Source: Euzebyales bacterium (lineage in GTDB: Bacteria; Actinomycetota; Nitriliruptoria; Euzebyales; JAHELV01). Taken from it: DNA of 64,000 bases. Position numbers and translations under genes: made by a program. The stretch is taken from NCBI GenBank assembly GCA_036374135.1, contig DASUUK010000113.1, positions 1-64,000 on the forward strand, read 5' to 3'. Under the pieces are notes generated by a model, which saw only the letters and a program-made list of their open reading frames with translations, did no database searches and had not been told where the DNA came from. Shown in pieces: positions 1 through 64,000 of this stretch. The stretch's first letter is position 1; each line of letters begins with the position of its first letter.

Positions 1-68
1 TTCCCCGTACCTATTCGTCCGTCCGGTAGCGATCATGGCGTGGACATCGGCGGATGCTCCGAGGTGCC

Positions 69-1958
69 ATGGCCCACGTCTCGCTCTACCGCAAGTACCG
101 GCCACAGACCTTCGCCGAGATCGTCGGCCAGTCCCACGTCACCGAGACGCTGTCGCAGGCGATCACCGAGGACCGGCTGCACCACGCGTACCTGTTCACC
201 GGGCCGCGTGGCACCGGCAAGACGTCGACCGCGCGCATCCTGGCCAAGGCCGTGAACTGCGTGCAGGGTCCGACGCCGTCGCCGTGCAACGTCTGTGGGC
301 AGTGCACGGCGATCACCAACGGCTCCAGCGTGGACGTCATCGAGATCGACGCGGCCAGCCACGGCGGCGTCGACGACGTGCGCGAGCTCCGGGAGCGGGT
401 GGCGTTCGCGCCGGCGTCGGCGCGCATGAAGGTCTACATCGTCGACGAGTGTCACATGCTGTCGACGGCGGGATGGAACGCGTTCCTCAAGACCGTTGAG
501 GAGCCGCCGGACCACGTGCTGTTCGTGTTCGCCACCACCGAGCCGCACAAGGTGCTGGCCACCATCCTGTCGCGCACCCAGCGCTTCGACTTCCGGCGCA
601 TCGACGCCGGCACGTTGGCGGCACGGGTGGAGCACATCGGGGAGCGCGAACAGGTCTCGTTCGACACGGGCGCCGTGGCCCTGATCGTGCGCGCCGGCGA
701 CGGCAGCGCGCGCGACACCGAGTCGGTGCTCGAACAGGTCCTGGCGTTCACCGGCCCCAAGGTCACGGTCGAGGGAGTCGCCGAGGTCCTCGGGACCACC
801 GACGAGGACCTGTTGGCCGACATGGCCACCGGCATCGCGGCGGGCGACGTCGCGGCGCTGTGCAGGCTGGTGCAGCGGTTGGCCGACAGTGGCCACGACC
901 TGCGGCAGTTCGCGCGCGACGCGACGGAGCACCTGCGGTCGCTGTTCCTCATCCAGGTCGCGCCCGACGCGGACCTGGTCCCTGGCACACCCGAGCGGCT
1001 CACGCGTCTGCGCACGCAGGCCCAGCGGCTCGGCCGGATCGAACTGCTGCGCGCCGTCGACCTGCTGGCTGAGTGCCAGGCGCAGATGCGCCGTGGCAAC
1101 ACCCGGCTGCCGTTGGAGCTCGCGCTCGCGAAGTCCGCGCTCCCCGAGGCGTCGGGTGACGCCGCTGCACTCGCTGCGCGGCTCGACCGCCTGGAGCGAC
1201 GCAGCGGCGTCGATGACGCACCCCGGGCTGTCGGCGCACCGTCACTGTCCGACGCTCCGGCGGGTGGCGACGGCGAGCGGGTGGACGAGGCGCGGACGGC
1301 AACGGCGCCCTCCACACCCGCGGCGCCGGAATCCACCGTCGGCGCCACCGCGGAGCTGACGTCCGACCCCGGGCGTCGGAACGCGGACGACGCCGCCGGC
1401 GCGGCGAATCCCGCGTCCGCGGGACCGGCTCCGGCCGCGGTGGCGGACGAGGAACCGTCGACGCCGGCCACCGCGGCGCCCCCGTCGTCTGCCGCTGCGA
1501 CGTCGGGTGATGGTGACGGCGTCGACCTCGATCTGCTCAAGCGGTCGTGGCCCGCCGTGCTCGACCGCGTCAAGCGCCAGAAGGTCCGCTGGCACGCTCT
1601 GGTGTCGATGAGCAGACCCGTCGCGCTCGACGGTCAGACCGTGACGCTGGAGTTCCGGCCCGGTCACCAGTTCCATGCCGGAGAGTGCGGGGGCGCCGAC
1701 GGTCAACGCGTCATCGGCGGCGCGATCCACGACGTGATCGGAGTGCGGGCCCGTCTGCGGTGCGTGGTCGCCTCCGACAATGGCGACACGGGTCCCTCCA
1801 CCGAGGACGCCGAGGCGGCCGAGGTCGCTGAACGTGAGGCCATGGAGGCGTCGGGGGAGCTGCCCGACGAGGAGGAACTGCGTCAGCAGGCGATCGAGAC
1901 GTTGCGGCGCAACCTCGGCGCCACCGTCGTCGACCTCGGCGGAGCGGGCGCGGGGTAG
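69..1958 (+). CDS. dnaX: DNA polymerase III subunit gamma/tau (clamp loader)
   Basis: Clamp-loader ATPase subunit that opens and loads the beta sliding clamp and tethers the replicative polymerase. The N-terminus carries the family signature LYRKYRPQTF, a Walker A motif GPRGTGKT at residues 45-52, a zinc-binding set of four cysteines (64, 73, 76, 79), a DECH Walker B and an SRC-like SRTQRFDF segment. After about residue 370 comes a long Ala/Pro/Ser/Thr/Asp-rich linker and then a conserved C-terminal domain from about residue 485. I chose the ATG at 69 (MAHVSLYRKY) because GAGGT lies just upstream; an in-frame ATG at 54 would add five residues. First of a dnaX-ybaB-recR block, the usual actinobacterial order. 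No obvious slippery A-rich frameshift site is visible, so only the long product is expected. Confidence 0.96.
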   Translation: MAHVSLYRKYRPQTFAEIVGQSHVTETLSQAITEDRLHHAYLFTGPRGTGKTSTARILAKAVNCVQGPTPSPCNVCGQCTAITNGSSVDVIEIDAASHGGVDDVRELRERVAFAPASARMKVYIVDECHMLSTAGWNAFLKTVEEPPDHVLFVFATTEPHKVLATILSRTQRFDFRRIDAGTLAARVEHIGEREQVSFDTGAVALIVRAGDGSARDTESVLEQVLAFTGPKVTVEGVAEVLGTTDEDLLADMATGIAAGDVAALCRLVQRLADSGHDLRQFARDATEHLRSLFLIQVAPDADLVPGTPERLTRLRTQAQRLGRIELLRAVDLLAECQAQMRRGNTRLPLELALAKSALPEASGDAAALAARLDRLERRSGVDDAPRAVGAPSLSDAPAGGDGERVDEARTATAPSTPAAPESTVGATAELTSDPGRRNADDAAGAANPASAGPAPAAVADEEPSTPATAAPPSSAAATSGDGDGVDLDLLKRSWPAVLDRVKRQKVRWHALVSMSRPVALDGQTVTLEFRPGHQFHAGECGGADGQRVIGGAIHDVIGVRARLRCVVASDNGDTGPSTEDAEAAEVAEREAMEASGELPDEEELRQQAIETLRRNLGATVVDLGGAGAG

Positions 1959-2018
1959 GCTGTTGGCCATCGGCCGCCCGGCGGTCGCCGGCGATTCGAC
2001 GAGCGGTAGGCACACCTC

Positions 2019-2324
2019 ATGAACCAGATGCTGCAACAGGCCCAGGCACTGCAGCGCAAGCTCGCCAAGGCGCAGGAGGAGATCGCGCAGGTCGAGGTCA
2101 CCGGCAGCGCCGGCGGCGGCACCGTCAACGCCGTCGTCACCGGCGCGGGCGACCTGACCAGCATCGAGATCGCGCCCGATGCCGTCGATCCCGACGACGT
2201 CGAGATGCTCCAGGACCTGGTGGTCGCGGCGGTCAACGATGGGTTGCGCCGCGCCCGGGAGCTCGAGCAGGAGAAGTTGGGCAGCCTCGCTGGTGGTCTC
2301 GGTCTGCCGCCGGGGCTGATCTGA
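2019..2324 (+). CDS. ybaB: YbaB/EbfC family nucleoid-associated protein
   Basis: Small DNA-binding nucleoid-associated protein (101 aa, normal family length). The N-terminal helix MNQMLQQAQALQRKLAKAQE and the central beta segment with GSAGGGTVNAVVTGAG are typical of the YbaB/EbfC fold, a homodimeric pair of tweezers. It lies 60 bp after dnaX and 55 bp before recR, the widely conserved arrangement in which this protein is thought to act with RecR in recombinational repair or chromosome organisation. Its role in this organism is inferred from family and position only. Confidence 0.93.
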   Translation: MNQMLQQAQALQRKLAKAQEEIAQVEVTGSAGGGTVNAVVTGAGDLTSIEIAPDAVDPDDVEMLQDLVVAAVNDGLRRARELEQEKLGSLAGGLGLPPGLI

Positions 2325-2379
2325 GCGGGCGGTCCGGCCGGTGGGCGGGCGCACACGGCGCCCGTAGGCGTAGGGCATC

Positions 2380-2979
2380 GTGAGCATCTATGAGGGTCCG
2401 ATCCAGGACCTGATCGAGGAGCTGGGCCGACTGCCCGGCGTCGGTCCGAAGAGCGCCCAGCGCCTGGCGTTCCATCTGCTGCAGGTCGACATCGAAGACG
2501 CCGAACGTCTCGCCGACGCCATCCGGAACGTCAAGCAGAAGGTGAAGTTCTGCGACCGTTGCTACAACGTCAGCGAGCTCGCCGAGTGTCGCATCTGCCG
2601 TGACGCACGACGTGACCCCACCGTCCTGTGCGTCGTCGAGGAACCCCGGGACGTCCTCGCGATCGAGAAGACCGGAGAGTTCCGAGGCCGCTACCACGTC
2701 CTCGGCGGGGCCATCTCGCCGATCGACGGGATCGGCCCGGAGCAGTTGCGGGTCCGTGAGCTCGTGGCACGCATCGGCACCGAGGACGTCGGCGAGGTTG
2801 TCCTGGCCACCAACCCGAACATCGAGGGCGAGGCGACCGCCAGCTACCTGTCCAAGCTGCTGAAGAGCATGGATCTGCAGGTCAGCCGGATCGCGTCGGG
2901 TCTGCCGGTCGGCGGCGATCTCGAGTACGCGGACGAGATCACCCTCGGTCGCGCGTTCGCCGGCCGCCGATCACTCTGA
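2380..2979 (+). CDS. recR: Recombination mediator protein RecR
   Basis: RecR helps RecO/RecF load RecA on gapped single-stranded DNA. At 199 aa it has the full family layout: an N-terminal helix-hairpin-helix region ([20 protein letters not shown]), a four-cysteine zinc finger (CDRC...CRIC) around residues 57-72, a Toprim domain beginning at [15 protein letters not shown], and the C-terminal Walker-B-like segment [19 protein letters not shown]. The start is a GTG at 2380 ([11 protein letters not shown]), which matches the usual N-terminus. It closes the dnaX-ybaB-recR cluster and is followed by a GC-rich dyad. Confidence 0.96.
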
Positions 2980-2983
2980 CGTC

Positions 2984-3007
2984 CCGCGGCCGCGATCGCG
3001 ACCGCGG
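2984..3007 (+). terminator. GC-rich dyad after recR
   Basis: An inverted repeat, CCGCGG-c-CGCGA / TCGCG-a-CCGCGG, lies four bases after the recR stop with one mismatch and almost no loop. It has no following T-run, so it could only be a weak or factor-assisted terminator. The rest of the gap up to 3218 holds no gene that I can support. Confidence 0.35.
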
Positions 3008-3218
3008 AGCGTGTGGAACGTTGCTTCCACCGCCGATCAGATGGTGTGGTGACGAATGACATCCCACAGGCGCCTGCCCGAGTGTGCCCGACTGTGCCCG
3101 GATCTGTGGATCTGCCCCTGTTGGTACAGGCGGATCGGCGTTACGGTGCAGCCAGGGTGACCGGCGTCGCAGACACTCGATCGGCGCGACGCGAGGGACG
3201 CGGTGAGAGGAGCCTGCG

Positions 3219-5615
3219 ATGGGTCAGCTGGTGCGGCCGTTGGACGAGTTCGGATGGGACGACGTCGACGTCGTCGGCGGCAAGAACGCCTCGTTGGGCG
3301 AGATGCTCTCGGGCCTGAAAGAGCAGGGTGTGCGGGTTCCTGAGGGCGTGGCGATCACGGTCGAGGGCTACCGTCGCTACGTCGAGGAGAACGGCATCGG
3401 TGACCTCATCGCCGAAGCGACGGCGATCCTGCGCGAGGACGAGGACCGCGTCCGCGACGTCGGTCAGCGACTGCGCCGGGCCGTCGGGCGGGGGCACTTC
3501 CCCGACGAGTTGGCCGCCGAGATCGCGAAGGCCTACGACGACCTGTGCGAGCGCTACGGCATGGCCGAGGTCGACGTGGCGGTGCGCAGCTCGGCGACGG
3601 CGGAGGACCTGCCGGATGCCAGCTTCGCCGGGCAGCAGGAGACCGTGCTGAACGTCACGGGCCAGGAGGACCTGCTCGACTCGGTGCGCTTCTGCTACAC
3701 GTCGCTGTTCACCGACCGTGCCATCGTCTACCGCGCCAGGCACGGGTTCGACGAGTCGGACGTGTCGCTGTCGGTCACCATTCAGAAGATGGTGCGGTCC
3801 GGCCGCGCCTGCTCGGGGGTGATGTTCACGCTGGAACCCGATACGGGGTTCCCCGACGTCGTGGTCATCAACGGCTCGTGGGGTCTGGGCGAGCAGATCG
3901 TCGCCGGTCACGTCGAACCCGACGAGTGGGTGGTCTTCAAGCCCGGGCTGGACGGCACGACGCCCGACGGACTTGCGCGTCGTCCGATCATCGACCGGGT
4001 GCGCGGGTCGAAGCTGACCAAGATGGTCTACGCCACCGGCGAGGCCGCGGCGACCAAGGTCGTCGACACCCGCCGGCGCGAGCGCGAGACGTACGTGCTG
4101 TCCGACGACGAGGTGCTGCAGCTCGCGCGGTGGGCGACCGCGATCGAACGGCACTACAGCCGGCCGATGGACGTCGAGTGGGCCAAGGACGGCGAGTCCG
4201 GTGAGCTGTTCGTCGTGCAGGCCAGGCCCGAGACGGTGCAGTCACGTGTCGGCGCGGGTGCACTGACCAGCTACCGCGTCGAGACCGACGAGACTCCGGT
4301 GGTGCGCGGGATCGCGGTCGGCAGTGCCGTCGCGACCGGCAGGGTGCGCGTGCTGACCAGCGCCGAGGATGCCGATGAGTTCGAGGACGGCGACGTGCTG
4401 GTCACCGAGATGACCGACCCCGACTGGGGGCCGATCATGGCGCGGGCGAGCGCGATCGTGACGGACCGGGGCGGGCGGACCGCCCACGCGGCGATCATCA
4501 GCCGCGAGCTGGGCCTGCCGGCGGTGGTGGGCAGCGATGACGCGACACGTGTGCTGGAGGACGGCGAGGTCGTCACGGTCTCGTGCGCCGAGGGCGACGC
4601 TGGTCTGGTGTACAGGGGTGAGGTGCAGTGGGTCGAGGACGCAATCGACGTGTCTGACATCCCCGAGACCGACACCAAGGTGATGTTGATCCTGGCGTCG
4701 CCGGGTGCGGCGATGCGGTGGTGGCAGCTGCCGGCTGACGGTGTCGGCCTGGCGCGCATGGAGTTCATCGTCAACGACCACATCCAGGTCCACCCGATGG
4801 CGCTGGTGCGCTTCGACGACGTCGAGGACCGCAAGGTCCGCAAGCACATCGAGAAGCTGGCCGTCGGCTACGACGACCTGCGCGCGTACTTCGTGGACCG
4901 GCTCGCGATGGGCATCGGGCGGATCGCGGCGTCGCGTCACCCCGACCCGGTGGTGGTGCGCACGAGTGACTTCAAGAGCAACGAGTACGCCGATCTGATC
5001 GGTGGACGTCAGTTCGAGCCGGAGGAGTCGAACCCGATGCTGGGCTGGCGGGGCGCCAGCCGGTACTACATGGAGGGCTACCGGGAGGCGTTCGCGTTGG
5101 AGTGTCGGGCGCTCAAGCGGGTGCGCGAGGAGATGGGGTTGGACAACGTCATCGTCATGCTGCCGTTCGTGCGCACCCTGGAGGAGGCTGACCGTGTCCT
5201 GGAGGTGATGGCCGCCGAAGGGCTGCGCCGCGGTGAACACGGCTTGAAGGTGTACGTGATGTGTGAGATCCCGTCCAACGTGTTGCTGGCCGACGAGTTC
5301 GCTGACCGGTTTGACGGGTTCTCGATCGGGTCGAACGACCTGACCCAGCTCGTGCTGGGTGTGGATCGTGATTCGGGGCATCTGGCACACCTGTTCGACG
5401 AGCGCAACCCCGCGGTGCGCAAGGCGATCAGCACGGTCATCGAGGCCGCGCACGCCAAGGGTCGTGTGGTCGGGATCTGCGGGCAGGGTCCCAGTGATCA
5501 TCCGGATCTGGCGGCGTTCCTGGTCGAGTCGGGCATCGACTCGATCTCGGTCAATCCGGACGCCCTGCTGTCGACCCGCCAGAACGTCGCCAAGTGCGAG
5601 GCCACCCGGACGTGA
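3219..5615 (+). CDS. ppsA: Phosphoenolpyruvate synthase (pyruvate, water dikinase)
   Basis: Converts pyruvate + ATP + water to PEP + AMP + phosphate, the gluconeogenic entry from pyruvate. The 798 aa protein has the three expected domains: an N-terminal ATP-grasp domain ([10 protein letters not shown] near residue 20; [20 protein letters not shown]), a swivelling phosphohistidine domain with the catalytic His in [20 protein letters not shown], and a C-terminal PEP-binding barrel with [25 protein letters not shown] and the catalytic Cys in [12 protein letters not shown]. The ATG at 3219 follows a good Shine-Dalgarno GAGAGGAG. Together with the ATP-type PEP carboxykinase at 33.5 kb it gives two routes to PEP, which fits growth on amino or organic acids. 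Confidence 0.93.
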
Positions 5616-5649
5616 CGCCGCCGGGCGCGGCGAATGTGTCGGGGTGGTG

Positions 5650-6513
5650 TCAGCCTGCGACGCTCGTCGGGCGCGTCCCGGCGGCGGGATGGGCGCGGAG
5701 AAGGTCGACCAGGCGGGGCAGCACGTCGCCGAGGCCGGCGTCGATGCGGACCCGCGCGTCGTCGTCGCCACGCGTCGGCCCGCGGTTGACGATCGCGACC
5801 GGCGTGCCCAGCGTGCGGGCGCGGATGATGAAGCGGTACCCCGACATCACCGTCAACGACGATCCGACGACCAGCAGCGCCCGCGCGGTGTCGGCCATGC
5901 CGAAGCAGCGGTCGACGCGGGCGCGCGGCACGGACTCACCGAAGAACACGACGTCGGGCTTCAGCACGCCGCCGCACGTGGTGCAGCCCACCACGCGGAA
6001 GTCGCGCTCGGCGTCGGTCGCCAGGTCGGCGTCGCCGTCCGGGGCGACCTGCGTCGCACGCGCGGCGAAATCGGGGTTCGCGTCGTCGAGGCGCTCGCCC
6101 ATCTCGCGTCGTGACCGGCGGCGCCCGCAACCGAGGCAGACGGTGCGCGCCAGGTTGCCGTGCAACTCGACGACGTTGCTGCTGCCGGCCGCACCGTGCA
6201 GCCCGTCGACGTTCTGGGTGATCAGTCCCGACGCCCAGCCGTCACGCTCCAGCGCCGCCACCGCGGTGTGCCCGGCGTTCGGGCGCGCACGGCGCACGTG
6301 ACGCCAACCGACCTGGCTGCGCGCCCAGTAGCGGCGTCGCGCGCTGCTGTCGGCGACGAACTCGCGGTACGTGATGGGCGCGGTCCGCCGCCGGGCGCCG
6401 TCGGGACCGCGGTAGTCGGGAATGCCCGAGTCGGTGGAGATGCCGGCGCCGCTCAGCACCACGATCCCACGGTTCGTGACGAGCCTCGCCAGCTGTCCGA
6501 TCGCCTGCTCCAC
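5650..6513 (-). CDS. NAD-dependent protein deacylase, Sir2 family
   Basis: Sirtuin that removes acyl groups from lysines using NAD. All core motifs are present: SGAGISTDSGIPDYRG near the N-terminus, TQNVDGLH with the catalytic His in VELHGNL, two CxxC zinc pairs (CLGC and CTTC) separated by about 50 residues, and GSSLTVMSGYRF. The long spacing between the zinc pairs and the overall similarity suggest a SIRT4-like (class II) sirtuin rather than the short CobB type. It is convergent with ppsA and divergent from ask. The substrate cannot be read from the sequence. Confidence 0.9.
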   Translation of the reverse strand: MEQAIGQLARLVTNRGIVVLSGAGISTDSGIPDYRGPDGARRRTAPITYREFVADSSARRRYWARSQVGWRHVRRARPNAGHTAVAALERDGWASGLITQNVDGLHGAAGSSNVVELHGNLARTVCLGCGRRRSRREMGERLDDANPDFAARATQVAPDGDADLATDAERDFRVVGCTTCGGVLKPDVVFFGESVPRARVDRCFGMADTARALLVVGSSLTVMSGYRFIIRARTLGTPVAIVNRGPTRGDDDARVRIDAGLGDVLPRLVDLLRAHPAAGTRPTSVAG

Positions 6514-6723
6514 GCCACGAGGGTACGTCCGGGTCGCACGCCCGTCCGCGCGCGGTCACGATGACGGCACCGATGCGACGGCGTCGTCTCACGGTCGGCC
6601 ATGCCGCCAGGCGCACGGGACCTGGCGGGGTCGTTAGCATTGTGCGGGCCGCGCCGCGCCGTCACGTGCCGGCGCCGCTGGATGTCTGGCAGCTCAAGGA
6701 ACGCTGGAGACCTGGATCGTCCC

Positions 6724-7968
6724 GTGATCGTAGTGCAGAAGTACGGCGGAACGTCGATGGCCGACACCGACCGCATACGCAGGGTCGCCCAGCGCATCGA
6801 GCGTGTGGCGCGAGCCGGCAACGGCGTCGTGGTGGTCGTCTCGGCCATGGGACAGACCACCGACGAGCTGGTGCGTCAGGCCCACGAGCTCAGCCCTCGA
6901 CCCCCCGGCCGTGAGCTCGACATGCTGCTGACGGCCGGCGAGCGCATCTCGATGTCGCTGCTGGCCATGGCGATCCACGAGCGTGGGTTCACCGCACGCA
7001 GCTTCACCGGCAGCCAGGCCGGCATCATCACCGACGCCGTGCACGGCAAGGCGCGCATCCTGGACATCACACCCGGGCGGATCACCGATGCGCTCGACGG
7101 CGGTCACATCGTCATCGTCGCCGGCTTCCAGGGCGTGTCGCGCGAGTCCAAGGACGTGACGACGCTCGGGCGTGGGGGAAGCGACACGACCGCGGTGGCG
7201 CTCGCCGCCGCGCTCGATGCGCCGATATGCGAGATCTACACGGACGTCGACGGCGTGTACACCGCCGACCCGAGGATCGTGCCCGACGCGCGCCGGCTCC
7301 GCGAGACGTCGCACGAGGAGATGCTCGAGCTCGCGGCCTGTGGCGCGAACGTGTTGCAGGTGCGCAGTGTGGAGTACGCACGCAATCACGGCGTCGACAT
7401 TCACGTCCGCAGCTCGTTCAGCTGGCAGGACGGCACCTGGGTCCGGAGGGCCGCAACCATGGAGCAACCGATCATCTCGGGCGTCGCCCACGACACGAGC
7501 GAGGGCAAGCTCGTCATCCGTGGCGTCCCGGACAAGCCCGGCGTCGCCGCACAGATCTTCACCGCGTTCGCAGACGTGAACATCAACGTCGACATGATCG
7601 TCCAGAACGTCGGCGACGACGGAACGACCGACATCTCGTGCACGCTGCCCAGGGACGAGGGGCCGCGCGCGCTCCATCTCCTCGAGCAGATCTCGTCGGA
7701 GATCGGCGCGCAGGAGGTCGCCTTCGACGAGCAGGTCGCGAAGGTCTCGTTGGTCGGCGCCGGCATGAAGACCCATCCCGGTGTGGCGGCCGCGATGTTC
7801 CGCGCACTGAGCGAGGCCGGCGTGAACATCGAGATGATCTCGACGTCGACGATCCGGATCTCGGTCGTCGTGCGCCGCGACGACGCCGAGACGGCCGTCA
7901 ACGCGATCCACGAGCACTTCGGCCTCGCACGCGAGGTCGGCGCGGCCGGCGAGACCTCGGTGCACTAG
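6724..7968 (+). CDS. ask: Aspartokinase (alpha subunit)
   Basis: Phosphorylates aspartate, the first step to lysine, threonine, methionine and diaminopimelate. The sequence starts [20 protein letters not shown], exactly the conserved kinase N-terminus, so I use the GTG at 6724 although the frame is open back to 6601. Kinase motifs include [34 protein letters not shown] and [15 protein letters not shown]; two ACT domains follow (from about residue 262 and residue 345), with the feedback-binding signature [16 protein letters not shown]. At 414 aa it matches actinobacterial Ask. It probably also yields a separate beta subunit from an internal start (see 7459). asd follows after 32 bp in the classic ask-asd operon. 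Confidence 0.95.
7459..7968 (+). other. Internal in-frame start: predicted aspartokinase beta subunit
   Basis: Inside ask, an ATG at 7459 lies in the same frame and is preceded at the ideal distance by the strong Shine-Dalgarno GGAGGG (7444-7449). Translation would give a 169 aa protein beginning [12 protein letters not shown], i.e. just the two regulatory ACT domains. Known actinobacterial aspartokinases are alpha2beta2 enzymes whose beta chain starts at this point. The ribosome site is seen directly; production of the beta chain is inferred. Confidence 0.75.
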
Positions 7969-8000
7969 GACCACCAGCCAGGCGACACGAGGAACGGCAC

Positions 8001-9035
8001 ATGGGACGCACGATCGCGGTGGTCGGAGCCACCGGCGCTGTCGGGCAGGATCTGCGGCGGTTGCTGCTGCGCCGCCACGTGGACCATGACGATGTCGTGC
8101 TCATCGCATCCGAGCGGTCCGCGGGGCGTCGCCTGGCGTTCGGCGACCGTGAGGTCGCGGTGCGGGCGCTGAGCGAGCCTGGCGTGTTCGACGGGGTCGA
8201 CATTGCGTTGTTCTCGGCCGGCGGAGGTCGCTCCCGCGAGTACGCGCCGCAGGCTGTCGCCGCGGGGGCGCTCGTGGTCGACAACTCGTCCGCCTGGCGC
8301 ATGGACCCCGACGTGCCGCTCGTCGTGACCGAGGTCAACCCGGACGCCCTGGATGGCATGCGCAAGGGCATCGTGGCGAACCCGAACTGCACGACCATGG
8401 CGGCGATGCTGCCGCTCAAGGCGCTGCACGACGAGTTCGGCCTGACAGCGATGGTCGCCACCAGCTTCCAGGCGGCGGGCGGGGCGGGACAGCAGGGGAT
8501 GGACGAGTTGCTCGCCCAGGTTCCCACGCTGCTCGCTGAGCCGGAGCTGTTGCGCCGGGACGGCGCTGCAGCGGCCAAGCTCGTCGAACATCGCGTCCAC
8601 GCCGCGGCGCTGGCGTTCAACGTCGTCCCATGGCTCGGCTCGCACGTCGATTCGGGTTACTCCGACGAGGAGATGAAGCTGCGCAACGAGTCGCGCAAGA
8701 TCCTCGGGCTGCCCGACCTGGCGGTGTCACCCACCTGTGTGCGGGTTCCGGTGATGGCCGGGCATGCGATCCAGGTTCGCGCGACGTTCTCCTCGCCCGT
8801 CGACGTGGATCGCGCGACGTCGGTGATGGCCGCGTTCCCCGGCCTCGAGATCGCCGACCTGCCGACCCCCCTCGAGTGGGCGGGTCGCGACGAGGTCGCC
8901 GTGGGACGCATCAGGCCGGACCTGACCGACCCTCGCGCGCTCAACTTCTTCGTGGTCGGAGACAACCTGCTCAAGGGCGCCGCGCTCAACACCGTCCAGA
9001 TCGCCGAGTTGCTCATCGAGCGCGGGGCGGTGTAA
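8001..9035 (+). CDS. asd: Aspartate-semialdehyde dehydrogenase
   Basis: Reduces aspartyl phosphate to aspartate semialdehyde with NADPH, the second step of the aspartate pathway. The 344 aa protein begins MGRTIAVVGATGAVGQDL (nucleotide-binding loop GATGAVG), carries the nucleophilic cysteine in NPNCTTM and the catalytic histidine in RVPVMAGHAIQV. The ATG at 8001 has the Shine-Dalgarno GAGGAA eight bases ahead. It forms an operon with ask. A dyad and a DtxR-like box follow immediately after its stop and belong to the next gene. Confidence 0.95.
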   Translation: MGRTIAVVGATGAVGQDLRRLLLRRHVDHDDVVLIASERSAGRRLAFGDREVAVRALSEPGVFDGVDIALFSAGGGRSREYAPQAVAAGALVVDNSSAWRMDPDVPLVVTEVNPDALDGMRKGIVANPNCTTMAAMLPLKALHDEFGLTAMVATSFQAAGGAGQQGMDELLAQVPTLLAEPELLRRDGAAAAKLVEHRVHAAALAFNVVPWLGSHVDSGYSDEEMKLRNESRKILGLPDLAVSPTCVRVPVMAGHAIQVRATFSSPVDVDRATSVMAAFPGLEIADLPTPLEWAGRDEVAVGRIRPDLTDPRALNFFVVGDNLLKGAALNTVQIAELLIERGAV

Positions 9036-9049
9036 CCTTCCTCCACAGA

Positions 9050-9068
9050 GAAGGTTAACCTACCCTTA
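9050..9068 (+). promoter_or_regulatory. Putative DtxR/IdeR-type iron box
   Basis: The 19 bases GAAGGTTAACCTACCCTTA match the DtxR/IdeR consensus TTAGGTTAGSCTAACCTAA at 14 of 19 positions, including nearly all of the inner AGGTTA..CCTA.CCT core. The site sits between the asd stop and the copper lipoprotein gene start, about 55 bp before its ATG, where a repressor would block transcription. Its left part is also the right arm of a small dyad, AACCTTC...GAAGGTT (9034-9056). Match counted by eye; iron control is inferred. Confidence 0.5.
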
Positions 9069-9121
9069 GTTGTGACGGATCGGTGGGACCGGGTCGCAAG
9101 GGGTCGATGTGGAGACGGTTC

Positions 9122-9766
9122 ATGAGGTTGCGGATTCTGGCGGTTGCCCTGCTGTTGCTCGGAGCGTGCAGTGGCGCCGACGAGGGCGTCCGCACGATCG
9201 GTAGCGAGTCCGGATCGGGCAGTGGCTCGGCGTCCGGGTCGAGCTCGGCGTCGGGAGTGGAGTCCGAGGGCGCCGCATCCGCTTCGGGTGTCGAGAGCGA
9301 CGGCGCGTCGTCGTCGGCGAGCGGGTCGTCGTCGGCGAGCGGGGCGTCGTCCGCCGTCGACGACGACGCCGAGGTCGCGTGCGCGCCGCCCAGCGAGCCG
9401 TCGGACCAGGCGATCGCGGTCACGCTGACCGAGTGGGAGATCGGCGTGCCGACGCAGGTGCCGTCAGGCACCGTGACCGTCACTGCCGGCAACATCGGTG
9501 GCGAGCCCCACGAGGTCGTGATCGTCCGCGCCGACGACCTGGACGGCCTGCCGGTGGCTGACGGACAGGTCCAGGAGGACGAACTGCCCGAGGGCGCGTT
9601 CATCGGTGAGATCGAGAGCTTCGCCGCAGGTGATACCTGCTCGGGCACCTTCGAGCTACCACCGGGCGACTACGTCTTCTTCTGCAACATCGTGGAGGAG
9701 GAGTCCGATGGCACGCTCGAGAGCCACTATGAGGAGGGCATGCGGACGTCCGTGACGGTCGGCTGA
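9122..9766 (+). CDS. Cupredoxin-domain lipoprotein with Ser/Gly-rich linker
   Basis: Predicted surface lipoprotein that binds a type-1 copper. The signal peptide MRLRILAVALLLLGAC ends in a lipobox with Cys16. Then comes a low-complexity Ser/Gly/Ala/Glu linker (about residues 20-75) that contains a perfect tandem 18-bp DNA repeat, and a C-terminal cupredoxin domain of about 125 residues. Probable copper ligands are all there: His in EPHEVVIV, and Cys, His and Met in FFCNI...SHYEEGM. I prefer the ATG at 9122 (GGAGA upstream, clean signal peptide); in-frame starts at 9107 and 9083 also exist. It stands alone between asd and a convergent gene, behind a possible iron box, so a role in metal or electron transfer outside the membrane is likely. 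The partner is unknown. Confidence 0.8.
   Translation: MRLRILAVALLLLGACSGADEGVRTIGSESGSGSGSASGSSSASGVESEGAASASGVESDGASSSASGSSSASGASSAVDDDAEVACAPPSEPSDQAIAVTLTEWEIGVPTQVPSGTVTVTAGNIGGEPHEVVIVRADDLDGLPVADGQVQEDELPEGAFIGEIESFAAGDTCSGTFELPPGDYVFFCNIVEEESDGTLESHYEEGMRTSVTVG
9308..9343 (+). repeat. Perfect tandem 18-bp repeat in lipoprotein linker
   Basis: Two adjacent identical copies of TCGTCGTCGGCGAGCGGG (9308-9325 and 9326-9343) encode the Ser-Ser-Ala-Ser-Gly linker of the copper lipoprotein. The copies are in frame, so gain or loss of a unit would change linker length without breaking the protein. Confidence 0.85.
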
Positions 9767-9770
9767 CCGG

Positions 9771-9802
9771 GCTCGGACCGACCCCGCGGCGTCGGTCCGA
9801 GC
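9771..9802. terminator. Perfect 12-bp hairpin between convergent genes
   Basis: GCTCGGACCGAC and its exact complement GTCGGTCCGAGC flank an 8-base loop, just after the lipoprotein stop and before the end of the oppositely oriented MazG-like gene. There is no T-run on either side, so this is a T-less, probably bidirectional, terminator of the kind common in high-GC actinobacteria. Confidence 0.65.
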
Positions 9803-9845
9803 GCGACCACCTCACGGTGGGACGCGTATGGCGCCGCCTGTCGCG

Positions 9846-10133
9846 TCAGTCGCGGTCGCAGCGGCACGGCATGACCCGGCACCGCGGGCACCCGTCGGCG
9901 TATCGCTGCGCGGCCTCGGCCAGGTCCACGCCCGTCAGGTCGGCCAGCGACGCCAACCAGGCCAGCACGTCGGCGAACTCCACGGTGCGGTCCTCGTGTG
10001 CCCCACGGAACACCGCGCGCGACAGCTCACCGCACTCCTCGGTGAACCACGCGAACGTCCGCGCCGCCCCGCGCTGGCGGTCGCGTTCGCCGTAGATGGT
10101 GCGCATCTGTGCCTGGAATGCGGCGATGTCCAT
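9846..10133 (-). CDS. MazG-like nucleotide pyrophosphohydrolase
   Basis: A 95 aa all-alpha NTP-PPase of the MazG-like type. The metal-binding pattern is visible as EECGEL in the first half and EFADVLAWL (E..D) in the second. Such enzymes hydrolyse NTPs or (d)NTPs to NMPs and pyrophosphate as house-cleaning. Unusually, the last 15 residues hold four cysteines (CPRCRVMPCRC), which look able to bind a metal. It is a single gene, convergent with the copper lipoprotein and in the same direction as the upstream symporter. The substrate is not predictable. Confidence 0.8.
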   Translation of the reverse strand: MDIAAFQAQMRTIYGERDRQRGAARTFAWFTEECGELSRAVFRGAHEDRTVEFADVLAWLASLADLTGVDLAEAAQRYADGCPRCRVMPCRCDRD

Positions 10134-10209
10134 GTGGCGGGAGGTTAGCGCCGACGCGACTCGGGAGCCGGACGGCCGAGGCGGTGGACCGGCTCCCCGG
10201 AGCGCGGGA

Positions 10210-11769
<1,560 letters not shown>

Positions 11770-11780
11770 CGACAGCCCCG

Positions 11781-11818
11781 TTCGTTCGACCGGTGTAGTT
11801 CTAACCCGTTCGAACGAA
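11781..11818 (-). promoter_or_regulatory. 9-bp inverted repeat upstream of AGCS symporter
   Basis: TTCGTTCGA (11781-11789) and its exact complement TCGAACGAA (11810-11818) are separated by 20 bp. The centres of the two arms lie about 29 bp, roughly three helical turns, apart. The right arm overlaps the small palindrome GTTCGAAC. Position just ahead of the symporter ATG suggests an operator, but no regulator gene is adjacent. Confidence 0.4.
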
Positions 11819-11901
11819 TCTGAAAAGGCCTGCTTGCGTCGCATTGCGTCGAGGGTGGCCGTCGGCGTGTCGCCCTCGACCACCGGTTCGACTCTCTGAT
11901 G

Positions 11902-11979
11902 TGGTCGGGATGCCGGGATTTGAACCCGGGGCCTCCACGTCCCGAACGTGGCGCGCTAACCAAGCTGCGCTACATCCCG
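11902..11979 (-). tRNA. tRNA-Pro (anticodon CGG)
   Basis: On the minus strand the cloverleaf reads cleanly: acceptor stem CGGGATG/CATCCCG, D arm around AGCGCAGCTTGGTTAGCGC, anticodon stem CCACG/CGTGG around the loop TTCGGGA (anticodon CGG, reads CCG), T arm with GGTTCAAATCC, discriminator A and an encoded CCA (11902-11904). It lies between the AGCS symporter and the metallophosphoesterase. Confidence 0.96.
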
Positions 11980-12015
11980 TGTGCGCGTACAGGGTAGCCC
12001 GCTCACCCGGCAGGC

Positions 12016-12921
12016 TCAAAGCGCGAAGGGCTCCTCGGCTCGCACGGGAACCAGGTCCAGGATGCTGGCCTCCGGTCGGCAGGCGAACCGCACGGGTGCG
12101 AAGCGCGACGTGCCCAGACCAGCGGAGACGTGAAGCCACATGTGGTCCGCGTAACGCGTCGCGCCGCGCGCCATGTGCAGCGGCAGGTCGCAGTTGTCGA
12201 CGAGTGCGCCGACGAAGGGCACCCGCACCTGACCGCCGTGGGTGTGACCCGCCAACGTGAGGCCGAACCCCTCGTCGGCGAAGCGATCGACGACGTCCGT
12301 GTACGGCGAGTGCACGACGCCCAACCGCAGCGGCAGGGGATCGGGCGGCGGCGCCCAGTCGATCTGCTCCGGGCTGTCGGCGCCGATGTGCGGATCGTCC
12401 AGGCCGACGACGTCTATCTCGCCCGCGGACGTCGGCACGGTGATCCGCTCGTTGCGGAGCACGTGCCACCCGGCCTCTTTGAGCCCCACGACCAGCCGCT
12501 CGGTGTCGAGCGGCGTTCCCGGGTGTCGGCGCGTGGGTCCCGCGAAGTAGCGCAGCGGATTGCGGACGACCGGCTCATGGCGATCGTTGGAGCCGAGGAC
12601 GGCGATAGCTGGACGGTCAGCGCTGATCGTCGCGAGCAGGTCCACGGCATCGTCGATCGCGTCGTGATGGCCGAGGATGTCACCGGTCACCACCGCCAGA
12701 TCGGGCCCGTGCGCGAGGCTGCCGCGGACGAACCGCGCCATCCGCCGGTCGTCGGGGACCAGATGGAGGTCCGAGAGGTGCAGGATCCGGAGCGTGCTGG
12801 CGTCCGGTCCGCTCAGAACCGGCAGCGTCCCGTGGCGGAGCACGAACCACCGCCGCTCGATCAGACCCCAGGCCAGGCCGGCGGTCGCGGCGGTCGCGGC
12901 CGTCCGGATCAGGCGCCTCAT
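12016..12921 (-). CDS. Calcineurin-like metallophosphoesterase (Rv3683/YkuE type)
   Basis: Dinuclear-metal phosphoesterase, 301 aa. Metal-ligand motifs are LHLSDLHL, VVTGDILGHHD, LGSNDRHE (in place of the usual GNHD) and GHTHGGQ. A hydrophobic N-terminus (residues about 1-25) suggests membrane attachment. The equivalent gene in mycobacteria (Rv3683) also lies next to the PASTA-type penicillin-binding protein, as here, where it begins 32 bp after the PBP stop and is probably cotranscribed. A cell-envelope phosphoester substrate is a reasonable guess from context and from YkuE-type relatives; the sequence does not settle it. Confidence 0.88.
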   Translation of the reverse strand: MRRLIRTAATAATAGLAWGLIERRWFVLRHGTLPVLSGPDASTLRILHLSDLHLVPDDRRMARFVRGSLAHGPDLAVVTGDILGHHDAIDDAVDLLATISADRPAIAVLGSNDRHEPVVRNPLRYFAGPTRRHPGTPLDTERLVVGLKEAGWHVLRNERITVPTSAGEIDVVGLDDPHIGADSPEQIDWAPPPDPLPLRLGVVHSPYTDVVDRFADEGFGLTLAGHTHGGQVRVPFVGALVDNCDLPLHMARGATRYADHMWLHVSAGLGTSRFAPVRFACRPEASILDLVPVRAEEPFAL

Positions 12922-12952
12922 GTCTCAGCCTCCGTCAGCATCGACGGTGTCA

Positions 12953-15373
12953 CTACGGCTCGTCGCGCCCGCCACCGTTGCCGGGCCGGAACTTGAACGG
13001 CGAGTCGTCGGTCGTCCCATCCGGATCGAGATCCGGGTCCGGATCCGGCCCGGGACCGGGACCGGGTTGCAGGTTCAACGGGCCCTGCTGTTGTTGCTCC
13101 TGCAGCGGATCGGGCGCCTCCTCCTCGGGAGGTTCCTCCACGATACCCACGCCGTCCGAGACGGCGAGGCTCACTGCGCTTCCGAGCTCGAGCTCCTCGC
13201 CGGCGGCGGGGCTCTGGCCCACGACGGTGCCCACGGGCGCCCGGTCGGAGACCACCGCGCGCGCCACCGTGAACCCTGCATCGGTGAGCGTCGCCGTCGC
13301 CTGGTCGACGTGCATGCCGGTCACCGATGGCACGGGTGCGGCCGGCGGTGGCGGCGGCGGCGGGAAGTCCTCCAGTGGCAGGTCCAGCTCGGCGATCGCC
13401 TCGGCCATGAAGCGCTGCCACAGCATCGTCGGTAGGCAACCACCGGTCACCTCGCCGCAGAGCGGGTGCACCAACTTCTCCTGCAACTCGTGTCCCACCC
13501 AGGTCGCCACCGACATCTGAGGGATGTACCCGACGAACCAGGCGTCGTAGTAGTCGGTGGTGGTTCCCGTCTTCCCGGCGGCCGGACGGCCGATCTGTCC
13601 ATTGGCGCTCGCCGTGCCGTTCTCCAACGGGCCGCGCAGCAGGCTGGTGGCCTGGTGCGCCACGTCTTCCTCGATGACCTGCTTGCAGCCGCCGTTCCTG
13701 CGGCGCAGCACCTTGCCCGAACGATCCCGGATCTCGCTGACGGCGTGCGGGCGGCACCGCACGCCGTCGTTGGCCAAGGTCGCGAAGGCGCCGGCCATCT
13801 CGGCGGGGTAGACCTCCTTCGATCCCAGCACCAGCGAGCAGACCGGGTCGAGGTTGCTGCGGATCCCCATCCGTTTGGCGGTGTCGGCCAGCGCGCTCGG
13901 TCCCCCCGCGATGTCCATGAGGTGCAGGAAGTAGGTGTTGCTCGACGTCGCGGTCGCCTGCGGCATCTGCTGGTAGCCGAGGTCGGCATCGCCGTAGTTG
14001 CGCACCTCGTACGAGGGGCACTGCGGGGACTCCGACGTGAACGTCGACGTCGACTCGAAGCCGTGCGTGATGGGCACGTCGTGCTCGAGCGCGGTCACGA
14101 CCTCGAATGCCTTGAACGTCGAGCCGGGCTGGCGCCCCGTCCCGCCGAGCCCCGGGACCGCCGGGTTGACCGTCGTCCGCCGGGGACCGTTGCCGTAGCG
14201 CTCCGGTCCGACCGCGGCCGTGAGCATGTCGCCGGTCTTCGGGTCGATCGCCACGATCGATGCGAGCGGATCGGTGCGCGGCTCGTCGAGTAGATCGCGG
14301 ATGGTGCGTTCGGCGATGCGTTGGAGCCGCAGGTCGAACGTCGTGCGGATCCGCAGACCCTCGTTGAGGACCGTGTTCCAGCGCTTCTGGGGCGAGTCGC
14401 CGAGCCGGGCGTCCCGCTCGAGCTCGCGGCGGAGCACGTCCACGAGGAACGGCGAACTGTTCTTCGCGCGGTCGCTCAGCCGCAGGTTCAGTTTGCTACG
14501 GGCGGCGCGGCGCGCCTGCCGCCGCGTGATTATGTCCTGCTCGACCATCTGGTCGAGCACGACGGTCCGGCGGGCGAGCGCGTTCTCGGGTTCGTCGACC
14601 GGGTTGTTGCGTTCGGGCGAGCGGATGATGCCGGCGAGCAGCGCGGCCTGCGCGAGGTTCAGCTTGCGCACGGGCTTGCGCCAGTAGTACTCGGCGGCGG
14701 TGGCGATGCCGTACACGCCGTTGCCGAAGTAGGTGTCGTTGAGGTACATCTCGAGGATCTCGCGCTTGCCCCGGCGCCGCTCGAGCTGGCTCGCGTAGAC
14801 CGCTTCGGTGATCTTGCGGTTCAGCGACTGCTCCCCGCCGACGACCCGGTTCTTCACCAACTGCTGCGTGATCGTCGATCCACCGCCGGCGATCTCGCCG
14901 GAGCTGGCGTTGAGCGCCGCGGCACGCATGATCGCGGACCAGTTGACGCCCTCGTGCTCCCAGAAGCTCTGGTCCTCTGTGGCGAGGACGGCGTTGATGA
15001 CGTGGTCGGGTACGCGTTGGAGGGAAACCGAGCGCCGGTTCTCGACCTCGAGCGTGGCCAGGCGACGGCCCTCGCGGTCGATGACGACGCTGCGTTCGGG
15101 CGGGTCGGCCAGCTCGTCCGGCAGGGGCGGGATGTCGGTGACACGGTCACCGGCCGCATTCACCGCCGCCGCGAGTGCCGCCAACGCGGGCACGCCGAGC
15201 AACAGCAGCAGGGCGACGCCCATGGTGACGACCCCCAGGGGCCCGCCGGGAGCTGTGCGGCGTCGGCGACGTGGCCGGCGCCCCGATGGCGTCGGCCTGG
15301 GTGGCGGCTGCGTCGGCGCCGGTCGCGGCGCCCCCTGTCGCCGCAGCGGGGGGTCGTACGTCTGCAATCCCAT
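12953..15373 (-). CDS. Class A penicillin-binding protein with PASTA domain (PonA2-like)
   Basis: Bifunctional peptidoglycan synthase. From the ATG at 15373: a short basic, proline-rich cytoplasmic tail, one membrane span (about residues 55-75), a glycosyltransferase domain with EDQSFWEHEGVN and GGSTITQQLVKN, then a transpeptidase domain with the nucleophile in GRQPGSTFK, SSNTYF and GKTGTT. One PASTA domain (VPSVTGMHVDQATATL...) and a Pro/Asp/Gly repeat tail (PGPGPDPDPD) follow. The start is supported by AGGA five bases upstream; the frame itself is open to 15478. Orthologous to the mycobacterial PonA2 layout and followed by the same metallophosphoesterase. The PASTA domain suggests sensing of muropeptides or uncrosslinked wall. 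Confidence 0.93.
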   Translation of the reverse strand: MGLQTYDPPLRRQGAPRPAPTQPPPRPTPSGRRPRRRRRTAPGGPLGVVTMGVALLLLLGVPALAALAAAVNAAGDRVTDIPPLPDELADPPERSVVIDREGRRLATLEVENRRSVSLQRVPDHVINAVLATEDQSFWEHEGVNWSAIMRAAALNASSGEIAGGGSTITQQLVKNRVVGGEQSLNRKITEAVYASQLERRRGKREILEMYLNDTYFGNGVYGIATAAEYYWRKPVRKLNLAQAALLAGIIRSPERNNPVDEPENALARRTVVLDQMVEQDIITRRQARRAARSKLNLRLSDRAKNSSPFLVDVLRRELERDARLGDSPQKRWNTVLNEGLRIRTTFDLRLQRIAERTIRDLLDEPRTDPLASIVAIDPKTGDMLTAAVGPERYGNGPRRTTVNPAVPGLGGTGRQPGSTFKAFEVVTALEHDVPITHGFESTSTFTSESPQCPSYEVRNYGDADLGYQQMPQATATSSNTYFLHLMDIAGGPSALADTAKRMGIRSNLDPVCSLVLGSKEVYPAEMAGAFATLANDGVRCRPHAVSEIRDRSGKVLRRRNGGCKQVIEEDVAHQATSLLRGPLENGTASANGQIGRPAAGKTGTTTDYYDAWFVGYIPQMSVATWVGHELQEKLVHPLCGEVTGGCLPTMLWQRFMAEAIAELDLPLEDFPPPPPPPAAPVPSVTGMHVDQATATLTDAGFTVARAVVSDRAPVGTVVGQSPAAGEELELGSAVSLAVSDGVGIVEEPPEEEAPDPLQEQQQQGPLNLQPGPGPGPDPDPDLDPDGTTDDSPFKFRPGNGGGRDEP

Positions 15374-15550
15374 GCGCGTCCTGGACCGTCCGATGGCCGC
15401 ACGGTCGAAGTCGGGATCATACCGTCCCGGTCGGCGAGCGGGACGTGGCGGAATGGGCAGGTAGGCAGACCACAGCACCCGGCGAGCCGGGACTCCGCAA
15501 TGGGCGGTCTACGCCGCCGATGGTCGACGCCGGACGGGCGCGTGCTCAGC

Positions 15551-16603
15551 TCATGGACGTCCAGCGCCGACGTAGTTGGAGCGGTCGATGGAGGTCACGC
15601 GAACCGTGTACCCGGTGCGCGGTGCGTCGACCATCTGCCCGTTGCCGATGTAGATGCCGACGTGGTGGATCGGGCTGCCGTAGAACAACAGGTCGCCGGG
15701 CTGCAGGTCGCTGTGCGACACCCTGCTGGTCGCGTTGTACTGCATGCCGGAGTTGTGCGGCAGGTAGACGCCGGCCGCCGCCCATGCCGAGCTGGTCAGG
15801 CCGGAGCAGTCGTACGAGTCCGGGCCCGAGCCACCCCAGCTGTACGGCTTGTCCAACTGGGCGAGCGCGAACTGCACGGCGGTCGCCGCGTTCCCCGACG
15901 CCGCGGCGGGCGCCGGGACCTGTGAGGTCGTCTCGGCCGTGGCCTGCTGCTGACCCGCCTCGCGCGCCTGCTCCTGCTCGAGCCGCTCGACCTCTGCGGC
16001 GAGCTCGCCGATGGTGTCCTCTTCGGCCTCGACCTTCTCGCGCGTCCGGTCGCAGCTGCGCTGGGCCTCGGCCTCCGCCTCGGCCGCGGCCTGCTGCGTG
16101 GTCTCCAGGACGTCGGCATCGGCGGTCAGGCGGTCGCGTGCGGCGGTGTAGCGCTCGACCGATGTGGTCCGCGCGTCCTGGGTGATGTCGAGCCAGGCGA
16201 CCCGCTCCGCGTAGTCGGCGAGGCTGCCGGCCGTGACCGACAGGCTGTTCAGCTGGCGGCCGGCGGAGCGGTCCTTATACAGCTGCGCCACGACCTCGCT
16301 GTACTCGACGCGCACCGACGCGAGGCGCTTCTCGGTCCGTCGGTAGCGTGTGCGGTTGTCGGCGACGGCCTGGTCGGCGGCCTTGCGTTGCTCCCGCCGC
16401 AGGTTGCACTCCTCGATCTGGATCTCCAGCTCGCGGCTGAGCGCGTCGAGTCGTTCCCGTGCCTCGGCGAGCTCCTGCTGTGGCGGCTGGGCCAGGGCCG
16501 GATGTCCAACCATGAGCACAACGAGCATGACGATGATGGCAAGTGGTGAGAGGGGCCCTCGCATGACCTGTCGCATGTCGTCGACGAACGTGACGGGCCT
16601 CAC
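15551..16603 (-). CDS. NlpC/P60 peptidoglycan endopeptidase with coiled coil (RipA-like)
   Basis: Exported wall hydrolase. An N-terminal signal peptide (hydrophobic run IIVMLVVLMVG, cleavage near ALA-QP) is followed by a long coiled-coil region of about 200 residues rich in Glu, Arg and Ala, a short Ala/Pro linker, and a C-terminal NlpC/P60 domain with catalytic Cys in YDCSGLTSSAW and His in IHHVGIYIGNG. The coiled coil probably restrains the enzyme, as in RipA/CwlO-type hydrolases. Start uncertain: GTG 16603 is used, but ATGs at 16576 and 16564 would still leave an intact signal peptide. It sits between the Get3-like ATPases and the PBP, where mycobacteria carry whiB4. Confidence 0.9.
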   Translation of the reverse strand: MRPVTFVDDMRQVMRGPLSPLAIIVMLVVLMVGHPALAQPPQQELAEARERLDALSRELEIQIEECNLRREQRKAADQAVADNRTRYRRTEKRLASVRVEYSEVVAQLYKDRSAGRQLNSLSVTAGSLADYAERVAWLDITQDARTTSVERYTAARDRLTADADVLETTQQAAAEAEAEAQRSCDRTREKVEAEEDTIGELAAEVERLEQEQAREAGQQQATAETTSQVPAPAAASGNAATAVQFALAQLDKPYSWGGSGPDSYDCSGLTSSAWAAAGVYLPHNSGMQYNATSRVSHSDLQPGDLLFYGSPIHHVGIYIGNGQMVDAPRTGYTVRVTSIDRSNYVGAGRP

Positions 16604-16665
16604 GTTCGCGCATCAGCGGCGGGCGCACACCTGTCCGATGCTGTCCACACGGGAAGCTTCGGTGG

Positions 16666-17793
16666 TCAGGGGACCAGTTGATCCGCGATCCATCGCAGGC
16701 CGGCGACGTCGTGCACGTCGCTGTCCGCCAGCGGGACCTGGACGAGCACGCCGGGGTCGAGGCCGCGCAGTGCGGCGGTGATGGCGTGCTGCTGCCTGGC
16801 CGCCACCTCGCGCGCGTCGAGCGCCAGCTCGACGAGGCCGGCGACGGCCCGCTCGACGTCGTCGTCATGATCCAGGCCGGCTGCGATCGCTGTGAGCTCG
16901 TCGGCCGGCGTGGTCGCGAGCGCGCCCGCGGGGGGTGGCGTGACCCTGTTGACGACGACGCCCGCCGTCGGCATCCCGTCGCGGGCGAGCCGGCGGAGGA
17001 AGTACGCAGCCTCCCGCAGCGGCGGTGGTTCGGGCGCGCTGACGACGACGAACGCCGAGTCGGGGCGTTGCAGCAGCTGGTAGACCGACTGGGCACGGGA
17101 CTTGAAGCCGTCGTACATGCCTTCGAACGACTGGAAGAAGTCGGCGAGGTCCTCGAGCACCAACGCGCCTGTGATGCGCGACGCCGCGCGCATGAACAGC
17201 CCCGTGCCGACGCCGACGGCGCGGGTCGCGAACCGACCGGCGGTCAGCCCCGGCGTCAGGAACATCTTGAGGAACCGGCCCTCGAGGAAGTCGGTCAGCC
17301 GGCGCGGCGCGTCCAGGAAGTCCAGCGCGTTGCGCGTGGGCGGCGTGTCGATGACGATGCAGTCGTACGTGCGGGCCTCGTGCAGGTCGTACAGCTTCTC
17401 CATCGCCATGTACTCCTGCGTGCCCGCCAGCGAGGCCGACAGCTGCTGGTAGAAGCGGTTGTCGAGGATCCGCTGCACGCGGTCCGGGCTGGTCGCGTGC
17501 CGTTCGACGATCTCGTCGAACGTCCGCTTCATGTCGAGCATCATCGCGTCGAGCCCGACCACGTCGGGCACCGGATGGGCCCTGGTGTCGAGCTGCGACA
17601 GCCCGAGTGACTGCGCGAGCCGGCGCGCCGGGTCGATCGTGAGCACGATCGTGCGACGCCCGCGTCCGGCGGCCTCGATCGCCAGCGCCGCTGCCGTCGT
17701 GGTCTTGCCGACGCCGCCGGCGCCCGTGCACACGATGACGTGCCGCTCGTCGATCACGGACGACAGTGAGCGCGCCGTGGCCGCGTCCGTCAT
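16666..17793 (-). CDS. Get3/ArsA-family ATPase (second of pair, Rv3680-like)
   Basis: Deviant-Walker P-loop ATPase of 375 aa. It has GAGGVGKTT (residues about 24-32), TIDPARRLAQSLGL, and DTPPTRNALDFLDAP for switch/Walker regions. No arsenite-binding cysteine cluster and no ars genes are nearby, so arsenic transport is unlikely; the mycobacterial Rv3679/Rv3680 pair is the closest model. Its ATG overlaps the stop of the upstream partner by ATGA (17790-17793), which points to coupled translation and a heterodimer. A role in handling membrane or tail-anchored proteins, in line with the surrounding envelope genes, is inference. Confidence 0.87.
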   Translation of the reverse strand: MTDAATARSLSSVIDERHVIVCTGAGGVGKTTTAAALAIEAAGRGRRTIVLTIDPARRLAQSLGLSQLDTRAHPVPDVVGLDAMMLDMKRTFDEIVERHATSPDRVQRILDNRFYQQLSASLAGTQEYMAMEKLYDLHEARTYDCIVIDTPPTRNALDFLDAPRRLTDFLEGRFLKMFLTPGLTAGRFATRAVGVGTGLFMRAASRITGALVLEDLADFFQSFEGMYDGFKSRAQSVYQLLQRPDSAFVVVSAPEPPPLREAAYFLRRLARDGMPTAGVVVNRVTPPPAGALATTPADELTAIAAGLDHDDDVERAVAGLVELALDAREVAARQQHAITAALRGLDPGVLVQVPLADSDVHDVAGLRWIADQLVP

Positions 17794-18776
17794 GCGGTCA
17801 CGTCCGGCTCGATCGCGGCGGTGATGTGATCCGCCAGCAGCGACACCTCCGTCTCGGCGAACGTCCGGGTGGCCAGGTACGGCAGTTCGAAGACTCCCAC
17901 GTCGACCCGGTCGCGCAGCGCCGCGCGCATCGTGTCCTGCAGCGCCAGGCGTCGCACGTGGTTGTCCCCGAGCACGCGCAGCGCCGTGATCGATGTGTCA
18001 TCGTCGATGGCGGTGCCGTCCAGCGTCGACCGCAGCACATCGGCCGCGATGCCGCCCTCGACGACCTTGGCGGCCGCCTCGTCGAACCGGCTGCGCAGCA
18101 CGCGGTTGGCGATCACCGGGTTCAGCTCGACGCCGAGCCCGGTGAGCGCCTCGGCGCTGTCGGCGGTCTCGGCCACCGGCATCTCCTCGAGCAGCGTCAC
18201 CAGCTGCAGGCGGAGGCGGTTCGGGTCGCACAGCAGGTCGATCAGCGACTGCGCCTGCTCCCGGATCGGGCCCACGCGGACCAGCTCGGTTGTCGCCTCC
18301 GGCGCGCGCAGGAAGTTCACGATCCGCCCCGTCGGCGGCGCGTCGACCACGATCAGGTCGTAGACGAACCGCCCGTCGGGATCCCGGCGCCGCTCCATCT
18401 CCTTGACCTTGCCGATCAGCAGCACGTCCTTGATGCCGGGGGCGGCCGTGGTGGCGAACTCGACCGCCGTCGAGTTGACGACCAGCTTGGACAGCCGGCG
18501 CGCTCCGTAGAACATCGCCAGGTACTCGGCCAGCGACGCCTCAGGATCGATCGACAGGCCGAACAGGTCCTGTCGGATCTCCCGCTCGTCGAACCCCCAC
18601 GGCTCCGTGTTGAACAGCGCCCGCATGGTCTGGCGGCCCTCCACCTCGACCAGGCACGTGCGCCGTCCGCTGCGCACGCCGGCGATGGCGAGCGCCGCGG
18701 CGACGGTCGACTTGCCGACGCCACCCTTGCCGGTGACCAGCAGCACCCGTGGGTCCAACAGCGCTCTGGCGTCCAC
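17790..18776 (-). CDS. Get3/ArsA-family ATPase (first of pair, Rv3679-like)
   Basis: Partner ATPase of 328 aa with P-loop GKGGVGKST near residue 15, EVEGRQTMRALF, and VVDAPPTGRIVNFLRAPE. The frame is open to 19067, but the upstream part is Arg-rich non-homologous sequence antisense to nfeD; I use the GTG at 18776 (VDARALLDP), which has AAAGG 11 bases ahead. It ends in an ATGA overlap with the second ATPase. The two differ in the P-loop lead residue (GKGG here, GAGG in the other), a common sign of an asymmetric heterodimer. Divergent from the NfeD gene. Confidence 0.86.
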   Translation of the reverse strand: MDARALLDPRVLLVTGKGGVGKSTVAAALAIAGVRSGRRTCLVEVEGRQTMRALFNTEPWGFDEREIRQDLFGLSIDPEASLAEYLAMFYGARRLSKLVVNSTAVEFATTAAPGIKDVLLIGKVKEMERRRDPDGRFVYDLIVVDAPPTGRIVNFLRAPEATTELVRVGPIREQAQSLIDLLCDPNRLRLQLVTLLEEMPVAETADSAEALTGLGVELNPVIANRVLRSRFDEAAAKVVEGGIAADVLRSTLDGTAIDDDTSITALRVLGDNHVRRLALQDTMRAALRDRVDVGVFELPYLATRTFAETEVSLLADHITAAIEPDVTA

Positions 18777-18918
18777 TTGGTCGGGAACCTTTCGGCTGGC
18801 GGTCGGCTGGGCGGTCACGGTGATCCGCGGCGTGGATCGGGCCGTGTCCAGTGTCGCGCGCCGCACCGGACCTCGCCTCCACGGCCGTCGCCGACGCGTC
18901 GGGCCTATAGTTGGGCGG

Positions 18919-20361
18919 GTGACTGGCAACCGCACCGTGGTACGTCGCCGGTTGCGGGGCCTTGTGCTGCTGACGATGCTGCTCGCGCTCGCGCACACCG
19001 CCGCCGCCGCCCAGACCACGGACCCCAAGATCGACATCCTGCAGGTCGACGGCGCGCTCGACGGCACCGTCGCCCGCTACATCGACGACTCCCTCGACAT
19101 GGCGGCCGCCGAGGACGTCGAGGTGGTCGTGCTGCAGCTGTCGACGCCGGGCACGCTCGACGTGCCGGTCGAGCGCTTCACGGACGCGATCCGCTCCAGC
19201 CCGGTGCCGGTCGTGGTGTGGGTCGGCCCGCCCGGCGCCAGGGTGACCGGCGGGGGCGTGCAGGTGGCCGCCGCCGCCGACGTGCTGGCGCTGGCACCCG
19301 GCGCCGTCCTCGGAGGTGCCGTGCCGGCGGATCTCGGCGACGATCCGACCCCGGCGGACCGCGACCGGATCGCGGCGACGCTGACCGGGCTGGCCAGCGA
19401 GCGCGGCCGCGACGCGACACTGCTGTCCGCGTTCGCCACGGATGACGCCGCCGTCGTCGTGACCCCCGACCCGTCGACCGCGCTCAGCGACGACGCGGCA
19501 CTCCCGGTGGCCGTCGACCCCGACCGGGTCGAGGTGCTGGACGAGCAGCGCGCGCTCGCGGACGGACCCGCCGACGTCGTCGCAGGGACCCTCCCCGAGC
19601 TGCTGTCGCAGCTCGACGGCCTGGACGTCGACCGCGTGGACGGCTCGTCGACGCGCCTGACGGTTGATCCGACCACCTCGACGATCCGCTTCAACAACCA
19701 GGACCTGCTCGGTCGTCTGCTGCACACGGTGTCGACACCCACCCTGGCCTACCTGCTGCTGGTCGGTGGGATCGTGTGCCTGCTGTTCGAATGGTTCCAG
19801 CCGGGGTTCGGTGTCGCGGGCATCAGTGGTGGCGTGCTCGCCGCCCTCGGCGTGTACGGCATGACCGTGCTGCCGACCCAGTGGTGGGCGTTCGCGCTGG
19901 TCGTCGCAGGTCTGGTCCTGCTGGCGCTCGACCTGGCGATCGCGTCGCTCGGTCCGGTGACGGTGGCCGGAGCGGCCGCGCTCGCGGCCGGCTCCTGGTG
20001 GCTGTACGCGGGGCCCGGTGCGTTGCAGCTCGGCGGTTGGCTGGTCGCTGTCACGGTTGCGTCCGTCGTCATCTTCTTCGTCTTCGTCATGACGACCGTC
20101 CTCCGCGCCCAGGGCATGCAGACGCGGGCGGGCATGCAGGCGGTCATGGGCAAGGTCGGGGTCGTTCGCTCCGTGCTCAATCCGCAGGGCCATGTGTTCG
20201 TCGGCGGCGCGCTGTGGCGGGCACAGGCACCGCAGGGGCAAGGCCAGGTGCGCACGGGCGCCCAGGTGCAGGTCACGGGCATGGCCGACGAGCTCACGCT
20301 CCTGGTCGAACCGGTCGACACCGACGAACGGCAGCGCCAGCACGAGGTCGAGCGCGCCTGA
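18919..20361 (+). CDS. NfeD family membrane protein with degenerate ClpP-like domain
   Basis: 480 aa protein with an N-terminal signal or anchor (about residues 12-31), a periplasmic ClpP-class domain (about 36-230), about four membrane spans (about 270-390), and a C-terminal OB-fold NfeD domain (KVGVVRSVLNPQGHVFVGGALW). In active members the nucleophile lies in a SAG motif after GAR and pairs with a Lys; here that region reads PGARVTGGGVQVA, with no serine, and no lysine occurs in the whole protease domain after residue 37. It is therefore probably a pseudoprotease. The start is a GTG at 18919; the frame is open further up. It interrupts the mycobacterial gene order between the Get3 pair and DUF4177. 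Confidence 0.85.
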   Translation: MTGNRTVVRRRLRGLVLLTMLLALAHTAAAAQTTDPKIDILQVDGALDGTVARYIDDSLDMAAAEDVEVVVLQLSTPGTLDVPVERFTDAIRSSPVPVVVWVGPPGARVTGGGVQVAAAADVLALAPGAVLGGAVPADLGDDPTPADRDRIAATLTGLASERGRDATLLSAFATDDAAVVVTPDPSTALSDDAALPVAVDPDRVEVLDEQRALADGPADVVAGTLPELLSQLDGLDVDRVDGSSTRLTVDPTTSTIRFNNQDLLGRLLHTVSTPTLAYLLLVGGIVCLLFEWFQPGFGVAGISGGVLAALGVYGMTVLPTQWWAFALVVAGLVLLALDLAIASLGPVTVAGAAALAAGSWWLYAGPGALQLGGWLVAVTVASVVIFFVFVMTTVLRAQGMQTRAGMQAVMGKVGVVRSVLNPQGHVFVGGALWRAQAPQGQGQVRTGAQVQVTGMADELTLLVEPVDTDERQRQHEVERA

Positions 20362-20486
20362 GGCGGGCCGTCCGGCGTCGAGCGGCGTGCCCGGCGCACG
20401 GGCCGCCAGGCACCGGCGCGTGCGACCTGTCGCGGACGTGCGCTAGCGTCCCGGCTGATCCGCCGCCGACCAGAAGGGCCTGCGCC

Positions 20487-20624
20487 ATGCAGCAGTGGGA
20501 GTACGCCACGGCACCGCTCATCAGCCACGCGCTCCAGGAGATCCTCAACAACTGGGGTGAGGAGGGCTACGAGCTCGTCACCGTCGTCGACAACGTCGCG
20601 TACTTCAAGCGGCCGAAGCAGTGA
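20487..20624 (+). CDS. DUF4177 small protein (Rv3678A-like)
   Basis: A 45 aa protein beginning MQQWEYATAPLISHALQEIL and ending VAYFKRPKQ, the typical DUF4177 pattern (WEY.T.PL ... L..WG..GYELV.V...FKRP). AGAAGGG lies nine bases before the ATG. Its stop overlaps the GTG of ridA (GTGA at 20621), so the two are translationally coupled, as is the gene pair in mycobacteria. Function unknown; it may be a stabilising partner of its neighbours. Confidence 0.85.
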   Translation: MQQWEYATAPLISHALQEILNNWGEEGYELVTVVDNVAYFKRPKQ

Positions 20625-21103
20625 GCGACCACGCCGCCGCCGCCGGTCCGAGCCGTCGGCTGGCCGAGCTGGGTGTCACGCTGCCCGACGCGCCCGCGCC
20701 GGCAGCGGCCTACGTCGGTCACGTGGTCGACGGTGGCCTGATCTACACCGCCGGTCAGCTGCCGCTGGACGGTGGCGCGCTGCTGGCCGAGGGACGCGTC
20801 GGCGACACGGTCGACCTCGCGACGGCGCAACGGTGCGCGCGGCAGTGCGCGGTGAACGTGCTCGCGCAGGTCGTCGCCGCCGGTCACCGCCTCGAGGATG
20901 TGCGGCGCATCGTGAAGCTGACCGTGTTCGTCGCCAGTGCGGCGGGGTTCACCGACCAGCATCTGGTCGCCAACGGCGCGTCGGAGTTCCTCGGCGACGT
21001 CTTCGGCGACGTCGGGCGTCACGCACGGTCCGCGGTCGGCGTCGCACTGCTTCCACTGGGCAGTCCCGTCGAGATCGAGGCGCTGATCGCGGTCGGCGGC
21101 TGA
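20621..21103 (+). CDS. RidA/YjgF family protein (Rv3678c-like)
   Basis: 160 aa Rid-family protein. It has AAYVGHVVDGGLIYTAGQLPLDGG near the N-terminus (as spaced motifs), a DVRRIVKLTVFVAS strand-helix unit and HARSAVGVALLPLGSPVEIEA at the C-terminus. The canonical catalytic Arg falls in GRHARSAVGVA. RidA proteins hydrolyse reactive 2-aminoacrylate-type enamines or related imines. This longer subgroup (about 155 aa) is the one next to the Get3-like pair in actinobacteria and may have a different imine substrate. It starts inside the DUF4177 stop. Confidence 0.88.
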   Translation: MSDHAAAAGPSRRLAELGVTLPDAPAPAAAYVGHVVDGGLIYTAGQLPLDGGALLAEGRVGDTVDLATAQRCARQCAVNVLAQVVAAGHRLEDVRRIVKLTVFVASAAGFTDQHLVANGASEFLGDVFGDVGRHARSAVGVALLPLGSPVEIEALIAVGG

Positions 21104-21132
21104 CCGTCGGCTGACGAGGCGCGGGCGGGCTG

Positions 21133-22704
21133 GTGAACGGCGCGGAGGCGCTGATGCGCACCCTCGTCGCCAACGGCGCCGAGGTCTGCTTCACGAACCC
21201 TGGAACCTCGGAGATGCACTTCGTCGCCGCGCTGGACGCGGTGCCACAGATGCGCGCCGTGCTCGCTCTGTTCGAGGGCGTCGCCACCGGCGCTGCGGAC
21301 GGCTACGCACGGATGACGGGCGGGCCGGGCACCACCCTGCTGCACCTCGGACCGGGACTCGGCAACGGACTGGCCAACCTGCACAACGCCCGGCGCGGTG
21401 GCGTGCCGGTCGTGGCGATCGTCGGCGACCACGCCTCCTGGCACCGGGGCCGGGGCGCACCACTGGACTCCGACATCGCAACCGTGGCACGCAACGTGTC
21501 GACGTGGGTCCGAACGACGGCGTCGCCGGCGGACGTCGGCGACGACGTGGCCGCCGCGGTCACCGCGGCGCTGGGGCCACCCGGACAGGTCGCCACGTTG
21601 ATCGTGCCCGCCGACGTCAGCTGGACCGACGGCGCCGCAGCGGGGTCGTCCGGCAGCGCACGACCCGTGCGTCCGTCCGTCGACGACGACCGTGTGGTCG
21701 CCGCGGCGCAGGCCCTGCGATCCGGTGCGCCCGCGCTGCTGCTGCTCGGTGGCTCGGTGCCCGCCGACGCGGCGGCGCGGGCCGCCGCGCAGCGTGTGGC
21801 CGCGGCGAGCGGTGCGCGCGTGCTCGCCGAGGTGTTCCCCACCCGCCAGGTCCGCGGCGCAGGCGTCGCTCCGCTCGAGCGCCTCGCCTACTTCCCCGAG
21901 CAGGCGCTCGCCCAGCTCGACGGCCTGGGCCGGATGATCCTCGTCGAGGCACCCGAGCCCGTGTCGTTCTTCGCCTACCCCGATCACGACGGGCGGCTGG
22001 TCGGCGACGACTGCATCGTCCACACGCTGGCCGCCGTGGGGGAGGACGGTCCGGCCGCGCTCGCGGCACTGGCCGCCGCCCTCGGGGCGGACGATGCGTC
22101 CGGCGCCGGCGCACCGGCCGGCTCGGACACCCGGCGACCCGACCCGCCGTCCGGACCGCTGCACGGCGCTGCGGTGGCGGCCGCCGTCGGCGCGCTGCTA
22201 CCGGAGGGTGCCGTCGTGTCCGACGAGGCGTTGACCGGCGGCGCGCCGCTGCCGCGGGCCACGGCGGGCGCGCCACCGCACGACTGGCTCACCATCACCG
22301 GCGGCGCGATCGGCCAGGGTCTGCCGGTCGCCACCGGCGCCGCCGTCGCGTGTCCCGACCGCCCGGTCGTGTCGCTGCAGGCCGACGGGAGCGCCATGTA
22401 CACGATCCAGGCGCTGTGGACCCAGGCACGCGAGAGCCTGGACGTCACCACCGTCATCTACGACAACGCCGCGTACGACATCCTCGCGATCGAGATGGAC
22501 CGGGTCGGTGCCGGCGGCGGGCCGCGCGCCCGTGAGCTGTTCGACCTCTCCGGCCCTCGGCTCGACTTCGTCGCGCTCGCCGCGGGCATGGGCGTGCCGG
22601 CCACGCGCGTGGACACGGCCGACGACCTCGTCGTCGCCCTGGAACGGGCGCTCGCGACACCCGGTCCGTCATTGATCGACGCCGTCGTTTCCCGCATCGG
22701 TTGA
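21133..22704 (+). CDS. IlvX-like acetolactate synthase-type ThDP-binding protein
   Basis: 523 aa thiamine-diphosphate protein of the acetolactate synthase large-subunit superfamily, close in N-terminus (MNGAEALMRTLV..GTSEMHFVAALDAVP) to what I recall of mycobacterial IlvX. The glutamate that activates ThDP is kept in LFEGVATGAADGYAR; the ThDP/Mg site is LQADGSAMYTIQALW, in which the usual GDG is ADG. No small subunit (ilvN) or other branched-chain gene is close, so it is unlikely to be the main valine/isoleucine enzyme. A 2-oxoacid decarboxylase or carboligase is the safest call. GTG start at 21133, 29 bp after ridA. Confidence 0.82.
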   Translation: MNGAEALMRTLVANGAEVCFTNPGTSEMHFVAALDAVPQMRAVLALFEGVATGAADGYARMTGGPGTTLLHLGPGLGNGLANLHNARRGGVPVVAIVGDHASWHRGRGAPLDSDIATVARNVSTWVRTTASPADVGDDVAAAVTAALGPPGQVATLIVPADVSWTDGAAAGSSGSARPVRPSVDDDRVVAAAQALRSGAPALLLLGGSVPADAAARAAAQRVAAASGARVLAEVFPTRQVRGAGVAPLERLAYFPEQALAQLDGLGRMILVEAPEPVSFFAYPDHDGRLVGDDCIVHTLAAVGEDGPAALAALAAALGADDASGAGAPAGSDTRRPDPPSGPLHGAAVAAAVGALLPEGAVVSDEALTGGAPLPRATAGAPPHDWLTITGGAIGQGLPVATGAAVACPDRPVVSLQADGSAMYTIQALWTQARESLDVTTVIYDNAAYDILAIEMDRVGAGGGPRARELFDLSGPRLDFVALAAGMGVPATRVDTADDLVVALERALATPGPSLIDAVVSRIG

Positions 22705-22797
22705 CGTGGTCGTCCCGACCGCCGCATCTGCGGCTTTCGCAATCGTCCGCCCGCACCTACGATCACGCCAGTCGGTCGAAAGGCGCGCAGATGAACC

Positions 22798-23061
22798 TTG
22801 CGACCTCCGTCAGGGTCAGGGATCGCCGCGGTCGCCCTCGTGCTCGCGGTCGGCACGCTGCTGCTCGGCGGTGTCGCACGGGCCCAGCCGTCGTCGGCCG
22901 GGTACGTGGTCGCGCTGCCGGATCAGATGCTGACCGGCGTGCCGTGGTGGCTGGCGCTTCCTGTGTCGGCGGCGGCCGTCGTGGTCGCGCTGGTCTGGAT
23001 GGGCGGACCCGTCGTCGAGGCAACGGACGCGCTGATCGAACCGGCGACGGCGACCGCATGA
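22798..23061 (+). CDS. Small two-span membrane protein, possible frameshift near start
   Basis: In this frame an 87 aa product has a signal-like hydrophobic run (AVALVLAVGTLLLGGVARA) and a second span (WWLALPVSAAAVVVALVWMGG), but it can only start at TTG 22798. A better ribosome site (GAAAGG, 22778-22783) instead serves an ATG at 22791, in another frame. Dropping one G near 22821 (AGGGATCG) would join MNLATSVRVR to IAAVALVLAV and give a perfect small membrane protein. So either a TTG start or a one-base frameshift (true or sequencing) is present. It is upstream of the stress protein. Function unknown. Confidence 0.5.
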   Translation: MRPPSGSGIAAVALVLAVGTLLLGGVARAQPSSAGYVVALPDQMLTGVPWWLALPVSAAAVVVALVWMGGPVVEATDALIEPATATA

Positions 23062-23132
23062 CCTGAACGCGCACTCCGTGGACGGCGTTCCGACGTCGCC
23101 CGCCCGACACGACCACGAAAGGACCCACGAAG

Positions 23133-24023
23133 ATGAGCATCCTGGTAGGCGTCGACGGCTCCGAGCACGCCGACCGCGCGTTGGCCTGGGCGTTGCGTGA
23201 AGCAGCGCTGCGATCGGCGCAGGTCACCGTGATCAACGCCTTCCGCGTGCGCGAGCTCGCCGGCCCCCTCAACCGCGAGGAGCCGCACGACGAGGAGCGG
23301 GCCGAGGCGCGCAGGGTGGTCGAGGAGGCCCTCGGACGTGTGGGGAGCACGGCGCCCGGTGTCGACATCACGACGACCGCCGTGACTGGTCGGGCGGCGG
23401 CCGAGGCGATCCTGCACCACGGCCGCCACGCCGATCTGATCGTGGTCGGCAGCCGCGGGCTGGGAGGCTTCCCGGGGTTGCTCGTGGGCTCGGTGAGCCA
23501 GCAGGTCGCCGCGCACGCCGATGTGCCGGTGGCGGTGATCCCCGCCGGAGTGGAGATGACAGATGTCAGCGACGGCACCACGTCGATCGTCGTGGGCGTG
23601 GACGGCTCGGACAAGTCGATCCGTGCGCTGCGATGGGCGGTCGAGGAGGCCCGTCTGCGCGACGTCCCGCTGACGGCGGTGTACGTGTACCGGTCGCTGC
23701 GGGAGGGGTCGCCCTTCGACGCCTACGCCGACGTGGAGGAGTCGCAGCTCGAGGAGCTCGAGCGTCAGGGTGGCGGGACGGCGCTCGGCAAGCTCGACCG
23801 GCTGCTGTCCGACGCGGGCGACCTGTCGGACATCAAGATCGAGCGCGAGGTCGATCCGGGCTCGCCGGCGAAGGTGCTGATCTCCGACGCCGCGGACGAG
23901 TCGACGCTGCTCGTGGTCGGCAGCCGCGGGCACGGAGGCTTCAGTGGGCTGTTGCTCGGTTCGGTGAGCCAGCAGTGCCTGCACCACGCCAAGGGACCGG
24001 TGGTGGTCACGCCCATCGGCTGA
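23133..24023 (+). CDS. Tandem-domain universal stress protein
   Basis: 296 aa with two complete UspA domains (about residues 1-143 and 148-296). Each begins with a VGVDGS motif and has the ATP-binding pattern G-x2-G-x9-G-S: GSRGLGGFPGLLVGS in the first and GSRGHGGFSGLLLGS in the second. Actinobacteria use such tandem Usp proteins in dormancy, hypoxia and energy stress. A Shine-Dalgarno GAAAGGA lies upstream of the ATG. It follows the small membrane protein by about 70 bp and may share its promoter. Confidence 0.94.
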   Translation: MSILVGVDGSEHADRALAWALREAALRSAQVTVINAFRVRELAGPLNREEPHDEERAEARRVVEEALGRVGSTAPGVDITTTAVTGRAAAEAILHHGRHADLIVVGSRGLGGFPGLLVGSVSQQVAAHADVPVAVIPAGVEMTDVSDGTTSIVVGVDGSDKSIRALRWAVEEARLRDVPLTAVYVYRSLREGSPFDAYADVEESQLEELERQGGGTALGKLDRLLSDAGDLSDIKIEREVDPGSPAKVLISDAADESTLLVVGSRGHGGFSGLLLGSVSQQCLHHAKGPVVVTPIG

Positions 24024-24105
24024 CGGACGGGCGGCCCGCGCCCCGCGGTGCAGCCTCGGAGCGCCCGGTCGCGGTGCACCGAATGCGGCGGGTCGTCGCC
24101 GGTGC

Positions 24106-25632
24106 TCAGGCCGTGCGCGCGGTCCGTCGATCGGCGATCGCCGGCGGGGGACGTCGGTCGAACCACGGCCGGGCCTGCTCGAGCTGGGCCGCGAGGCGCA
24201 GCAGCATCGCCTCGTCGCCGTAGCGCCCGGCGAACTGGACACCGACGGGCAGCCCGTCGGGTGTCCAGTGCAGCGGCACCGACATGGCGGGTTGACCGGT
24301 CATGTTGAACACCGGCACGTTGGGGATCGGTGCCATCACCTTCGCAGCGAGACGGCGCAGCACAACCATGAGCGCGGGACGAACCGGCACGCGGCGCATC
24401 GCTTCCAGCAGGCTGCGTTCGGTCGCCGTGGGATCGAGCGCGTGATGCGGCATGGGGGGATCGGCGAGGGTGGACGTGAGCACGACGTCGATGCGCTCGC
24501 GGTCAAGCTGCTGCGCGATCGTGCGCCCCAGGACGCGGATGTGCGTGAACGCCGCGGCGACCTGCGCGCCCGTCAGCCTGCGCCCCACGAGCTGCAGGAC
24601 CCACGTCGCCAGCTCGTACTCGTCGGGGCATGGGGAGGACTGCCCTTTCAGCCGCGCGATGTCGGAGACGGCGGCCGCGACCGAGGCGGCGAACAGGACC
24701 ACCAGGGCCTCGCCGGCCGCTGCGCGATCGATGTCGAACTGCAGCGGCGTGACCTCGTGGCCGAGCTCGCCGACGAGGACGGTCGCGGCGCTGACGGCCC
24801 GACGGCACTCGGGCGCGATGTCATCGTGGAGGATGCCGCCGTCGACCACCCCAATCCGCAACGCGCCCGGCTCGGCGCCGACCTCCTCGCTGAACGGCCG
24901 CGCCCGACCCGGTGCGGCATAGGGGTCGCCGGGCTCGGGTCCGACGGCGACGTCGAGCAGCAGGGCCGAGTCACGCACCGATCGGGTCACCGCGTGGCTG
25001 ACGCTCAGCCCGAACAGCCCGTCGGCCGCGACCGGGCCGCTGGGGGTGCGTCCGCGCGACGGTTTGAGACCGAACAGTCCGCAGTTGCTCGCAGGGATGC
25101 GGATCGACCCGCCACCGTCGGACGCCGAGGCGGCGGGCACCATGCCGACCGCGACCGCGGCGGCGGCGCCGCCCGACGAACCGCCGGCCGTCCGCGTCGG
25201 GTCCCACGGGTTGACGCAGGCGCCGTGCAGCTCCGGCTCCGTGACGGGCATGATGCCGAGCTCGGGCACGTTGGTCATGCCCAGGCCGACGATCCCGGCG
25301 GCCTCCAGCCGGTCGACGAGGGTCGAGCTGTACGCCGGCACGTGCGCGCGCAACGCCCGCGACCCCATCGTCAGCCGTGCGCCGCTCCACGCGTGGCTCA
25401 GGCTCTTGAACAGGTATGGCACACCGGCCAGCGGGCCGTCCGGCACTCCGTCGGCGACCCTGCGCCGGGCGCGGTCGAACGCGGTCTCGACGACCGCGTT
25501 GAGCACCGGGTTGTGGCGCTCGATGCGATCGATGGCCGCCTCGAGCACCTCCGCCGTGGAGACCTGCCCGCTGCGGATCAGAGACGCGAGGCCGACGGCG
25601 TCGTGGTCCGTGTACTCCGCGAACGTCACCAT
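24106..25632 (-). CDS. Amidase (amidase signature family)
   Basis: 508 aa Ser-cisSer-Lys hydrolase. The catalytic Lys is in PYLFKSL, the Ser pair is in TAGGSSGGAAAAVA, and SDGGGSIRIPASNCGLFGLKPSRG completes the signature in two blocks. The ATG at 25632 (MVTFAEYTDHDAVGLASLI) fits the family N-terminus better than the open-frame start at 25662. It follows selB by 26 bp on the same strand and may be the last gene of the selA-clc-selB transcript, though no functional link is evident. Closest in style to generic amidases acting on aryl or acyl amides; it lacks a gatC/gatB context, so it is not GatA. Confidence 0.9.
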   Translation of the reverse strand: MVTFAEYTDHDAVGLASLIRSGQVSTAEVLEAAIDRIERHNPVLNAVVETAFDRARRRVADGVPDGPLAGVPYLFKSLSHAWSGARLTMGSRALRAHVPAYSSTLVDRLEAAGIVGLGMTNVPELGIMPVTEPELHGACVNPWDPTRTAGGSSGGAAAAVAVGMVPAASASDGGGSIRIPASNCGLFGLKPSRGRTPSGPVAADGLFGLSVSHAVTRSVRDSALLLDVAVGPEPGDPYAAPGRARPFSEEVGAEPGALRIGVVDGGILHDDIAPECRRAVSAATVLVGELGHEVTPLQFDIDRAAAGEALVVLFAASVAAAVSDIARLKGQSSPCPDEYELATWVLQLVGRRLTGAQVAAAFTHIRVLGRTIAQQLDRERIDVVLTSTLADPPMPHHALDPTATERSLLEAMRRVPVRPALMVVLRRLAAKVMAPIPNVPVFNMTGQPAMSVPLHWTPDGLPVGVQFAGRYGDEAMLLRLAAQLEQARPWFDRRPPPAIADRRTARTA

Positions 25633-25658
25633 CGGTGCCACGCTACCGGTGCGGGGCC

Positions 25659-27515
25659 TCACGCAAAGGTCCGCGTGTCTCCCGACCGTCGGGTGATCCC
25701 GCGGCGGTCGAGCTCCTCGAGCAGCGGGAGGATGTACTTGCGGCTGGTCCCCAGGACCTGGCGTGCCTCGGACGCGGTCAACGGGCCGTCGGTGGCCGCA
25801 TCCCGCAGCAGCGACATCGCCTGCTCCAGGGCGGTCGACGTCATGGCGATGTCGCCGGCCAGGCGCACGAGTTGCCCCGCGGACTCCATCTCGGCCAGCA
25901 GCGGTCGGGACACGCCTGCCGACGCGGCGGCGTCCGCGAGCCCGGGCGGCGCGAAGGGGTTCGCGTCCAGCGCGGCGAGCAGCTCATCGCGCGCGCGGCG
26001 CTGGTCGTCGTCGAGCGCCACACGGTGATCGGGCAGCCGCAGGCCGGCGGCCTCGCGCACGATGAGCTGTTGACGCTCGCACCACGTCACGACCGCGTCC
26101 ACGACCGCTGCCGGGCAACCTCGTTCGAGCACGGCGTTGTCGACGACCGGCCGGGGCGCGGTCCGCGCCAGTGGCTGGTCGACGTGGTGGATCGCCAGCG
26201 CGTCGCGGATCACCTCGCTCCACAGCCGCAGGTGGGAGTCGTCCACGTAGTGGTCGCCCAACACGTGCACGCCGGCCGGCGGGTCGGCAGGAGCCACGCC
26301 GATCAATGCGTGTGCCTCGAGGACCGGTGCCGCTCCGCGCTCCGCGACGTGCAGGGCCAGGAGCCGGTCGCGGTCGCCGACGGCCGCCGCCCGGGCTGCC
26401 AGCTGCTCCGCCCGCGCGTGCCGGCGGGCGGCGCCGCGTGGTCGGCGCGGCGGTGCCGCGTCGAGGACCGGACCTCCGCCCACCGTCACGGCGCGGCCGA
26501 CCTCGCGGAGCACGAAGCGGTCGCCGGCCTCGACGGCGACCGCTCCCCGCAGCTCGATGTGCACCGGACCCTCGGCTGGGCCCACGATCTGTCGGCCGGC
26601 CAGCGGCCAGACCCTGGCGACGTGTTCCGCCGAACCGATGTGTACGTGCCACGCCCCGGTGTGGCGGACGCGGTGGCCGGGCAGCACGCGGACCCAGGCG
26701 TCGAAGGCGCGCGTCGACCGCCACTGATCGGGGCGCACGAGCGCTCGGCCGCGCGCGGCCTCCTCGCGATCGACCCCCGCGAGGTTGACGGCGACGCGGC
26801 TGCCGGGGGGCACGGCGTCGCGATCGATGTCAAGGCTCTGCAGCGAGCGCGCGCGGCCCCGCGCACCTCCCGGCAGCACGGCGAGCTCGTCGCCGGTCCG
26901 CAGGGTGCCTCCGCCGAGCGTGCCGGTCACGACCGTCCCTGCGCCGCGGATCGTGAACGCCCTGTCGATCCACAGCCGCGGCCGGCCGCGGTCGGCCGCG
27001 GCGCCCACGCGGTCGCACACGTCGCGCAGCGCGTCGCGCAACGCGTCGAGGTCGAGGCCCGTCTGCGCGCTGGTGCGCACGATCGTTGCGCCCTCCAGCG
27101 ATGTGCCCTCCAGCGCCTCGAGCACCTCCAGCTCGGCGAGCTCGGCGAGCTCGTCGTCGACCGTGTCGATCTTGGTCAACGCCACGACGCCGTGGCGGAC
27201 GCCGAGCAGATCCAGGATCTGCAGGTGCTCGCGGCTCTGCGGCATCCAGCCCTCGTTGGCGGCCACGACCAGCAACGCGATCTCGATCGGTCCGGCGCCG
27301 GCGAGCATGTTGCCGATGAAGCGCTCGTGGCCGGGCAGATCGACAAAGGCGACGGTGTGCTCGTCGTCGAGGTCGAACCACGCGAAGCCGAGGTCGATCG
27401 TCAGGCCGCGCTGCTGCTCCTCGACGAACCGGTCGGGTTGCATGGTGGTCAGCGCCTCGACGAGCGTCGACTTGCCATGGTCGACGTGCCCGGCGGTGCA
27501 GATCACGTGCATCAT
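25659..27515 (-). CDS. selB: Selenocysteine-specific elongation factor SelB
   Basis: GTPase that delivers Sec-tRNA to in-frame UGA codons by binding a SECIS hairpin. The 618 aa protein starts MMHVICTAGHVDHGKSTLVE (G1 loop GHVDHGKST), with DLPGHERFIGNM (G3) and TKID (G4), followed by two EF-Tu-like beta-barrels, a SelB-specific domain, and C-terminal winged helices; the end ARQVLGTSRKYILPLLEELDRRGITRR is the typical SECIS-binding module. Two ATGs in tandem (27515, 27512) overlap the clc stop, with GAGGAG upstream. Together with selA two genes upstream it indicates a working selenocysteine pathway; selD and tRNA-Sec are not in the window. Confidence 0.95.
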   Translation of the reverse strand: MMHVICTAGHVDHGKSTLVEALTTMQPDRFVEEQQRGLTIDLGFAWFDLDDEHTVAFVDLPGHERFIGNMLAGAGPIEIALLVVAANEGWMPQSREHLQILDLLGVRHGVVALTKIDTVDDELAELAELEVLEALEGTSLEGATIVRTSAQTGLDLDALRDALRDVCDRVGAAADRGRPRLWIDRAFTIRGAGTVVTGTLGGGTLRTGDELAVLPGGARGRARSLQSLDIDRDAVPPGSRVAVNLAGVDREEAARGRALVRPDQWRSTRAFDAWVRVLPGHRVRHTGAWHVHIGSAEHVARVWPLAGRQIVGPAEGPVHIELRGAVAVEAGDRFVLREVGRAVTVGGGPVLDAAPPRRPRGAARRHARAEQLAARAAAVGDRDRLLALHVAERGAAPVLEAHALIGVAPADPPAGVHVLGDHYVDDSHLRLWSEVIRDALAIHHVDQPLARTAPRPVVDNAVLERGCPAAVVDAVVTWCERQQLIVREAAGLRLPDHRVALDDDQRRARDELLAALDANPFAPPGLADAAASAGVSRPLLAEMESAGQLVRLAGDIAMTSTALEQAMSLLRDAATDGPLTASEARQVLGTSRKYILPLLEELDRRGITRRSGDTRTFA

Positions 27516-29662
27516 GACTCCTCGGTGGGCCGGGGATCCGGTGACCCCGTCAGCAGCTCGCGCACCTCGGCGACGTGTTCGTCGTCGGCGACCGCGCTGA
27601 CCATGTCACCGGCCTCCAGGACGGTGTCGCCGCTCGGCATGATGAGGTCTCCGTGCCGATGCACGCTGGTCAGCAGCGTGTGGCGCGGCCACGCGACGTG
27701 CCGGACCTCCTTGCCGGCCGCCGGAGCCTCTGCGGTCACCTTCACCTCCAGGTAGTCCGTGCCCGACAGGTCCCGCAGGCGCCGGAGCTCGCTGCGCTGC
27801 TGGGACACCAGAGACTGCGTCACCGCATGCCGGTAGGCGGTGACCAGATCGGAACGCCGGATGAGGCCGATCAGGCGCTGGTGATCGTGCGAGTCGACGA
27901 CGGGCAGGCGGCCGATGTCCAGCGTCGCCATGCGACGGAGCGCGAGGTACACGGGGTCCTCGGGGGTCACTGTCAACAGATCGCGGGTGCAGATGTCGCC
28001 GATGGTGGGTTGTCCCTTCTCGCCGTCCCAGTCCTGGCCGCGTTCGACGTCCGCCAACGTGCACACACCGATCAGCCGGTCGCCGTCGAGCACCGGGAAG
28101 CCGTGATGGCCGCTGCGGTGGAACTCCTCACGGGCCTCCGGCAGCGTCATGTCGGTCGTCAGGACATCGGGTTCGACGGTCATCACCTCCCGGACGCTGA
28201 CGGTCTGCATCAGGTCGACGTCCTCGGGTTCGCCGTAGACGATCCCCCGTTTGGCCAGCGGCCAGCTGTAGATCGATGCCGGCTGGATCCGATCGGCGAT
28301 GAACGTGGCCAGGCCGGCGGCCAGCATCAGCGGCAGCACGAGCTCGTAGTCGCTGGTGAGCTCGAAGGCGATGACGATCGCGGTCATGGGAGCGCGGGCG
28401 GCGGCCGCGAAGACGGCCGCCATGCCGACGAGGGCGAACGCTCCGGGCTGCACGCCGGCGTCGGGCAGCAACGTCACCGCGACGTGTCCCACCGCGCCGC
28501 CGACCGCGGCGCCGCAGAAGATCGCGGGAGCGAATGTGCCGACCGCGTTGCCGCTGCCGATCGACAGGCACGTCGCGACGAGCTTAGCGAACGCAAGCAG
28601 GATGAGTAGGATCGCGACCGTCGGACCGGCACCGAACTCGGCGTCGAGCATGCGCTGGATCGGGTCGCGGACGCCGTCGATCGGCGGCAGTTTGTCCCCC
28701 GTGCCGAGCACCTCGGGCACCGCCAGTGCGACGAGTCCCACGCCCAGCCCTCCGAGCGCCAGCTTGAACGGACGCCACACCTCAAGCGCGGAGAACACCC
28801 GCTCGGCCAGATCCTCGCCGTACAGGAACGCGATGCCGAACAGCGCTGCGACGACGCCGAGCACGGCGTACAGCCCGAGCTCGCGGGCGTCGGTGAACGA
28901 GTACAGCGTGGCGGGCTCGTAGATGATCCCGGGGCCGATGATCTCGTGCGCCGTCACCGAACCGACGACCGACGCCACGACGACGGACTGCAGGACGGAT
29001 GTGCGGAACCGCCCGATGATCAATTCGATCGCGAACAGCATCCCGCCGATGGGGGCGTTGAACGAGGCACCGATGCCGGCCGCGGCGCCGGCGGCGACCA
29101 GCGTCCGCATGCGTTCCTCGCCGACCGCGAACAGGCGCCCGAGCAACGAGCCCACGCTGCCGCCGATCAGTACGATCGGACCCTCGCGTCCACCCGAAGC
29201 GCCGGTGCCGAGGGCGAGGCCCGAGGCGGCGATGCCCGTGAACGGCACGCGTCCGCGGAACCGCCCACCGTTGGTGGCGATCGTCATCATCACCCGGATG
29301 ACGCCGCTGCCGCTGCTCTCCGGCGCGACGTAGGTGATCAGCAGACCCACGAGGAACGCGCCGACCGTCGGCACGACCACGACGAGCAGCTGCGACGGGC
29401 CGGTGCCGAACGCGATCCGCTGCACCACGGCGATCGTGCCGATCAGGGCCGACGCGAGCAGACCCGTCCCGAGGCCGACGGCGACCGCGAGCGCGATCAT
29501 GAGGGTCTCACCCTGCAGGTGCGGGGCCGTCTCCCTGCGCAGGCGCCGTGCCCAGGCACCCACGGTCTCTCTGGACTGCCGACGCAGACCCAGCGCGACC
29601 GTCCCACCCACCGTGCGGCGCGACTGCTCGCTCGACCGCTCGTGCGGGACGGGTGAAGTCAT
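27512..29662 (-). CDS. ClC-type chloride channel/transporter with CBS pair and TrkA-C domain
   Basis: 716 aa from the ATG at 29662, which overlaps the selA stop (ATGA). The membrane part (about residues 50-430) keeps ClC selectivity motifs: SSGSGVIRV, GREGPIVLIG with the gating glutamate, and GNAVGTFAPAIF. Two CBS domains (about 465-590) and a TrkA-C/RCK-C regulatory domain (about 625-705) follow, so anion flux is likely controlled by a nucleotide. Anion (chloride, fluoride or nitrate-type) exchange is the family role. The odd feature is its place: it lies exactly between selA and selB with 4-bp overlaps on both sides. Confidence 0.92.
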   Translation of the reverse strand: MTSPVPHERSSEQSRRTVGGTVALGLRRQSRETVGAWARRLRRETAPHLQGETLMIALAVAVGLGTGLLASALIGTIAVVQRIAFGTGPSQLLVVVVPTVGAFLVGLLITYVAPESSGSGVIRVMMTIATNGGRFRGRVPFTGIAASGLALGTGASGGREGPIVLIGGSVGSLLGRLFAVGEERMRTLVAAGAAAGIGASFNAPIGGMLFAIELIIGRFRTSVLQSVVVASVVGSVTAHEIIGPGIIYEPATLYSFTDARELGLYAVLGVVAALFGIAFLYGEDLAERVFSALEVWRPFKLALGGLGVGLVALAVPEVLGTGDKLPPIDGVRDPIQRMLDAEFGAGPTVAILLILLAFAKLVATCLSIGSGNAVGTFAPAIFCGAAVGGAVGHVAVTLLPDAGVQPGAFALVGMAAVFAAAARAPMTAIVIAFELTSDYELVLPLMLAAGLATFIADRIQPASIYSWPLAKRGIVYGEPEDVDLMQTVSVREVMTVEPDVLTTDMTLPEAREEFHRSGHHGFPVLDGDRLIGVCTLADVERGQDWDGEKGQPTIGDICTRDLLTVTPEDPVYLALRRMATLDIGRLPVVDSHDHQRLIGLIRRSDLVTAYRHAVTQSLVSQQRSELRRLRDLSGTDYLEVKVTAEAPAAGKEVRHVAWPRHTLLTSVHRHGDLIMPSGDTVLEAGDMVSAVADDEHVAEVRELLTGSPDPRPTEES

Positions 29663-31101
29663 CGGGACGGCCTGGCCACCGCCACGACCCGCCGCGATAC
29701 CAGGGCGTCGTCGGCGGAGTCGACAGTGCGCAGGTCGATCACCACCGCATCCTCGGCGACGCGCACCACGACCGCCGGTCGCCCCATCCTCAGGTCGCGG
29801 GCCAGCGCGTCCGGTCGGCCGACCTGTACCCGCACGACCGGCCCGTCGATGGTGGCATCCGGCGCGACGCCACCCCCGGGCACGCCGGCGGCGCGCGTGA
29901 CGGTCGCCGTGACGCCCTCCGACGTCAGTGCGTCTGCGAGGTCGTCGCACCGTGCCGTGAGCGTGCCCTCGTCCGCCTCGAGCATCCGCCAGACCGGGAT
30001 CTCGTCACGACGCTCCGCGACGTGCAGCTCCAGGGTCGCCTGGAGCGCGGCGATCCTGAGCTTGTCAAGGCGCAGCGCCCGGGCCAGGGGGTGGCCTCTC
30101 ATCCGCCCGATGAGGTCGGCGCGCCCGCACAGCAGCCCGGCCTGTGGCCCTCCGAGCAGCTTGTCCGCACTGCACAGGACCACGTCGGCGCCGTCGCGCA
30201 GCGCGGTGGTGACAGACGGCTCGTCGGCCACCACCCCCGTCGCGTCTTCGAGCAGACCCGAGCCGGTGTCGTAGAGCAGGGGGACGCCCCGCTTGCCCGC
30301 GATGGCGGCGAGCTCGGGCAGGGACGGTCGCGCCACGAACCCGACGATCCGGTAGTTGGACGGATGCAGGGTCAGGATCGCGCCGACGTCACCGCCGGCC
30401 AGGTAGTCGTCCGCGCGTGTGCGGTTGGTGGTGCCCACCTCGATCAGTCTCGCGCCCGACGCGCCCATGATGTCAGGCAGGCGGAACGACCCGCCGATCT
30501 CGATCAGCTCACCGCGGGACACCACCACTCCGCGACCGCCCGCGAGGGTCGCCAGGGCGAGGACCAGCGCGGCCGCCGCGTTGTTGACCACGAACGCGGC
30601 CTCGGCGCCGGTGGCCTCACGCAGCAGCGGTTCCAGGCGGGTGGTGCGCGAACCACGTCGACCGGTCTCGAGGTCGTACTCGAGGTCGCAGTAGCCCGTG
30701 GCGCCGGCCATCGCGTCCAGGGCGGCCTCGGCGAGCGGGACCCGGCCGAGGTTGGTGTGGACCACGACGCCGGTGGCGTTGAGCACCCGCTGCAACGGCT
30801 TCGGACGGCGGGCGGCCAGGCCGTCGAGCGCGGCGGCCACCAGCACGTCGATCGTGGGAACCGGGTCGCCGGCGATGACGCGGCCGCGCGCGTGGTCGAC
30901 GGCGTCGCGCAGCGCGGCGGTGACCGCTCGCCGCCCACGTGCCGCGATCGCGTCGCCACAGCGCGCGAGCAGTTGATCGATGCCCGGCAGTCCCCGCAGC
31001 CGCGTGTTCAGATCGCCGGCGGACGTCGCGGCGCGCGGCGTCCGGTCGGCGTGCTCGGAGGTCTCGGCGTGCGATGTGGTGCTGTCGCTGTCTGAGGGCA
31101 T
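29659..31101 (-). CDS. selA: L-seryl-tRNA(Sec) selenium transferase
   Basis: PLP enzyme that converts Ser-tRNA(Sec) to Sec-tRNA(Sec) with selenophosphate. The 480 aa protein has an N-terminal tRNA-binding domain, NATGVVVHTNLGRVPL, a glycine-rich PLP phosphate region and the PLP-lysine in CSADKLLGGPQAG. It starts at ATG 31101 after GAGGCGGGAC. It heads a tightly overlapping operon selA-clc-selB. The 115 bp upstream, up to the divergent MBL gene, were checked for tRNA-Sec and hold none that I can fold. Confidence 0.95.
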   Translation of the reverse strand: MPSDSDSTTSHAETSEHADRTPRAATSAGDLNTRLRGLPGIDQLLARCGDAIAARGRRAVTAALRDAVDHARGRVIAGDPVPTIDVLVAAALDGLAARRPKPLQRVLNATGVVVHTNLGRVPLAEAALDAMAGATGYCDLEYDLETGRRGSRTTRLEPLLREATGAEAAFVVNNAAAALVLALATLAGGRGVVVSRGELIEIGGSFRLPDIMGASGARLIEVGTTNRTRADDYLAGGDVGAILTLHPSNYRIVGFVARPSLPELAAIAGKRGVPLLYDTGSGLLEDATGVVADEPSVTTALRDGADVVLCSADKLLGGPQAGLLCGRADLIGRMRGHPLARALRLDKLRIAALQATLELHVAERRDEIPVWRMLEADEGTLTARCDDLADALTSEGVTATVTRAAGVPGGGVAPDATIDGPVVRVQVGRPDALARDLRMGRPAVVVRVAEDAVVIDLRTVDSADDALVSRRVVAVARPSR

Positions 31102-31216
31102 GTCCCGCCTCGACGAGGGTCCTGGTCGGTCGGTGCCGGACCGCCACGGCTCACATCGCCGTCACCGCGGCCTCTGCGACGTTTGCCGGAGGCGGTTCGA
31201 CCCTACGATTGCCAGC

Positions 31217-32041
31217 ATGACAGATGTCGGTGGCCACAGCGGGGTCACGTCACTCGATGAGGTGACCACGAGGGTGCGGGCTGACAACCCGTCGCCGATG
31301 ACCTTGACGGGCACCAACACGTACGTGATCTCGGTGCCCGGCGCCGACACCGCGGTGGTCGTCGACCCGGGCCCGGCGCTTCCCGCGCACAGGGAGGCGA
31401 TCGAGGGTGTGGTCGCTGACCGCGCGGTGCGGGTCGCGGCCGTCGTCATCACGCACCACCACGCCGACCACGCCGAAGCGGTCGGCTGGGCGACGACCTG
31501 GCGGGCGCCGGCCCTCGCGTTCGATCCCGATCGGATCCCCGGCACCGAGCCGCTGACGGACGGACAGGTCGTCGACGCCGCCGGAGTGGAGGTCGTGGTC
31601 CACCACCAGCCGGGGCACACCAGCGACCACGTGTGCCTGCGGGTCTCCCGCACCGGCGTCGTCCTGACCGGAGACCACGTGCTGGGCGAGGGGACGACCG
31701 TGATCGCCTGGCCCGACGGTGACCTCAGTGCGTACCTGACGTCGCTCCGGGCGTTGCGGGAGCTGGAACCCACCGCGCTGTACCCGGGACACGGAGACGT
31801 CATCGGCGACCCCGCCGGCCACATCGACGCGCTCCTCGCACACCGGGCGCAACGCACCGAACAGATCGTCGACGCGCTCGCAGCCGGTGGTGGGACCGTG
31901 CAGGAGATCGTCGCGCACGTCTATCCGGACCTCCGCGCCGACCTGCGGCCGGCGGCCGGGCGCAGCGTCCGGGCCCACCTCGCCGATCTCGAACGGCAGG
32001 GCCGTGTGGTCCCCCGCGGGGAGCGCTGGCATGGCGGCTAG
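31217..32041 (+). CDS. MBL-fold hydrolase (LACTB2/Rv3677-like)
   Basis: 274 aa metallo-beta-lactamase fold protein. Metal motifs: THHHADHAEAV (HxHxDH), VHHQPGHTSDH, TGDHVLG and YPGHGDVI. A C-terminal winged-helix-like tail (about residues 215-274, VQEIVAHVYPDLRADL...VRAHLADLERQGRVV) is typical of the LACTB2/Rv3677 group, which includes endoribonucleases and hydrolases. In mycobacteria the relative lies near the Rv3678-Rv3683 cluster; here it is 10 kb away. The ATG 31217 gives the family N-terminus; the frame is open further up. It overlaps the next gene by 11 bp. Confidence 0.87.
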   Translation: MTDVGGHSGVTSLDEVTTRVRADNPSPMTLTGTNTYVISVPGADTAVVVDPGPALPAHREAIEGVVADRAVRVAAVVITHHHADHAEAVGWATTWRAPALAFDPDRIPGTEPLTDGQVVDAAGVEVVVHHQPGHTSDHVCLRVSRTGVVLTGDHVLGEGTTVIAWPDGDLSAYLTSLRALRELEPTALYPGHGDVIGDPAGHIDALLAHRAQRTEQIVDALAAGGGTVQEIVAHVYPDLRADLRPAAGRSVRAHLADLERQGRVVPRGERWHGG

Positions 32042-33338
32042 CCCCGGGCCGGACGGCGCCGCACGGCGTCCGGGCGAACCGGGCCGTGCGCCGGCAGGTC
32101 AGGCAGGCCCGTCACAGGGCCCGGGCGGGTCCGACATCGCCGAGTTCCTGTCGGGCGGTGTGATGGCGGGCCTGACGGTCCTGATCCTGGGATTGCTCGG
32201 CCTGGTCTACGTCTTCTCGGGGTCGGGCCCGTCGGGTGGCACCACGGATGCGTCCGTGACGGTCGAGCCGTCCGAAGCGGTGACCGCCACGCGCATCAAC
32301 GGGATCGATGACGCGGCGACCGCCGACGCGGGGGAGGACCCCGTCACGACCGGTCAGGACGTCGACGGAGACGGTGACGTCGGCGCTGACGAACGCGCCG
32401 CGGCGGAGGGCCGGACCGGCCGTGACGCCGCTGCGGGTGGCGACGTGGACGCCGACGGTGACACGGCCGGGGATCGCGAGTCACAGGTCGACCCTGCATC
32501 CGACGACGACACGGCAGCGACGACGGATGGGTCCACCGCAGCCGCTTCGGAGCCGGCCGTGCCCGGCGACGCCGCGACGATCACGGCGACGGAGCCATCG
32601 GACGACTCCGCGACCCGTGAGCCCTCTGTCGACGACGGCCCGCAGCCGGCTGTCTCGACGCTGCCCGGCCCCGGCGAGCGAGGGGCGGGCGATGGCGCGA
32701 CCGAGCCGCCGGAGCAGGCCCGCCCGTCCGGGGCGGCGACCGCACCCACCGACACCGCGACCGGGATGCCCGACAGCAGTGACGGCAGCGGCCTGTTCAG
32801 TCCCGACGATCCGGGGCGGCAGGTCGCCATCACCCCTGACACCCGCCCTCGCGACGAGCGGGTCGTCCACGTCGATCTCGACGGGGACGGCAAGAAGGAG
32901 CGCGTCTGGGCCGCGGTCGTCGCCGATCAGGTGCTGACGCGCATCGAACGGGTCGTCGACGGGGCGTGGACACCTGTCAGCGAACACACCGGCGCGGCCG
33001 CCGACCGCCTGGTCGCCCTGCGTGGGCGGGATCTGACCGGCGACGGCCGTCCCGAGATCTACACGCGGCAACGGGTCGGGACCGAGGGCGAGAGCATCAC
33101 CCTGTGGTCCTACGCCGATGGCGGCCTGCAGCGGATGTCCGTCAGCGGTGGATGCGCGGACGGCTCGAACACCATCGGACTGGTCGGTGCGCTCGCGCGC
33201 GTGCCAGGAGCGGATCAGCCGGGCCTCGTCGCCATCTGCCGTGAGCCCGGACTGCCGCCGCAGCAGTGGCCGTCCGCGTGGTACGAGTGGCGCGACGGGA
33301 CGTGGGAGTTCCTGCGGTACGACGGCGAGATGCCATAG
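32031..33338 (+). CDS. Membrane-anchored acidic protein with Ca-binding-type loops
   Basis: 435 aa, unrecognised as a whole. A Pro/Gly-rich N-terminus leads to one membrane span (about residues 43-63, VMAGLTVLILGLLGLVYVF), then about 200 residues of disordered Asp/Glu/Thr/Ala-rich sequence, then a folded C-terminal domain (about 265-435) with four cysteines less common elsewhere in the protein. Asp-rich loops DVDGDGDVGADE, DVDADGDTAGD and DLDGDGKKERVW look like EF-hand/dockerin or FG-GAP calcium loops. It starts inside the MBL gene with GGGGAG seven bases upstream of the ATG. Probably extracytoplasmic; the partner is unknown. Confidence 0.75.
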   Translation: MAASPGPDGAARRPGEPGRAPAGQAGPSQGPGGSDIAEFLSGGVMAGLTVLILGLLGLVYVFSGSGPSGGTTDASVTVEPSEAVTATRINGIDDAATADAGEDPVTTGQDVDGDGDVGADERAAAEGRTGRDAAAGGDVDADGDTAGDRESQVDPASDDDTAATTDGSTAAASEPAVPGDAATITATEPSDDSATREPSVDDGPQPAVSTLPGPGERGAGDGATEPPEQARPSGAATAPTDTATGMPDSSDGSGLFSPDDPGRQVAITPDTRPRDERVVHVDLDGDGKKERVWAAVVADQVLTRIERVVDGAWTPVSEHTGAAADRLVALRGRDLTGDGRPEIYTRQRVGTEGESITLWSYADGGLQRMSVSGGCADGSNTIGLVGALARVPGADQPGLVAICREPGLPPQQWPSAWYEWRDGTWEFLRYDGEMP

Positions 33339-33378
33339 GTCCCCCCGCCTTGCGGCGAACGGACACCACCGCGGACGG

Positions 33379-33408
33379 TTGTCGGACACCGCGGTGGGAA
33401 CCTACTAC
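33379..33408 (+). promoter_or_regulatory. Candidate pckA promoter
   Basis: TTGTCG (33379-33384) and TACTAC (33403-33408) form a passable sigma-70-like pair with an 18-bp spacer. The predicted start of transcription near 33415 falls within the two dyads that follow. The leader to the ATG at 33457 would be about 40 nt. Confidence 0.35.
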
Positions 33409-33431
33409 CTTTGGGTAGTGAACACGTTCAC
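33404..33431 (+). promoter_or_regulatory. Two adjacent dyads ahead of pckA
   Basis: ACTACC-TTTG-GGTAGT (33404-33419) is immediately followed by, and shares two bases with, GTGAAC-AC-GTTCAC (33418-33431), both with perfect 6-bp arms. They sit at the likely transcription start of pckA, a good operator position for a gluconeogenic gene. The second resembles operators of LacI- or GntR-like size, but the cognate regulator is not known. Confidence 0.5.
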
Positions 33432-33456
33432 GAGTGCGAAGGGGAGACGGGGTCCA

Positions 33457-35001
33457 ATGTCGATCGACCTGCCGGCCGCACGCACCGTCACCGAAGATCC
33501 GACCCAGGACCAGTTGCGGACGTGGGTCGACCAGATGCCGAACGCGACCCGTACGGCGCACGGCAACTACAGCGTCACAACACGGGTCACGGCCCGCTCA
33601 TCGGGCTCGACCTACATCGTCACCGATGATCCCGGCACGACCGCCAAACAGACGATCCCACGGTCGGAATACCGGACGCTGGCCGAGGCGCAGGACGCGC
33701 ACATCGCCGACTGCGACATGGTGCGCGTCCGCGGGTACATCGGACCCGAGGGGTCGGTGTTCCGCGTGCCGACGCAGCTGTACATCGAGCGGACCGCCGC
33801 GAACATCCCGGCGATGCAGCAGCAGTTGTACTTCCCGCCCGACGACGACTGGGACGCCGACGAGGCGTTCACCGTCATCTACACGCCGACGATGGCAACG
33901 CCGAGTTACCCCGACGAGCGCGTGATCGCCATCGACCTGGAGCACTGGGTCACCCGTGTCAGCGGCGCCGACTACTTCGGCGAGTCGAAGATGGGCTCGC
34001 TGCGCATGTGGAACGAGTGGGTCTACCGGCGGGGCGGGCTGGCCATGCACTCGGGCGCGAAGGTGATCCCGACGTCCGACGGTGACCGGGTCGCACTGAT
34101 CGTCGGCCTGTCCGGTACCGGCAAGACCACGACGACGTTCACGCGGCAGAACGACTCGCTGCCGGTGCAGGACGACTTCGTGGCGCTCGCCCCGGGTGGC
34201 ACGGTCCACGCGACCGAGGACGGGTGCTTCGCCAAGACCTTCAGCCTCGACCCCGAGCACGAGCCGACGATCCACCGCGCGCTGACCTCCGCGGGCAGTT
34301 GGCTTGAGAACGTCGCCGTTGCCGACGACGGATCGGTGGACTTCGCGGACGCCAGCCACACGAAGAACGGGCGTGGGACGTTCGGTCTGGCCGACATCCC
34401 GCACTTCGACCCGCGCAAGGTGGGGCGCGCGGACTTCCTCCTGATCCTCAACCGCAACGACGACATCGTCCCGGCGGTCACCCGGATGACGTCGATCGAG
34501 CAGGCCGTGGCCTACTTCATGCTGGGTGAGACGCGTGGCACGTCCGCGGGCGGCGCGGCGGAGGCCGGCAAGGCCCTACGCGTGCCGGGCACGAACCCGT
34601 TCTTCCTGCAGCACGACCACCTGCAGGGCAACCGGCTCGGCGAGCTGATCCAGTCGATGGAGTACGACTTCGGCGTGTACGTGCTCAACACAGGGGAGAT
34701 CGGCGGAGCCGCGGACCCAGAGGGTGGCAGGTCCGTCGAGATCGAGCACTCGTCGGCGATCGTCAAGGCGATCGCGGAGGGCTCCATCAGCTGGACGCCC
34801 GACCCCGACTTCGGGTACTGGATCGCCGACGAGGTCCCGGGGATCGACGACGCCGAGCTGCTGAACCCGAGGCTGCGCTACGCCCGGCAGGGCCGCGAAG
34901 AGGAGTACACCTCGCGTGTCGCGGAGCTCAAGTGCGAACGCGCTGAGTACCTCGACGCGCACAGCGGACTCCACGAGGCGATCCGCGCCGCACTCGGCTG
35001 A
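33457..35001 (+). CDS. pckA: Phosphoenolpyruvate carboxykinase (ATP)
   Basis: Makes PEP from oxaloacetate and ATP. The 514 aa sequence has the kinase-1a P-loop GLSGTGKTTTTF, the following metal-binding DD in VQDDF, and a C-terminal segment GEIGG; this order belongs to the ATP-type enzyme, not the GTP type most actinobacteria use. It is divergent from textbook PckA, so some doubt about the nucleotide remains. ATG 33457 is preceded by GGGGAG; the frame is open to 33118. Two operator-like dyads sit upstream. It stands alone and convergent with the next operon. With ppsA it gives PEP from both C4 and C3 acids. Confidence 0.85.
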   Translation: MSIDLPAARTVTEDPTQDQLRTWVDQMPNATRTAHGNYSVTTRVTARSSGSTYIVTDDPGTTAKQTIPRSEYRTLAEAQDAHIADCDMVRVRGYIGPEGSVFRVPTQLYIERTAANIPAMQQQLYFPPDDDWDADEAFTVIYTPTMATPSYPDERVIAIDLEHWVTRVSGADYFGESKMGSLRMWNEWVYRRGGLAMHSGAKVIPTSDGDRVALIVGLSGTGKTTTTFTRQNDSLPVQDDFVALAPGGTVHATEDGCFAKTFSLDPEHEPTIHRALTSAGSWLENVAVADDGSVDFADASHTKNGRGTFGLADIPHFDPRKVGRADFLLILNRNDDIVPAVTRMTSIEQAVAYFMLGETRGTSAGGAAEAGKALRVPGTNPFFLQHDHLQGNRLGELIQSMEYDFGVYVLNTGEIGGAADPEGGRSVEIEHSSAIVKAIAEGSISWTPDPDFGYWIADEVPGIDDAELLNPRLRYARQGREEEYTSRVAELKCERAEYLDAHSGLHEAIRAALG

Positions 35002-35029
35002 GGCTGCTCGGACCGCCCGACCGCCGCGG

Positions 35030-36430
35030 TCAGTCCTCGACGACGTGGGCGCGGAACCGCTCGCGTGCACGGTTCCACGCCTCACGGTCGAGGTGACCGC
35101 CGGATCCGACGGCGTCGGCCGCTGCCCATGCCATGGCCAGGGCGTGGTGCGTGTTGTCGTGGGCGAACAGGCCCTGCCGCCCCAACGTGAGCAGGTCCGG
35201 CTGTGTCGCCAGCCACGCCTCCAGCCGCGCGAGGCGGCCGATGCTGTCGGTCGTCGCGACCGGGTAGGCGCGGCGTCGTCGGTGCACCACCACCGCGACG
35301 GGCTCTGGACGTTCGAGGCCCGCCTGCTGGCACGTGTCGGCGACGACGCGCGCCAGGTGCTCGTCGGACCGTGACCACCATGTGTCATCAGGCGCGCACG
35401 GCAGTTCGGCACACAGCACCGTCCGTCCCGGCGGATCGGGACCGTCGCGGTAGTTGCGCGGCTCCGACAGTCGCGTCACGGGCGTCCACGTCTCGGGCAG
35501 GTAGTGCGCGTCGTAGGGCGTGAAGCGATCGCGTCCGAGCACCAGGTAGATGAGCAGCATTGCCCGGTAGCGCAGGCCCGCGGCCGCGCGTGCCACATCC
35601 GGTGGTGGTGAAGGGTCCATCATGCGCGCCAGCAGGGGCACGGGCAGGGTGCTCAGAACCTGCCGGGCGCGGACCGCACCGCCGTCGGTGGTCGTGACGG
35701 TCCACCCGGCGTCGGTCCGCTCGACAGACGTCACGCGGGCTCCGAGGTGGATCTCGGCGCCCGCATCCTCCGCAGCGGCGGCGAGGCCCTCGCTCAGCGC
35801 GCCGAACCCCGTGGTGGGGTACCAGAACCACGGGCGCTCGCGCGCCCCGCGGAGCGCGCGCCGCGCGATGGCCGTCACCGAGTTCGCGCCGACGCGTCGC
35901 CGGGCCTGTTCTCCTGACAGCGCGGACGGCTCGACGCCCCAGACCTTGCGCGCGTACGGAAAGTAGAACCGTCCGGCGAGTGTCGGACCCACTCCGGCGC
36001 GCAGCACCTCATCGAACGTGTCGTCGTCGGTGCGTCGCATCGGCCCGGTGACCATGTCCCAGGCCATGCCGGCGGCCAGTTCGACGGGCAGGTGCCGTAG
36101 TGCGTCGGTCACGCGGAGGGGGAACGCCACCCACCGTCCTGCGAGCCGGATCCGCCCGTTGCGTTCCCGGCGCTGCAACGTGACGCCTGGCAGGTGGACC
36201 AGGTCATGGAGGATCTCAGGCGCGACGCTGGGATGGAGCCGGTGGCTGCCGAAGTCGACCCGCACGCCGCCGACGTCGACGCTGCCGGCGAGCCCGCCCA
36301 CCCGGTCGCCTGCCTCGAGCACCGTCGCGGAGCATCCCCGTCGGACGAGCTGCCGGGCGGCACCGAGGCCCGCCGGCCCACCTCCGAGCACCGCCACGTC
36401 CACGGAGCCCGCCGCCGTCGATGGGGTCAT
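35030..36430 (-). CDS. FAD-dependent oxidoreductase, protoporphyrinogen oxidase/UGM-like
   Basis: 466 aa flavoprotein with an N-terminal dinucleotide fold (VAVLGGGPAGLGAARQLVRRG) and an acidic end of beta2 (VLEAGDRVGGLAG). The segment DFGSHRLHPS and the block FYFPYARKVWGVEPSALS place it in the amine-oxidase/NAD_binding_8 group that includes protoporphyrinogen oxidase and UDP-galactopyranose mutase relatives. No heme genes or sugar genes are adjacent. It is the last gene of an operon with two beta-propeller membrane proteins, its ATG overlapping the stop before it (ATGA, 36427-36430). The long open frame upstream to 37708 is antisense to nothing real and is not part of the gene. Substrate unknown. 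Confidence 0.8.
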   Translation of the reverse strand: MTPSTAAGSVDVAVLGGGPAGLGAARQLVRRGCSATVLEAGDRVGGLAGSVDVGGVRVDFGSHRLHPSVAPEILHDLVHLPGVTLQRRERNGRIRLAGRWVAFPLRVTDALRHLPVELAAGMAWDMVTGPMRRTDDDTFDEVLRAGVGPTLAGRFYFPYARKVWGVEPSALSGEQARRRVGANSVTAIARRALRGARERPWFWYPTTGFGALSEGLAAAAEDAGAEIHLGARVTSVERTDAGWTVTTTDGGAVRARQVLSTLPVPLLARMMDPSPPPDVARAAAGLRYRAMLLIYLVLGRDRFTPYDAHYLPETWTPVTRLSEPRNYRDGPDPPGRTVLCAELPCAPDDTWWSRSDEHLARVVADTCQQAGLERPEPVAVVVHRRRRAYPVATTDSIGRLARLEAWLATQPDLLTLGRQGLFAHDNTHHALAMAWAAADAVGSGGHLDREAWNRARERFRAHVVED

Positions 36431-37593
36431 CTGAAGGTCAGTCCGCGGATGCGTTGGGTCACGGTCGGCAGCGACCGTACCTCGTCGCGCTCGGCGTCCC
36501 ACAGCCGAAGCCCGCTCCGGGTCGCGAACGCGAGCCAGCGCCCGTCGGGTGACCACGCGATCGGGGTCGGGGGCCCGTACGCACCGGCCAGGCGGCGAAC
36601 CTCCACACCCGTGGAGGTGTCGACGACCAGGACCCGCGACCGCGGACCACCGTCGACCGGTCCGGGTGCCGGGGTCAGGGGGACCGCCAGCCAGCGGCCG
36701 TCGGGTGAGAACGCTCCGGCGGGCAGGCCGAACACGCCGCCCGGCAGGTCGTCGGCCGCCAGCGTCAGGCGCACCTGATCCGGATCGTCGACGGAGCCGA
36801 GCACGAGCGCGCACGGCTGGTCCTCCGTGCAGTCGATCCACGCGACGCGGGTCCCATCGCTCGCGACGGGGTCGCCGTCGGCCAGCACGCGACGGGTGCC
36901 GTCCGTCCCCATCACCGCGACGGTGCCCGGCCCGCCGACGACGATCCTGTCGCTCGTGCCCGCCAGTGGTCGTGTGACGTCTGGCACGCTGAGCCGGTCC
37001 GCCACGCCACCGGAGAGCCGCACACGCGTGACGATGCCGCCGAGCGGAGTCGACAGGTTGTCGAACACCCAGACCGATCGGTCGTCGGTCGTGACGACCG
37101 CGCGGTCGTCCACGGCGATCCGTTCGACGTGTGCGCGGGACGGGATGCGCAGCACGCCCTCGGACGTCGTGGTGATCACATCGCCGCCCACAGTCATGAG
37201 CGGTTCGGTGAGCGGCCCCCACGCGCCGTCGGACAGCCGGAGCCGGCGGACGGCACCCGTAGCGAGATCCACCTCGTACAGGGAGAGCGGATCGGCGATG
37301 ACCAGCGTCCGACCCCCGGCGCCCTCCACACGCAACGCCTCCTCGGCCGGCACGGGTTCGGCCGTGGCGGCGGGCCACCGCCTGACCGTGAACTCTCCCG
37401 GCATGTGCGGTGGTGGTTCGCCTCCCCAGGCGACGTTGGCCGTCGCCCGGCCGTCGCCCGGCGCGTGGGACACCGACCGGTTCCGCCAGCCGCGCACGCC
37501 GAGCACCACCGCGGTGAGCAGCACCACGACGACGGCCGCGGCCACCGACCACCGCAGGACGTCGCGACGGCTGGTGACGGGCTCCCAGCTCAC
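36427..37593 (-). CDS. Membrane-anchored beta-propeller protein, paralog 1
   Basis: 388 aa. A short cytoplasmic N-terminus MSWEPVTSRRDVLRW, one membrane span (about residues 17-35), then an extracytoplasmic domain of WD40/TolB-like blades with repeated SPDGRWLAVPLT and SPDGRWLAFAT motifs and VWVFDN. It is clearly homologous along its length to the next protein upstream (shared VWVFDN, CEDDLSC/CTEDQPC, GSVDDP.QVR, FSPDGRWLA). The two cysteines of the CTEDQPC loop are kept in both, suggesting a disulfide. Genes overlap by ATGA on both sides. Probably a wall- or membrane-bound scaffold or sensor; function not known. Confidence 0.72.
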   Translation of the reverse strand: MSWEPVTSRRDVLRWSVAAAVVVVLLTAVVLGVRGWRNRSVSHAPGDGRATANVAWGGEPPPHMPGEFTVRRWPAATAEPVPAEEALRVEGAGGRTLVIADPLSLYEVDLATGAVRRLRLSDGAWGPLTEPLMTVGGDVITTTSEGVLRIPSRAHVERIAVDDRAVVTTDDRSVWVFDNLSTPLGGIVTRVRLSGGVADRLSVPDVTRPLAGTSDRIVVGGPGTVAVMGTDGTRRVLADGDPVASDGTRVAWIDCTEDQPCALVLGSVDDPDQVRLTLAADDLPGGVFGLPAGAFSPDGRWLAVPLTPAPGPVDGGPRSRVLVVDTSTGVEVRRLAGAYGPPTPIAWSPDGRWLAFATRSGLRLWDAERDEVRSLPTVTQRIRGLTFR

Positions 37594-38744
37594 CGGACCG
37601 CCAGCGCGCGCACGCCACGCAGATCGACGTCCAGGGTGACCTCACGGCCGGTCGTGGCGTCCCACAGGTGGATGTCGGCGCCAGAGACGAACACCAGCCA
37701 GCGGCCATCCCGGGACCACGCCAGCGGCGTGTCGAACGGCGTGAGCGACGAGCCCTCGAACTGCTCGGTCTCGGTGCCTGTCTGCGTGTCGATCACCGAC
37801 ACCGTCACACCTTCCGCGCCGCGGCGTCCACGGCTGCGGTACAGCGGCATGGCCAGCCAGCGGCCGTCCGGCGAGAACGTGCCGATCGGCAGGCCGAAGA
37901 AGCCGGCCGGCAGCACGGCCGGGTCGAGCGCGGTGCGCACCATCTGCGGGTCGTCCACCGTTCCGATCGTCACCACGCAGGACAGGTCGTCCTCGCACTG
38001 CAACCACGCCAGACGCGTGCCGTCCGTCGCCACCGTCATCCCGCGTGCGATCAGCCGGCGGTCGCCGTCGCCCGACACGAAGGTGATGGCGCCGGGGGCG
38101 CCGACGATCAGCCCCTCGTCCGTACCGAGCAGGGGTTCGGCCACAGCGGGCAGTTCCACCTGTGCCTCGACCCGCCCGTCCAGCGTGACGCGTGACGCCG
38201 TGCCACTGACGTACGGCGTGAAGTTGTCGAAGACCCACACCGCGTCGTCGTCCAGCGTGCGGATCGCGCGATGGTTCGCGGCAATGCGCGAGGGGCTTCC
38301 GGCTTCGGGTATCGCGACGACATCGTTGTCGGCGTCGACGATCAGGCTCCCGGCGACGGTGAACAGGGTGTCCGACAACGACGCGCGACCGGGTCGGCGC
38401 ACCTCGATGCGCTCGAGGTCGCCCGTGCCCACGTCGAGAAGTTGCAGGCCGGTGTCGTCAGCGGCGACCACCGTCAACGCGTGTGCCTCCTCGAGGAGCG
38501 CGCCGTCACCGGGTTGCTCGGTGGTGACGGCGACGGGCGGCAACTGCTCGGGGCCGAAGTCCGCGATGTCGACAGGGTCCGCGATCTGTCCGGCCGCAGG
38601 CGTGGGCCCGACCGGCAGCGTGCCGTTCGAGGATGGTCGCGACACCGAGAACCAGATCACCGCCACGACAGCGGCGGCCCCCGCGACAGCGATCGGCAGC
38701 ACGCGCCGCGCGCGTTGGCGCGGTGGCGGCCGCTCCCAACTCAT
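37590..38744 (-). CDS. Membrane-anchored beta-propeller protein, paralog 2
   Basis: 384 aa from the ATG at 38744 (MSWERPPPRQRARRVLPIAV). One membrane span at about residues 15-33, then a propeller-type domain with FSPDGRWLAMPLY and SRDGRWLVFVSG repeats. It is a tandem duplicate of the following gene, with the same MSWE start. It leads a three-gene operon (paralog 2, paralog 1, FAD oxidoreductase). The start at 38744 fits the paralog; the frame is open to 38852. No enzyme motif seen. Confidence 0.72.
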   Translation of the reverse strand: MSWERPPPRQRARRVLPIAVAGAAAVVAVIWFSVSRPSSNGTLPVGPTPAAGQIADPVDIADFGPEQLPPVAVTTEQPGDGALLEEAHALTVVAADDTGLQLLDVGTGDLERIEVRRPGRASLSDTLFTVAGSLIVDADNDVVAIPEAGSPSRIAANHRAIRTLDDDAVWVFDNFTPYVSGTASRVTLDGRVEAQVELPAVAEPLLGTDEGLIVGAPGAITFVSGDGDRRLIARGMTVATDGTRLAWLQCEDDLSCVVTIGTVDDPQMVRTALDPAVLPAGFFGLPIGTFSPDGRWLAMPLYRSRGRRGAEGVTVSVIDTQTGTETEQFEGSSLTPFDTPLAWSRDGRWLVFVSGADIHLWDATTGREVTLDVDLRGVRALAVR

Positions 38745-39074
38745 CGCGCTCGTGTCCCGGACGTGCCCACCGCCCCAGCGTAGGTTCACCGCCGCGTCGT
38801 CGTAGTGACACGAACCCGGATTTGGGCACTGGCCGCGCACCGGTCGGCACATGTCCAGAAGTACATGTCATCATCTGGACCAACTGGAACACCGATCGCG
38901 AACAATGACGCTTTGTACCAATGGACGACGGCGATGGCACGCGTACCGCATTGATGACGTCGTGTCCAACAGGTCACTGCGCGCGTTCACAACAAAACGC
39001 GGCGTCACGTGGGATTGACCCCACATGACGCCGCTCGTGTCCAGGGGTGCCTCCGCAGCCAGAGGCGACCCGTC
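38745..39074. other. Intergenic region with inverted repeat
   Basis: About 330 bp with no supported gene. It is lower in GC than the flanks and contains GTCCAGA (38853-38859) and TCTGGAC (38874-38880) as a 7-bp inverted repeat with 14 bp between, and ACATGT twice. Presumably it holds the promoter of the propeller operon on its left; the terminator of the gene on its right occupies 38988-39034. Confidence 0.5.
38988..39034 (-). terminator. Rho-independent terminator
   Basis: On the minus strand a stem GCGGCGTCA.GTGGG / CCCAC.TGACGCCGC (38999-39034, one mismatch, small loop) is followed by GTTTTGTTGTG, a T-rich tail. It lies 41 bp after the stop of the gene at 39075 and is the clearest intrinsic terminator in the window. 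Confidence 0.85.
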
Positions 39075-39650
39075 CTACGCGCCGCGCTTGTACAGCGTCG
39101 GTGCCCGGCCCGGTCCCGAGTGATCGGGATCGGCGCCTTCGTCCGACACGCTGCCGGCAGCGACCTCCTCGCTGATGACCCGGCGGACGACAGCGGCTGA
39201 GGCGCCGCTGCGCTCCTGCAGGTCCTTGACGGTGAACTGGCCGGTCGGGATTGCAGCGCGCACCTCATCGGCGCTCACGCGGCTGCGCGAGGTCGACCGC
39301 GTCGAACTCGATCGACTGGTGCTGCGACGCCTGCTGCCGCCGCTGACGCCGCGGAACCCGGCGCGCCGCAGCGTCGCGGCGGGCACGCCCTCGGCGATGA
39401 AGGCGTCCGCGCTGATGCCGGTGCGGTCGGCCCACGCCTTGGCGTGCTCGACGAAGCGCTCCTCGTAACCCTCGAGCGACGGGGTCTCGCTGTCGAGCAG
39501 CTTCTGGCGCAGCTGCAGCCGCTCCAACTCGTCGTTGGATTCCTCGAGCTTGGCGTTCAGCGAGGCGATGGCTTCATCGTCGCGCAGAGCGTCGGGGTTG
39601 CGGATGGACAACAGATAGTTTCGAACTGCGGATTCCTGCGTGCTCGCCAT
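39075..39650 (-). CDS. Conserved actinobacterial protein, coiled coil plus basic linker and winged-helix-like end
   Basis: 191 aa, no named family that I can assign with certainty. The N-terminal half is charged and helical (RNYLLSIRNPDALRDDEAI.., LEESNDELERLQLRQKLL), then AWADRTGISADAFIAEGVPAATLRRAGF, a Ser/Arg linker (SRRRSTSRSSSTRSTSRSR), and a C-terminal domain, FTVKDLQERSGASAAVVRRVISEEV, that looks like a winged helix. DNA binding is likely. It has its own strong -10 (TATATT), AAAGGA as ribosome site and an intrinsic terminator: a short, well-expressed monocistronic gene. It is reminiscent of nucleoid-associated proteins in layout, but lacks the Lsr2 C-terminal motif. Confidence 0.7.
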   Translation of the reverse strand: MASTQESAVRNYLLSIRNPDALRDDEAIASLNAKLEESNDELERLQLRQKLLDSETPSLEGYEERFVEHAKAWADRTGISADAFIAEGVPAATLRRAGFRGVSGGSRRRSTSRSSSTRSTSRSRVSADEVRAAIPTGQFTVKDLQERSGASAAVVRRVISEEVAAGSVSDEGADPDHSGPGRAPTLYKRGA

Positions 39651-39697
39651 GGTTCATGCGTCCTTTGTAACGAACCCGGGGGCGGGTCAGGCCAATT

Positions 39698-39720
39698 GGG
39701 CATTGGATGCCCGAAATATA
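39698..39720 (-). promoter_or_regulatory. Promoter -10 and dyad for the 39650 gene
   Basis: Minus-strand TATATT (39715-39720) is a near-consensus -10 in GC-rich surroundings; the -35 would lie in the last codons of metH. Around the predicted start site lies GGGCAT-3-ATGCCC (39698-39712), a perfect 6-bp dyad, next to CCAATTGG. The dyad could be an operator or a stabilising 5-prime hairpin. Confidence 0.55.
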
Positions 39721-39730
39721 GCACCAGTTG

Positions 39731-42700
39731 CTATCGCGCGTTGAAGTAACGCGCCTGCGGATGGTGCACGATGAAAGCGTCAGTCGACTGTTCCGGGTGC
39801 AACTGGAAGCTTTCCGACAGTTCCACCCGGATCCGCTCTGCTCCGAGCAGGTCGACCAGCGGCGCGCGCAGCTCCAGGTCCGGACATGCGGCGTAGCCGA
39901 ACGAGTAGCGTGAACCCTGGTAGCCCTGACGGAACAGTTCGCGCGGGGTCGCCGCGTCGGCGTCCGCGATGCCGAGCTCGGCGCGGACCCGGGCGTGCCA
40001 GTGCTCGGCGAGTGCCTCGGCACTCTCAACGCCCAACCCGTGCAGGAAGAGGTAGTCGGTGTACCGGTCCGCGGCGAACAGTTCGGCGGCGCGCGCACTC
40101 ACACGGTCGCCGACCGTCACACACTGCAGTGCGATCACGTCACGCTCGCCCGACTCGACCGGGCGGAAGAAGTCGGCGATGCACAGCCGCCGCTCACCCG
40201 ACTGTCGTGGGAACGACCAGCGCGCGACGACGCTGTCCGAATCGGGAGCGTCGTAGATCAGCACATCGTCGCCGTCGCCGTTGCATGCGAAGTACCCGTA
40301 CACCACCTGCGGTGCCAGCAACGACTCGGTCCGGGCCAGCTCGAGCGTCGAACGCAGCGCCGCCTGGGCGGCCGTGGTGTCGTCGCGACCGAAGCCCCAC
40401 TGGTTGCGGAACAGCGCCGTCGTGTTGAGCAGGGGCAGGAGCGCGTCGAGCGGGACGCCCCGGTGCACCCGCGAACCCCAGAACGGGGGGATCGGCACGG
40501 GGACGTCCGTGCGGACTTCCGACCGTCGGCGGGTGGCTGTGGTCGGACCGGCGCTGCGCCGGGTCCGTCGGGGCGCGCGCCGAGCCGGCTCGCCACGCCC
40601 CCACGCCGGCAGCCTGGCGCCGGTCGACCGCTGCGTGGCGAGCTCGTCCATGACCGACAGACCGGCGAACGCGTCGCGGCAGTAGAACAGCGGGCCTGCA
40701 TAGCGACCGCGCAGGTCGTCCTCCACGTACGACCGCGTCAGAGCGGCTCCTCCGAGCAGGATCGGGTACTGGTCGAGCCCGCGCCGGGTGAGCTCGTCGA
40801 GGTCGTCACGCATGACGACGGTCGACTTCACCAGCAGGCCCGACAGGCCGATCGCATCGGCCGAGAACTGCTCCGCCGCATCGATGATCGCGTCGATCGG
40901 CTGCTTGATGCCGAGGTTGCACACCTCGTAGCCGTTGTTCGTGAGGATGATGTCGACGAGGTTCTTGCCGATGTCGTGCACGTCGCCCTTGACGGTCGCC
41001 AGGACCACGCGCGCCTTGCCCCCGGCGTCAGCCTTCTCCAGGTGCGGCTCCAGGTGCCGGACGGCGGACTTCATCGTCTCGGCGGACTGGAGGACGAACG
41101 GCAGCTGCATCTGGCCCGAGCCGAACAGATCCCCGACCGTCTTCATCCCGGCCAGCAGGTGCGTGTTGATGATGTCCAGCGGCGCGATGCCCGTCGCCAT
41201 CGCCGCGTCGAGGTCGCCGGGCATGCCGTCGCGGGCACCATCGACGATGCGTCGCTCGAGTCGTTCCTCGAGCGGGAGCTCGTCGAGGTCGTCGCGGTCG
41301 TCGTGAGCCTCCGACGCCCCCTCGAAGTGCGCCATCAGCTCGTGCAGCGGGTCATACCCGTCACGCCGGCGGTCGTGGACCAGGTCGTCGCACAGGCGCC
41401 TGGCCTCGTCGTCGATCCGGTGCAACGGCAGGATCTTGCCTGGATGCACGATCGCCGCGTCGAGACCGCTCTGGACGGCGGCGTGCAGGAAGACCGAGTT
41501 GAGCGTCTGACGTGCCGCCGGGGCGAGGCCGAAGCTGATGTTGGACACGCCGAGCACCGTGTGGCAGCCGGGGATCTCGGCCTTGACGCGCTCGATGGCC
41601 TCGAGCGTCGCCAGTCCGTCACGGCGCAGCTCCTCCTGTCCCGATCCGAGCGGGAAGGTCAGGGTGTCGAAGATCAGATCGGACGTCGACAGGCCGTACT
41701 CGTCGACCGCGATCTCGGCGAGGCGGTGACACACCTCGACCTTCCAGTCCGCGGTGCGCGCCTGGCCGCGCTCGTCGATCGCGAGGGCGACCAGCGCCGC
41801 CCCGAACTGCCGGGCGAGTGCGAACAGGCGATCGGCCTTGCGGCGCCCGTCCTCGAGGTTGACGGAGTTGATGACGGCGCGACCGCCCAGCCGGCGCAGG
41901 CCCGCCGCGACCACGTCGACCTCTGTGGAGTCGAGGACCAGCGGCAGGGTGGAGCGGGTCGCGAGCCGGTCGACGACCTGCGCCATGTCGGCCACGCCGT
42001 CGCGTCCGACGTAGTCGACGCAGACATCCAGCGAGTGGGCACCACCGCGCACCTGGTCCTTCGCCATCTCGGTGATCGCGTCCCAGTCCTCGGCGAGCAG
42101 CAGCTCCCTGAACCGACGTGACCCGTTGGCGTTGAGGCGTTCGCCGATGATGTGGAACGACGTGTCCTGGTGCAGCGCGGAGGGGCTGTACAACGACGCG
42201 ATGCTCGGCGTGACCACCGGTGACCGCAGCGCGGGCTCCAGCGGGCGGCAGCGCTCGACGACCGCCGCGACGTGGTCGGGGGTCGTACCGCAGCATCCCC
42301 CGACCACACGTACACCGAAGTCGGCGACGAAGTCGGCGTGGGCGTCCGCAAGCTCGTCGGCCGTCAGCTCGTAGTGCGGTCGACCGTCGACCATGCGCGG
42401 GATGCCCGCGTTGGGGATCACGAGGATCGGCAGCGGGCTGTGACGCGACAGGTGGCGCAACGGCTCGCGCATGTCGGCCGGACCCGTCGCGCAGTTCAGT
42501 CCGAGCAGGTCGATGCCCATCGGCGTCAGTGCGGCGACGGCCGCGCCGATGTCGGTGCCCAGCAGCATGGTGCCCAGGCCCTGCTCGATCGTCACCGCAC
42601 ACATCAGCGGCACACGGACACCTTCGGCGTCCATCGCCTCCTGGCTCGCCCAGATCGCGGCCTTGGCCTGCAGCAGGTCGTAGCACGTCTCGACCAGCAG

Positions 42701-43210
42701 CGCCTGCGCGCCGCCTGCGAGCAGGCCGCGCGCCTGCCTGCGGTAGCCAGCGACCGCGGCGTCGTAGGTGATGTGGTCGGACGCGGTGGGGTCCTTCGCG
42801 AGCGAGAGCGTGGGAGAGCGGGTGCCCGGGCCGATCGAGCCGATGACCCAGGGTCCCGCGTCGCGTTGCGACCGCACGTCGTCACACGCCGCGACGGCGA
42901 TCTGCGCCGCGCGGGTGTTGAGGTCCTCGCAGTCGTCACCGAGGCCGTACTCGTCGAGCACCCAGGGCGCACCGCCGAACGTGTTGGTCTCGACCGCGTC
43001 GCAGCCCGCGGCGAGGAACCCTGCGTGGACGTCCGCGACGACGTCAGGACGCGTGCGCACCAGCATCTCGTTGCAGCCGTCGAGACCGCCGAAGTCCTCG
43101 CTCGACAGCTCGCGGTCCTGCAACGACGTACCCATCGCACCGTCGAGCACGACGACGCGCTGACGCATCACGTCGAGCAGCGTGTCCGCAGCAGCCTGAT
43201 GTCGGGTCAT
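39731..43210 (-). CDS. metH: Cobalamin-dependent methionine synthase
   Basis: Transfers methyl from 5-methyl-H4folate through cobalamin to homocysteine. All modules are present in 1159 aa: homocysteine-binding barrel with zinc ligands in GLNCATGP and GGCCGTTPDH; pterin barrel (SFHIIGERLNANGS, LGVSNISFGLAP); helical cap and B12 domain with GDVHDIGKNLVDI; and the AdoMet reactivation domain ending in RYSFGYAACPDLE. The ATG at 43210 (MTRHQAAADTLLDVM) gives the family N-terminus; the frame is open to 43285. The 132 bp upstream show no B12-box, so no cobalamin riboswitch is apparent. It shows that the cell makes or imports B12, which the corrinoid cluster at 52-62 kb also needs. Confidence 0.96.
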   Translation of the reverse strand: MTRHQAAADTLLDVMRQRVVVLDGAMGTSLQDRELSSEDFGGLDGCNEMLVRTRPDVVADVHAGFLAAGCDAVETNTFGGAPWVLDEYGLGDDCEDLNTRAAQIAVAACDDVRSQRDAGPWVIGSIGPGTRSPTLSLAKDPTASDHITYDAAVAGYRRQARGLLAGGAQALLVETCYDLLQAKAAIWASQEAMDAEGVRVPLMCAVTIEQGLGTMLLGTDIGAAVAALTPMGIDLLGLNCATGPADMREPLRHLSRHSPLPILVIPNAGIPRMVDGRPHYELTADELADAHADFVADFGVRVVGGCCGTTPDHVAAVVERCRPLEPALRSPVVTPSIASLYSPSALHQDTSFHIIGERLNANGSRRFRELLLAEDWDAITEMAKDQVRGGAHSLDVCVDYVGRDGVADMAQVVDRLATRSTLPLVLDSTEVDVVAAGLRRLGGRAVINSVNLEDGRRKADRLFALARQFGAALVALAIDERGQARTADWKVEVCHRLAEIAVDEYGLSTSDLIFDTLTFPLGSGQEELRRDGLATLEAIERVKAEIPGCHTVLGVSNISFGLAPAARQTLNSVFLHAAVQSGLDAAIVHPGKILPLHRIDDEARRLCDDLVHDRRRDGYDPLHELMAHFEGASEAHDDRDDLDELPLEERLERRIVDGARDGMPGDLDAAMATGIAPLDIINTHLLAGMKTVGDLFGSGQMQLPFVLQSAETMKSAVRHLEPHLEKADAGGKARVVLATVKGDVHDIGKNLVDIILTNNGYEVCNLGIKQPIDAIIDAAEQFSADAIGLSGLLVKSTVVMRDDLDELTRRGLDQYPILLGGAALTRSYVEDDLRGRYAGPLFYCRDAFAGLSVMDELATQRSTGARLPAWGRGEPARRAPRRTRRSAGPTTATRRRSEVRTDVPVPIPPFWGSRVHRGVPLDALLPLLNTTALFRNQWGFGRDDTTAAQAALRSTLELARTESLLAPQVVYGYFACNGDGDDVLIYDAPDSDSVVARWSFPRQSGERRLCIADFFRPVESGERDVIALQCVTVGDRVSARAAELFAADRYTDYLFLHGLGVESAEALAEHWHARVRAELGIADADAATPRELFRQGYQGSRYSFGYAACPDLELRAPLVDLLGAERIRVELSESFQLHPEQSTDAFIVHHPQARYFNAR

Positions 43211-43342
43211 TGGTGGATACCGCCAGAGGATCGAATGAAGGGCGGGACGCGACCAATCATCGTACGCACGTCGGCGCGGCTGCACCGCCGCGGAGGTTCA
43301 ACAACGGTGGTTGGGCGTCGACTCGCGGCTACCCTCTTCGGC

Positions 43343-43747
43343 GTGTTCCGTCGCAAGCGCATGCCCGCACATCTGGTGGAGCCGTGGACGGCGTTCGTCT
43401 CACAGGCCCAACGCGTCGAGGACGCGCGGCAGGCACTGCTCGGGTGCCTGCCCGTCGGTCGGGTCGACCCGGCACCGGTGCCGGTCGGTCTCGACCTGCT
43501 GCGCGACGAGTTGCGGGCGATCGACGGTGAGCTCGACGCCTGGCGGGCGCCCGCGGTGGAGGCGCAGTGGCTCGCCTGCCGCGCCGCGTTGGCGGAGTCG
43601 CTCGATCACATCGAACCGACGCGCGCAACCGCGGCCGACACCAACGAGCTCGAGGAACTGCTGGACGCCGTGACCGACGTGGTCGAGCCGCTGGATGTCT
43701 GGCAGGACGCCGAGCGCCACTGGCGGTCGCTGCGGGTACGCCACTGA
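43343..43747 (+). CDS. Hypothetical protein
   Basis: 134 aa, unrecognised. The GTG start at 43343 gives VFRRKRMPAHLVEPWTAFVSQ; an ATG at 43361 is the alternative. It is predicted mostly helical, with Trp residues spaced along it (LVEPWTAF, LDAWRAPAVEAQWL, VWQDAERHW) and a net acidic middle. No signal peptide or membrane span. It is divergent from metH and convergent with arfB, so it is a single gene; codon use matches its neighbours. Confidence 0.6.
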   Translation: MFRRKRMPAHLVEPWTAFVSQAQRVEDARQALLGCLPVGRVDPAPVPVGLDLLRDELRAIDGELDAWRAPAVEAQWLACRAALAESLDHIEPTRATAADTNELEELLDAVTDVVEPLDVWQDAERHWRSLRVRH

Positions 43748-43815
43748 GGTCGCGCGAACCAGGCGGAGGACATCCGGCACCGCGTCCCGGCGCGCTCCCG
43801 CGTGGCGGCCGCGAT

Positions 43816-44244
43816 CTAGCCTGCGTCGGGCGGGCGTCGCAGCCGCTTGCGTTCGCCCCGGCGCCGCTTGTCCTCGCGGCGCTTCCGCCGCTGGGACCGC
43901 GGCACCCGGCTGGGGATGCGCCGCCGGCGCGGGCGGAGCGCGTCGTTCAGCAGGTTGCCCAGCCGCTCGATGACGGCCTCACGGTTGCGCACCTGGGAGC
44001 GGAACTCGCCCGCCCGCAGCACCAGGACGTCCTCGGCGGTGAGACGTGAGGCGAGCGCATCGCGGACGCGCGCCTTCTGGACGTCATCCAGCGCCCGGCT
44101 GCCGGCCACGTCGAACCGGAGCTCCACCTTGGTCGCACTGGTGTTCACGTGCTGACCGCCGGGGCCGCTGGACCGGACGAAGCTCATCTCCAACTCGTCC
44201 ACGCCGATCACGGTGCCGTCCGCGAGCACCAGGTCGTCGGTCAC
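43816..44244 (-). CDS. arfB: Alternative ribosome-rescue factor ArfB (peptidyl-tRNA hydrolase)
   Basis: 142 aa codon-independent release factor that frees stalled ribosomes. It has the class I release-factor segment SFVRSSGPGGQHVNTSATKVELRFD with the catalytic GGQ, and a long basic C-terminal tail (RPRRRRIPSRVPRSQRRKRREDKRRRGERKRLRR, in blocks) that enters the empty mRNA channel. Length and layout are those of YaeJ/ArfB, not of RF1/RF2. Starts at ATG 44244, divergent from the MATE gene. Confidence 0.93.
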   Translation of the reverse strand: MTDDLVLADGTVIGVDELEMSFVRSSGPGGQHVNTSATKVELRFDVAGSRALDDVQKARVRDALASRLTAEDVLVLRAGEFRSQVRNREAVIERLGNLLNDALRPRRRRIPSRVPRSQRRKRREDKRRRGERKRLRRPPDAG

Positions 44245-44344
44245 GGTCTCTCCCGTCGGGGATTGCGGCGCGCGCCACCGTAGTCCCCGAACGGCGGTGC
44301 ATCTGCCAGCGCTCGCGCGGACGCGACTGACCTAGGGTGGCGCG

Positions 44345-45649
44345 ATGCGTCTCGCCTCAGTCGATCGGGAGATCGTCGGGCTCGCGTTGCCCGCGATGGC
44401 GGCACTGGCCGCGGACCCCCTGCTCAGCCTGGTCGACACCGCACTGGTCGGCCGCCTGGGCGCGGTCCCGTTGGCGGGCCTGGGCGTCAGCGTGGCGCTG
44501 TTCACCCTGGCGTTCTTCGGGTTCAACTTCCTGACCTACGGCACGACCGCCGAGGTGGCCAGGCTGCGTGGCGCCGGACGCGACCGCGAGGCGGCGACCT
44601 ACGCGCTGCAGGCGCTGTGGCTGGCGGTGATGCTGGGCGTCGCGATCACCGTGGTGTTCGAGCTCGCGGCGCCACTGCTGCTCGCGCTGATGGGTGCGAA
44701 GGGTGACGTCGCGGACGCGGCCGAGGTGTACCTGCGCATCCGCGCGCTGGCGTCGGTGCCGGTGCTGATCGTGCTGGTCGGCCACGGCGCATTCCGGGGC
44801 GCGAAGGACATGCGGGCGCCGCTGTGGATCACCGTCGCCGTGAACGTCGGCAATGCCGTGGTGAGCTGGGCGCTGATCTATCCGGCCGGGCTCGGCATCG
44901 CCGGTGCCGCGATCGGCACGTTGATCGCGCAGACGGCCGGCGCATTGACCTTCATCGCGCTCGGGCGCCGACGGTTCGCGCCGCCCACGGTGCGCATCGA
45001 CCCGACAGCGATGCGACGGATCGCGTCGATCTCCCGTGACCTGTTCCTGCGCACCGCTGCGCTGCTGTCGGGCATGCTGGTCGCGACCGCCGTCGCCGCC
45101 CGCATGGGAACGGTCACCGTCGCCGCACATCAGATCGCCCGCGAGCTGTGGACCATGCTCGCCCTGGTGCAGGACGGGTTCGCGATCGCGGGTCAGGCGA
45201 TGATCGGCACCGCACTGGGCGCGGGTCTGATCGACGAGGCACGGCGCGCGGCTATGCGCCTCGCGGGATGGGGCACGGGGTTCGGCTTCGTCGTGGGCGG
45301 CGCCTACCTGCTGGCAGCCCAGGTGCTGCCACGGGTGTTCACGACCGATGCCGCCGTGCTGGCGGCCGTCGCCACGGTGTGGGGCATCGTCGCCCTGCTG
45401 CAGCCGATCGGGGGCGTGGTGTACGTGCTCGACGGCATCCTCATGGGGGCCGCCGACTTCAGGTTCCTGTGGTGGTCGACCACGCTGGCGTCACTCGGCG
45501 GGCTGGTCCCGGTCTGCGTGCTCTCATTGTGGTTCGGCTGGGGGCTGCGCGGCATCTGGATCGGCATGGTCGTCATGATGGTGATGCGGGCGGTGCTCAC
45601 CGTCCAGCGGCTGCGTTCGGGCGCGTGGGCGGTGGTGGCGGAACGCTGA
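44345..45649 (+). CDS. MATE family efflux transporter (DinF-like)
   Basis: 434 aa with about twelve membrane spans, in two MatE halves (about residues 10-210 and 225-425). N-terminal VDREIVGLALPAMAALAADPLLSLVDTALVGRLG (in blocks) is typical of the DinF branch, which exports cationic drugs or oxidising compounds in exchange for Na+ or H+. ATG 44345. Its last 42 codons overlap, on the opposite strand and in the same codon register, the tail of the MFS gene. Confidence 0.9.
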   Translation: MRLASVDREIVGLALPAMAALAADPLLSLVDTALVGRLGAVPLAGLGVSVALFTLAFFGFNFLTYGTTAEVARLRGAGRDREAATYALQALWLAVMLGVAITVVFELAAPLLLALMGAKGDVADAAEVYLRIRALASVPVLIVLVGHGAFRGAKDMRAPLWITVAVNVGNAVVSWALIYPAGLGIAGAAIGTLIAQTAGALTFIALGRRRFAPPTVRIDPTAMRRIASISRDLFLRTAALLSGMLVATAVAARMGTVTVAAHQIARELWTMLALVQDGFAIAGQAMIGTALGAGLIDEARRAAMRLAGWGTGFGFVVGGAYLLAAQVLPRVFTTDAAVLAAVATVWGIVALLQPIGGVVYVLDGILMGAADFRFLWWSTTLASLGGLVPVCVLSLWFGWGLRGIWIGMVVMMVMRAVLTVQRLRSGAWAVVAER

Positions 45650-47161
45650 CGCCGGCGGATCGGTGGGCGGTCGGCCGCGTCGGCGGTGCCGCGCGGGCGC
45701 GAGGTGGCGGCGGAGCGCGATGACCGGCAGGACCCCCGCGGCGATCACCAGCGCGCCGGCGACCGCCGCCGTGGTGAATCCCGCCGTGATCGCGTCCGCG
45801 ACCGCCGACGAGGTGACGTCGGCCGTACCGGCGAGCAGCTCACGTACCCGTTCCATGTCGCCGATGCGCTGGCCGACGACCAGCAGGATCGTCGCACCGC
45901 CCAACGCCGCGCCGACGGTGATGCCCTGGTTGCGCAGGAACTGGTGCGCCGCCGTCGCGCGCCCCAGCTCGTCGTCGTCCGCGACAGCGCGCAGCAGGGT
46001 CAGCGCGGCGTTCGTCGCACCGCCGACGCCCACGCCCTGCACGGTCAGTGCTGCGAAGATCGCCCACAACGACGCGTCGGCGGACGCCAGGCCCGCGACG
46101 ACGGCGGCCGCCGGGGCCGAGATCGCGAAGCCGCCCAGCACGACGGATGACTCGGCCACCCGGTCGAGCACCTTGGACGACGCGTTCGCGCCGCTGGTCC
46201 AGCCGACCGTGAAGAACAGCACCGACCAGGCGGTCACGGCGGTACCCGCACCGCGTCCGCCCTGGACGTACAGCGGCACGAACGTCGCGACCGCCACGGC
46301 GCCGGTCAGCATCAGCGAGATCGACCACGCCAGCGGACCGAACGGCGAGGACACGACGTGCCGCGGACGCAGCACGGCGTTCCCGCGGTGCCGCGCGCGG
46401 CGCAGGTACAGCCACCCGACGACGCCGGCGATGGCGGCACCGGCGACCGACCGCGGACCGAGCGCATCGACACCCAGCAGCACCGCCGCGGTGAAGAGCG
46501 TGACCAGCACCAGGCCGCCGACGTCGGGCGGTGTCCGACGCGCCGTGCCGACGGCCGGCAACGCGCGCCACCCTGCGAGCAGCGCCACGAGTCCCAGCGG
46601 CAGGTTGACCAGGAAGATCCAGCGCCACGAGCCGATCGTCAGCATCGCAGCCGCCAGCGCGGGGGCCGCCACGCCCATGACGCCCCAGACGGTCGAGTTC
46701 AGCGCGAACGCCCGGCCCACCAGCTCCCGGGGGAACACGAGTCCGACCGCTGCCAGCCCCACCGCGATCGTTGCGCCTGCGCCGGCGCCCTGGACGAGCC
46801 GCGCGGCGATCATCAGCGGCATCGAGGCGCTCAGGCCTGCCGCGACACCGCCGACGGTGAACGTCGCGACCGCGACGCGGAACACCCGGGACACGCCCAC
46901 GCCGTCGATCAGCGCGCCGCTGGCGACGGTCGCGACGCCCGACGTCAACCCGAAGGCGGTGATCACCCACGGCAGCAGCTCGATGCTGCCCAGGTCGGCG
47001 GCCACCTGTGGGAGGGCGGCGGTGACCGCCAGGCCCTCGAAGGCGGCGAGCGCCACGGTCAGCAGGATCGCGACGGCCGCCGCGCGGTGTGCGGGCACGA
47101 AGATGTCGCGCATCGCTGCCGGACGTGGCGGCGACGTCTCCGCGGGTGGGTTGGTGGACAT
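45524..47161 (-). CDS. MFS multidrug transporter, 14-span DHA2-like, with His-rich tail
   Basis: 545 aa from the ATG at 47161 (MSTNPPAETSPPRPAAM). About fourteen membrane spans; the first carries AFEGLAVTAALPQVAADLG and a motif-A-like region near GALIDGVGVSRVF, then RLVQGAGAGATIAV, as in EmrB/QacA-type drug:proton antiporters. The last ~60 residues are basic and then rich in His and Asp (HHHHDDHADPD) and are written antisense to the final membrane span of the MATE gene (126-bp overlap). No tetR-type regulator is adjacent. Substrate unknown. Confidence 0.88.
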   Translation of the reverse strand: MSTNPPAETSPPRPAAMRDIFVPAHRAAAVAILLTVALAAFEGLAVTAALPQVAADLGSIELLPWVITAFGLTSGVATVASGALIDGVGVSRVFRVAVATFTVGGVAAGLSASMPLMIAARLVQGAGAGATIAVGLAAVGLVFPRELVGRAFALNSTVWGVMGVAAPALAAAMLTIGSWRWIFLVNLPLGLVALLAGWRALPAVGTARRTPPDVGGLVLVTLFTAAVLLGVDALGPRSVAGAAIAGVVGWLYLRRARHRGNAVLRPRHVVSSPFGPLAWSISLMLTGAVAVATFVPLYVQGGRGAGTAVTAWSVLFFTVGWTSGANASSKVLDRVAESSVVLGGFAISAPAAAVVAGLASADASLWAIFAALTVQGVGVGGATNAALTLLRAVADDDELGRATAAHQFLRNQGITVGAALGGATILLVVGQRIGDMERVRELLAGTADVTSSAVADAITAGFTTAAVAGALVIAAGVLPVIALRRHLAPARHRRRGRPPTDPPASAFRHHRPRARTQPLDGEHRPHHHHDDHADPDAAQPPAEPQ

Positions 47162-47368
47162 CGGCGGGGCTGCCTTCGCGGCGCGCGGTGGAGACGGCGA
47201 GCGGTCGCCCGGGGGTGCGCGGGACCCTCGCATCTGGTCCCAGGATGTCCGCTGGCGCACGGCCCCGCCTGGGCAGGGGCCACCCACATCGCACGCGGGT
47301 CCCGGAACGCGGTTCCTCGGAGGCGCCGGGGTCGGTGTCGTCAGCGCGTCACCGGCCGCGGCCTGCCG

Positions 47369-47974
47369 TCAGCGCCGGGCCGGCAGGATCTCGAGAGGAT
47401 CCAGTTCCTCGCCGCGGCCCGCCATCTCGAAGTGCAGGTGGGGTCCCGTGGATGAGCCGGTCGATCCGACACGACCGATGATCTGACCGCGCCGGACCCG
47501 CTGTCCCCGGCGCACCAGCAACTCGGACTGGTGGGCCGCCCGGGTCGTCAGACCGCCCCCGTGTGCGATGTCGGCGGTGTAGCCGTAGCCGCCCTTCCAG
47601 CCGGCGAACCGCACGGTGCCGTCCTGCGCCGCGCGGATCGGCGTGCCGGCGGCCGCAGCGATGTCGATGCCGCGGTGCAGTCGGCCGCCCCGTGGTCCGA
47701 ACGGTGACGTCAGCCGGCCCGTGACCGGCCAGGTGATGGCGTCGCCGGTCGTCGCCGACAGCAGGCGGGACGGTTCGGCCAGCGCGGTGGCCTCGTCGCT
47801 GCCGGCGGCCGTGCGTCGCGCCCGCGTGTCGTGTGCCGTCGGCTCCGGCGAGGGTGGTGGGACGTCGGTCGGTGGCGTGTCCGCGGCGGCGGGCATGGTC
47901 AGCAGACCCGTGCACATCGCGGAGGCCAGGGCCGCCCCGGCCAACGATCGACGGGTGCGCAGTGCGGTGGTCAC
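47369..47974 (-). CDS. M23 family metallopeptidase (LytM-type wall hydrolase)
   Basis: 201 aa exported peptidase. From the GTG at 47974 (AGGA eight bases upstream) the protein begins with a signal peptide (VTTALRTRRSLAGAALASA...MPAAADTP), a short Pro/Thr-rich stretch, and an M23 domain with zinc ligands in GRLHRGIDIAAAAGTP (H..D) and GPHLHFEM (HxH). Upstream in-frame ATGs at 48004 and 48055 lack ribosome sites and would put a 10-bp hairpin into the coding region, so they are less likely. It has its own promoter and about 115 nt of leader. It probably cuts peptide bridges in peptidoglycan or tunes another hydrolase. Confidence 0.85.
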   Translation of the reverse strand: MTTALRTRRSLAGAALASAMCTGLLTMPAAADTPPTDVPPPSPEPTAHDTRARRTAAGSDEATALAEPSRLLSATTGDAITWPVTGRLTSPFGPRGGRLHRGIDIAAAAGTPIRAAQDGTVRFAGWKGGYGYTADIAHGGGLTTRAAHQSELLVRRGQRVRRGQIIGRVGSTGSSTGPHLHFEMAGRGEELDPLEILPARR

Positions 47975-48020
47975 GTCGGTTCGTCCTGTGGTCGTGCGCA
48001 CCATCGTGCGCAACGGCGAA

Positions 48021-48045
48021 GGATCGACCTCCGAGAGGTCGATCC
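48021..48045 (-). promoter_or_regulatory. 10-bp perfect hairpin in M23 leader
   Basis: GGATCGACCT (48021-48030) and AGGTCGATCC (48036-48045) pair perfectly around a 5-base loop. It lies within the predicted 5-prime leader of the M23 transcript, followed by a smaller TGCGCA...TGCGCA dyad before the GTG. No T-run follows. Confidence 0.6.
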
Positions 48046-48095
48046 GGCATGTCATCTGGTTGCGTCCGCGCGCGTGCGCTGCGGGCAAGCGGGCG

Positions 48096-48123
48096 ATGCT
48101 ACCGCGCGATAGCCAGCCTGCAA
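48096..48123 (-). promoter_or_regulatory. Promoter of the M23 peptidase gene
   Basis: Minus-strand TTGCAG (48118-48123) and TAGCAT (48096-48101) are spaced by 16 bp, a good actinobacterial sigma-70-like promoter. Transcription would start near 48089. Confidence 0.6.
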
Positions 48124-48396
48124 CCGGGAGATGGCCGGTCCCTACCGCTGGGCGGTGGCGATGCGCGGCGGCGTCGCGTCCGTGGGTCGGGCGCTCCGGG
48201 ACGCCGGCGCTCGCGTGGCCACCGACGCTGACACCAGCGACGTGCCCGCGTGGATCACCGCGCACCGCGAGGCGCTCGAATCGTCGAACGCTGCGCGGGC
48301 GGGCCATGCGTGCACGATACGGACGCCCCGCGGGTGAGACGCGACGGGCAGGGTACGGACGGTGCGGGGCACGGCCGAAGGAAGAACGGAGTTCAG

Positions 48397-49164
48397 GTGG
48401 ACCTCGACAACGCCACGTTCATCGTCACGGGTGGGGGATCGGGGCTCGGCGCCGCCACGGCACACGCCCTCGCCAACGGTGGCGCATCCGTCGTGCTGGC
48501 GGACGTCGACGCCGAGGCCGGCGCCGAGGCCGAGGCCGCGATCGGCGATCACGCCAGGTTCGTCGAGACCGATGTCACCGACGGCGCCAGCGTCCAGGCA
48601 ACGGTCGACGCCGCCATCGACGCGTTCGGTGGTGTCCGGGGGCTGGTCAACTGCGCGGGCATCGCGACCGCGACGCGTGTCGTCGGTCGCGACGGACCCC
48701 AGTCGCTCGACGAGTTCACGCGGGTCATCCACGTCAACCTCATCGGCACGTTCAACGCCATCCGTCTGGTCGGTGCCGCGATGATGGACAACGAACCGGA
48801 CGCGGTCGGTGAGCGTGGCGTGATCGTCAACACGGCATCGGTCGCGGCGTTCGACGGGCAGATCGGCCAGGCCGCGTACTCGGCGTCGAAGGGTGGCGTC
48901 GCCGCGATGACCCTGCCGGTGGCCCGCGAGTTTGCGACGCACGGCATCCGTGTGGCGACGATCGCGCCGGGGATCTTCGACACGCCGATGATGGCGGGTC
49001 TGCCAGAGAAGGCCCGCGAGTCGCTGGGCGACCAGGTGCCGTTCCCGAGCCGGCTGGGCCGTCCCGACGAGTACGCGGCGCTCGCGCTGCACATCGTGGG
49101 CAACCAGATGCTCAACGGCGAGGTCATCCGTCTCGACGGCGCCATCCGCATGGCGCCACGGTGA
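48397..49164 (+). CDS. Short-chain dehydrogenase, 3-hydroxyacyl-CoA dehydrogenase (HSD17B10-like)
   Basis: 255 aa NAD(P)-dependent SDR. Cofactor loop [12 protein letters not shown] near residue 12, NCAGIA, catalytic Ser in NTASVAAF and YSASKGG (Tyr and Lys), and PGIFDTPMM. The order [26 protein letters not shown] (in blocks) and the overall length match type-2 3-hydroxyacyl-CoA dehydrogenases. GTG start at 48397 after GGAG; the frame is open further up. It heads a plus-strand cassette with an acyl-CoA ligase and an APH-type kinase, so a hydroxyacyl-CoA substrate is plausible. Confidence 0.87.
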
Positions 49165-49214
49165 GCGGACGCGCTCTGCGGGGAGGATGACGGCATCGAG
49201 CCGGAGGAACCACA

Positions 49215-50786
49215 GTGACCGCGCCGACCACGTCGTTCTCCTACGAGCCGCTGACCCCCACGGCGTTCCTGCGGCGGGCCGCGCACGTGTTCCGCGACCG
49301 TACGGCGGTGAGCGACCGTGGCCGGGAGCACACCTACGGGCAGTTCTGGTCACGGGCGACCCGGCTGGCCGGCGCACTCGCCGGATCGGGCGTCACACCG
49401 GGCGAGCGGGTCGCTGTGCTGGCAGCCAACGGGGCGCTGCTGCTCGAGGCGCACAACGGCGTGCCGCTGGCCGGTGCGGTGCTGGTCCCGCTCAACACCC
49501 GGCTCAAGCCCGCGGAACTGGGTGCGATCCTGTCGCACGCCGGCGCCGTGACGCTGCTGCACGACGACACGCTGGCCGACGTCGCGCGCGAGGCCGCCGC
49601 GGCGGCGGAGCACGACGTGCGGCTTATCGGAAACGCAGCGAACGGCGACGACTACGAGACGCTGCTCGAGGGCGCGGACGAGCTGACGGTGGCCGTCGAC
49701 GAGCTCGACGTGCTGTCGATCAACTACACGTCGGGCACGACCGGGCAACCCAAGGGCGTGATGTACTCCCACCGGGGTGCGTACCTGCAGTCACTCGCCA
49801 TGGCGCTGCAGGCGCAGCTGCAGCCCGACAGCGTGTACCTGTGGACGCTGCCGATGTTCCACTGCGACGGCTGGTGCTTCACCTGGGCCGTCAACGCCGC
49901 CGGCGCGCAGCACCTGTGCATGCCCCGCTTCGACGCCGACGAGGTCTGGCGCCTCATCCGCGAGGCCGGCGTCACGCACCTCAGCGCCGCCCCGACGGTG
50001 CTGACGATGATCGCCCACGCCGACAGCGCGCGGGACGGCCCGGCCCCTCGACCGATCCACGTCGACACCGGCGGGTCGCCCCCGTCGCCGGCGCTGCTGG
50101 GCACGCTGAACGATCTGGATCTGCGCGTCGCCCACCTGTACGGGCTGACCGAGTCGTACGGGCCGGTGATGATCTGCCAGTGGCAGCCGGAGTGGGACGA
50201 GCTGCCGGCCGACCGACGCGCTGAGCTCCTCGCCCGTCAGGGCGTCGCCAACGTCGTGGGCGAGCGGCCACGGGTCATCGATGACTGCGACACGGATGTC
50301 GCGGCCGACGGCAGGTCCGAGGGCGAGGTCGCGCTGCGTGGCAACAACATCATGCTCGGCTACTACCGGGACGACGAGCAGACGAAGCAGGTCACCGCGT
50401 CGGGATGGTTCCGGACAGGGGACGTCGGCGTGATGCACCCCGACGGCTACGTGGAGCTCACGGACCGGCGCAAGGACATCATCGTCTCCGGCGGCGAGAA
50501 CATCGCCTCGGTCGAGGTCGAGCGCGTGATCGAGAGCCACGACGCCGTGCTCGAGGCCGCGGTCGTCGGCCGGAACGACGAGACGTGGGGGCAGGTGCCG
50601 GTCGCCTTCGTCACCGTCCACGACGGTCGGGATGTCGACGCCGACGCCGTCATCGCACACGTCAAGGAGCGGATCGCGAACTACAAGGCGCCGCGTGAGG
50701 TCCACTTCTGCGACCTGCCGAAGACGTCGACCGGCAAGATCGAGAAGCACGTGCTGCGCGACCGGCTGGGAGGACGTGATGGCTGA
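49215..50786 (+). CDS. Medium/long-chain-type fatty acyl-CoA synthetase
   Basis: 523 aa AMP-forming ligase that activates an organic acid to its CoA ester. AMP-binding motifs: YTSGTTGQPKGVMYSHRG (A3), YGLTESYGP (A5), GWFRTGDVG (A7), DRRKDIIVSGGENI (A8) and the catalytic Lys in KTSTGKIEKH (A10). The segment LPMFHCDGWCFTW is typical of the ACS group near human ACSF2-like and bacterial DMSP/fatty acid ligases. GTG 49215 follows CCGGAGGAA. The gene overlaps the next by 8 bp, which supports a joint pathway. Confidence 0.92.
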   Translation: MTAPTTSFSYEPLTPTAFLRRAAHVFRDRTAVSDRGREHTYGQFWSRATRLAGALAGSGVTPGERVAVLAANGALLLEAHNGVPLAGAVLVPLNTRLKPAELGAILSHAGAVTLLHDDTLADVAREAAAAAEHDVRLIGNAANGDDYETLLEGADELTVAVDELDVLSINYTSGTTGQPKGVMYSHRGAYLQSLAMALQAQLQPDSVYLWTLPMFHCDGWCFTWAVNAAGAQHLCMPRFDADEVWRLIREAGVTHLSAAPTVLTMIAHADSARDGPAPRPIHVDTGGSPPSPALLGTLNDLDLRVAHLYGLTESYGPVMICQWQPEWDELPADRRAELLARQGVANVVGERPRVIDDCDTDVAADGRSEGEVALRGNNIMLGYYRDDEQTKQVTASGWFRTGDVGVMHPDGYVELTDRRKDIIVSGGENIASVEVERVIESHDAVLEAAVVGRNDETWGQVPVAFVTVHDGRDVDADAVIAHVKERIANYKAPREVHFCDLPKTSTGKIEKHVLRDRLGGRDG

Positions 50787-51834
50787 GCAGGACGGCGGCA
50801 CCGACGTCCCCGGCATCGACCGCCGCAACCTCGAGGCGTGGTGGCGTGGGCACGTCGATGCCGTCGATCCACCCCTGTCGTTCTCGCGGATCGAGGGAGG
50901 TCTGTCGAACCTGACCTACGAGGTGTGCGACGCTGGCGGGCGGCGCTGGGTGCTGCGTCGCCCCCCGCTGCACGGCGTCATCCAGTCCGCGCACGACATG
51001 GCGCGTGAACATCGGATCATGGCGGCGCTGGCCGGGTCGGGCGTACCCGTCCCGCCGATGATCGGCCACGAGGACGACGCGCGGGTGACCGGCGCCGAGT
51101 TCTACGTCATGGACTTCGTCACGGGGCCGGTGTACCGCAACGTCGAGATGGTCGAGACCACCACCGACCCGGCGTTGCGCGCGAGGATCAGCGAGGCGAT
51201 GGTCGACACGTTGGTCGACCTGCACGCCGTCGAACCGGATGCGGTGGGTCTGGGCGACCTGGGCCGCCGCGAGGACTGGTGCGCCCGTCAACTCCGGCGG
51301 TGGCGACGCCAGTGGGAGCATGTGGCAACGCGCGAGCTCCCGCCGTTCGTGGAGGTCCACCGACGTCTGGGTGCCGCCATCCCGCCGCAGCAGGGCTCGG
51401 CCATCGTCCACGGCGACTACCGCCTCGACAACGTGATCCTCACCCGGGACGGTGCGGTCGCCGCGGTCGTCGACTGGGAGCTGTGCACGCTGGGCGACCC
51501 GCTCGCCGACCTGGGGATCCTCGGCGCCTACTGGGTCGATGCCGACGACGACGTGCGGTCGCTCCCGCAGGCGGCGACCCACCTGCCGGGCTTCGCGGAC
51601 CGCGCCGACCTGGTCGCCCGGTACGCCCAGCGCTCCGGCCGCGACGTGTCGCAGTTCGACTACTACCTCGCGCTCGCCTACTGGCGGCTGGCGGCGATCC
51701 TCGAGGGGGTGTACGCGCGCGTCAGCACGGGTGCCTACGGCCGGGACGCGCCGGAGGACATCGAGGCGATGCCGCAGCGCGTCGAGGACCTCGTCGACGC
51801 GGCGCTGGCGGCGACCGACCGGGCCGGGCGCTGA
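50779..51834 (+). CDS. APH-family kinase, ACAD10/LvaA-like
   Basis: 351 aa protein of the aminoglycoside-phosphotransferase fold. It has FSRIEGGLSNLTYEV (nucleotide loop), the catalytic HGDYRLDN, and the metal-binding VVDWELCTLGDPLAD. These details match the kinase domains of ACAD10/11 and of bacterial LvaA, which phosphorylate 4-hydroxyacyl-CoA before elimination, rather than antibiotic kinases. The ATG lies inside the stop of the acyl-CoA ligase, preceded by GGGAGGA. No acyl-CoA dehydrogenase partner is in the window. Convergent with the corrinoid cluster. Confidence 0.85.
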   Translation: MAEQDGGTDVPGIDRRNLEAWWRGHVDAVDPPLSFSRIEGGLSNLTYEVCDAGGRRWVLRRPPLHGVIQSAHDMAREHRIMAALAGSGVPVPPMIGHEDDARVTGAEFYVMDFVTGPVYRNVEMVETTTDPALRARISEAMVDTLVDLHAVEPDAVGLGDLGRREDWCARQLRRWRRQWEHVATRELPPFVEVHRRLGAAIPPQQGSAIVHGDYRLDNVILTRDGAVAAVVDWELCTLGDPLADLGILGAYWVDADDDVRSLPQAATHLPGFADRADLVARYAQRSGRDVSQFDYYLALAYWRLAAILEGVYARVSTGAYGRDAPEDIEAMPQRVEDLVDAALAATDRAGR

Positions 51835-51852
51835 TCGGGCAGGGCCGGGTGC

Positions 51853-53967
51853 TCAACCGCCGCGCACGCGCGCCCGCCTTGGTGAGCGCCGCGTGGGTGT
51901 CGGCGCCGTCGGCAGCGGCACGGCCGCCGCGAGTCGCCGGTAGGGCAGGTGCGCGTGCGGCAGGCCCATGGCCGCGACGAAGTGCTCTTGGAACGCCGGC
52001 TCGAGGGCCGTCTCGATCTTCTCGATCTGTGCCGTCACCTGTTCGACCTCGGCCCGTGCGTCCGCCGACAACAGCAGCATCATCGCGCCGACACCTGCCG
52101 CGTTGGTGACAGCGGTGACCTGCGCGGGGTCGCAGTCGGGCAGCAGGCCGAGCACCAGCGCATACACGGGATCGATGTGTGCGCCGAACGCTCCGGTCAG
52201 CCGGATCCGATCGACCTCCGTCACGCCCGCGTGGTCCATGAGCAGCCTGCACCCGGCCTGCAGCGCGGCCTTGGCGAGCTGGATCGCCCGCACGTCGGCC
52301 TGCGTGACGTCGATCGCCGGATCGTCCCACAACCGGTACGCCAGGGTGCGCCCACGTGCGACGATCCGAGGGTGCGGTTGTGGCCGCACGATCCTGCCGT
52401 CCGCGACGATGACGCCCGCCAGGAACAGCTCCGCGACGGCCTCGACGATGCCGGATCCGCACACGCCGGTCACGCCGGTCCCGCCGGTCCCGCCGACCGC
52501 ATCGGCGAAGTCCGGCTCGTCGGACCACGCATCGACACCGATGACACGCAGGCGCGGCTCCAGGGTGTCGGGATCGACGCGCACGCGCTCGATGGCGCCG
52601 GGAGCGGCGCGTTGACCCGACGAGATCTGCGCGCCCTCGAACGCTGGCCCCGTCGGTGACGACGCGGCGAGGATGCGGTCCCGGTCGCCGAGGACGATCT
52701 CGGCGTTGGTGCCGACGTCGACGATCAGCGTGAGCGCGTCGGACCGGTGGGGGGCCTCGGCCACGACGACGGCGGCCGCGTCGGCGCCGACGTGGCCGGC
52801 CACGCACGGAGGCAGATAGGCGCGCGCCCCGGCGTGGACGGGCAGGCCCAGGTCGCGCGCGGGCACCGTCACCGCGGATGTCGTGGCCAGGGCGAACGGC
52901 GCGGAGCCCAGCGGACCCGGATCGAGCCCGAGCACCAGGTGGTGCATGACCGGGTTTCCCACGAGCGTGACCTCGACGACGGTGTCGGGGGCGACTGCGG
53001 CCTCGTCGCACAGTTGGGTGACCATCGTCGCGAGCGCGTCACGGACGACGGTCGTGAGATGCCGGCCGCCGCCTTCGTGGCTCATCGCGTAGGAGACCCG
53101 GCTCATCAGATCCTCGCCGAACCGGATCTGCGGGTTCATGCGGCCAGCCGATGCCAGGACCCTGCCAGAGCCGAGCTCGCACAGGTGCGCGGCGAGCGTG
53201 GTCGACCCGACGTCGACCGCCACGCCGTGCAGCGTGTCGCGCAGTCCCGGCCACACGGCGACGACCGTGGTGCCGTCACGCACCGCGGCCGTGACGCCAT
53301 GGCCACCGTCGACCAGTGCGGTCTGGACGTCGGCCAGCGCTGAGGGGGCGATGCGCACACCGTGCAGCCCCCACTGCGCGGCCAGCGCCGACCGCAGCCG
53401 CTCGGCCTGCCCGATGATCTCGTGCGCCGTCCTCGCCGTCGTCCGCCTGCGAGGATCCGTCCACTCGTCGTGGGCCGGCACCTCGATGTAGCGCGGGACA
53501 GTCATCGGGTAGACCGGCAGGTGGCGCGCCCCGGCGTCCTTGCGCACGACCTGACGGTGCACCTGACTGTCGGGCGGGACGGCGATCACGACGTCGCCGA
53601 TGATCTGCGCGGCACATCCCAGCCGGCGTCCGTCGGTCAGCGGACGGCGGCCCCGGTACGCCGACTCCGTGGCATCCGGGGCGGTCAACCTCGCCGGATC
53701 CGCGACGACACCGGGACGTTCGCCGAGCGTCACCTGGCAACGACCACACCGACCTCGCCCGCCGCACACCGAGTCGAGGTCGACCCCGAGGCTGCGGGCG
53801 GCATCGAGGACGGTGGTACCGACGGTGACGGTGCCGCGCCGTCCCGCGGGCGTGAACGTGACCTCGGCGGTGGCGTGCGCTCCCGCCGTCGTCTTGTCGG
53901 TCGCGTCAGGCACCGGCTCGTGCGCGGCGTCGGTTCGTGCGGCGTCGCACACCGTCGACCGGACCAT
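51853..53967 (-). CDS. Corrinoid reductive activator (RACE protein, RamA-like, 2Fe-2S + ASKHA)
   Basis: 704 aa ATP-dependent reductase that returns inactive Co(II) corrinoid to Co(I). A 2Fe-2S ferredoxin domain near the N-terminus has the ligands CGGRGRCGRC...GC, followed by a linker and an ASKHA ATPase domain (DUF4445) with VDVGSTTLAAHL, VDVGTNAEIVLG, GSGIVEAVAELF and LTGAFGAHI. This is the family found with corrinoid methyltransferases. ATG 53967 overlaps the preceding methyltransferase gene by 62 bp; a GTG at 53913 would shorten that to 8 bp and still leave the ferredoxin intact. Last gene of the leftward corrinoid operon. Confidence 0.92.
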   Translation of the reverse strand: MVRSTVCDAARTDAAHEPVPDATDKTTAGAHATAEVTFTPAGRRGTVTVGTTVLDAARSLGVDLDSVCGGRGRCGRCQVTLGERPGVVADPARLTAPDATESAYRGRRPLTDGRRLGCAAQIIGDVVIAVPPDSQVHRQVVRKDAGARHLPVYPMTVPRYIEVPAHDEWTDPRRRTTARTAHEIIGQAERLRSALAAQWGLHGVRIAPSALADVQTALVDGGHGVTAAVRDGTTVVAVWPGLRDTLHGVAVDVGSTTLAAHLCELGSGRVLASAGRMNPQIRFGEDLMSRVSYAMSHEGGGRHLTTVVRDALATMVTQLCDEAAVAPDTVVEVTLVGNPVMHHLVLGLDPGPLGSAPFALATTSAVTVPARDLGLPVHAGARAYLPPCVAGHVGADAAAVVVAEAPHRSDALTLIVDVGTNAEIVLGDRDRILAASSPTGPAFEGAQISSGQRAAPGAIERVRVDPDTLEPRLRVIGVDAWSDEPDFADAVGGTGGTGVTGVCGSGIVEAVAELFLAGVIVADGRIVRPQPHPRIVARGRTLAYRLWDDPAIDVTQADVRAIQLAKAALQAGCRLLMDHAGVTEVDRIRLTGAFGAHIDPVYALVLGLLPDCDPAQVTAVTNAAGVGAMMLLLSADARAEVEQVTAQIEKIETALEPAFQEHFVAAMGLPHAHLPYRRLAAAVPLPTAPTPTRRSPRRARVRGG

Positions 53968-54817
53968 CGGCGGCGCGGTGCCGTTCGATCCACGCCGCGC
54001 AGTTGGCGTCCGCGCCGGTCAGCACGTCGCCGGCGTGCACGGTCCGGCGTATCTCCTCCTCGAGCGGGTTGGTGATGGCCGAGGTCATCCCGGCGCCGAT
54101 CGCCATCGCCAGGAACGCGGCGTTGATCCCGGCGCGGCCGGGCAGCCCGAAGCTGATGTTCGACGCGCCACACGTCGTGTTCACGCCGAGCTCGTCGCGC
54201 AGCCGGCCCACCAGTCGCAGCACGTCGCGGGCCGCGGACCCGATCGCTGCGATCGGCATCACCAGCGGGTCGACCACGATGTCGGCGGGGGGGATGCCGT
54301 GGTCCGCAGCCCTGTTGACGATCGTGCGGGCGACCTCGAACCGCACGTCCGGGTCCTCGGAGATGCCCGACTCGTCGTTGGTGATCGCGACCACCGCGGC
54401 GCCGTGGCGGGCCACCAGCGGCAGCACGCTCTCGAGCCGATCCTCCTCGCCGGTCACCGAGTTGACCAGCGGTTTGCCCTCGTAGGCGTCGAGCCCGGCG
54501 TTGAGGGCCGCGACGACCGACGAATCGATCGACAGCGGCGCAGCGGTCACGGCCTGTACCTGCCGGACGGCCTCGGCCAGGATCGCCGGCTCATCGGCGA
54601 GCGGGATCCCCGCGTTCACGTCGAGCATGGCCGCGCCGGCGGAGACCTGCGCCAACGCGTCGGCACACACCCGCGTGAAGTCGCCCGCGGCCATCTCGGC
54701 GGCCAGCGCGCGACGACCGGTGGGGTTGATGCGCTCGCCGATCACGACGAACGGTCGATCGCGGCCCATCACCACCTCGCGGGACGCGGAGCTGACGACG
54801 GTGTGGGTGCTGGTCAT
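53906..54817 (-). CDS. Methyltetrahydrofolate:corrinoid methyltransferase (pterin-binding)
   Basis: 303 aa pterin-binding TIM barrel that moves a methyl group between corrinoid protein and tetrahydrofolate. Motifs: FVVIGERINPTGRRAL at the start, MLDVNAGIP, LSIDSS, and GASNISFGLPGR, all as in MtgA/AcsE/MetH pterin domains. In a catabolic corrinoid system it carries the methyl from the corrinoid to H4folate, feeding the one-carbon pool. It lies 25 bp after DUF1638 and overlaps the activator gene. It is shorter than and distinct from the MetH module at 42 kb. Confidence 0.92.
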   Translation of the reverse strand: MTSTHTVVSSASREVVMGRDRPFVVIGERINPTGRRALAAEMAAGDFTRVCADALAQVSAGAAMLDVNAGIPLADEPAILAEAVRQVQAVTAAPLSIDSSVVAALNAGLDAYEGKPLVNSVTGEEDRLESVLPLVARHGAAVVAITNDESGISEDPDVRFEVARTIVNRAADHGIPPADIVVDPLVMPIAAIGSAARDVLRLVGRLRDELGVNTTCGASNISFGLPGRAGINAAFLAMAIGAGMTSAITNPLEEEIRRTVHAGDVLTGADANCAAWIERHRAADGPVDGVRRRTNRRRARAGA

Positions 54818-54842
54818 GGATGGTGCCTGTCGCCGTACCGGG

Positions 54843-55460
54843 TCATGGCGTGGGTTCCGGTCGTCGCCCGATCGACAGCAGCGCTGGCGCCACGTCGCCC
54901 GTGCCCACGTGGATGTGCTCGAGCCGGAGCCCCAGCAGGTCGGCCGCGCGCTGCGCGCCGTCGAGATGCGCGCTCGTCGGCGGGAACTGTGACAGGTAGA
55001 CGAGACGGGTGTAGTTGCCGAAGTAGTCGTCGCGCAGGTGGGGCCAGCGATCGAGTCCCAGTCCCCGCCACACCAGGCGGTCGAACTGGCGCAGCAGGAA
55101 GTCGGTCACGTAGAACGTCGTCGGCTCGGCATCGTGCAGTTGCGCGAACACCGTCGACGACGCGAGGAACTCGTAGCAGTGCGCGCCCGGCAGCCGTGTG
55201 GCGCCGAGTCGTTCGAGCACCGCGTCGAGGCGCCCCGCCGTGCCGCAGTCGCCGTAGGCGACGAACACGTCGTCGTAGCCGTCCGACAGCGCGAGCAGGC
55301 GCTCCTCGACGGCGTCCGGGATCCTCGACGGCGTGGTGTGCAGGTCGGCGGACAGGTAGCTGACGGTGAACGCGTCGAGGTCGTTGGCGGCGATGACGGC
55401 ATGCAACTCGCGCGCGAGCGCGCCGCACGCGATCACCAGCACCCGGCGCGCCATCGTCAC
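54843..55460 (-). CDS. DUF1638 family protein
   Basis: 205 aa soluble protein. It begins VLVIACGALARELHAVI and has YGDCGTAGRLDAVL, HCYEFLAS and DYFGNYTRLVYLSQ, as in DUF1638. Conserved cysteines lie in ACGAL, YGDCGT and HCYEF, a possible metal site. This family is typically found beside MttB-type methyltransferases and corrinoid proteins, but its role is not established; a corrinoid or metal chaperone is possible. Its ATG overlaps the corrinoid protein stop (ATGA, 55457-55460). Confidence 0.85.
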   Translation of the reverse strand: MTMARRVLVIACGALARELHAVIAANDLDAFTVSYLSADLHTTPSRIPDAVEERLLALSDGYDDVFVAYGDCGTAGRLDAVLERLGATRLPGAHCYEFLASSTVFAQLHDAEPTTFYVTDFLLRQFDRLVWRGLGLDRWPHLRDDYFGNYTRLVYLSQFPPTSAHLDGAQRAADLLGLRLEHIHVGTGDVAPALLSIGRRPEPTP

Positions 55461-56149
55461 CGGGCCGCGGCGCGGCGCGCCATGACGAGGGCGGTGGCGG
55501 TCTCGGCGGCGGCAGCGGCGTCGCGGCAGTAGGCGTCCGCGCCGACGACGCGGGCGAACTCGTCGTTGACCGGCGCGCCGCCGACCATGACGATGTAGCG
55601 GTCGCGCAGCCCACGATCGGCCAGTCCGTCGATCACGACCTTCATGTACGGCATGGTCGTGGTCAGCAGTGCGGACATGCCGAGGATGTCGGGCTCGGCC
55701 TCCTCGAGCGCGGTGATGTAGGCGGTGACATCATTGTTGATGCCGATGTCGACGACCTCGAAGCCGGCGCCCTCGAGCATCATCCCGACGAGGTTCTTGC
55801 CGATGTCGTGGATGTCGCCCTTGACGGTGCCGATGACGACCTTGCCGATGACGTCCGCGCCGGTCTCGGCGAGCAGCGGGCGCAGCACCGCCATGCCGGC
55901 CTTCATCGCGTTGGCCGCCTGCAGCACCTCGGGGACGAACAGGATGCCGTCGCGGAAGTCGATGCCCACGATGCGCATGCCCTCGACCAGCGCATCGTTG
56001 AGCACGCGTTGGGGCAGCCAGCCTCGGTCCAGCAGGATGTGGGTGCCCTCGGTGATCTCGTCCGCGAGCCCGTCGTAGAGGTCGTCGTGCATCTGCTCGA
56101 CGAGTTCGTCGTCGGGCAGCGTCGTCAGGTCGAGGTCCTCGTCGGTCAA
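55457..56149 (-). CDS. Corrinoid (B12-binding) methyl-carrier protein
   Basis: 230 aa corrinoid protein, MtgC/MttC type. An N-terminal four-helix cap (LADEITEGTHILLDRGW.., FVPEVLQAANAMKAGM) is followed by a Rossmann-like B12 domain with the histidine ligand in GDIHDIGKNLVGMM, and SALLTTTMPYM and GGAPVNDEF. It takes the methyl from the MttB-family enzyme and gives it to the H4folate methyltransferase. Second gene of the leftward operon, 10 bp after the FAD oxidoreductase. Confidence 0.94.
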   Translation of the reverse strand: MTDEDLDLTTLPDDELVEQMHDDLYDGLADEITEGTHILLDRGWLPQRVLNDALVEGMRIVGIDFRDGILFVPEVLQAANAMKAGMAVLRPLLAETGADVIGKVVIGTVKGDIHDIGKNLVGMMLEGAGFEVVDIGINNDVTAYITALEEAEPDILGMSALLTTTMPYMKVVIDGLADRGLRDRYIVMVGGAPVNDEFARVVGADAYCRDAAAAAETATALVMARRAAAR

Positions 56150-56159
56150 GGCGCGCCCT

Positions 56160-57470
56160 TCATCCGTTCACCGAGAACGAGCTGTCGGGGTTGATCTCCC
56201 GGTTGCGTGAGAAGGCGCCCAGGTGCAGGTCCAGTCCTGTGTAGCGACCCTGCACCGTCAGCGGGTCGCGATCGTGGTCGTGGCCGTTCTCGACGGCCGT
56301 GATCAGCTCGGCCATGCAGTGGCCCGCGACGCCGGCGTTCTTGAACTGGTTGCCCGACGTCCCGATCGCCACGTAGAACCCGTCGAGGTCGGTGCGGTCG
56401 TAGATGGGGATCCAGTCGTCCGCCACGTCGTAGAGGTCCACCACGCCGCGGCGCTGGTTGGGCACACCCAGGTCGGGCATGCGTCGTGCGAGGCGCAGCA
56501 CCTGCGCCTCCCACTGCGCCGGCGTGATCGAACGGTCGAAGTCGTCGGGGTCGTCGACCCAGTGGCGCGCGTCGCAGACCGGATCCTCCGAGCCGACCAG
56601 GATGCTGTTGCCGGTCTCGGGTCGGAAGTAGATGCCGGTGTCACCGTCGGAGACGTGCACGCCGTCGCGCTCGTAGTCGACGTCGGGGGGTGCGGCGATG
56701 TGGTGCACCTCGTGACGCAGCGGCCTCGTGCCGATGTTCATGGTCGCGGTCAGTCCCGCCAGGTCGTTGATGACCGCCGAGTGCGGGCCTGCCACGTTGA
56801 CCACGACGGGCGCGTTCACCGTCGAGCCGTCGTCGAGCGTGACGCCTGTGACGCGCCCGCCGTCGCGCCCGATGCCGGTGACCGTGGTGGAGAACTGGAA
56901 CCGTCCACCCTTGGCCTCGGCGGCGCGCTGGAGGTTGTGGCTCGACAGTTGCGGGTCGCTGACGTAGCCGGAGGCGGGCGTCCAGATCGCACCCGGGAGC
57001 GGCTCGGTCGGCGGGTCCCAGAACGCGTCGTCGTCGACGGGACGCGGCGGCCCGAACACGCCGGTGTCGAACGCGGGCATGCGCTCCCGCAGCGTCTCGG
57101 CGTCCCAGTCCTCGTACGGGATGCCGATCTCGTCGAACAGGGGCTGGACCTTCGTGTGGTGCCCACCGGGGTTGCGCAGCAGCAACGTGCCGCACTGGAT
57201 CAGCGTGGCGAGTCCGCGCTCGTCGCCGGTCTCGAGGTAGTCGGGCCAGTCGAGCCAGTAGTGCAACCCCTCCCACGCCATGGCGACACCGTCGTAGGTC
57301 GAGTAGGTGAACCGCACGATCGCGCACGAGTTGCTGGTCGACCCGAAGCCTGCCGCGGGAAGCGCATCGACGTTCAGGGTGCGCCAACCGCGTCGAGCGA
57401 GCTCGAAGCCGACGGCCGCGCCGATGACGCCAGCGCCGATGATCACGGCGTCGACGTCCCGGTGGGTCAT
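56160..57470 (-). CDS. FAD-dependent amine oxidoreductase (sarcosine oxidase beta-like)
   Basis: 436 aa DAO-fold flavoprotein. VDAVIIGAGVIGAAVGFELARRG binds FAD; IVRFTYSTYDGVAMAWEG and the C-terminal DGFYVAIGTSGNQFKNAG match the SoxB/sarcosine dehydrogenase group. No partner subunits (soxA, soxD, soxG) are here, so it is probably a monomer or uses another electron acceptor. ATG 57470 with GGAG ahead; it faces iclR across an 84-bp promoter region and leads the corrinoid operon. N-methyl amino acid (for example sarcosine) oxidation is the likely reaction. Confidence 0.87.
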   Translation of the reverse strand: MTHRDVDAVIIGAGVIGAAVGFELARRGWRTLNVDALPAAGFGSTSNSCAIVRFTYSTYDGVAMAWEGLHYWLDWPDYLETGDERGLATLIQCGTLLLRNPGGHHTKVQPLFDEIGIPYEDWDAETLRERMPAFDTGVFGPPRPVDDDAFWDPPTEPLPGAIWTPASGYVSDPQLSSHNLQRAAEAKGGRFQFSTTVTGIGRDGGRVTGVTLDDGSTVNAPVVVNVAGPHSAVINDLAGLTATMNIGTRPLRHEVHHIAAPPDVDYERDGVHVSDGDTGIYFRPETGNSILVGSEDPVCDARHWVDDPDDFDRSITPAQWEAQVLRLARRMPDLGVPNQRRGVVDLYDVADDWIPIYDRTDLDGFYVAIGTSGNQFKNAGVAGHCMAELITAVENGHDHDRDPLTVQGRYTGLDLHLGAFSRNREINPDSSFSVNG

Positions 57471-57495
57471 GGTCGCTCCGCTCGGCTGACAGGCA

Positions 57496-57511
57496 TTCCC
57501 ACAATGTGGAA
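57496..57511. promoter_or_regulatory. IclR operator candidate
   Basis: CCACA-A-TGTGG (57499-57509) is a perfect dyad, flanked by TT and AA, in the 84-bp divergent region between the FAD oxidoreductase and iclR. It lies right behind the -35 of iclR and within the leftward promoter zone, so one bound regulator could act on both operons. Confidence 0.5.
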
Positions 57512-57515
57512 TCCG

Positions 57516-57544
57516 TTGGACTTCTTGCCGTTGAGCGGTAATCT
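57516..57544 (+). promoter_or_regulatory. iclR promoter
   Basis: TTGGAC (57516-57521), a 17-bp spacer and TAATCT (57539-57544). Transcription would start near 57551, only about four bases before the iclR ATG at 57555, so the mRNA is probably leaderless, as often seen in actinobacteria. Confidence 0.65.
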
Positions 57545-57554
57545 ACGCGGTCAG

Positions 57555-58295
57555 ATGGCAGCCGTCCAGAGCGTCGTCAGATCGATGGCCCTCCTCGAAC
57601 AGGTGGCCCAGCGCCCGCGTGGGCTCGTCGACCTGGCCGAGGCCGCCGATCTGCCGACCAGCACCGCCGCCCGCCTGCTCGGGACGCTCAGCGACCTCGA
57701 CGCGTTGTCGCGCGACGCGGACGGGGTCTACCGCATCGGCCCGTCCATCGCGGCCCTGGTGACGACGGGCGACATCGAACCGGTGCTTCGGGACGTCGCG
57801 CACCCCTACATGCTCGAACTGGTCGCCGAGGTGGACGAGGCCGTGGGCCTGTCGATCCCCGTCGGTGACAGGACGGTCACGATCGCGCAGGTCGACGCGC
57901 CACGGCCCGTCCAGGCCGAGGACTGGTACGGCACGCGGTGGTCGATCCTGGGCGGGGGCTCGGGCTACGCGCTCATGTCGACGTGGCCCGAGTCGGAGGT
58001 CGAGCGGGTCGCGCAGCGCGCGCCCGATCCCGATCGCGTCCGGGCGGGCGTCGGGGGGGCGCGGGCCCACGGCGTGTCCTGGAGCGACGGCGACTACGTG
58101 GACGAACTGTCGAGCGTGGCCAGCCCGATCCTCGATGCGTCGGGGCGGGCGATCGCCGCAGTGTACGTGTACGGGCCGTCGTACCGGCTGTCGTCCGCGG
58201 CGGACCGGCGCAGGGTCGAGCACCACGTCCGCGATGTCGCGGACCGCATCTCGCGCGCCTGGACCGGCGCGCCGCGACCGGGTGGGGACCAGTGA
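57555..58295 (+). CDS. IclR family transcriptional regulator
   Basis: 246 aa. An N-terminal winged helix (MAAVQSVVRSMALLEQVAQRP.., DLAEAADLPTSTAARLLGTLSDL) and an IclR effector domain (about residues 75-240; GLSIPVGDRTVTIAQVDAP, SSVASPILDASGRAIAAVYVYGP). The ATG at 57555 fits the family and the near-leaderless promoter; an ATG at 57504 lies inside the operator-like dyad. It is cotranscribed with the methyltransferase (GTGA overlap at 58292) and divergent from the oxidoreductase-corrinoid operon, so it most likely controls the whole regulon in response to the methylated amine or a product. Confidence 0.92.
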   Translation: MAAVQSVVRSMALLEQVAQRPRGLVDLAEAADLPTSTAARLLGTLSDLDALSRDADGVYRIGPSIAALVTTGDIEPVLRDVAHPYMLELVAEVDEAVGLSIPVGDRTVTIAQVDAPRPVQAEDWYGTRWSILGGGSGYALMSTWPESEVERVAQRAPDPDRVRAGVGGARAHGVSWSDGDYVDELSSVASPILDASGRAIAAVYVYGPSYRLSSAADRRRVEHHVRDVADRISRAWTGAPRPGGDQ

Positions 58296-59878
58296 ACACC
58301 GACGAGCACACCGCCGACACGACCGCGGTCGGCGCATCCACCGCGCGGCGGCGAGAGCGGCGTTCCGGACGACGTCGCCAGCGCGGGCAGCGCCCGACCG
58401 GACCGCCGCAGCCGCCGTGGGGGCAGCCACGGCGCACGTTCGCACCCGTCGCCGGTGTGTCCGACGATGAGCTCGAGGCGATCCACCGCGCGGCGCTGCG
58501 TGTCCTCGCCGAGACGGGCCTGGACTTCCTCCACCCCGATGCGCGCGCGCAGTGGGCGGACGCGGGGGCCGACGTCGACGGCGCGCGGGTTCGCCTGGAT
58601 GCCGGCCTCGTCACCGATCTCGTCGGCCACGCGCCCGAACAGTTCACCCTCCACGCGCCTGCGCCGTCACGCGACCTGCAGGTCGGCGGCGACGCCGTCG
58701 CCTTCACGGCAGTCGCCAGCGCGCCCTACGTCAGTGATGTCGCCGGTGGGCGGCGGCAGGGCAACGCGCGCGACTACGTCGACCTGCTGCGGCTGACCCA
58801 GGCGGTCAACGCCGTCCACCTGCACGGCGGCTACCCGGTGGAGCCCGTCGACTGGCACCCCTCGGTGCGGCACCTGCATGCCACGCGGGCGATGCTCACG
58901 ATCACCGACAAGGTGCCGCACGCCTACAGCCTGGGCGCCCAGCGCAACCGCGACTGCCTGGAGATGGCCCGCATCGTCCGCCAGGTCGACGACGCGACGC
59001 TGGAGGCCCAGCCGTCGATCCACACGGTGATCAACGCGAGCTCGCCGTTGCGCTACGACGCGCCGATGCTGGAGGGCGTCATGGAGTTCTCCGCGCGCAA
59101 CCAGGTGGTGATCATCACCCCGTTCACGCTCGCCGGGGCGATGGCGCCGGTCACGGTCGCGGGCGCACTGGTCCAGCAGCACGCGGAGGCGCTGGCGGGC
59201 ATCGCCTTCACCCAGCTGGTCCGTCCGGGCGCACCCGTCGTCTACGGGGGGTTCACCTCCAACGTGGACATGCAGTCCGGTGCCCCGGCGTTCGGGACGC
59301 CCGAGTTCATGCGCGCGGCGCTCGTCGGCGGCCAGCTCGCCAGACGCACCGGTGTGCCCTACCGTTCGTCAGGCGTGTGCACGGCGAACGCGGTCGACGC
59401 GCAGGCCGGGTACGAGACCGTGTTCTCGCTGTGGGGCGCCGTGATGGGCGGGGCACACATCGTGCTGCACGGCGCGGGCTGGATGGAGGGCGGCCTGCGC
59501 GCGTCGTTCGAGAAGTTCGCGCTCGACGCCGACCTGCTGGCGATGGTGTCGGCCTTCATGGAACCGCTCGAGGTCGACGACGCCGCGCTGGCCGTCGACG
59601 CGATCGCCGGCGTCGGTCCCGGAGGGCACTTCTTCGGGGCGCCGCACACCCAGGAGCGCTTCCGCGACGCGTTCTTCCGCCCGACGATCTCCGACTGGCG
59701 CAACTACGAGACGTGGGAGGAGGCCGGTGGCCCGACGGCGCAGGACCACGCCGGCGCGCGGGTCCGCGCACTGCTCGACGGCCATGTGCCGCCGACGCTC
59801 GACCCCGACGTCGTCGCCGAGCTCGACGCGTTCGTCGAGCGGCGGGTCGCCGAGGGAGGCGTACCGACCGACTACTGA
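58292..59878 (+). CDS. MttB-family (trimethylamine methyltransferase-like) corrinoid methyltransferase, non-pyrrolysine
   Basis: 528 aa TIM-barrel methyltransferase of the MttB superfamily (COG5598). After an unusual Arg-rich N-terminal extension (about residues 12-50) comes the family start SDDELEAIHRAALRVLAETG, then DYVDLLRLTQAVNAVHLHGGYPVEP, QPSIHTVINASSPLRYD and SGVCTANAVDAQAGYE. True trimethylamine enzymes need an in-frame TAG for pyrrolysine; none occurs, so this is an MtgB-like member. Glycine betaine or another quaternary amine is the likely methyl donor, with the corrinoid protein at 55.5 kb as acceptor. GTG 58292 overlaps the iclR stop. Confidence 0.9.
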   Translation: MNTDEHTADTTAVGASTARRRERRSGRRRQRGQRPTGPPQPPWGQPRRTFAPVAGVSDDELEAIHRAALRVLAETGLDFLHPDARAQWADAGADVDGARVRLDAGLVTDLVGHAPEQFTLHAPAPSRDLQVGGDAVAFTAVASAPYVSDVAGGRRQGNARDYVDLLRLTQAVNAVHLHGGYPVEPVDWHPSVRHLHATRAMLTITDKVPHAYSLGAQRNRDCLEMARIVRQVDDATLEAQPSIHTVINASSPLRYDAPMLEGVMEFSARNQVVIITPFTLAGAMAPVTVAGALVQQHAEALAGIAFTQLVRPGAPVVYGGFTSNVDMQSGAPAFGTPEFMRAALVGGQLARRTGVPYRSSGVCTANAVDAQAGYETVFSLWGAVMGGAHIVLHGAGWMEGGLRASFEKFALDADLLAMVSAFMEPLEVDDAALAVDAIAGVGPGGHFFGAPHTQERFRDAFFRPTISDWRNYETWEEAGGPTAQDHAGARVRALLDGHVPPTLDPDVVAELDAFVERRVAEGGVPTDY

Positions 59879-59886
59879 GGGGCGTC

Positions 59887-62349
59887 ATGAGGTCCAGCGC
59901 GCAGGTCGTGGTCATCGGGGGCGGTGTGGTCGGCGCGAGCGTGCTGTACCACCTGACGAAGGTGGGGATCACCGACGCGCTGCTGCTGGAGCGCTCCGAG
60001 CTGACGTCGGGCTCGACCTGGCACGCCGCCGGTGGCATGCACACGCTCAACGGCGATCCCAACGTCGCGGCGCTGCAGCAGTACACGGTCGGGCTCTACG
60101 AGGAGATCGAGCGGATCTCCGGGCACGACTGCGGCATCCACCTCACAGGCGGGCTGATGCTCGCCGACACCGAGGAGCGCCTCGACTGGCTGCGCATGGC
60201 CCATGCCCGCGGCCGGTACCTCGGCATGGACACCGAGGTGATCAGCGTCGGCGAGGCCAAGCGGATCCTGCCGTTCATGGACGAGCGCCACTTCGTCGGG
60301 GCGCTGTACGACCCGATGGAAGGCCATGTGGACCCCTCGGGCGTGACGTGGGCGTACGCCCGCGCCGCGCAGCTGGCCGGTGCCGAGGTCGCCCAGCACA
60401 CCCGCGTCGGGGCGATCCGACGGCTGCCTGACGGCGAGTGGGAGCTCGACTGCGGGCAAGCGGGCGTCGTCACCTGCGAGCACTTCGTCAATGCGGGCGG
60501 CCTGTGGGCGCGTGAGGTCGGCCGCATGTGCGGCATCGAGCTACCGGTGCTCGCGATGGAGCACATGTACCTGCTGACCGAGTCGGTGCCCGAGCTGGAG
60601 GACTGGCGCGGCACCGGGCGCGCCAGCGGCCTGCATGCCATGGACTTCGCCGGCGAGGTCTACATGCGCAAGGAGGGCACGGGCCTCCTGCTCGGCACGT
60701 ACGAACCGCACGGCGTGCCGTGGTCCCCGCAGACCACGCCGTGGGACTTCGGCCACCAGCTGCTGGCGCCCGACCTGGACCGCATCGCCGACAACCTCGA
60801 GACCGCCTTCTCACACTTCCCGATCTTCTACGAGGTCGGCATCAAGACCGTGATCAACGGGCCGTTCACGTTCGCGCCCGACGGCAACCCGCTGATCGGT
60901 CCTGTCCGCGGGCAGCGCGGCCACTGGGTCGCGTGCGGGGTGATGGCGGGCCTGTCGCAGGGTGGCGGGGTCGGGCTGGCGCTGGCGAACTGGATCGCCG
61001 ACGGCGATCCGGGCTTCGACGTGTGGGGGATGGACGTCGCACGGTTCGGCGACTTCGCCACACCGGCCTACACCAACGCGAAGGTCCGCGAGAACTACGG
61101 GCGGCGCTTCCGCATCGCGTACCCGAACGAGGAACTGCCCGCCGGTCGGCCGCTGCTGACGTCGCCGATCCACGGTCGCCTCGACGACGCCAACGCCGTG
61201 TGGGGCGCCGCGTACGGCCTGGAGTACGCGTTGTGGTTCCAGCGCGACGGTGAGCAGCGCTACGAGACACCCACGCTGCGGCGGTCGAACGCGTGGGACC
61301 ACGTCGCCGAGGAGAGCCGCGCCGTGCGCGACGGGGTAGGGCTGACCGAGACCACCGGCTTCGCCAAGTTCCTGTTCACCGGGTTCGGCGCGCGGACGTT
61401 CCTCGACGGCCTCGTGACCAACCGTGTGCCCGCCGTGGGTCGCGTCGCACTCGCGCCGCTGCTCGGCCCGCACGGCAAGCTCGCCGGGGATCTGACCGTC
61501 GCGGCGCTGCCTGCCACGCCCGCCGACGCCGCGGACGGGGCGACCGAGCGGTTCATGGTGTTCGGCACCGGTGCGGCCGAGCGCTACTACGAGCGCTGGT
61601 TCGACGCCCACCTGCCCGGCGACGGTTCGGTGCGCTACACGACCCTGGGCCCCAACCTGTGCGGCCTGTCGATCGCCGGCCCGTCGGCACGCGACCTGCT
61701 CGCGGACGTGACCACCGCCGACGTCTCCGGCACGGCCTTCCGGTTGTTCGACATACGTCGCCTGCACATCGAGGACGTGCCTGTGCTGTGCGGCCGCCTG
61801 ACGTTCACCGGCGACCTCGGCTACGAGTTCTGGGTCGAGCCGGCCTACCAGCCGCGGTTGTACGACATCCTCACGCGGGCCGGTGAACGCCATGGCCTGC
61901 GCCTGTTCGGTCTGCGGGCGCTCGACGCGTTGCGGCTGGAGAAGTCGTTCGGTGCCTGGGCGACGGAGTTCCGGCCGATCTTCGACCCGTACGAAGCCGG
62001 CCTCGGCGTGTTCGTCAAGGTGGACAAGGGGCCGTTCGTCGGGCGCGACGCCGCCAAGCGGATCCGGGACGAGGGACCGCAGCGGCGGCTGGTCACGTTC
62101 GCCGTCGACGCCGACGACGCTGACGTCATCGGCGACGAACCGATCTGGCACGACGAGGAGGTCGTCGGCTGGGTGACCTCGGGCGGCTACGCGCATCCGT
62201 CTGAGGCGTCCGTCGCGCTGGGCTACGTGCCGTCCGCCCTCGCCGACGCCGACGACGGCTTCTCGATCGAGGTCGTCGGCGTGCGCCGGCAGGCGATCCG
62301 CCGGGACGCCTGCCTGTTCGATCCCTCGGGCTCGCGCATGCGCGCCTGA
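59887..62349 (+). CDS. Dimethylglycine/sarcosine dehydrogenase-like protein (FAD + GcvT domains)
   Basis: 820 aa two-part enzyme. The N-terminal DAO domain binds FAD (VVVIGGGVVGASVLYHLTKVG) and has TSGSTWHAAGG, whose His holds covalent FAD in mammalian dimethylglycine dehydrogenase. From about residue 440 a GcvT-like folate domain follows (FAKFLFTGFGARTFLDGL, GDLGYEFWVEPAYQ, LRLEKSFGAWATEF). Such enzymes oxidise N-methyl groups and pass formaldehyde to H4folate as 5,10-methylene-H4folate. It follows the methyltransferase by 8 bp with GAGGGG ahead of the ATG. It would take the product of the corrinoid step (for example dimethylglycine). Confidence 0.92.
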   Translation: MRSSAQVVVIGGGVVGASVLYHLTKVGITDALLLERSELTSGSTWHAAGGMHTLNGDPNVAALQQYTVGLYEEIERISGHDCGIHLTGGLMLADTEERLDWLRMAHARGRYLGMDTEVISVGEAKRILPFMDERHFVGALYDPMEGHVDPSGVTWAYARAAQLAGAEVAQHTRVGAIRRLPDGEWELDCGQAGVVTCEHFVNAGGLWAREVGRMCGIELPVLAMEHMYLLTESVPELEDWRGTGRASGLHAMDFAGEVYMRKEGTGLLLGTYEPHGVPWSPQTTPWDFGHQLLAPDLDRIADNLETAFSHFPIFYEVGIKTVINGPFTFAPDGNPLIGPVRGQRGHWVACGVMAGLSQGGGVGLALANWIADGDPGFDVWGMDVARFGDFATPAYTNAKVRENYGRRFRIAYPNEELPAGRPLLTSPIHGRLDDANAVWGAAYGLEYALWFQRDGEQRYETPTLRRSNAWDHVAEESRAVRDGVGLTETTGFAKFLFTGFGARTFLDGLVTNRVPAVGRVALAPLLGPHGKLAGDLTVAALPATPADAADGATERFMVFGTGAAERYYERWFDAHLPGDGSVRYTTLGPNLCGLSIAGPSARDLLADVTTADVSGTAFRLFDIRRLHIEDVPVLCGRLTFTGDLGYEFWVEPAYQPRLYDILTRAGERHGLRLFGLRALDALRLEKSFGAWATEFRPIFDPYEAGLGVFVKVDKGPFVGRDAAKRIRDEGPQRRLVTFAVDADDADVIGDEPIWHDEEVVGWVTSGGYAHPSEASVALGYVPSALADADDGFSIEVVGVRRQAIRRDACLFDPSGSRMRA

Positions 62350-62486
62350 CGCCGCGGCGCCGCAGCGCGGGCACATGGGGGTGAAGTCCGTCACGACCGG
62401 GGTGTTCGGCACGGGCACGATCGTGGCACCTCTCCGTTGGTACATTGCCGGCGGTGGCACGCGCAGGCCGACAGGAGGTGCAGCCG

Positions 62487-63029
62487 ATGGCACGTCGCAG
62501 GCGGAAGCCGGAGCCCGACCCGGTGATCGCGCGGCCGCCGCGGTGGATGCTCTTCGGTTCGATCGGTCTGGTGGTGCTGCTGGTGTGGCCGCCGGTCGCC
62601 GCGGTCGTCACCGGACAGGGCGGGCCGGGGATGATCCTGCTGGGCATCTGGCCGGTGCTCGTCGTCGTGCTGATCTGGCGCTCGCGCCTGGTCGTCGACA
62701 GCGACGGCGTGGCCTTCACGTTCCTGGCGACCCGGCAGGTCCCGTGGTCGGGGATCGAGGCGCTGGTCGGTGTGACGTCGAAGTCCGGGCTCCGGAGTCC
62801 GTACCTCCGTGTGCGCGACGATCGACCAATACCCATCAACCCGTTCTGGCGCGCGGACGGCGGCTCGGTCACCGCGGCGATCGAACCGTGGGCGCGCCGC
62901 AAGGGCGTGCGCGTCGAGGGCCCCGTGGGCGAGGCCGAGCAGCGCCGCCCGCGGTTCGTGTTCATCGGCCTGCTGATCCTGCTCGGCGGTGTCATCGGTC
63001 TGATCGCCGCCCGCTTGACCGCCACCTGA
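62487..63029 (+). CDS. Membrane protein with PH-like domain
   Basis: 180 aa. Basic N-terminus MARRRRKPEPD, two membrane spans (about residues 19-40 and 47-64), a short soluble beta domain (about 67-135; SRLVVDSDGVAFTFLATRQVPWSGIEALVGV, in blocks) that resembles small bacterial PH-like domains (DUF2581 type), and a final span (about 156-176). The ATG at 62487 has the best ribosome site in the region, AGGAGGTG (62473-62480). It is probably separate from the upstream regulon. Function unknown. Confidence 0.75.
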   Translation: MARRRRKPEPDPVIARPPRWMLFGSIGLVVLLVWPPVAAVVTGQGGPGMILLGIWPVLVVVLIWRSRLVVDSDGVAFTFLATRQVPWSGIEALVGVTSKSGLRSPYLRVRDDRPIPINPFWRADGGSVTAAIEPWARRKGVRVEGPVGEAEQRRPRFVFIGLLILLGGVIGLIAARLTAT

Positions 63030-63180
63030 CGACGCCGCCAGCAGGACGGGGTGGTCGCGCGGGTTGCGCGCCTCCGGCGTGGCTGTTCGGGGCTGGGCAC
63101 GCGGACACGCCAACGCGCGCCTGGCCGGTCGGGCGGCCGGATAGGGTTGATCGGCCCGCAACTCGTCCCCGGAGGTGCGG

Positions 63181-64000
63181 ATGACAGCCACGACCACCCT
63201 CGACGCAGGCTCGGTCGGTTTCGCGCTGCCCGGGGTGTTGCGTCTCGACGCCGGCACCGCGCTCGGACTGCTGGAGCATGTGGTGGACGCCGGCTTCGAT
63301 CCCGTGCTGTTCACGGAGGTCTGCGGCTTCCACGCTCCTGCACTGGCCTCGGCGCTGGCGGCGCGCCGCCCCGGCCACCGGCTCGGCACCGCGATCCTGC
63401 CCCTGGGCTCGCGCACGTCGGCGACGATGGCCATGGCCGCGACGACCGTGTCGCAGATCTCGGGCGCGCCGTTCCTGTTGGGGGTCGGCACGTCGTCGCC
63501 GCGGATCCTGCGCGACTGGCACGGTCGTCCACACGACGCGACCATCGACACGACCAGGCGCCGGCTCGTGACACTGCGCGCGATGCTCGACGGAGGACGT
63601 CGCGGTGCCTTCCGCCTGCCGGTCCCGGCGGCTTCGCAGGCGAGGGTGCTGTTGGCGGCGCTCGGTCCGAGAATGACGGAGCTCGCGTTCGAGGCGGCCG
63701 ACGGCGTCGTGGTCAACCACGTGCCGGCCGACCTGGTGCCGGCCGCGCTGCCCGGTGCCGAGGTCCTCGCGTTCGTCTGGGTCACGACGACCGCGGACGG
63801 TCCCGCCAGGGCCCGGCGCGATCTGACGTCGTACATCATGGCGCCGCCGTACGCCCGTCACTACCGCCGGCAGGGCTACGGCGACGCGGTCGACCGCGTG
63901 CTCGCGCTCCACACCGAGGGCCGGTTGCGCGAGGCGCCCGCCACGCTGCCCGACGGGATGGTCGACGCCTTCTACGTCGATCCCGACGGCCTCGCTGCCC
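63181..64000 (+). CDS. LLM-class flavin/F420-dependent oxidoreductase (3-prime end outside window)
   Basis: At least 273 codons, open to the end of the window. ATG 63181 follows GGAGGTG. It begins VGFALPGVLRLDAGTALG and has LGTAILPLGSRTSATMAMAATTVSQIS (in blocks) and FLLGVGTSSPRILRDWHG, which match luciferase-like monooxygenases of the F420-using type that actinobacteria carry in number. Then RVLLAALGPRMTELAFEAADGVVVN, also typical. Substrate unknown. The reading frame is intact as far as seen. Confidence 0.85.
   Translation, partial: MTATTTLDAGSVGFALPGVLRLDAGTALGLLEHVVDAGFDPVLFTEVCGFHAPALASALAARRPGHRLGTAILPLGSRTSATMAMAATTVSQISGAPFLLGVGTSSPRILRDWHGRPHDATIDTTRRRLVTLRAMLDGGRRGAFRLPVPAASQARVLLAALGPRMTELAFEAADGVVVNHVPADLVPAALPGAEVLAFVWVTTTADGPARARRDLTSYIMAPPYARHYRRQGYGDAVDRVLALHTEGRLREAPATLPDGMVDAFYVDPDGLAA

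Follow-up and report, generated by a model that had tools for sequence, protein, structure and literature searches.

The ClC-family gene (clc) between selA and selB in a 64,000-nucleotide stretch of DNA from a Euzebyales bacterium (GCA_036374135.1, contig DASUUK010000113.1, positions 1 to 64,000; hereafter the window) is in all probability a housekeeping passenger of the selAB operon that itself plays no part in selenium use, because relatives lacking the selenocysteine (Sec) genes keep clc at the same spot. An earlier note on this DNA had raised the possibility of an ionic response tied to selenium use, with coincidence through operon fusion as the fallback; the distribution across genomes does not support the former, and the evidence favors the latter.

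The selA-clc-selB locus

The following features of the locus were used in our analysis.

29659..31101, minus strand: selA, L-seryl-tRNA(Sec) selenium transferase, 480 aa (TIGR00474, 449 bits; PF03841, 369 bits)
29659..29662, minus strand: selA/clc overlap, ATGA (from the sequence)
27512..29662, minus strand: clc, ClC-family anion channel/transporter, 716 aa (PF00654, 280 bits; PF00571, two copies; PF02080)
27512..27515, minus strand: clc/selB overlap, ATGA (from the sequence; alternative second ATG at 27512)
25659..27515, minus strand: selB, selenocysteine-specific elongation factor, 618 aa (TIGR00475, 315 bits; SelB-wing_3)
24106..25662, minus strand: amidase gene downstream of selB (PF01425, 293 bits)
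31298..32041, plus strand: flanking gene, putative metallo-beta-lactamase-like hydrolase (sequence-based name; synteny)
20621..21103, plus strand: flanking gene, putative RidA-like protein (sequence-based name; synteny)

The TIGR00474 (selA) and TIGR00475 (selB) matches are well above the curated NCBIfam cut-offs, and clc is the single Voltage_CLC gene of the source genome (G000). As had been proposed, 4 bp are shared at both junctions, where ATGA is read: the selA stop TGA (29661-29659) overlaps the clc ATG (29662-29660), and the clc stop TGA (27514-27512) overlaps the selB ATG (27515-27513). A second in-frame selB ATG at 27512 would reduce the clc/selB overlap to 1 bp, which is the state in three relatives of the genus. 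Taking GTG at 25662 as the amidase start would give a 4-bp overlap with selB as well, so that a selA-clc-selB-amidase operon is possible; the amidase gene also follows selB in relative G029.

Compared with the standard bacterial operon, in which selA lies directly upstream of selB on the same strand, as it does elsewhere in the class and phylum, the window has one unrelated gene in between, an order of genes confined to its taxonomic order. That selA and selB are normally adjacent, as the earlier note had assumed, holds for all 13 loci in the class's other families, none of which has clc between or beside the two genes, and for nearly all Actinomycetota loci having both.

The overlaps had also been taken to mean that the channel must be co-translated with the selenocysteine machinery. 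Over 104 kb of the contig, a 4-bp overlap is possible in 13 of the 58 co-directional neighbor pairs, so that by itself it is an ordinary, local habit. Translational coupling of clc with selA and selB is likely in the source genus, where the overlaps imply that co-expression is in some way beneficial or at least tolerated; obligatory co-translation, however, is too strong a claim and coupling is not general, because genes on the opposite strand interrupt the set in four relatives. Four such genes separate clc from selB in G001, two separate selA from clc in G017, and one does so in each of G022 and G023.

Features of the ClC protein

The Voltage_CLC domain is complete (PF00654 positions 1-345 of 346, 280 bits), with the same full-length fold as ClcA/ClcB-like bacterial anion channels and Cl-/H+ exchangers. 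Aligned with Escherichia coli CLC-ec1 (PDB 1KPK/1OTS), residues S107, E148, E202, and Y445 correspond to S119, E160, E213, and Y465 of the window protein, which include the anion-site serine (S119), the gating glutamate in the GREGP motif (E160, invariant in 64 of 64 aligned rows), and the central tyrosine (Y465). Unlike CLC-ec1, the window protein lacks the internal proton glutamate (E203), has GSGVI in place of GSGIP, and carries an additional CBS pair and a TrkA-C domain. The E203 position is occupied by Leu214, so the protein lacks this mark of a Cl-/H+ antiporter, and only V, L, I, or M was found in this column across the 64 rows compared. Non-protonatable residues at E203 of CLC-ec1 abolish H+ transport and keep Cl- transport (PMC3519907). 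Judging from these residues, the ClC is probably anion conducting and not H+ coupled.

The PF00571 (two copies) and PF02080 matches bear out the CBS and TrkA-C domains reported earlier, which would control the ClC. ClCs of Chloroflexota, Acidimicrobiia, and Thermodesulfobacteriota share about 36-42% identity with the window protein and have likewise lost the internal glutamate, and most of them align through its C-terminal TrkA-C region. The anion-site serine varies within the class (S, G, A, P), so anion selectivity may be variable there; outside the class, this position holds H, D, G, or S. A few alignment columns mark the sel-linked ClC rows, and these may simply follow phylogeny.

Distribution of selA-clc-selB

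A search for the selA-clc-selB order showed that it is more than a chance arrangement: 12 of the 30 genomes from the window's order, spread over three families, have it, either directly (G000, G002, G003, G007, G016, and G027-G029) or with inserted genes (G001, G017, G022, and G023). Among the 14 genomes of the order with both clc and selB, clc lies inside the selA-to-selB interval in 12. Seven genomes have selA and selB with no clc between them (G005, G009, G010, G013, G021, G024, and G025), two of which (G021 and G024) carry clc elsewhere; most of the compared genomes are drafts, so a single absence is weak evidence. In G008, selA and selB surround two clc fragments representing the 5' and 3' parts (L065:1088-1999), and this clc is a gene in decay.

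Outside the order, the linkage disappears. In G039 and G046, each assembled as a single contig, clc lies far from selB; the neighbor at 20621 is often also present at the selA/selB loci of the class's other families. No ClC was found in the DNA around 40 selB loci of Actinomycetota outside the class, and no selA or selB match was found around 65 loci of ClC relatives outside the class, some of them on short contigs. Among 80 ClC relatives in named genomes, the sel-adjacent ones (L086, L088, L089, and L091) all belong to Nitriliruptorales or Euzebyales. The selA-clc-selB arrangement is old and restricted to the window's order.

Across the 66 genomes of the class, 24 have both clc and selB, 12 only clc, 19 only selB, and 11 neither. 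The two genes are not found together more often than chance predicts (odds ratio, 1.16; p=0.80), also at a completeness of at least 90% (p=0.71), and their presence is independent across the class. A sel-linked ClC lineage set apart from the unlinked ones was considered and rejected, since the tree places the ClCs of the other family (f5), encoded at a distance from selB, among the sequences of the order.

Sec-free relatives retain clc at the same site

Two relatives, G018 (96% complete) and G019, lack selA, selB, and tRNA-Sec, and no selD was found in them above the cut-off. Both nevertheless encode a complete ClC protein with the ClC residues kept, and their clc coding sequences differ with a dN/dS of 0.18 (NG86), indicating purifying selection. 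In both, clc has neighbors that enclose selA-clc-selB in other genomes. The gene at 31298..32041, kept beside selA across the order, is near clc on one side in G018, while on the other side G018 and G019 both have the genes at 20621 and 18964, the first of which (20621..21103) is otherwise kept beside selB. In the ClC tree, the two proteins nest with the sel-linked G017 (support 99), then with G016 and G003. Because clc is intact, has the same flanks, and nests in a sel-linked clade, we conclude that G018 and G019 lost the Sec genes while clc stayed in place. The clc lineage is therefore not restricted to sel carriers. The earlier note had named a clc ortholog lying elsewhere in selenium-free relatives as evidence against its proposal; such an ortholog exists in both genomes, but at the same site and not elsewhere. 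As a member of a selenocysteine gene set, clc fails on both counts, being present without Sec genes and absent in many Sec users; loss has occurred independently in both directions.

Origin of the arrangement

The selA-selB interval has also taken up other genes: an M23 peptidase in G024 and G025, a GGDEF protein in G022, a TPP enzyme and a cyclase in G017, and a DUF3516 helicase and a Cu/Zn SOD in G001.

L062:7085-8188, L063:7223-8338, L060:9331-10269, L058:3612-7817, and L059:2148-4558: unrelated genes in selA-selB intervals of the order

The uptake of such different, unrelated genes fits the selA-selB junction being a tolerant insertion site. The state with clc between needs 4-5 changes on the SelA+SelB tree. 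Since selA and selB are directly adjacent in the rest of the class, the history is explained most simply if clc entered once, in the order's ancestor, and was lost several times afterwards, a parsimonious rather than a proven account; repeated insertion of clc into selA-selB is also conceivable. On the passenger reading, a housekeeping ClC, most likely for chloride, carrying a regulatory pair of CBS domains and a TrkA-C domain, would have entered an existing selA-selB pair in the ancestor of the order (class Nitriliruptoria, Nitriliruptorales/Euzebyales relatives). The junctions would then have tightened to stop/start overlaps in the window's genus, which makes co-transcription and translational coupling of clc with selA and selB probable there, whereas in other descendants clc would have been lost, moved, or kept after the whole selenocysteine system went.

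Relation of clc to selenium use

A ClC that is no selenium transporter might still be placed by selection for co-expression with selA and selB, for example under shared anoxic or saline conditions. The long retention of the linkage and the tight overlaps in the window's genus speak for such selection, which we nonetheless consider unlikely: the flanking genes at 20621 and 31298, for which no selenium role is apparent, are conserved to a similar degree as clc, opposite-strand genes interrupt the set in G001, G017, G022, and G023, and clc and selB occur independently of each other. A related possibility, to which we give slightly less credence still, is that the sel operon retains the ClC so that anion homeostasis and selenoprotein synthesis are co-regulated, for example in anoxic saline settings, and that clc is also of use by itself where Sec has been lost.

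The suggestion that the ClC transports a selenite-type oxyanion, as a selenite/selenate transporter feeding SelD/SelA and hence positioned in the sel operon, draws on its overlapping placement between selA and selB and on the linkage that 12 of the order's 30 genomes retain. We regard it as very improbable and reject such a role on the distribution: clc occurs without any Sec genes in G018 and G019, Sec occurs without clc in G005, G009, G010, G013, G025, and others, and clc and selB show no co-occurrence beyond chance (p=0.80). The ClC gating glutamate and the anion-site serine and tyrosine are retained as well; the residues match an anion ClC, and nothing points to selenite. Moreover, a comparative study of selenium gene neighborhoods proposed YedE as a selenium transporter, with chloride and channels unmentioned (PMC5322559). 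An assembly or binning error in a single draft genome, which the 115 contigs of the source genome might suggest, has practically no chance of being the explanation and is refuted by the same order in eleven further genomes, including the single-contig G003 and the two-contig G022.

The open-access literature yielded no paper combining selA, selB, "chloride channel," and selenocysteine, and nothing on selenocysteine in Nitriliruptoria; two further comparative selenium-gene studies (PMC2432076, PMC5029168) likewise make no mention of chloride or channels. It seems that selA-clc-selB is undescribed in this literature, as a lineage-specific order of known genes. With clc read as a passenger, the locus illustrates clearly that neither tightly overlapping operon genes nor a conserved gene order proves a common pathway: in some genomes the passenger outlived the whole selenocysteine system at the same site, and in others the system persisted after the passenger was gone. 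It also cautions against naming selenium transporters by neighborhood alone.

Selenocysteine use in the source genome

The source genome appears to use selenocysteine. A tRNA-Sec (anticodon tca) is located on the same contig (G000:C113:90014-90107), about 62 kb from selA/selB, and selD is present at G000:C74. The selD gene itself encodes a selenoprotein, with an in-frame TGA in the motif GAGUACK (L281:1041-2231, minus strand; about 8.0-9.2 kb on G000:C74); a single TGA within selD was found in most genomes of families f1 and f2 and in none of f3. Beside selD, a minus-strand open reading frame (L281:2460-3497) resembles, by eye, FdhD, a formate dehydrogenase accessory protein (putative), and most of the selenium use may be due to a selenocysteine-containing formate dehydrogenase.
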